A stretch of 29,315 nucleotides of DNA from positions 1 through 29,315 of the forward strand of contig JNDT01001394.1 of assembly GCA_000697055.1 (NCBI GenBank), read 5' to 3'. The translations under genes and the position numbers were made by a program. Position 1 is the first letter of the stretch. Each line of letters begins with the position of its first letter. Shown here piece after piece: positions 1-29,315 of the stretch. Below the pieces are notes generated by a model. That model was given only the letters and a program-made list of their open reading frames with translations, was not told the origin of the DNA and did not search any database. Source of the DNA: Saksenaea vasiformis B4078 (taxonomy: Eukaryota; Mucoromycota; Mucoromycetes; Mucorales; Saksenaeaceae).

Positions 1-347
1 AAGCGGTGTTACGCTGGATAGAATCATTCTAATTTTCCGTTGAAGATTTTCCAATAGAAAGGACTCAGACTAAACAAATGCTATATTCTTATCTCTTGGA
101 ACACAGGAGGTAAGCCTGTGTTAGTAGACATATGTTCCAGATTTTCCTCTTTAGAATTCTTTGACAAGGTTATCACAGTGATGGTGATATCTTTTACAAC
201 AGTGTCATCGCTAATTGCATCCAGTACACTCTCCTGAATCGCAACGGTGGCCCTCCGCACTTGGTCCATTGCCCAACCTCATACCCAAGGAGACGATGTG
301 CCTGATAGCGACAATAGTATTTAACCTTGGGCTAAAGACGTTCTTAG

Positions 348-623
348 TCTCTGATATTATGCAAAGCTCCTTTTTCGTTTGGCAACACTGACAGCGACGA
401 CGCTGCAAGCTCTGCCACTAGTGGTACGCAGTTTAGCGAAACCTCGTCCTGGAGAACCTTGTACGACAGCCTCGTTTTCGGCGCAGAAGGAGCCACCTTT
501 CGGTGGACAGAAATCGAGGAGCTAATTACAGAAAACCTGGTTGAAATAACAGGAGAATACAACGGATGGACTCCACATAAGTTACTGTATGGATGGATAG
601 CTCGAAAAAGTAATTTGCGGTGA
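348..623 (+). other. Protein-like open frame without Met, possible last exon or gene remnant
   Basis: The frame is open from 348 to a TGA at 621-623 and encodes about 91 residues with a protein-like composition: a Ser/Asp/Thr-rich first half, then a segment with Trp-Thr-Glu-Ile-Glu-Glu and Gly-Trp-Thr-Pro-His-Lys. There is no Met at the start, but an AG at 365-366 could be a splice acceptor. AATAAA follows the stop directly, at 624-629. I could not trace upstream exons and recognise no family. It could be the 3' exon of a gene beginning left of the window, a decayed gene, or chance. Confidence 0.2.
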
Positions 624-890
624 AATAAAATAGCTTATTATCGTCGTAGTAATTATATCGGACGTGAGACAACATTAAAAGTTTGGTTCTTTCATTTAAG
701 ATGTAGTCTGTATACTGATTTCTCACCTTTAAGGCCTATAAAGAGGTGAAATATAATTTTAGCATGTGAGAAGCACCAGAAGTCGAACAATGCCAATGGC
801 CCCTTTTCTACATACCAGTATACAATTCACAGAATCACGTTTATTTAACTGGCCAGTAGTAGGCTTTACTGAATGTACAGTCTCATACTA

Positions 891-906
891 GGGGGGGGGG
901 GGGGGG
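891..906 (+). repeat. Poly-G tract (G)16
   Basis: A perfect run of sixteen G bases sits in non-coding DNA about 560 bp upstream of the exchanger start codon. Such runs are unstable in replication and sequencing and can form G-quadruplex structures, so the exact length may vary or be misread. Confidence 0.95.
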
Positions 907-1468
907 TAGCAGTCTAGCCTTCTTGGAACTTCCTCGTCCTTCCTAGCCCTTTTGTACCTGTGTATGTTTTTCCGATGTAGTCTTGAATCAGTGATAAGAA
1001 TCCCTCCGAACCCGGGTCTCACTTTAATTGATGTAAATGGCCAACTCAATTCCTTAGATTGATGGAACGCATCATTCTATGGTCGTTTAACTTAACTGAA
1101 CATAAGGTATAAATAATAAACCAGAGTGGTGATTACCTATCCAGTCGGATAGTATTAGTTGCAAATATCGGGAGAAATAGCTGCGGAAATGTAATGTCTA
1201 CGTTCTAGAAAAAATAGCACCACAATAAGGTAGATCTATTTTTACTTCGAATCGTACGTGTGCGCTATATGACTCATTGCCGCTTGACGACGTTAGCTTT
1301 CAAGCAAGCGTAATGCGGCGCCCCTTCATTCCATCAATCAAATGAACTTGTGCTGTTATCCCTATGTGGTGATTGGCCCATTGTTTAAAGACCGACGATA
1401 GTTTTACGCATTATCTTGTGGACCTTTTTCCAAGCTTTTCTTGTTCCATTTTGACTTTTCAAAAGATC

Positions 1469-3769
1469 ATGGAAGTTGAAAATGTTCCACCCGACGAGAC
1501 TCTAGGGGACGAGCCTATGAATGAGGAGATGTGGTCTTCATGGGCTTTATTAATTTTGATGACTTTGCTGATTGGCGCCTTATGGACCAGTTATCATTTA
1601 CAGTTGCGGAAAATTCGTGCCATTCATGAAACGGTTATTTCCATTATGGCAGGTACTCAAAGGTTACCGGACTCTGCTCACTTTAGACTGACGTGGGAGA
1701 TTACTGACAGGAATGATTGTCGGATTGGCTATTAAGCTCGCACCTGGCACTATTATCCAACGTATGGTGCAATTTAACCAAGGATATTTCTTCAACCTCT
1801 TGCTCCCACCGATCATTCTTAACTCGGGATATGAGCTGAAACGCGTACGTACGTCGGAAGATATGTCTTCCGAACCATGACTCAACCTTGTTTTTTAATC
1901 ATCAGCGGCATTTCTTTCTCAATTTCGGCACGATTCTAACGTTTGCTATGGTGGGCACCTTTATTGCAGCCATTGTGACCGGGTAAATAAGAGAATATGA
2001 GTTTCTATAGCGTTAACTTATTTTGACGTCCTAGTGTCCTCACCTATCTCTGGGCTTTTTTCCATCCTGAAGGAATTTCTATTAGCTTCCTGGATAGCAT
2101 GATTTTCGGATCTATTTTGTCTGCCACAGACCCTGTGACTATCTTGGCTATCTTTGCGCAACTTAACGTCGATCCTCAGCTATTTTCGATCATTTCTGGT
2201 GAATCGTTACTCAATGATGCAGTGGCCATCGTGCTTTCGGAGTAAGTGCGCTTTGTTCATTTCGTCTTACACGACAATTTTTTTTATAAAAATTCCTCTT
2301 CCGATAGCACTCTACGGAAATTCCGAGGTCAGGAACTGCATGCTATCAATATCTTCAAAGGTATCGGTCTCTTTCTCGGCGTGTTCTGGGCGTCCACTTT
2401 TATCGGAATTCTGTTTGGAATCGTTGTTGCGCTCATGCTGAAGCATTCTCAGCTGCACCGTTACGCTAATATTGAAGCATGCCTCATTAGCTTGATGGCC
2501 TACAGCAGCTATTTATTTTCCAACGCTGCGCAGATGTCAGGTATGACAAGGGTCTGGTGAGGTTGCAATTTCTCAAGTCATGTCCTAGGCATTGTGACGT
2601 TGTTGTTTACGGGCATTACATTAAAACATTACGCATACGATAATATGTCATTACGAACGAAGCGTGCTACGAAGTACGTTTTCCAAATCTTATCGCAATT
2701 GTCGGAGAACTTTATTTTCATCTATCTTGGTGTGAACTTGTTCACGCAAACGGATCTGGACTACAAGCCACTATTTATCTTGGTAACAACGGTAAGTTGC
2801 TGTAGTAATTAAAAAAGGCGACCTTTCATTCGTAATCACACGTAGGTCGTTATCTGTGTTGCACGTTACGTATCTGTTGCTCCTTTGTCGATATTAATCA
2901 ATGCGGGTTGTCGTGCTCTTGGGAAACCGGAGCAACTTCCTCAATCACATCAATTGATGTTATTTTGGGCAGGACTTCGCGGTGCTGTGGCTTTTGCTTT
3001 GGCATCTGGTTTAGCTGGAGATAGTGGGCCAGCGATGCGTACGACAATTCTTGCGGTGGTGGTGCTTACGGTGCTGATTTTTGGAGGGACGACCAATCGC
3101 ATGCTTCAGGTGCTCGAGATCAAGACGGGTGTTCAGGAACCAGATGATTCGTGTAGTGAAGAGGAGGAGGAAGATCCTCACCCAAGACGTCAGTTGCATT
3201 TACGCCGTAATCGTAACGGATCTAGTGAACATCTGTTACATATAAGTGACGACGATGAGAATGATCACAACGAAGAGTCGCAGGCACAAACTTCACGGTA
3301 TCAAAACGATTACACGGATGTCTCTATTGGGGGACTCTTATCGGGACCTTTGGGCGATCCCATTCCTGATCCGGGACCGCCTCACTGGTTTATGTCGTTT
3401 GACGAAAAATGGTTGAAACCTATCTTCACCAAACGCCATATCCAGCAACGAAACCAAACGTTGGCTGAATATTGGAGAGAAAAGCGGCGAAAAATGGACA
3501 GAGCCAATAGAAACATGCTGGCTGGTATCCGAAGCATGGGACTTGGTGCATCTAGCTCTATAGATGATTACGGTGATCAAGACATAGACGCTGTCACGCT
3601 AAGCACAGTCCACCCCAGTGGAGACATGAGTACAAGTCCTTCGAGTTTCCCACGAACAACATTTGGTAACTTTGGACACGGAGATTCCGGACCGACTACA
3701 CCAGGTAAACTTGTGGTGGGTTCTGGCAGGGTATTTGGAAGGTCTCCAACGACGCCTCCGGATAAATAA
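1469..3769 (+). CDS. NHX1: Endosomal/vacuolar Na+(K+)/H+ exchanger, NHX1/NHE type
   Basis: Seven exons join in frame (1469-1652, 1711-1844, 1906-1982, 2035-2241, 2308-2540, 2589-2791, 2846-3769) to give 653 residues, close to the roughly 630 of yeast Nhx1. All six introns are 48-66 nt GT-AG. The protein is a multi-pass CPA1 antiporter: a first membrane helix at about 22-41, the motif SATDPVT around Asp164, the hallmark [12 protein letters not shown] at 187-198 with the ion-binding Asn-Asp pair at 192-193, and GLRGAVAF at 389-396 with the conserved Arg391. The cytosolic tail has an acidic SEEEEED run and a Ser/Pro/Gly-rich end. By family knowledge it exchanges luminal H+ for cytosolic Na+ or K+ in late endosomes and affects vesicle traffic. 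An in-frame ATG at 1373 would add 32 residues; I prefer 1469 because the acidic start before helix 1 resembles fungal relatives. The gene converges with the next one, 106 bp away. Confidence 0.95.
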
Positions 3770-3875
3770 GGGAATCCTTTTTTCCTGTAATACAATACCC
3801 CCGATAGTGGAGAGTGCGAAATTTTTCATTTCTTTTTTCTTTATGTACTATAGATAAACAGTAGTTTATTGTCTA

Positions 3876-4439
3876 TTACATGTATGGATAATTGGGATAG
3901 GAGAGTTGCGGCGGATATCTGCCATGTGGTGATGGATAATAGGCGGTCATAGGAAAGTTACCCATATGTTGATACATCATTGCTGGTGGCACTGCAGGTG
4001 GTAGAGCCGGATGGTACGTCATGAGAGATGGTTGTTGATAATACGGCATGGAGTAAGTGGTGGACGGCTGTGGATAGTAGTAGGGGGCGGTATTCTGATA
4101 ATACGGCATCTGAGCTGGTATCTGTTGAAGTTGTTGAAGATGCTGCTCCTGCTGTGATTGGTAATATGCCGCTGCCTGTTGTTGTTGTTGTTGTTGTTGT
4201 TGTGCTTCCCTATACTTATGTAGACCATATGTCACAGCGCCAGCTATGCCTGCATCTCTCCAAAAATGAGGTTTTTCACCGTTCTCTTCTTCGTGTCGCT
4301 TTAACAACGCTTCTGTTCCAGCAAAGGCGGCGGCATTCATAAGCCAATCAAATGAATTGGATGTATGCGGATAATAGTGAGCTTGTTGCTGTTGTGGATG
4401 AGTGAACTGGTGAAAAAGGTTACTGAAGACGGAGTTCAT
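3876..4439 (-). CDS. Gln/Tyr/Pro-rich small protein with one conserved-looking helical block, unknown function
   Basis: A single exon encodes 187 residues from the ATG at 4437-4439. Residues 31-78 form an Ala/Gly-rich, probably helical block (DWLMNAAAFAGTEALLKRH, then a segment with Phe-Trp-Arg-Asp-Ala-Gly and Tyr-Gly-Leu-His-Lys-Tyr). A run of nine Gln follows (CAA/CAG repeat), then a disordered tail rich in Tyr, Pro, Gln and Met ending in PNYPYM. The block faintly recalls the fungal CipC-like/DUF3759 family, but that is only an impression. An upstream in-frame ATG at 4484 would add 15 Phe/Ser/Leu residues encoded by a pyrimidine run. I think that run is leader, although it could act as a short signal anchor. 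TTTATT on the plus strand at 3865-3870 gives an AATAAA signal just past the stop. Confidence 0.7.
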   Translation of the reverse strand: MNSVFSNLFHQFTHPQQQQAHYYPHTSNSFDWLMNAAAFAGTEALLKRHEEENGEKPHFWRDAGIAGAVTYGLHKYREAQQQQQQQQQAAAYYQSQQEQHLQQLQQIPAQMPYYQNTAPYYYPQPSTTYSMPYYQQPSLMTYHPALPPAVPPAMMYQHMGNFPMTAYYPSPHGRYPPQLSYPNYPYM

Positions 4440-4484
4440 CAGGAATAAAGAGAAAAGGAAAAAGGAAAGGAAAAATGAAAACAT

Positions 4485-7400
4485 TCATGCTATTTTGATC
4501 ACCTGGACTTTAAAACCGACTTCGATTTTTGGGCATTCCTCCCGAATATGATTTTGATACGTAAGACTGACAACAAATACAATCGGTTCGCAGAGCCTGA
4601 ACTTAGCCGACGCAAGTACGTCAGTAAACTGATCAACCAGAACGTCATTCACAACCCCGGCAAACAGAAATTCTCAGGAATAGATAGGATACATCCTTTG
4701 CTCACGGGTTGTTACACATAAACGTTTAGAAGAATTCAAAGAGACGCGTGCTCAATCAATGGCGTGGCTGGTCTTTGTATCTTGTGATTTGATATCTTCC
4801 CCAATCAGTTGCCGGATAAATTCGCTCTTGGCAATCACACAAACCGTAGGTACCAAAACATACGCAGAGACTTTATTCAATGGTGTGGCTTATTATTCTG
4901 CACACTTGGAGCTTGTGCAATGTATCCATCGCCTACAGGGCGTGAAAAATGTAGGAAAGCTAATCGAATGAAGCGCTGCAAAGAGAATACACCAGAGAGC
5001 CAAACAGTGTATTAAGAAATGGTTTCGGTATTACTCTAAATGCAAAAGTGAGGAGATGGGGACATGATATTACGGCTGATCATCCTGACGTAGCTGTAGA
5101 CTGATTTGGCTGAGCAGAGTACAATTTTTGCACAAATTATGTTGCTTGTAGTGGAATTCATCAATACAGCTTATACGCAGGAAGACCAAACGTACCTATT
5201 TCCTAAAGAGAGTGGACAATAATCCTACCATTGCCGATCTACAGCAACTACTAGTTGCATGCATCGTGTGAAGTCCACCAGGATGCGGGGACTGGTCTTA
5301 TGATTACTGGCCGGAATATCAGCTTCCGATGCACAAGACCATCGAAAGCAGATACTTCGAGTCCATAGTCTTGTCTTCTCTGCTTATATACGACATGATA
5401 TTTCAAAGTAGGAACCAGTATAGGATAGTGCATGATGAAAATAGAATGAAGTCATCAAAATTATGTCGCGCTGATGCCAAAAAGCAGTTATGACCGTAGT
5501 GATAGTGCCATTGTGGCCAGGATATTTTGAGATTACTAGAAAGAATTGAGGGAAAAATGCGATAAACGGACGATGCGTTGTTGGAAATGTACTGTAGATG
5601 AATCTAGAACACTGTAGGTCTGCTCTGAATGTAGCGTGGAAGTATCGCTGGGACAACCATTAGATATTATTCTAAACTGCTAATCATGTAACGCAGTGCG
5701 GAATTGAAACTGTAACATCAGCAGAAATATAAGATACGTAGCAGCATGTGAATGACATCAATTTGCCTTTATTATTTAAAAATCTCGAGCAGTACATGCA
5801 AATGGCTCCTTCCAGGATGAATGCATTGTAGTTTACTTTATTAAGACTTCTAATCAATTGTAACTACTCAAGGAAGGAAGCAGGCGGGGCCTAGATGTTT
5901 GTTAGAGATATCGTTATTGGATACGATCCTGTGGTGCATGGCCATTTGTCAAAAATGGTAAATGACGATCATTTATCTCTTTTTGGCAGCTTGCATGCAT
6001 GCTAAACTTTAATTTACATGATAGATTACTGTCGTTTTGTGCTGCTCTAAATAGATTTTCGCGTTGAAAAGAAAAGAAAATACACGTGCCTAGTACATAG
6101 CTACGGCAGAAGATAATATGTTACTTGTATGGACTTTGCCCTTCCATGTATACAAGACTTGTTGGAGTAGCATGGAATAAATCTGGAGAAAATGCTGAGT
6201 TGTCTTGAACTGACGCAAAACTCCAAGTGGGATGCACTAATTTGACACGCGAGGTTTTTTTTTTATCCTGAACGTATAATCAACATAATGGTATTAAGTC
6301 CTTACATATTTTCCTCCATAGTTGTCTGGGATAAAGCGATACGAGAGTTGACGTACATCAAAGAGAGATTGGTAAAGATATATAGAAGATAAGCTTATTG
6401 TTCAGAACGCTATCAGGAATTGATGTAGGAAGTGGATAGTCTTAGTAGTCAAGGTTTTAATGACGTGGCTACAGGTCTGATTAAACCACATTCAACATAA
6501 GCAGTTACCTGACGCTTGAAGCCACCTTGTAGCCGTAAGAAAATGGAACACTTCTCGGACCCTCTATCAGCAAAATGTTAATCCGCAGTAGCCGCTGGGG
6601 TTTATGGGCGAAATCAATTCTAGGCGAAGCACCTCAGTCCTATTTCGGGATTCTAATCGAACCTGACTATCCAATCAACTTTGACGGTGCGATTCTGCTG
6701 GTCGTAAATATCCGACGTTCAGGGCTGCCGTCACAAACGAGTAGATCAAAATAATGTTGCAAGGCATTGTGGACAATTCATATAGAAGTAGTCTCGACCA
6801 GGCTATTTGCAAATAGCTCCGCTGAGCCACGATTCTCATTGAAATCATTCATGGCGAGATGTGTCTAGATCAATGGACGTTAGATGATGGTTTCGATAGC
6901 TTACGGTATATGTCATGCTTTCGATACACACCTCAATTTTGTCATATGGCCACGATGGCGATATCATTCTTTCTCAGACGACCGGATGTACGGCAAGTTA
7001 TATCGGTGTCACATGCGAACTCGCTAGTTTGGCTAAGGGTTGCTAATCTGGCACTTGAGGATAGCATGATCCTACCGTCTAACCTGTCTCCAGTCTGCTC
7101 ATTCGATGTCATTGTTATGGGATACGGGATTGTCAACCAAAAAGCAGTACCTGAAAGGCTCGAGAGAATTGTCACGCAGAGTTATCGTTGTCCGTGACGA
7201 TAAAGGAGCCATCCACATACTTAGAGCGCAACATTCCGACGGATATGCAAGTAACCATCAGCAACAAAATAGGTTCACACTGCGGCACTTTAATAGATGT
7301 CCATTATAGGTGGATCCGACTCAATCGAATTCATCCGAAAGTATGGTCCCCACCCGGTATCGTTAGCCCTGTACCAGATCGCTTTGACAGATCATACTAT

Positions 7401-9045
7401 TTCGGTCGATAGATAAAAGCATCTGCCGCACGGAACGATAAGGGAACTGCAGTTCTATAGGTAAAAATCTAATATAAGTACGTTGCCAAGCTATTGGGAC
7501 TACCATAACTGGCCATTCTCGTTAGTGGGTTCGTTATTCACACAATCCAGTTAAGCAGAGGCCGTGCCGAATAGCCTTTTTTTTCTTCTAAAGAAAAAGG
7601 AGCAGCCTACGATCATCTGCAAGAGGAGCCACATCCTAGGTATGTAGAAAGTTCTAGAAGCAGCCCTCTGTGTCTTTGTACGATTAGCCTACGAGTACGT
7701 TTTAGCCTGCGTGGTGAAGACTAAATGATCATACCACCGAGGGAAAACTGCTAGATTGTCACGGAAAAACTCGCGTAACCTTCCGTCTATTTTTATCTTT
7801 ATCACGAAAGGTTACACACACTATGTAACTGTTAATTACATTTGTACTTAATAACTCTAGATCGATTGTCGCCAATTGTGTAAATCCCACAAAGCAGGAC
7901 CTTTTCGCGCTTAGAGGAAAGAAGAAATTTTTTGAGCTTTCCCATGTAAACGTTCAAGAAACGTAGCGATAAGAAGGACTATGTACGCTTGACACCACGT
8001 GGTGGGTACTACAATTAAGTGATCAGAGATTTACGAGCTAGTCTCTTTCCCCAGCAGCCCTAATTGATGCAAGGTTTTTTGTATTTAAGGATTATCCTTT
8101 AAAGTTCAAAGCACAGTGCTGTGACTTGTACCCGTCATTAGTAACAAACGCAGACAAGATTTAGGTTGCATAGCCAACTTCATTCTGTTCACTTCGTCTG
8201 CAAAACTCGGATGGCGTGGTTTTTTTGTCCTTCGTACTTTTCTTTCGTCAATTAATCTGAACTCCCTACTAATAACGCTAGACATTATCCAATGCTAGTG
8301 CTGGTCCTGTTATCAGTTTCAGTCCCTCGCATTTAGAAACCGAAGATAGAAGCAAGACATAACGCATCAACAATACAGCCGCTGGTTTGACAGCATCGAT
8401 TGTCCAACCTTGGAGCAAGATAAGAATTTTGGGACGTGGGCGGCATTTGTTTGGGTATGTTTCGCAATGTTCAGTTAAGATTGTTCTGGATGAACAGCAA
8501 TTGTTCAAATTGGTGTACGCTTTCCTTGTACAAATGTCAATACGTAGTTTAAAAATGCTCGATAGTGCGAAACCTTAAGTGCCGCGTGATCTGCAAGAAA
8601 TAAAAAGCTGTTTTGGTCACGCAGTGCGTAGAGAAACACAACCCCCTCTGGGAAAGGGTTTCACTGCCAACAAAGTTTAGAATATTAAGTTAGTACTGCA
8701 GAATGGTGTCATTCGTGGTAACACGCAGATTGGCCTAACTATTCTCGACCAATGTTGACCCACTGCCCGTAGTTGATGGATCTTCTTTTTTTTCCAATCC
8801 TTTTATCTTTAACTTTATTCAAAAGAAAGGAGAGGGGAGACAATGATTTGTTTGCTATGAACGAAAGGGGAGGAAAGATGAAAGATAGAAGAAGAGAAAG
8901 ACAGAGGGAGGGAGGATGTGCGTATGAGTGAGTGAGTAAGTGAGCGAGTGAGTGAGTGAGAAAGAATAAGTGCTATGTATGAATAGAGCAACATACAATG
9001 AAAGTAACATAAAAATAAAACAGCGGGTTCATTGAAAGAATGAAT
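4485..9045. other. Gene-poor block, about 4.6 kb
   Basis: No open frame here is longer than 112 codons, none shows recognisable motifs, and I could not chain neighbouring frames through plausible introns into a known family. The longest, 6859-7197 (+), is overlapped by an antisense frame and looks like chance. Small local features are a T8 run with a complementary A-rich arm (about 7578-7602, a short hairpin) and a purine-rich zone with a tetranucleotide repeat at 8923-8960, listed separately. The part next to 4440 presumably includes the promoter of the Gln-rich gene and the part next to 9045 the 3' UTR of the kinase. Confidence 0.5.
8923..8960. repeat. Imperfect GAGT tetranucleotide microsatellite
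   Basis: About nine units of GAGT with two interruptions (GTAA and GCGA variants) lie in a purine-rich stretch downstream of the stop codon of the kinase gene, probably in its 3' UTR or just past it. On the sense strand of that gene the repeat reads as a pyrimidine/ACTC run. Confidence 0.85.
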
Positions 9046-10212
9046 TTAAAGCCACCAGGATTCCTTCTCTTGACTATGGACGAACATGTCGGTATCATCG
9101 TCTTCATCATGCTCTTGATAAACATGTCCAAACGGATCAAAGTCGATATCCATGGCTCTTTCCTCTTCTTCGACCATATCTGACCAAGAAGTACCGGTGG
9201 CTCCACTAAATACGGCTGAATCGAAGCTCACCTTGTTTGTCTTTTGGGGTACGGCGACAGGAATATCCACAGGCGACATGGGCTCTTCTTCATCCGACAA
9301 CTCATCATCTGAGTCGTCTAGTACCAGGCGGTCGATTGCAAGGAATTCTTGCTTCATCTCTGCTACTGTAGGTCGGTCGGCAGCATGAACAGATAAAGTC
9401 TTTATGAGAAACCGAAGGCAGGTATTACTTAGCATAGGGAACAGTTGTTGCTTGAGCATCATTGGATTGCGTTTGAATTCAGCGTAGGCCATGTCCATGG
9501 AGGTGGCTTCTTGCCATGGGTTACGTCCAAACATCAAGGCGAGGAGCAGGATACCCAAACTCCAGGTATCTGAAGCGGCGGCATCATAAGGTACCATGAT
9601 AGTTTGGTCATCATCAAAATGTTCCGGAGCTAAATACGTGGTTGATCCACATCCAAATTCCAATGAATAACGCTCACGCGTGGCCAAGCCAAAATCAGCG
9701 ACCTTGCACACAAACTCATCATCATTGTCTTCGTCATCATATTTCAGAAGAATATTTTCCAGCTTGATATCTCGATGATAGATGTTTTGGGCGTGCATGA
9801 ACTCGACGCCTTCTAGGATTTGGAGAAACACGGTTTTGACCAGTCGTTCGTCGCGCATGGCTGATGGATCACGGATCACAAAGTCAAATAGGTCACCTTG
9901 ATCGCAGAGTTCCATCACCATGAAAATGAATTTTTCGTCTTGGATAACACGATGGAGACCAAGAAGGTAAGGGTGCTTAAGAGAAGATTGAATGTCGATT
10001 TCGAGTTGTTGCAGCTGAAGCTGCTGATGATCAAGACCAGACTTGCTGAGGATCTTGATAGCCACGTAGGTGTTGTCAATTAATGACTGACCCAGAAAGA
10101 GGCAGCCATAGGAACCCCGTCCTAGCTCCTCGAGAAGCTGGTAGTCACCGTCGATGATCTTGTCAACCATAGACGCAGATATTTGGGTCCAGTAATCTTC
10201 TTGTGTAACCAT
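9046..10212 (-). CDS. Serine/threonine protein kinase, Ran1/Sks1/Vhs1-like
   Basis: A single uninterrupted exon of 388 residues. The kinase domain spans about 24-293: glycine loop GRGSYG at 31-36, catalytic Lys53 in AIK, helix-C Glu71, catalytic loop HRDIKLEN with Asp148 and Asn153, DFG at 173-175, APE at 195-197, and a DTWSLG helix-F motif. The tail is acidic, contains SWSDMVEEEE followed by a DFDPFG segment, and ends in SWWL. This resembles the fungal Ran1 (S. pombe meiotic inhibitor) and Sks1/Vhs1 (glucose and cell-cycle signalling) group, which I infer from domain pattern and tail rather than from a search. The lack of introns contrasts with the other kinase in this window, which has twelve exons. 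The start is the ATG at 10210-10212, after an A/C-rich leader. Confidence 0.9.
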   Translation of the reverse strand: MVTQEDYWTQISASMVDKIIDGDYQLLEELGRGSYGCLFLGQSLIDNTYVAIKILSKSGLDHQQLQLQQLEIDIQSSLKHPYLLGLHRVIQDEKFIFMVMELCDQGDLFDFVIRDPSAMRDERLVKTVFLQILEGVEFMHAQNIYHRDIKLENILLKYDDEDNDDEFVCKVADFGLATRERYSLEFGCGSTTYLAPEHFDDDQTIMVPYDAAASDTWSLGILLLALMFGRNPWQEATSMDMAYAEFKRNPMMLKQQLFPMLSNTCLRFLIKTLSVHAADRPTVAEMKQEFLAIDRLVLDDSDDELSDEEEPMSPVDIPVAVPQKTNKVSFDSAVFSGATGTSWSDMVEEEERAMDIDFDPFGHVYQEHDEDDDTDMFVHSQEKESWWL

Positions 10213-10760
10213 TCTGGGTTGCTTGAGTTTCCTTCTTTGTCGGTTGTTGGGCTTGTGAGAGTATTTTAGAATAATTAACAGGTGGAAGAGCGCTTTTTTT
10301 TGTTATAACGGGATTTTTTCTTCTTTTGTCTTTCGTTAGTTTAAGTTCGTCGAACGCCAAAGGGCAAAGTCGAGAGAGAGTTGAAACAAAGAATTACGGA
10401 CATGGTACAATGGAGGACACAAGTGAGAGAATAAAAAGAAGCAAAAGCCGAAACAAGCCTTCTTTTCTTTTGTAGCAGTGGAGCAGTTTTGTTGGTCGGT
10501 CAAGGTGGAGGTGTTTTGTTTGCAGTGCGCTTTTTTTTGGAACTTCAATGAATCAACCCAGTTGCAATCATCTTGAAGAGAAAGTGTAAAAATGGTAATG
10601 TACAATAGTAAACAAGAAAAAGGTTAATAAAATAGAATTTTTTGGGGTTTTAAGAAGAGTGTCCGAAAACACACCACTAAAAGAATAAAAAGCAAGGAGT
10701 GAAGTATAAAGTGTGAAAGAGCGAAAGAAACATGAAAATGAAGGAGGAAATCAAAGTATA
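10213..10760 (-). promoter_or_regulatory. Probable 5' leader and promoter of the Ran1-like kinase
   Basis: Read on the minus strand, this stretch is rich in A and pyrimidine runs, including several T8/A8 tracts and an AC-rich segment just before the kinase ATG, which is typical of fungal leaders. I see no canonical TATA box that I would place with confidence. An open frame running through 10163-10360 begins at TTG, not ATG, so I do not treat it as an upstream ORF. Confidence 0.35.
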
Positions 10761-13700
10761 GTCTCAGCTAGTAATCTGATTGGTGACCTGTGAACCTTCA
10801 AGCGAACAGCATGACGCAACCCAAGTTATCTGCGCATTCAAATAACTAAAATACTTCCGGGGTACCTGCTAATTCTTATATTACTTATTCATCTTGCTAA
10901 TTGAATAGAACTTGTCTCCTTCCTTTTAGCATGCCAGACTTTGGAAACATTAGTTAGTGACAGGGAGCACAACTTTCTTAATCGGGAAATCATGTTACCT
11001 AAGTACTCGTTCGTTGCGTTGTGACCACTAGACCACATGTTTTGAAGAAAACTTCCCATATACCGATCAGAACTTTGTTTCTCGGTGTTTGCAATTGGGT
11101 AAATACTACACTGGGAATGCATTATTTGCGTCACTTGAGGACATGTTTAACGTTGTCAACACATCCTATCTGCATTGAAACAAAAAAAATTGGAACCATG
11201 GTCGGTGAAACTTCCCTGATTACAGTGGTGACGCTATCTTGGGCACTTGACATTATGATATAACGCAGACACTTCACAAATTACAGGGCTGAGCAAGACT
11301 CTGAGTTGCGGATTTGTCGGGGGTCGTGATAGTTCCCATTGACAATGAACTTGTAACACCGACTGTATCGTATTTGAAGCGGCTGGTGCTGAAAATGGAT
11401 GTTGCACTTTCTCAGTTCTAGGTCGATGGCGCCTTTTACGTCAGATTGTGCATGAATCGCGCAAAAAATACTCTTCATGCTGCAAGACGAGCCGGTTATT
11501 TTCTTATCATGGCTATTTGGGATAATGAGCTTTCAACTTTTTAGGTAACATTTCCTCCTTGAATACGTTTGCGAAAGTAAAGCAGGGCCGAGGGTCTCCG
11601 GAACTATAGCTTTCTCGAAATGTCACTCAATCAGGAGGGACTCATGATAATATTTAGTTAGTGAGTCTATAGTTCTCGACAAGATGACGGACAATCGCCT
11701 AACTTTGCATGTAAGGGGTAAAACTACTGGCCCACTTCTTGGAAAATAATTACATTCTATCAGCTTTGCGTTCTTCTTTATTGCAGTTGTTTGGTAACTC
11801 GCTCAGTTTGACGCAAGACCCTCACGGTGAATATTCTCCATGGTGGTCCCACGTTCATGCATATGTGAAGCTACAATGCTGGAACGGTGTGTCAACGTCA
11901 CCCATGAGATATGCAACATGTAGGGTAATCTTTGCAGTGGTCCGATTTTATATGTACGATACCAGTTTGCATTAAGCAGCCTTCTTAAGCTATATATCTG
12001 ATGCATTGGTTCTGATGACTGAGACTTCTTCATTCTCATTCATCCATAAGCTACAAATCTCAACACATGTGCTTTTGACTTATCTTCCCGTTCTTGCTGT
12101 TATTAATCACTGTAGTAACGCCTATTGCATCTCATTGTTAAAAAAGTCAGAACAGGTTTTCTGCCATTGTCGGTCCATCGTCCAGATAGTTTTAAGGATA
12201 TCCTACAACCCTATGTAAAGGCGCTGGCTGATTGATGCACATAGTAGGTGGATACTTCACGAAGGTTTGATCTTACACGCCTCGATCGACGCATTAGCTT
12301 GATGACAGTTCACCGTAACAGTCCTCTCATTCGGAGAAGATAAAGATCTATTATTGAGTCCGATGTCCTGAATTATTGTTGCAGACAGCGATTGGGCTGA
12401 ATTATATTCGCTCAAAGTAACTGCAACTACAGCAGAGAGCGCGTCGTAATTGTATTGAAACAGCTCTTCACTAAGGAATGCTTCGAAGGACACACTAAGT
12501 AAACTTGAACTTCCGTCTCCGATATTCTGCGTGCAACAAGCGGTAGAACGCAAGTACATGACATATTAATAGAAAGAGAGCGAGGAGTATATTAGAAGCA
12601 ATTTAGTCTCTGTTATGTTTACGGAACACTTTTTGAAATTCTTTATCAATTTTGTTATCTTTATTATTTGGGACTTCCCCGTTTTCCGGGCTTTGCTGTC
12701 TTCACTTGCTGTCGTCAAAGCCTGCTCCGCCGCTGGTCGTACTTCGTCGAAGGCCATTTGTCCCTTCGATACCCTTCACAGTCCAACAGAACGCCGTAGG
12801 TAATTAAAAGCCCTTCGAAGACTTTCCTGTCCCGTGATGACTATAGCGGTTAATGGGTGCATCGGGCTTCTTGTATGCGGCTTCAGACGAAATTTCCGCT
12901 CAGTTTGAACCCAGTTTGGACATACGTCGGATTGGATGTTCAATAGATGGCGAACGGCCCCGTAATTCATAATACTATATTACAAAACCACAATTATTGT
13001 TTCAGAAATGCTGTCATTCGTCCAGAACATAAAAACGATACATTTTCCGGGGCCGGTACTTAGCATGTACAGGGATAAGCGGGTTGATCGCCGTTGGATA
13101 CGCTTTAATTTATAGCATATCTCCCAACTCATTGAACATATTATGTCTCTATTTGTTGATCTCTCTTGTAATTATTCCAATTTTCTACAGAAACCTGTGT
13201 AAGTTCGGCTACAGCATGTGAACCAAAGTCCTGAGGTGTTATCACACGCCTGCTGAGATTGAAATATTAGAAACCACACACTGGTGGAACCAATATGCCC
13301 ACGCAATGGGTAGGAATGATGGGTGGCGTGATTGGTCAAGCTAGTTGTCACACACAAAGCAGCCCATTACTGCTCGCTTTTGTACAGATTTATAGTACAA
13401 CTTATCGACAGGAATGTTACGAACGCGAGTACACTCGCTGATAAAGCAAGGGAAACATTTCTGACAGGTTATATAGCATACACGACTGTCGTCTCTTATC
13501 TATAAAACAAAGATCCGCGCATTATCTTTATTTTAAGACGACAGGTTTCACTGTCCTGCGTTTCTCACGTTGCTTTATTATGGGATGACTTCAAATACCT
13601 TTGGCACGGAAATTCGCGTTTAGATGAAGTTCGGGTTCAGGTTGTTGAATAGTTACTGAACGATCTATTACACATTTCCTGGGATAGAGCTCCATGGTAT

Positions 13701-15318
13701 GTTTTTCTCGAGAAGCATCATCATTTTCCCAGAGCGTAAAGCGGTCTTTTTCCCATCATTTTACCTTTCCACGTTTTCCCTGTTTTGCAACTGAAAAAGC
13801 TCAACTCGCTAAGTAGTCGGCATGGTTATATGAACGAGTCGTCGATAACCCATGTTTCTGCTTGTTGCTAAGTCTCGGTGGCTCTACCAGCATCATCATT
13901 ACCGACTCGCGCTATCTCGCGCCATGTCCTTCCTCGTGGGTAAATATCGTGAAAGTTGATATGAACTGGACGCTTCTATTTACCCTAACTTGTAATGGCG
14001 ATTCCGTCCGTTTCTCCTCGTCTTCTCCATCACTAAACCTATTGAATCCTGGCGCAATTCCAGGATTGGGGTCTTGCGCCCTTATAAGGGCATTGAAATT
14101 GTCAGTTGAATATCCATCTCTCTTCTCTAAGACAGTCCTCTCGTTACGGCTTTCTCTCCGAATTTTCCTTGTTATTATTTGCAATTTTTTACATTAAATC
14201 TGTATACCAAGTTACTCCCACTTATCTCTGATGGGTCTGTCTCTTCTTTTCTCATTATGTGGCCCTGGCTGCCATACTTCATTGCCTTCGCAGAAATTTG
14301 ACCCCTCGCTCCCAGATCTCTGAAGATATATACATGAGTGGAGTGTTCTTTAATACACCTAGAAACTTCCCCTTCGGACGACTGTCCCAATTTTGTTTAT
14401 GCTTATTGGTTTGTTTGTCCCGATCCGCTGGTCCAAACTTGGCTCCACACCCGTTCCAATTTGTTCTACTCACACACTAAAACTGACTCAGCTTTGTTGG
14501 GGCTCCACATTGTTTCACCTCCTTTTCCACAGGTCAGTAGTACAAACAAGTCAGATTCTACCTGTTATATAGCAAAAACACGAGGCACTCTTGTTGAGCT
14601 TCGTCGTGAGATTATAATTGTTACGTATGCAGAGAGAGGTAACTTTGGGAATTCCGGTGGATAGTGTGTAGATCGACTTGGATTTATAGGGAATCATGGC
14701 ATATATTTCCTTCATTGCTATGTTTTATAAGGATTGCAGATGGATATATCCGGTAGAGAAGACCCTCTAATGTAAAAGAAGGTCTCGTGTCCTCCTTGTC
14801 GAGGACCCGGATTGAATTCTGATCATGGAGTTACAACATCGCTACATTTCCCACACATATATACCGATTTTTTCCCCTATGGATCGCAACCTTTTTAAGA
14901 GCGCCTGCACTTCACTAGGATGCAACAGGTTCAGCTTGCATTCTACTTAATGCTGTGGAACACAGACACCTGCACAACGGCTTGCATTAGCAACAGTTCG
15001 GTTAGGCTCTGTTTTTGGTTTCTATTATGTCAAAAGCAAAATTAGCTCCTGTCACAGGCACCACTCGTTGTTATGGAGACTGATATCAACACATCATTCT
15101 ATGTTTACTAGATGATCTTTATGCTAATCTATATAAGTCTTGCGTCCGTGAAGGGTCAAGTTTGCGGTATGGGAGGATCGAATATATGGACATCAATACA
15201 TTAATCGGCAACAATTTCACAGTTTGCTGAAATCAACTTGGTGCTGTATAGGATGTTATAATAATTTACTTATAGATAGTAAATGGAGTAATATTGAGAT
15301 GCTATTTTACTTATCTCG
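10761..15318. other. Gene-poor block with short unrecognised frames
   Basis: No named gene is visible. Frames of 60-110 codons occur on both strands (for example 12257-12559 minus, 13862-14197 plus, 13912-14184 minus, 14338-14664 plus), often overlapping in antisense. The minus frame starting at 12757 begins with an ATG in good context (MAFDEVRPAAEQALTTASED) but decays after about 45 residues and matches nothing I know. Around 13700-14560 the plus strand is pyrimidine-rich, which keeps minus-strand frames open without implying coding. A possible transposase relic near 14.6 kb is listed separately. Confidence 0.5.
14572..14670 (+). pseudogene. Possible relic of a Tc1/mariner-type transposase N terminus
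   Basis: One frame reads TRGTLVELRREIIIVTYAERG, and after a one-base frame slip continues GIPVDSV followed by a stop. This order (basic segment with a ReIV..Y core, then GIP..SV) resembles the paired-like helix-turn-helix start of Tc1-family transposases, where LGIP.STV is common. The slip and stop would make it a dead fragment. I see no inverted repeats or catalytic DDE part nearby, so the resemblance may be chance. Confidence 0.2.
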
Positions 15319-15389
15319 AAGGTAATTCCGTACAAATCCGGAGTCCCTCCGGCACCCTAGCCGGATGGGGACCACAAGGAGACTACCTT
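15319..15389. repeat. Nested inverted repeat (stem-loop forming)
   Basis: AAGGTA at 15319-15324 is complementary to TACCTT at 15384-15389. Inside, CCGGAG at 15338-15343 pairs with CTCCGG at 15347-15352 around a 3-nt loop, and a further GCCGGATGGGG segment can compete with it. The element lies just left of a dispersed repeat copy and may be its edge or an unrelated hairpin. Confidence 0.5.
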
Positions 15390-15410
15390 AGTGAAAGTGA
15401 CCAGCGGTGG

Positions 15411-15660
15411 TGCAGAAGTCTGCCGTGATGCAACGTCTGGCAATCCATTATGGAAGATAGGTAATGTTGAACGTCACAAAACGTACTTGAGTACTGGATA
15501 AAATATGCCCAACGCGGCCAACGCTGTTCGGGATAGAGGTTATGCAGGCTACCTGTTACATGAAAAAAAACCCACAAATAATCATGAATTGGACATTCTT
15601 ACCGGAGGGATGCTCTGTAAAAGTCCGAGCCAAAGGAAGAAATAGAATAAATGCGTTCCT
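15411..15660 (+). repeat. Dispersed repeat, copy 1
   Basis: This stretch aligns by eye over its whole length with 28881-29140, in the same orientation, at roughly two-thirds identity with small gaps. The best block is 15526-15550 against 29000-29024, where 23 of 25 bases match (GTTCGGGA, then AGAGGT, then ATGCAGGCT). Further shared blocks are AATAATCATG and GAGCCAAAG. Neither copy has a convincing coding frame, so this is probably an old interspersed element or the untranslated end of one. Confidence 0.65.
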
Positions 15661-16194
15661 TTAATTGTCCATCACATCCTGCCGTTTGAAGCAGGATTTT
15701 CGATCGGACTTCGGGAGGAGTTATCACAATGTACCGGCACAATTCACTTTGAATGGTCGCAAAGCAACTGCTTACCAAATTTGACACTTATTTTGAGCCA
15801 ACGCCAAAAAAAAAAAAAAAAGGTTAAAACTGATGCAGAGTTGTACGACAGATTCTACATTTGTGCAGATCATCATCTACTTGCTGCCACGTTCTTTGTC
15901 AGTGGCGGCGATGGACCATAGTGACAGGAAGCTAAATGAATTCTATGGAAATGTGCTGGTTATATTGAATGGGTAGTAGGATCATTCAGCAAATAAGGTT
16001 CGGGCTCATATATTGAATTTGAGAGCCCTGCAGAGATTCGATTATCATGATTGCGAACGCATGGATGCAGCAGCCACATAACATTTACCTCTTCCTTGTA
16101 CTCTTGCTTCAAACCCACGATCCGTCGATCTTAGTGAACCATCTCCCGTACCTAACAGCAACACCAGAAGCATACATAGATACATTTCACATAT
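15661..16194. other. Intergenic, nothing recognised
   Basis: The stretch contains a run of 16 or so A bases at about 15806-15821, which may be the poly-A tail trace of a retroposed sequence, since it lies downstream of the dispersed repeat copy. I see no coding signal between here and the PCID2-like gene. Confidence 0.4.
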
Positions 16195-16200
16195 TTTATT
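16195..16200 (-). terminator. Polyadenylation signal AATAAA of the PCID2-like gene
   Basis: The plus strand reads TTTATT, giving AATAAA on the coding strand about 22 nt past the TAA stop of the PCID2-like gene, a usual place for a fungal poly-A positioning element. Confidence 0.5.
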
Positions 16201-16221
16201 CAATGCACTAGAAATTAGCTA

Positions 16222-17888
16222 TTATGCAGAGGACACCCCTGTTGGAAATGGGTTTGCTTTACTTAATACTAAGAACTGCTTCTCATGCGAAAGATAACCC
16301 TTTATATAGCCCTATATATTATTTATTAGACATTGTGACTTTTTGGCATAACCTTACCTTGTAGATCATGTTTGCCAGGTACCACTCTACTTCTTCGGGA
16401 TCGATGTTGAGCCCAACGAATTCCAATGCTCTTCCAAACATAGGAATTGGTATCCGGGTATTGCGGTCCAAAAGAATGAATCTGAAAAATAAAAATTAGA
16501 TAACTCGCTGCCACTATATTTTTAGGACACTTACACTTTCCGGAATAGCTGCCTTATAACAATACTCTGTGCTTTTTCTACTGCAAAATAGGTACCCTCG
16601 CGGATCAGGATGGATTCTGATGCTACCAACGCCTCATTAAAAGCTTTGACATCCCCTCGTCTAAGAGCTGCTGCCAGAGCGCCATATGTATGCTGGGCTT
16701 TTGGGAACCTTTCCAACAATGCATCCGACGGAAGAACACCCCGCATCAAGCGAATAGGCAAGAGTGTCTGTAGAATGAGTCTTTCCAAAATGTTAGCACC
16801 GCGGTCCTCCGCCTTACATATTGCTTCCTACTCTTTGTTTTTGCGGTGAGAATTGGCACATTCTCTGAATGCGAGACTTAATTCATGCTCGGCCTTGAAA
16901 TGGATCAGTTGAGATCAGACACGACTCACTCTGAGATGACCCACCTTGACATAATCCTCTTCCAAAAAATGTAGCCTTCCAAGATAGTACCAAAACGTAA
17001 CGCGATCACTTTTCGGAAATTCATCGATAGACGGCATATCTGCTGCCCCCAGAGCACGCAAGATATTCTTGCAAAGATTTTGTTGTTTCAACTACGAAGT
17101 TAAAAATAGTGGGGAATAATTGCTTTAGCAAGACACAACTTGTACGCTTATCCTTACCTTAAAATAGATTCTGAATAGTATACCAATCATAGCATACGTT
17201 CCGTATTTCCTTGATGTGCTCATCACACCTCTACGCTCGATGTCAGACATGAACTACGAGATCCATCTGTGTACACTACCTGTCCGTAATACAGTAGGTA
17301 AATGACTTGCTAATTACATTTGCTGCTTCCTCTAATTTTTTTCGCTGACCTTCAGTAGCTGATTCATCATCTGCCTAGCTACGTGTTATTCAATACTTCT
17401 GGTGACAGAACTAAGGCTTACCTTTGAAGCGACAACACGTAAATCATTGTTAATAACGTATAGGATGGGTAAACACCACCGTGTAAAGGATGACATGGCT
17501 CTCTGAAATGCCCTATCGACCTAGGTGAGATCACCCATTTCTCTGAGTCGCACTATGCTTACTGCACTACTTCTTTCTGTGCTTCAAAAGCTTCCAAGTA
17601 CTGGCCTTGATCCATAAATACCGCCGCTTTCAGATGACCCGCGGCGATATCATCCCATGGTGAATCGAGACGATTCCGGCATGCATTGTCGATCTTACTC
17701 AACTATACATATTCTATCGGTGAGTACGAACGAATACAAAGCACAATGGGATGCAGTACAACGAGATTTTGTTCGAGCAAGCTAGACACATGGTAATCGT
17801 TCAGCGAGAGTAAGTTTGCCAGGTTTTTCCCATTCTCGTTGTTGCTGTATGTTCCGAGTTTTGACAGATATAATTGAAGAGCTTTCAT
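16222..17888 (-). CDS. PCI-domain protein of the PCID2/Thp1 (CSN12-like) family, TREX-2 complex
   Basis: I assembled ten exons on the minus strand: 17888-17763, 17702-17563, 17512-17422, 17374-17280, 17230-17158, 17091-16945, 16893-16832, 16780-16535, 16481-16358, 16311-16222. All phases agree and give 397 residues, against 399 for human PCID2. Family landmarks appear in order: SPWDDIAAGHLKAA, LPILYVINNDLRVVA, YGTYAMIGILFRIYFK, FWYYLGRLHFLEEDY, LLPIRLMRGVLPS, then the winged-helix end NTRIPIPMFGRALEF and GYIKGYLSHEKQFLVLSK. By family knowledge PCID2/Thp1 sits with Sac3 and Sem1 in TREX-2 and couples transcription to mRNA export; the related CSN12 is the main alternative. The first exon end is uncertain: 17742 is an alternative donor that adds seven residues. 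An in-frame stop lies upstream of the chosen ATG. Confidence 0.92.
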
Positions 17889-18020
17889 CGATGTATGCTA
17901 TTTCTACCGCGTTTTGGGTCTTGAAGGCGTATGAGCAGCGATGCGTGACTGGTACACTGCACCGACACCGACCCGCTCAAAAACACCGCCTACTTGTCGT
18001 GGCTTTCATCCATCAACGTC
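17889..18020. promoter_or_regulatory. Putative bidirectional promoter between PCID2-like gene and CLP1
   Basis: The two start codons face away from each other across only 132 bp. Both 5' leaders and both promoters must fit in this space or overlap the genes. I see no TATA box. The arrangement suggests shared control of two nuclear mRNA-processing genes, which is inference from spacing only. Confidence 0.6.
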
Positions 18021-19865
18021 ATGCAGGAAAAAGTAAGGCGCTCTCGAGTTTATCAACATCATCTTAAGATAACGTGATTAACAGGAAGAATTACTGCCTG
18101 TGCGAGAGCTTGAACTTGATCCTGACCATGAATTTCGCTTTGAAGTGGAATTCAGTGTCAAGGTACAGATCAAGGTAATGTATCCGATCTCTATAACGTG
18201 TGGCGGAGCGAACACTTGAATAAATCGTATTATCTCTTCCCTACTGGGTCTTTCTTTGAGGATAATGACACTGACTACTTTTTTTCTTGTACTATTTTAC
18301 TCCATGATTTTTGTCTTTGTTGCCATTTGATATTATGCGCATAGCTCCTAAAAGGAACTGCAGAAATATTTGGCACAGAGCTAGCCACTGGCGTTGATTA
18401 TACATTTAGCGGTCGTAAGGCGGCCGTATACACGTGGCATGGTTGCACATTGCAAATATCCTTTTTATATTATATACAGGTTGACAAAGGTGTGGTAACT
18501 GATATGACCACACAGGCAATGAGCAAGATTTTCCTTTTTCTTCCTTAACTATGATCGTACGTCAGAGGAGAGTTTTTAGTAGAGTATACAGCGAACGAGA
18601 CACCAATGACGAGTTATCTCAATACACATTTTGCACTTCAACAACGGAGAGAATCTGCGGAAGAATTAAAGGATCAGGGTCCACGGGTGAGTTAGACGTT
18701 TGGGTACGCAGTTGCCTAACATGTCGTTATCAAAGGTACTGGTCGTCGGACCACACGACGTAGGGAAGACATCACTGTGTAAATTACTTGTCAGCTACGC
18801 CTTGCGACAAGGTGAGAAACCACTGTATGTGTCATTAGACACGTCTGAGGTAAGCCTGGGTGTGGATCTGGAAAGATCCTGAGAATAGTATGATAGGGAT
18901 CCATTACGATGCCAGGGACCGTGACAGCGACAGCAATTAGCCACATCATCGATATTGAGGAAGGTTTTGGCTCTTCAGCAACTACAGCTGCTTCAATGGG
19001 TTCAACCACAATGCCATTAGCGTATTATTATGGATACGAAAATCCAGCAGAAAATGTTAAGCTTTACAAGCTCGTCGTATCACGTCTAGCCCATGCGGTA
19101 AAATGCCGATTAGCAGTTGACGAGGAGAGTCGCAGAGCAGGCTATATCATTGACACATCTGGGCTGATCGATCATGTGGGCTATGACCTGATACAGCATG
19201 CAATTGAAGAATTTTCAGGTAAAATAACCCTCCTTGAGCGCCGACTCATAAGAAATTAAATGTCATTTCCAGTGAATGTGGTTATTGTTCTGGGTCATGA
19301 ACGCCTGTATAGTGACATGACAAAAATTTTGAAGGGACGAGAATCAATCTCTGTTGTGAAACTTGCAAAGTCCGGAGGTGTAGTCGAACGCGATCGCCAA
19401 TTTAAACTTCAGCTGCAGCGCAGTAAAATTCAAGAATACTTTTACGGCACTCCCAAATGCGAGCTCTCCCCTTACTCTATGCTAGTCAACTTTAGCGATA
19501 TAAATGTCTGGAGAGTAGGTGAAACGACAGCACCATCATCAGCTCTACCTATTGGCATGGATAACACAGCAAGCGAGACACAAGTCGTCAAAGTGGAAAG
19601 CTTCGATATGTGTCTGCACTCTGTAATGGCTATCTTAAATGCAGATAATTTGGAGCACGAGAATAAGCTTCTTGAGTGCAATGTTACTGGATTTATTTAT
19701 GTGTAAGTTGTCGAGATAGTTTCTATATTGAGTTAATATGTTTTCTATGATTACAGGTCGGACGTGGATGAAGACAAGAAGAAAATAACCATCCTGTCTC
19801 CCGCACCTGGTCGACTCCCCCGCCGTCATTTGCTAATGGGTTCATTCAAATGGATGGAAGCGTAA
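18021..19865 (+). CDS. CLP1: mRNA cleavage and polyadenylation factor / polynucleotide kinase family protein CLP1
   Basis: Eight exons (18021-18032, 18085-18174, 18345-18455, 18561-18686, 18736-18849, 18897-19218, 19273-19702, 19757-19865) join in frame to give 437 residues; human CLP1 has 425. The order is an N-terminal beta domain with AEIFGTEL and TWHGCTLQ, a central P-loop GPHDVGKT at 118-125, a Walker B-like SLDTSE with Asp148, the motifs MPGT and EEGFG, the lid region KSGGVVER to EYFYG, and a C-terminal domain ending ILSPAPGRLPRRHLLMG. Clp1 is part of CF IA with Pcf11 in yeast; animal CLP1 is also an RNA 5'-hydroxyl kinase. The first coding exon is only four codons. The third intron (18456-18560) is AT-AC and looks U12-type, whereas the rest are GT-AG. 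After the lid's VVER the segment has fewer Arg than human CLP1, so kinase activity is doubtful. Confidence 0.95.
18456..18560 (+). other. U12-type AT-AC intron in CLP1
   Basis: The intron starts ATATCCTTT, matching the U12 5' splice-site consensus (A/G)TATCCTT, has TTCCTTAAC at 18541-18549, matching the U12 branch-site consensus, and ends in AC twelve bases after the branch A. There is no polypyrimidine-AG end at this point. Removing exactly these 105 bases joins TWHGCTLQ to VRGEFLVEYTANETPM. The spacing from HGC to the ETPM motif is then 15 residues, the same as in human CLP1. The best GT-AG alternative inserts five extra unconserved residues. Confidence 0.88.
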
Positions 19866-20751
19866 TATCTGAGACCCTCGCTTTAGACATTCGAAAATGC
19901 AGATATTAATGACACGATGCTCTGTCCTACCTCCATTACAACTGATATTTGCGCCATTATTCCGTTATCCCTTTTCTCGTATTACTGTATTCGGGATTCC
20001 CATCTCATTTTTATTTTTTCAAGTCACCCCTTAAACAATCCAAACCAGGAAATAAAGAATGTAGAAACACAGGATCTTGAAGAAACGTTTATCTCAGTTA
20101 TGTATAAGGTCACGTTGATGCCGCACAAGGTTTGTGCTGGGAAACAGTGTACCTTCGTGCAGAGAAGCAGATTATTTTGCATCAAGCCGAAAGTGCGGAT
20201 AGGTTCACCCGGGGACCCATAGGCGTACTCTGCATTTATAGTCCTGAGATAGTTCTATTATACAACACTTGAGGTTGCCATCATCCAAAGGCTGATGTGC
20301 GGCGCTTTGTACACAAACTTTATATGTGTCACCGCTGCTGCAAAAAAAGTGCGCAAACCTCCGGCTTCCTCTTTTTGACTCTACACTCTTTCCCGTATAG
20401 TGTTTACGATTGAAGTTTGGTGTAATTAAAAACGTTGATATATCTCCAAAAAGTTACTAAGACGAATCGGTAGCGCTCGACTGCGAGTCATCGGGCAGAA
20501 TAAATAGGAAAGCGATAATAAGCATTATAACGAGACTTATTTCTACAGTATCACGTACTCAATCTAATTGCCAAATCATAGTTACTTGCATTTCCCTAGC
20601 AACAAACACCTGTTTAGAGGGTAAGTATTTGGATTACTGACGATTAATGCATGAACACGGTCTTCGTGTGACTCGATTTCTCTTTTTAAAGGAAGCCCTG
20701 AAGGAACCAACAACCGTCACCGGAATCGACCTTTTCGTTCCCTACAGGATC
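19866..20751. other. Intergenic between CLP1 and MPS1, with probable MPS1 leader
   Basis: A 101-codon plus-strand frame at 19917-20222 matches no family I know and I do not call it a gene. The region just before 20752 has pyrimidine-rich stretches ending in AG (at about 20690 and 20746-20747), so the MPS1 leader may contain a 5' UTR intron or a further small upstream exon. Confidence 0.4.
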
Positions 20752-23483
20752 ATGCGCCATTTGACAACGGATCCTCATGCTTCGCAGTCTTCGCCGATCT
20801 TTACTGCGCTGAGCGCAAAACGTAGACACCCAAATTCCTCACCAATAATCGCCACGTTAAGCTCGTCTAGCATTTTTTCACATCATTCGGAAGACTCTGA
20901 TCCAAACAGCGACAACCATTCGATGCATAGTCTGTCTGATACCGAGATACGGAAAGCAAGAGAGCTTATAAAGGAATTATCACAGTATTCATCTGATGAC
21001 GATGACAGTATATTTCATCATGATCTCACTGAAGTAAAATCTGGAAAAGTCGAAATGACGCGCGAATTGACGAAACTTTCTCGCAGGAATCTAAGGCCGA
21101 CGATGATAGTGACGAACTTGGAAAGAATAATAAACCGGTACTATAAAGCGGCCAGAACGTTATCGATTTGGACTTATATCTCTCAAATAGATCCGTCCCA
21201 TATTCCCCCAGAAGCTCATCAAAAAGTCCAGCTCACATCAACGGTATCGTATTGAGAGATAGAAAGATATCAGCCCCTAACCATGATTTTATTTCAGTAT
21301 TACTATGCCTTCTATCCTTTCCGCTAAATTTTCAAGTACGCAATATGCCTTGTAGATTTGATTGACTGATTGCTCTACATAGGTCCTGCACAACGAGATG
21401 GATTGAGTCCTCTGAAAAAACCCAGGATCGAATCGGCTGCATCGTTACAGACAGGTAACTAAGTTTTTAAAGTGAACTTTGCAAACACTGAAAGCATTTT
21501 CAGAGGATCCAAATTGTTCAGGATCCTCTCGATGGTCTAGTGAGGAGATTACAGACACTTCAACATCATACACGCGAGAAAGAGAGCAAGGTAAACTTGG
21601 GCATATTATAGCAGGAGGCTTATTAACTTGATAAGATGTATCTCTGCTAGACATGTCATCTTCGCTATCCAGACGACACCGAGAAGATTCAAAGCAGCCG
21701 ACGATCCCGTCAATGGAGGCCAGAGCACAGGATAACGTAATAACATCTACTTCACAACAGATAGCCAAAGAGAAGTATGTGAATAAGGGAAAAGGCAAGA
21801 GCATCATCTATGAGATTCGTCAAGGCGGGATACCGGTAGGTGGTTGTTCTACACAAGAAGGGAGTAATTAAAATTTGAATTCGAAGGAAATTCCGCCATT
21901 TCGCCGTACACCTAAAAGCGGATCAGAGTCTTCACGAGCCGAAAGTAGTAACGACGACGTAGGTCAAATAATAATGGATAGAGTTCTTATGTCTTTTCTG
22001 ACATGCGAACTTGTAGACACAAAGCTCTCCTGCTGTATCAACGACTTCTAGCCCGCGTCCGGCATCAGAATCGCCGCTTCAGTACGCAGGATTCAGCTCT
22101 TCGCCAAAGTCTTCTATAGAGCCTGCAATATCAAAGGAACAAGATGGACGAGGATTAAAACGGCCAATGCTTCCACCGCCTGTCCCCAGGAAGCAGAATG
22201 GACAACAGAATGATGGCAATCATCTGACTAAGATTGATGTCAATCTACTGGAACAGCGCAAACAGCAAGTACAGCAGTTGATAGCCGGTGGAAATAAAGA
22301 AAACCATGATCCGATGAAAGTACCACAACTGGAAAATTCAACTGCTACGTTGGTGAAGTCATCGATAATGAGTGGACTACAGGAGATTGTTGTAAGTTCA
22401 TACAGATGGATAGTTTATTCAACTAACTTCTCTTTACCTCAAAGATCCATAACCATAGATACACAGTCATGAAAGAAATTGGTCGCGGTGGCAGTAGTCG
22501 TGTGTATCAAGTATTTTCACACACCTTGAACGAGCTGTTTGCTTTGAAGTATATAATGTTGCATGAGGTTAACGATGCTGAGTTGGAACAATATAAGAAT
22601 GAGATTGCTTTACTGCAATCACTTGGTGTCCACGAACGAATTGTTATGTTATTTGATTATGAGGTGACGACAGAAGCTATTTTTCTAGTAAGTAGCGAAG
22701 CTGGGACGACTTTTCAAGAAGGAAAACTCATTGTCTTCTTCATACATAGGTCATGGAATTAGGTGAGATTGATCTAGCACATATCATGAGCAGACAGAAG
22801 GGTAAGCCGTTTGATATCATATTCATCATGCGCTATTGGAAGGAGGTAAATGTCAAAGCATTTTAACGTACATACAACTTATTGTTTAAGATCAGATGCT
22901 TGAAGCGGTTTCTGCGATCCATGATCTAAATATTGTCCATTCTGATCTTAAACCTGCGAATTTTGTGGCTGTTCGTGGTAGGCTTAAACTGATTGACTTT
23001 GGTATCGCCCGACGCATCGGAAACGACACGACCAATATTTATCGAGAGATGCAGGTACGAAACATCCGGACAATTTCCCACGATGTGCTAAGATCGTGGA
23101 ATAGATTGGGACAGCCAACTACATGTCTCCGGAGGCTCTGGGGTCCACTGGTGCGGGGCAAAAGGTAAAATACTTGACGTATCGTTCATGTGGGATTAAG
23201 TTGAGTTTAGTTGGGTCGTTCAAGCGATGTTTGGTCTCTGGGCTGTATTTTATACCAGATGGTGTATGGAAGTACTCCGTTTCAACAGTACGGATTATTG
23301 CAAAAGATTTCCTTGATCTCTGATCAGCGACACGAGATCCCATTCCCGCAGAAGACACCCACCGGTCAAGAAGTCAATAACCACATACTGGATGTGCTAC
23401 GGTCGTGCCTAGATCGCAATGCATCTAGGAGATACAAGATACCCGAACTGCTGCAGCATTCATTACTGCGGCCGTTCCAATGA
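20752..23483 (+). CDS. MPS1: Dual-specificity spindle-checkpoint kinase, MPS1/TTK/Mph1 family
   Basis: Exons are 20752-21033, 21087-21243 (or 21156-21243), 21383-21454, 21504-21590, 21651-21835, 21887-21958, 22017-22391, 22445-22687, 22750-22845, 22896-23054, 23105-23164 and 23211-23483. The long Ser/Pro-rich N-terminal half carries the patches [11 protein letters not shown] and [14 protein letters not shown] and the segment KENHDP. In the 663-residue model the kinase domain runs from about 388 to the end: glycine loop GRGGSS, Lys422, HSDLKPANF with Asp517 and Asn522 (HSD in place of HRD is typical of Mps1), IDFG with Asp534, then MSPEAL and [17 protein letters not shown]. It should act at kinetochores and spindle poles in the checkpoint. 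With the acceptor at 21086, exon 2 contains a TAA at 21144-21146; the acceptor ending at 21155 avoids it and keeps frame. The start is the least certain point. Confidence 0.9.
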
Positions 23484-24421
23484 CGTATTGTTATACTGTA
23501 TAAAGCTTTAGATTTTGCGTGTAAATAAATGTAAATATACCAACTGCCCAAAAGGCAACACAAGGCGAAGCGTTTTCTGAAATACAAGAATATATGTCAC
23601 ATCTGATGGTCGCATCCGCTAGAGAAAAGAGCTACCACGCGGATAGTGTGCTTTTTTGAGAGATGTGTCTAGCAATGTGACAAGAAGGAAAGCTACATGC
23701 TTTCATCAATCGACATGACAGCTTATCTACGCGTAACAATACCATGTTGCTATCTCTGTTCGTGATTCATGATGCACAGTTTAGAAAGGTATGAAGTACA
23801 CAGTAATTTATAGATGAAGAAAGCGACGTACAGTAGGACACTACCACATCGAAAAGCAAACTGGGGTCGAGCGGTTTATGCTTAACCATTATCTTACTCT
23901 TCCATGATGCAATTCGTTGTCGACAAAATACCTGCGGATCTTAGATAATTCAGTGTGTAACTTTGAAGACCAGCTAAAGGCTCGCAGAAGGTTGTCTGAG
24001 CATGAATTCAGGAAGACTAAGCGCGATACGCAATGCTTTCAATGAACGTAATATTCACGACAGCAAACATCGATCGTCAGCACTACATCTTGGTGAAATG
24101 CAAAAGTGACGTGTCGAGGCGCCTCCCAAAGGATGAATCTGACAAACGGTAGTGGGAAGACGCTTTAAGGATCTTTCTGCCATAATTAGTATGCCAAGTA
24201 CGGTATGTTTGCTGTCTTCTCAGCGGAAATTGGTCCTTCCAGAGATGAAAAGTAGGGTCAAGGATGTTTCAATGAATGGTACACAATAAACAATGGTCAC
24301 TTGTGTTCCTGGAGTTCCATTCGGGATATTGCCTTTTTGAAATTGTAGATTCAGCTCCCGCCAATGGTTGGAAAAGCCAATAAGATTTGCCCACAATTTC
24401 ATTACTCTTTTTCCACTGACA
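23484..24421. other. Intergenic between MPS1 and the nucleotide-sugar transporter
   Basis: AATAAA at 23524-23529, about 40 nt past the MPS1 stop, is a likely poly-A signal. The rest shows no coding signal on either strand. A 60-codon minus frame at 24220-24402 overlaps the transporter start in antisense and is probably chance. The right part must hold the transporter promoter. Confidence 0.5.
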
Positions 24422-25535
24422 ATGCTTCGGTTCGCGCTTTGCGTTGCAGGTATCTATGCCTGCTTTCTCACATGGGGCGTCGTACAGGAGCGAGTGAGCA
24501 CTACACCATACGGAGATGAACAGGCACCAAAGAAATTTCGGTTTTTCGTTGTCCTGAACCTCATCCAGTCACTCATTGCAGCTGCCGTTGCTTTCATCTA
24601 CATGAAGATCAGTGGCAAATCGTTAAATATCAATGTTGCTCCGCGAGGCCTGTATTTGAAATACGCGCAGGTCGCTTTTTTCAACTGCACTGGATCGCCA
24701 TTTGGGTATGCCTCTCTCAAGCACATAGATTACCCCACGATGATCTTGGGCAAATCCTGCAAACTCATGCCCGTTATGTTCATGAATGTCTTGGTGTATC
24801 GCCGTCGCTTTCCATTGCATAAGTATATGTGCGTTGGACTGATTACAGCTGGTGTATCCATGTTTATGCTTTATCATCAATCCGAACCTAAAAAGAGCGC
24901 AGCCACGTCCAATTCCTTGTGGGGCTTGTTCCTGCTATGTATGAATCTTGCTATTGATGGCCTCACCAATGCTACGCAAGATCAGATCTTCCATGCCTAC
25001 CCGCAGTACGTTAGTGGACAGCATATGATGTTCTACATGAATGCCATCGGATCTTTGTTTTCTGCAAGTTATTTGGTGCTATATCCTTACAACAATGAGC
25101 TCTGGAAAGCCCTGGATTTCTTTTACGCTCACCCTGCAGTAATCCGCGATGTGCTTCTTTTCGGTTTCTGCGGAGCAGTCGGTCAATGCTTTATATTTTA
25201 TACGCTCCAACATTACGGAAGCTTGCGTTTGGTTACGGTCACGGTGACGCGCAAGTTATTTACAATGCTCCTTAGCGTGTTCTGGTTCGATCATGAATTG
25301 TCTTTGGGTCAATGGGCTGGTGTTGCACTTGTTTTCTCAGGTAAATAAGATTTTTGAACCGGTAATAACGAACTAACGTTGATACCGGTATATAGCCATT
25401 GGTATAGAGGCGTACATCAAGAAGCAGCAAACAGTTCGGTTGAAGAAAGCATTTGAACATTCGAAAAACGAAAACAATCGTCTAGGTCCGAAAGAAGGGT
25501 TAACTGCCGTCGTGAAATCTGTCAAAAGTGCATAG
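24422..25535 (+). CDS. HUT1: ER nucleotide-sugar (UDP-galactose-type) transporter, HUT1/SLC35B1 family
   Basis: Two exons (24422-25340 and 25396-25535, 55-nt GT-AG intron) give 352 residues, the usual length of Hut1. The protein is a multi-pass membrane protein of the drug/metabolite transporter fold. Family landmarks are LTWGVVQERVSTTPYG after the first helix, NCTGSPFGYASLKHIDYPT, the KSCKLMPVM motif, LAIDGLTNATQDQIF, and near the end HYGSLRLVTVTVTRK followed by FTMLLSVFWFDHELSLGQW. SLC35B1/Hut1 proteins act in the ER; UDP-galactose was the first proposed substrate in yeasts, and mammalian SLC35B1 has been reported to exchange ATP and ADP, so the substrate here is open. An in-frame ATG at 24368 would add 18 residues; 24422 matches the family start better. 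The C-terminal tail is charged and has no KKXX signal. Confidence 0.93.
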
Positions 25536-25835
25536 AGTTTTTTATTTTCTTTATTTCCCATTCTGCAACCGTAAAAAGAATGGCATAGCTTTTAGTCTTT
25601 TCCAAATATCAAGGTCATTAAATCATCTTCCTCTTTTCTTTTCTTGTATCCTCATAAGTCTATCCAGTGCCATCAGTAGATGGTAGATATCCTAAGGAGA
25701 CGTAGTAACAATTGATTTTGCTTCACATCATAGGCGCATTATGGCAGTCTGGGAGCAAATTTCTGGCGGAGTCATTCACGCTTCCAAAATCAGTGAGAAG
25801 GCTCCTAAACAGCGACGTTTCTCGAAACGTAAACG
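25536..25835 (+). promoter_or_regulatory. Leader and promoter region of CHMP7 with an overlapping upstream ORF
   Basis: The 300 bp between HUT1 and CHMP7 include an ATG at 25741 that opens a 71-codon frame ending at 25956, in a different frame from and overlapping the CHMP7 start at 25836. If the transcript begins upstream of 25741, this frame could lower translation of CHMP7. No TATA box was placed. Confidence 0.4.
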
Positions 25836-27453
25836 ATGGCAGCACGATCAAATCATTCGCCATTACAACGGTATTTGGCGTCACAATATGTTGATTTTGA
25901 TCTGGAAAATCCAACTGAACGGCTTCAATCGCTCTATTCGGACTTTTCAAAACTGAAATTGTTGAACCCTTACGGCTTTGAACATAATGTCGGTTATTGG
26001 CGCACGGTCATCCTCGATAGCAATGCACATGGATATCTTGGATCAGCTGAGCATTACCTTGCTATTGATACTAGCGATATAGCAGAAAAGTTTGAAAGAG
26101 TGGGAATAGGAAAACCGTTATCGATCGATTGTGTGTTGGTAAGTTCATACTTCTTAAGCATCTTACTATTACCTACTGAAAGAAAAACACAAACGCCTGT
26201 TAGACGTTTATGAATACCAAAGGCGATATTATGCCGATGGACAAATTCATACAGACATATACACCGACTAACTGGCTATCATGGATGTACGAGGCTGCAG
26301 TAAAACCGGTGCGTTTTTCGTGGCAGGCCGTTGCTCCTCCCAAGCAGCCAAGCCTGTTTGTGGTTCTGTCGACAGTTAAAAAGATTGCAGATCATATTTT
26401 TAAGAGTTACTATCGGAAACCATTGAAAAGCGCTGCAGACAACGTTTATACCTTTGCTGATTTTCGAGCAATCCACGGAACATATCACGGCATGGAGATG
26501 ACCAATGCAGATCTATGGCTTATCCTGAATTACATGAGTTCCCAAATGGGTTTGGCGATTATTGACAATGTTCGAGGATATGGAAAAACCTACGCGGTAC
26601 GTCGCTGCATAGCATGATTTTGCTATGATTCTGAACAAGTCAATATCGATATGCAGGTGATCAAAATGCCTGAGAAGCATGACACCAAGATGGTACCAGC
26701 TCAAATCACCGAGCATGATAAAGCAATCATTAGTCTGAAGACCACCTGTCAAGCACTACACCATCAAGCGGATGAGTTACAAGCAAAAGTCGAAGAGTGG
26801 GGATAATAACGTAATCCTGACGATGTTGACTGGGAACCCATAGGTTTGCACACATGTCAAAAGAGAATAACATAAAGAACCGCAAGGCTCAAGCATTATA
26901 CGCGCTGAAGAAGAAGAAACAATTAGAAGAGATCTTAGATCGGCGATTGCGGTCTCTAGAGACAATGGAGACAATGCTGATGAAAATTGAAGCTTCTCAG
27001 AATGATCTACAGGTATCTACATATGTACGCAGACAGAAACAACTGAACAGTGGTTACTTTTTTTTCGTAAAGGTTATTCAAGCGTTCAACGTCGGTGCAG
27101 ACGCGTTGCGAGGTATCCTGAAGAGTAGCGATCTTTCAGTCGTGTCGGTGGACGAAACAATGCAAAGAATGCAAAACGCGTTAGAAGACCAGAAAGAAGT
27201 TGAAGATGCTATATCTATGGGTACAGAAGAAACGTTGCAACTGTATAGCGCTGGAGACCAAGATGAGCTGGAAGAGGAGCTCAAAGCAATGGAAACACCA
27301 CAACAACAGAAACCGTTGGAACTCCCTCCCCCAATCGACACAGAATCCGAATTGGCGCGTCTGGATCAAGTTCTGGCATCGTTAAAACGAAGCAGCTTAC
27401 CTCCGTTAGACGAACGACCACGCCAACGGGTACGCGAAAGCGAACCAACCTAA
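25836..27453 (+). CDS. CHMP7: ESCRT-III-related protein CHMP7 (Chm7-like)
   Basis: Five exons (25836-26138, 26204-26596, 26657-26796, 26844-27012, 27073-27453) join in frame to give 461 residues; human CHMP7 has 453. Residues 1-230 form the ESCRT-II-like winged-helix half, with GYWRTVI and YYRKPLKSAADNVYTFADF. Residues from about 245 to 420 form the Snf7 domain: NRKAQALYALKKKKQLEEIL, the LMKIEASQNDLQ helix, and VIQAFNVGADALRGIL. DELEEELKAM and LARLDQVLASLK follow as a MIM-like tail. By family knowledge it binds LEM-domain proteins at the nuclear envelope, recruits ESCRT-III to seal holes and supports nuclear pore quality control. The acceptor before exon 2 (TTAG at 26203) is inferred from frame. 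The gene converges with the small protein, 77 bp away. Confidence 0.93.
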
Positions 27454-27530
27454 GTCACATCATACCCTTAACAACCTCCCTCATATGTATTTTCAAAATG
27501 TACAATGCTTCAATAATATCATTGATTAAT

Positions 27531-27764
27531 CTATTGCTGTTCTTCCTTTGCTTGCTCTATTTTTTGCATGACTAGTTTGCGCTCCTCCAGTAATGATTCC
27601 ATTTGTTGCTGCAATCGCTCTCGTCGCTCTTCTTCTGATTCTTGTTGATGTTGCAATGCATTGGCCTCTTTGTTCTCTCTTAGCTGTACTCCGAGGTAGT
27701 AACCACATGGCATAATAACCACCGCAAGTGCAGGGAAAAGATTACGCTTTAGCATGGAGAGCAT
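27531..27764 (-). CDS. Small single-helix membrane protein with coiled-coil tail, unknown function
   Basis: One exon of 77 residues. Residues about 8-27 (LFPALAVVIMPCGYYLGVQL) form a probable membrane helix preceded by Lys/Arg; residues 30-77 are Glu/Gln/Arg-rich and periodic, so probably a long helix or coiled coil. The stop is TAG. A small protein with a positive N terminus, one helix and a charged tail fits mitochondrial inner-membrane assembly factors of fungi, but I do not recognise the family. A second Met at residue 4 is an alternative start. It ends close to CHMP7 on the opposite strand, with no long 3' region for either gene. Confidence 0.55.
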   Translation of the reverse strand: MLSMLKRNLFPALAVVIMPCGYYLGVQLRENKEANALQHQQESEEERRERLQQQMESLLEERKLVMQKIEQAKEEQQ

Positions 27765-28090
27765 ATCGCATGCGGTACAGTTGTTCGCTTAGATTTTGGC
27801 TGTACGTTTGAAACGGCGATGATGCGAACACAGCACCTACGCGTGACTGCATATATTTCCGTCGTCGTACTGCGAGAAGCGAGGACCCAGAGGCGAGCTC
27901 AACATTTTTGTAAGAAGCACGTATGAGAACGAGTAGGAAATATCCTGATTTGGCTGTGCTTGATACTTGTTGTAAAAGTATAATAGTTGCAGAGTTAAAA
28001 CAAGGAAGAATTGTGCCAATAAGTAGCGACTTGTGCCTGTAAGACCAATGTTCCTTTTCTTTCTGTAGAGTTTTTCTTGATTTCGCATTT
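27765..28090. other. Intergenic between small protein and MITE-like element
   Basis: This should contain the promoter of the small minus-strand gene. The 94-codon minus frame at 27837-28121 crosses the left terminal repeat of the neighbouring element, so I do not call it a gene. Nothing else is visible. Confidence 0.5.
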
Positions 28091-28840
28091 GGGAATTACT
28101 ACGGACACTCCAACGGGACACTCCAATAACTCCAAATTCCGAACGGACAGTAAAATAGAAGTATCACTAGTTGCCATACTCAGGGGCAGTGTAATACAGA
28201 AACAGCGAGGTCTCTCACAATGGAGTGTCCCGTGGTGGAGCGCCCTGCAGCGGAGCCAGATACACTACAGTACGCACTCTATATAAGAATATTTGATAAA
28301 TTTGAGAGGCAGTATCTTACAAGGCGGATGTCCAGAAGTTTTGTACATATGGAATCGTTTTCCGAACCGAAAAATGACGAATAAATCTGCAATACTTGAG
28401 CGACCGCCAACGTTTTAAAAAAATGTGATTAATTGAAATGATCGCTACTGTACGATAGTACAAGCGTTTTTAAAGAGAATACGCTCGTTTTATTTGGAAA
28501 GATATGACGTCTGATGCGCGAACACGTAGCATTCGCTCAACTTTTGGACATTCCGAGAGATACGATCATCCTCCCAAGTTCTACTAACAAGTATTCTCGA
28601 GAAAATAATAAACTCTCTGTCTACCCAGAATATTACTATATCAAGTATCTACTGCAGCATATCTGAAGATAATTGTTGGAACCCGGCAACAAAAACTCTG
28701 CTGCAGGACACTTCGCTATGTGGCACTGCACTATGGGACACTCCACTGTAACCAAATTAAGCGTTAGATACTACACTCCATCCTTTTTTGAATGATTTTG
28801 GGGCCTGCAGTGTCCCGTTGGAGTGTCCCTAGCAATTCCC
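28091..28840. mobile_element. Non-autonomous DNA transposon (MITE-like), about 0.75 kb
   Basis: The ends are inverted copies of each other over about 35 bp, sharing GGGAATT, a CTA and the core GGACACTCCAACGGGACACT, with three mismatches. Partial inverted similarity continues further inward: TGGAGTGTCCC at 28221-28231 matches the complement of 28735-28745, followed by related GTGGTGGAG / ATAGTGCAG segments. A TA dinucleotide sits at 28100-28101 and 28830-28831, just outside the GGACACT core, so a TA target duplication with an element from 28102 to 28829 is possible. The start also has CTCCAATAACTCC, which recalls pogo/Tigger-type ends. No transposase frame is present inside. Class assignment is inference. 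Confidence 0.72.
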
Positions 28841-28880
28841 TATAATCTCATCCTGTCAACTGGAGTATGGAAAAATGAAG

Positions 28881-29140
28881 CGCAGAGGACTTGAGGCGAT
28901 GCAAACGTCCAGCGATCTATTGTACAAGATGAGTGATGCTGAGCGCGACAATACTTGCTTACATGGTGGTGAACAGGGAGCTACACCATAGCCGGGACAG
29001 TTCGGGACAGAGGTCATGCAGGCTAAACGATAGACAAAAAGACATGAATAATCATGTATGTATATAAATTGACATCGTTACCAGGGATGTAACTGAGAAC
29101 AGAGCCAAAGAAAAATAAGGAATTCGTACATTCATTTAAG
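28881..29140 (+). repeat. Dispersed repeat, copy 2
   Basis: This aligns with copy 1 at 15411-15660 in the same orientation at roughly two-thirds identity; the strongest block is 29000-29024. It lies about 40 bp right of the MITE-like element. The minus-strand frame at 29023-29286 overlaps the repeat and is not conserved as a frame in copy 1, so coding is unlikely. Confidence 0.65.
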
Positions 29141-29315
29141 TATAGATTATTTTGGGTGGAACCTGTCCTTATCGTAAGACGCTTCCACTGCTTCCGACAG
29201 ACATGAGAACCATCATTGAAGCACCTCAATGCAAGAACGGGTTCCTGTTTCAATGAGACATTTTCTTTATGAAATGTGCTTGTCACAGTAGAATCCAGAT
29301 CTCCTGTGGAGTCAT
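29141..29315. other. Right edge, nothing recognised
   Basis: No coding signal is seen apart from the upstream part of the minus frame mentioned for the repeat. Weak similarity to copy 1 may extend some tens of bases into this stretch. Confidence 0.4.

Follow-up and report, generated by a model that had tools for sequence, protein, structure and literature searches.

A predicted U12-type AT-AC intron in the CLP1 gene of Saksenaea vasiformis B4078

The window considered here, a stretch of 29,315 nucleotides from contig JNDT01001394.1 of Saksenaea vasiformis B4078, carries on its forward strand a gene for CLP1, a core factor of mRNA 3′-end formation, which can be assembled from eight exons (Table 1). 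Exon ends were placed by eye, relying on GT-AG sites and on likeness to CLP1, and the joined exons give a stop-free product of 437 amino acids; apart from the AT-AC intron that is the subject of this work, the remaining six introns are of the GT-AG type. Pfam recognizes in this product CLP1_N (residues 14-104), CLP1_P (118-317) and Clp1 (323-436), in this order and all above cut-off, the first of them spanning the junction between residues 71 and 72 where the AT-AC intron is removed. Residues 5-436 align with PDB chain 8hmy_E (polyribonucleotide 5′-hydroxyl-kinase Clp1, presumably the human protein) at E 1.7e-104, the junction being ungapped. Among the homologs listed, the nearest CLP1 belongs to Apophysomyces sp. 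BC1034 (89% over 437 aa), followed by Radiomyces (82%) and other Mucorales, and the early-diverging lineage assumed for the host from the letters of the DNA agrees well with these relatives. Within residues 117-160 (18736-18905) the P-loop GPHDVGKT is kept, while LDTSEG replaces LDVGQG of 8hmy_E; LDTSEG or LDTTEG is found in all five other CLP1 proteins of Mucorales compared. Because of this replacement the predicted RNA 5′-kinase activity of the S. vasiformis protein may be changed.

The minus strand at 16300-17976 contains a possible gene in pieces (for instance, 16534-16827), positioned head-to-head with CLP1 and resembling what we take to be PCID2/Thp1, a subunit of the TREX-2 mRNA export complex, so that two genes of mRNA processing may share one promoter. 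Four of the ten other reading frames of the window that were sent to Pfam gave matches (Table 1).

Table 1. Features of the CLP1 locus and Pfam-matched frames elsewhere in the window
Feature	Position	Strand	Basis and remarks
CLP1 exon 1, predicted start codon	18021-18032	+	Gene model
CLP1 exon 2	18085-18174	+	Gene model
CLP1 exon 3, upstream of the AT-AC intron	18345-18455	+	Gene model, 8hmy_E alignment
Predicted U12-type AT-AC intron of CLP1	18456-18560	+	105 nt, phase 0, residues 71/72; letters and best of 6793 open models
5′ splice site ATATCCTTTTT	18456-18466	+	Window letters; CCUUUUU pairable with the 5′ end of host U11, AAAAAGGG
Branch site TTCCTTAAC	18541-18549	+	Window letters; contains in-frame TAA 18546-18548; A18548 bulged in the predicted U12 duplex
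3′ splice site AC	18559-18560	+	Window letters; end of the intron tail ...GATCGTAC
CLP1 exon 4, downstream of the AT-AC intron	18561-18686	+	Gene model, 8hmy_E alignment
CLP1 exon 5, P-loop GPHDVGKT	18736-18849	+	Gene model
CLP1 exon 6	18897-19218	+	Gene model
CLP1 exon 7	19273-19702	+	Gene model
CLP1 exon 8, stop codon	19757-19865	+	Gene model
Rival GT-AG boundary, donor GTTGAC, acceptor TTTTTAG	18480-18584	+	Gap-free, poorer score
Na/H exchanger part	2846-3766	+	Pfam
Protein kinase	9049-10302	-	Pfam
UAA transporter family	24341-25345	+	Pfam
Snf7	26830-27450	+	Pfam

Introns of the U12 type are characterized by the 5′ site consensus RTATCCTT, the branch site consensus TTCCTTRAC, a short distance from the branch adenosine to the 3′ site and an AC or AG end. 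All these features are present in the 105 nt between exons 3 and 4, where the branch adenosine, A18548, lies 12 nt from the AC end, and the letters of the 5′ site, branch site and terminus are exactly those described in the sequence-only reading. Scanning both strands of the window with [AG]TATCCTT-N20..150-TCCTT[AG]AC returned a single motif pair, that of the CLP1 intron.

Similar pairs are abundant in the genome. The pattern TATCCTTT-N20..80-TCCTTRAC has 51 matches in contrast to 2 for the reversed pattern, by which a chance origin was dismissed, while an earlier pattern, TATCCTT-N20..80-TTCCTTAAC, gave 11 matches against 4 in the control. The base preceding TATCC, which lies outside the pattern, is A in 33 pairs, G in 13, T in 3 and C in 2, and since this excess of A/G over T/C (p = 2e-9) was not demanded by the search, most of the 51 pairs are not products of chance; the five preceded by T or C are probably background. 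An AC dinucleotide 9-16 nt past the branch adenosine accompanies 27 of the 33 AT-type pairs and AG accompanies 8, while the GT-type pairs form a mixed, less clean subset (AG in 7/13, AC in 6/13). Joined frames, for which the intron end giving the longest frame was taken, could be written for 35 of the 46 A/G-type loci, CLP1 included, and their phases (14 in phase 1, 12 in phase 2, 9 in phase 0) follow the order 1 > 2 > 0 that excerpts of PMC10639083 report for minor introns. From these 35 candidates 10 were chosen for their conserved look and sent to Pfam; nine matched at E 0.01 or better, eight of them above cut-off, and one had no match. In six of the eight the matched stretch crosses the junction (TatD, Alg6_Alg8, Glyco_transf_22, PP2C, Brr6_like and MIOS), the IPK match starts just past it and the Ion_trans match stops before it; a TBC match crosses the junction below cut-off. 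The pattern is narrow and biases the ratio of AT to GT types, and the true number of U12-type introns in this genome may well exceed its count.

Several of the loci (L011-L021, L023-L043 and L077-L095 in our numbering, 33 of 51 being of the AT type) deserve separate mention. Two alike genes, L019 with the weak TBC match and L080, carry the motif pair at the same codon, and so do the PP2C-like genes L092 (by Pfam match) and L085 (by likeness); such coincidence of position suggests that these introns are older than the respective gene duplications. The ion-channel-like gene L083 holds one motif pair.

Minor spliceosome RNAs U11, U12, U4atac and U6atac, which had been named beforehand as something to be sought, were searched for in the whole genome (38,675,218 bases in 666 contigs) using Rfam models with Rfam cut-offs. 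U11 scored 76.5 bits against a cut-off of 39, the model being matched from its first to its last position, and U6atac scored 66 bits against 33 over the full model length; seven further U6atac matches, each below 23 bits, are of a kind that bacterial controls also give. A candidate U12, likewise of full model length, reached 43.3 bits, below the cut-off of 53; it holds GUAAGGA and the Sm-like AAUUUUUUG, and its low score fits the atrophied third U12 stem described for basal fungi in excerpts of PMC4133162. The host U6atac contains AAAGGAGAGAA, and in the duplex predicted between the U12 candidate and the branch site A18548 is the single bulge. Pairing energy by itself is not distinctive for U11, since 638 of 3000 random 18-mers of the window pair equally well with it; that of U6atac is matched by 33 of 3000 random 18-mers and that of U12 by 89 of 3000 random 14-mers.

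As for U4atac, the Rfam model gave no match in the whole genome at E 1, and a 17-base pattern with 2 mismatches allowed gave 64 matches, compared with 47 for the pattern reversed. A single one of the 64 was exact, and it is the complementary strand of the U6atac gene. Among the 30 of these 64 that were inspected, six loci besides that of U6atac have a downstream Sm-like string and were dismissed by eye. A two-part pattern derived from the host U6atac yielded 2 matches against 1 in the control, neither with an Sm-like site within 120 bases. U4atac is therefore to be called not found in this genome rather than absent.

Minor-specific proteins, also named beforehand as something to be sought, left traces of their own. 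One exon matches PF18036, which we take to be the U11/U12-25K domain, above cut-off, the match covering positions 50-87 of the 89 in the profile; in the PDB it has two matches, both weak (1v2y at E 0.055 and U11/U12-25K of 8r7n at E 0.15). An ORF resembling PDCD7 scored 16.5 bits, below the cut-off of 27, and its only PDB match, weak as well, is PDCD7 of 8r7n (E 0.041). No member of the CENATAC/CCDC84 and SCNM1 families was found in the genome by searches that gave no match in any control either and that consequently say little about their absence. On this basis the genome appears to encode parts of the minor spliceosome. Tail to tail with the 25K-like exon lies an ORF (L022:323-1360, plus strand) that presumably corresponds to the spliceosomal zinc-finger protein ZNF830/CCDC16.

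The position of the boundaries was evaluated by scoring 6793 models, each with one intron of 20 nt or more that starts at 18375 or later and ends at 18675 or earlier and whose removal keeps the frame in register and open, against a profile of 28 homologs picked as junction-intact, the named ones including no Mucoromycota and three being unnamed. The AT-AC model ranks first among all 6793 models of any boundary with 623.2 bits. Sliding the 105-nt gap by 1-6 bases changes the score by no more than 0.4 bit and deprives it of the usual terminal dinucleotides; because protein similarity is nearly indifferent to such slides, the exact base of the intron ends is set by the splice-site motifs. Three AT-AG ends further downstream, 17, 19 and 22 nt past the branch, would cause a frameshift, and a fourth, at 24 nt, preserves the reading frame at the cost of VRGE. 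Retention as the normal form of CLP1 is rejected by the in-frame stop. GT-AG (51 open models) and GC-AG (46 open models) joins all fall at least 10 bits below the AT-AC model.

The best of the former, at 18480-18584 with 613.1 bits, has to be considered as an ordinary U2-type intron cut by the major spliceosome, the U12-like motifs then being coincidental. It is open, gap-free and of the same 105-nt length, and its TTTTTAG acceptor preceded by CTTAAC would be acceptable by the consensus of major fungal introns. The assertion that only the AT-AC boundary restores a gap-free match to the CLP1 family was for this reason too strong. Nevertheless the GT-AG model is 10.1 bits worse, and over residues 72-79 its reading ISFLYYIQ loses to VRGEFLVE of the AT-AC model in 91 of 93 homologs (those of the 120 listed that are ungapped there), most of which have V/I-K/R-G-x-F-L-V-E or similar, with mean BLOSUM62 scores of 0.7 and 17.6, respectively. 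Its donor GTTGAC differs from those of the six GT-AG introns in the gene model, and the motif pair occurs genome-wide far above chance, all of which makes this alternative highly improbable. AT-AC introns of the U2 type, spliced by the major spliceosome, are known in human cells (excerpts of PMC8280824), but ATATCCTTTTT and TTCCTTAAC are U12 forms and the genome encodes matching snRNAs, leaving this option a negligible chance. The U12-type AT-AC class is thus backed by the motifs, by the best gene model, by genes for minor snRNAs, by exons of minor-specific proteins and by similar motif pairs elsewhere, and as judged from sequence 18456-18560 is almost certainly a real intron of this class and a predicted substrate of the minor spliceosome.

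Recognition by U11 and U12, exchange of U11 for U6atac and lariat excision make up the established pathway for minor introns. Applied to CLP1, this pathway would imply that U11 base-pairs to the CCUUUUU of the 5′ site and U12 to UUCCUUAAC, bulging A18548, after which U6atac would displace U11, the lariat would be excised at A18548 and the exons would be joined between codons 71 and 72, the other six introns being left to the major spliceosome. Should minor splicing fail, translation would end behind residue 101, within the first domain, CLP1_N, since the retained 105 nt stay open in frame up to the TAA that sits in the branch site itself. Because retention would give this truncated product of 101 aa, CLP1 protein may well depend on minor splicing, as had been supposed, and such a message would tie mRNA 3′-end formation to the minor spliceosome; the supply of CLP1 would then be expected to follow minor-splicing capacity. 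One might go further and propose a regulated intron, a part of the CLP1 message retaining it as a poison form and thereby restricting CLP1 whenever minor splicing is slow. The stop after 101 residues and the openness of the 105 nt up to the branch-site TAA are compatible with such a role, slow minor splicing is regarded as a possible control point (excerpts of the review PMC8329584), and in human cells A-type minor introns constitute a less efficient subclass aided by CENATAC (excerpts of PMC8280824). The same picture would be given by any stop-containing phase-0 intron, however, and we consider this regulatory role doubtful.

If the predicted intron is shared by relatives, gene finders restricted to GT-AG boundaries are expected to break their CLP1 models at the same codon. 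Position of the intron was compared through proteins rather than DNA in 120 listed of 752 CLP1 homologs found, groups being assigned from record names. Deletions of at least 3 residues peak at residues 68-71 (16 of 120 models against a median of 2 over residues 40-429); another maximum, 15 of 120 at residues 181-186, has the appearance of a length-variable loop. Insertions of at least 3 residues are commonest elsewhere (22 at residue 281 and 18 at 383), none occurring exactly at 71. Six of 120 models start at residue 87, the first Met past the junction; no other clustering of starts occurs past residue 15. Altogether, damage at the junction affects 13 of 15 models from Glomeromycotina, 4 of 27 from Mucorales, 1 of 16 from Mortierellomycotina, none of 22 from Ascomycota and 7 of 40 others, two of the latter being the chytrids Spizellomyces and Thoreauomyces; these counts include P0001 (Apophysomyces sp. 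BC1034), entered by hand as damaged, and P0060 (one of the others), a fragment starting just past the junction, leave out P0027 (Zychaea), odd at the junction, and come from related species that are not independent. Models damaged near residues 67-73 or starting at 87 include P0001, P0022, P0035, P0050, P0056, P0061, P0066, P0070, P0074, P0091, P0103 and P0110, among others.

In eight of the 15 models from Glomeromycotina the missing residues are exactly 67-73, as would result from a false intron running from G|GT(TGC) to (AA)AG|G around an unseen AT-AC intron. In the CLP1 of Apophysomyces sp. BC1034 the string YNILSLTIPN stands in place of the expected VYTWHGCTLQ, and, with TTA as the codon for L, SLTIPN would correspond to the DNA string TCNTTAACNATHCCNAAY, fitting the branch site TCCTTAAC with 11 nt to the AC end; we infer that this odd string may encode a U12 branch site. 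Junction-intact models make up 23 of 27 in Mucorales, and intactness is uninformative on the presence of the intron. Damage may have other causes, such as poor annotation or lineage-specific introns: many of the broken Glomeromycotina models share the annotation style ‘_t:CDS:10’, several have further gaps, and the junction is undamaged in one model each from Rhizophagus and Acaulospora. Against this stand the height of the deletion peak at residues 68-71, the loss of precisely the same seven residues in more than half of the Glomeromycotina models and the undamaged Ascomycota, making such causes unlikely as the explanation. The damage in deposited fungal CLP1 proteins is likely to represent annotation mistakes made where a non-GT-AG intron went unseen, and breakage of relatives' models at the same codon suggests that the CLP1 AT-AC intron is old and routinely mis-annotated.

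Only tentatively can these observations be united into a wider scenario, possible though not favored, in which the intron would be ancient, common to Mucorales and Glomeromycotina and perhaps to chytrids, and always AT-AC; mRNA 3′-end formation would be dependent on the minor spliceosome, with the branch-site stop as an off state, within a mostly AT-AC system without recognizable U4atac, and public CLP1 proteins would have been broken by gene finders blind to such boundaries. The footprint suggests in any case that gene finding confined to GT-AG damages public protein records, and it offers a cheap way of tracing introns of this kind.

The intron had been presented as a rarity among fungi, and this holds insofar as the minor spliceosome has apparently disappeared from most of them, but minor introns have already been reported in the early-diverging Rhizopus, Phycomyces, Rhizophagus and Basidiobolus (excerpts of PMC2846911 and PMC10639083). 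Excerpts of PMC2846911 list, by ESTs, one AT-AC U12-type intron in Rhizopus oryzae and 8-9 in Phycomyces blakesleeanus, Mucorales that share order and intron class with S. vasiformis; CLP1 is unnamed in these excerpts, whereas one narrow pattern reveals here 46 A/G-type loci, 33 of them of the AT type. The 205 minor introns of Rhizophagus irregularis and 249 of Basidiobolus meristosporus (excerpts of PMC10639083) likewise belong to early-diverging fungi, and Rhizophagus resembles S. vasiformis also in having minor snRNAs and proteins, with the difference that all four minor snRNAs are shown there and U4atac was not found here. The word CLP1 is absent from the main text of PMC10639083, and in the literature covered by titles and beginnings of abstracts CLP1 was not found as a minor-intron gene; it may stand in some published list of minor introns.

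Two members of the same order, Apophysomyces (PMC5604411) and Lichtheimia corymbifera (PMC4133162), are similar to S. vasiformis in that U4atac was not found there either, judging from excerpts of both papers; the latter gives one U4atac copy in other basal fungi. The former describes U12 as well as U4atac as not present in Apophysomyces variabilis, unlike S. vasiformis with its below-cut-off U12 candidate and its U12-type introns, and this candidate together with dozens of motif pairs speaks against the reported lack of U12 in the genus with the most similar CLP1. Ascomycota and Basidiomycota appear to be devoid of the minor spliceosome, and well-defined cases from early-diverging fungi help to date its loss and to follow single introns. 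To the minor introns already published for fungi the CLP1 case adds one more, its interest lying in the host gene, in the U12 RNA candidate and in the sign of an old intron.
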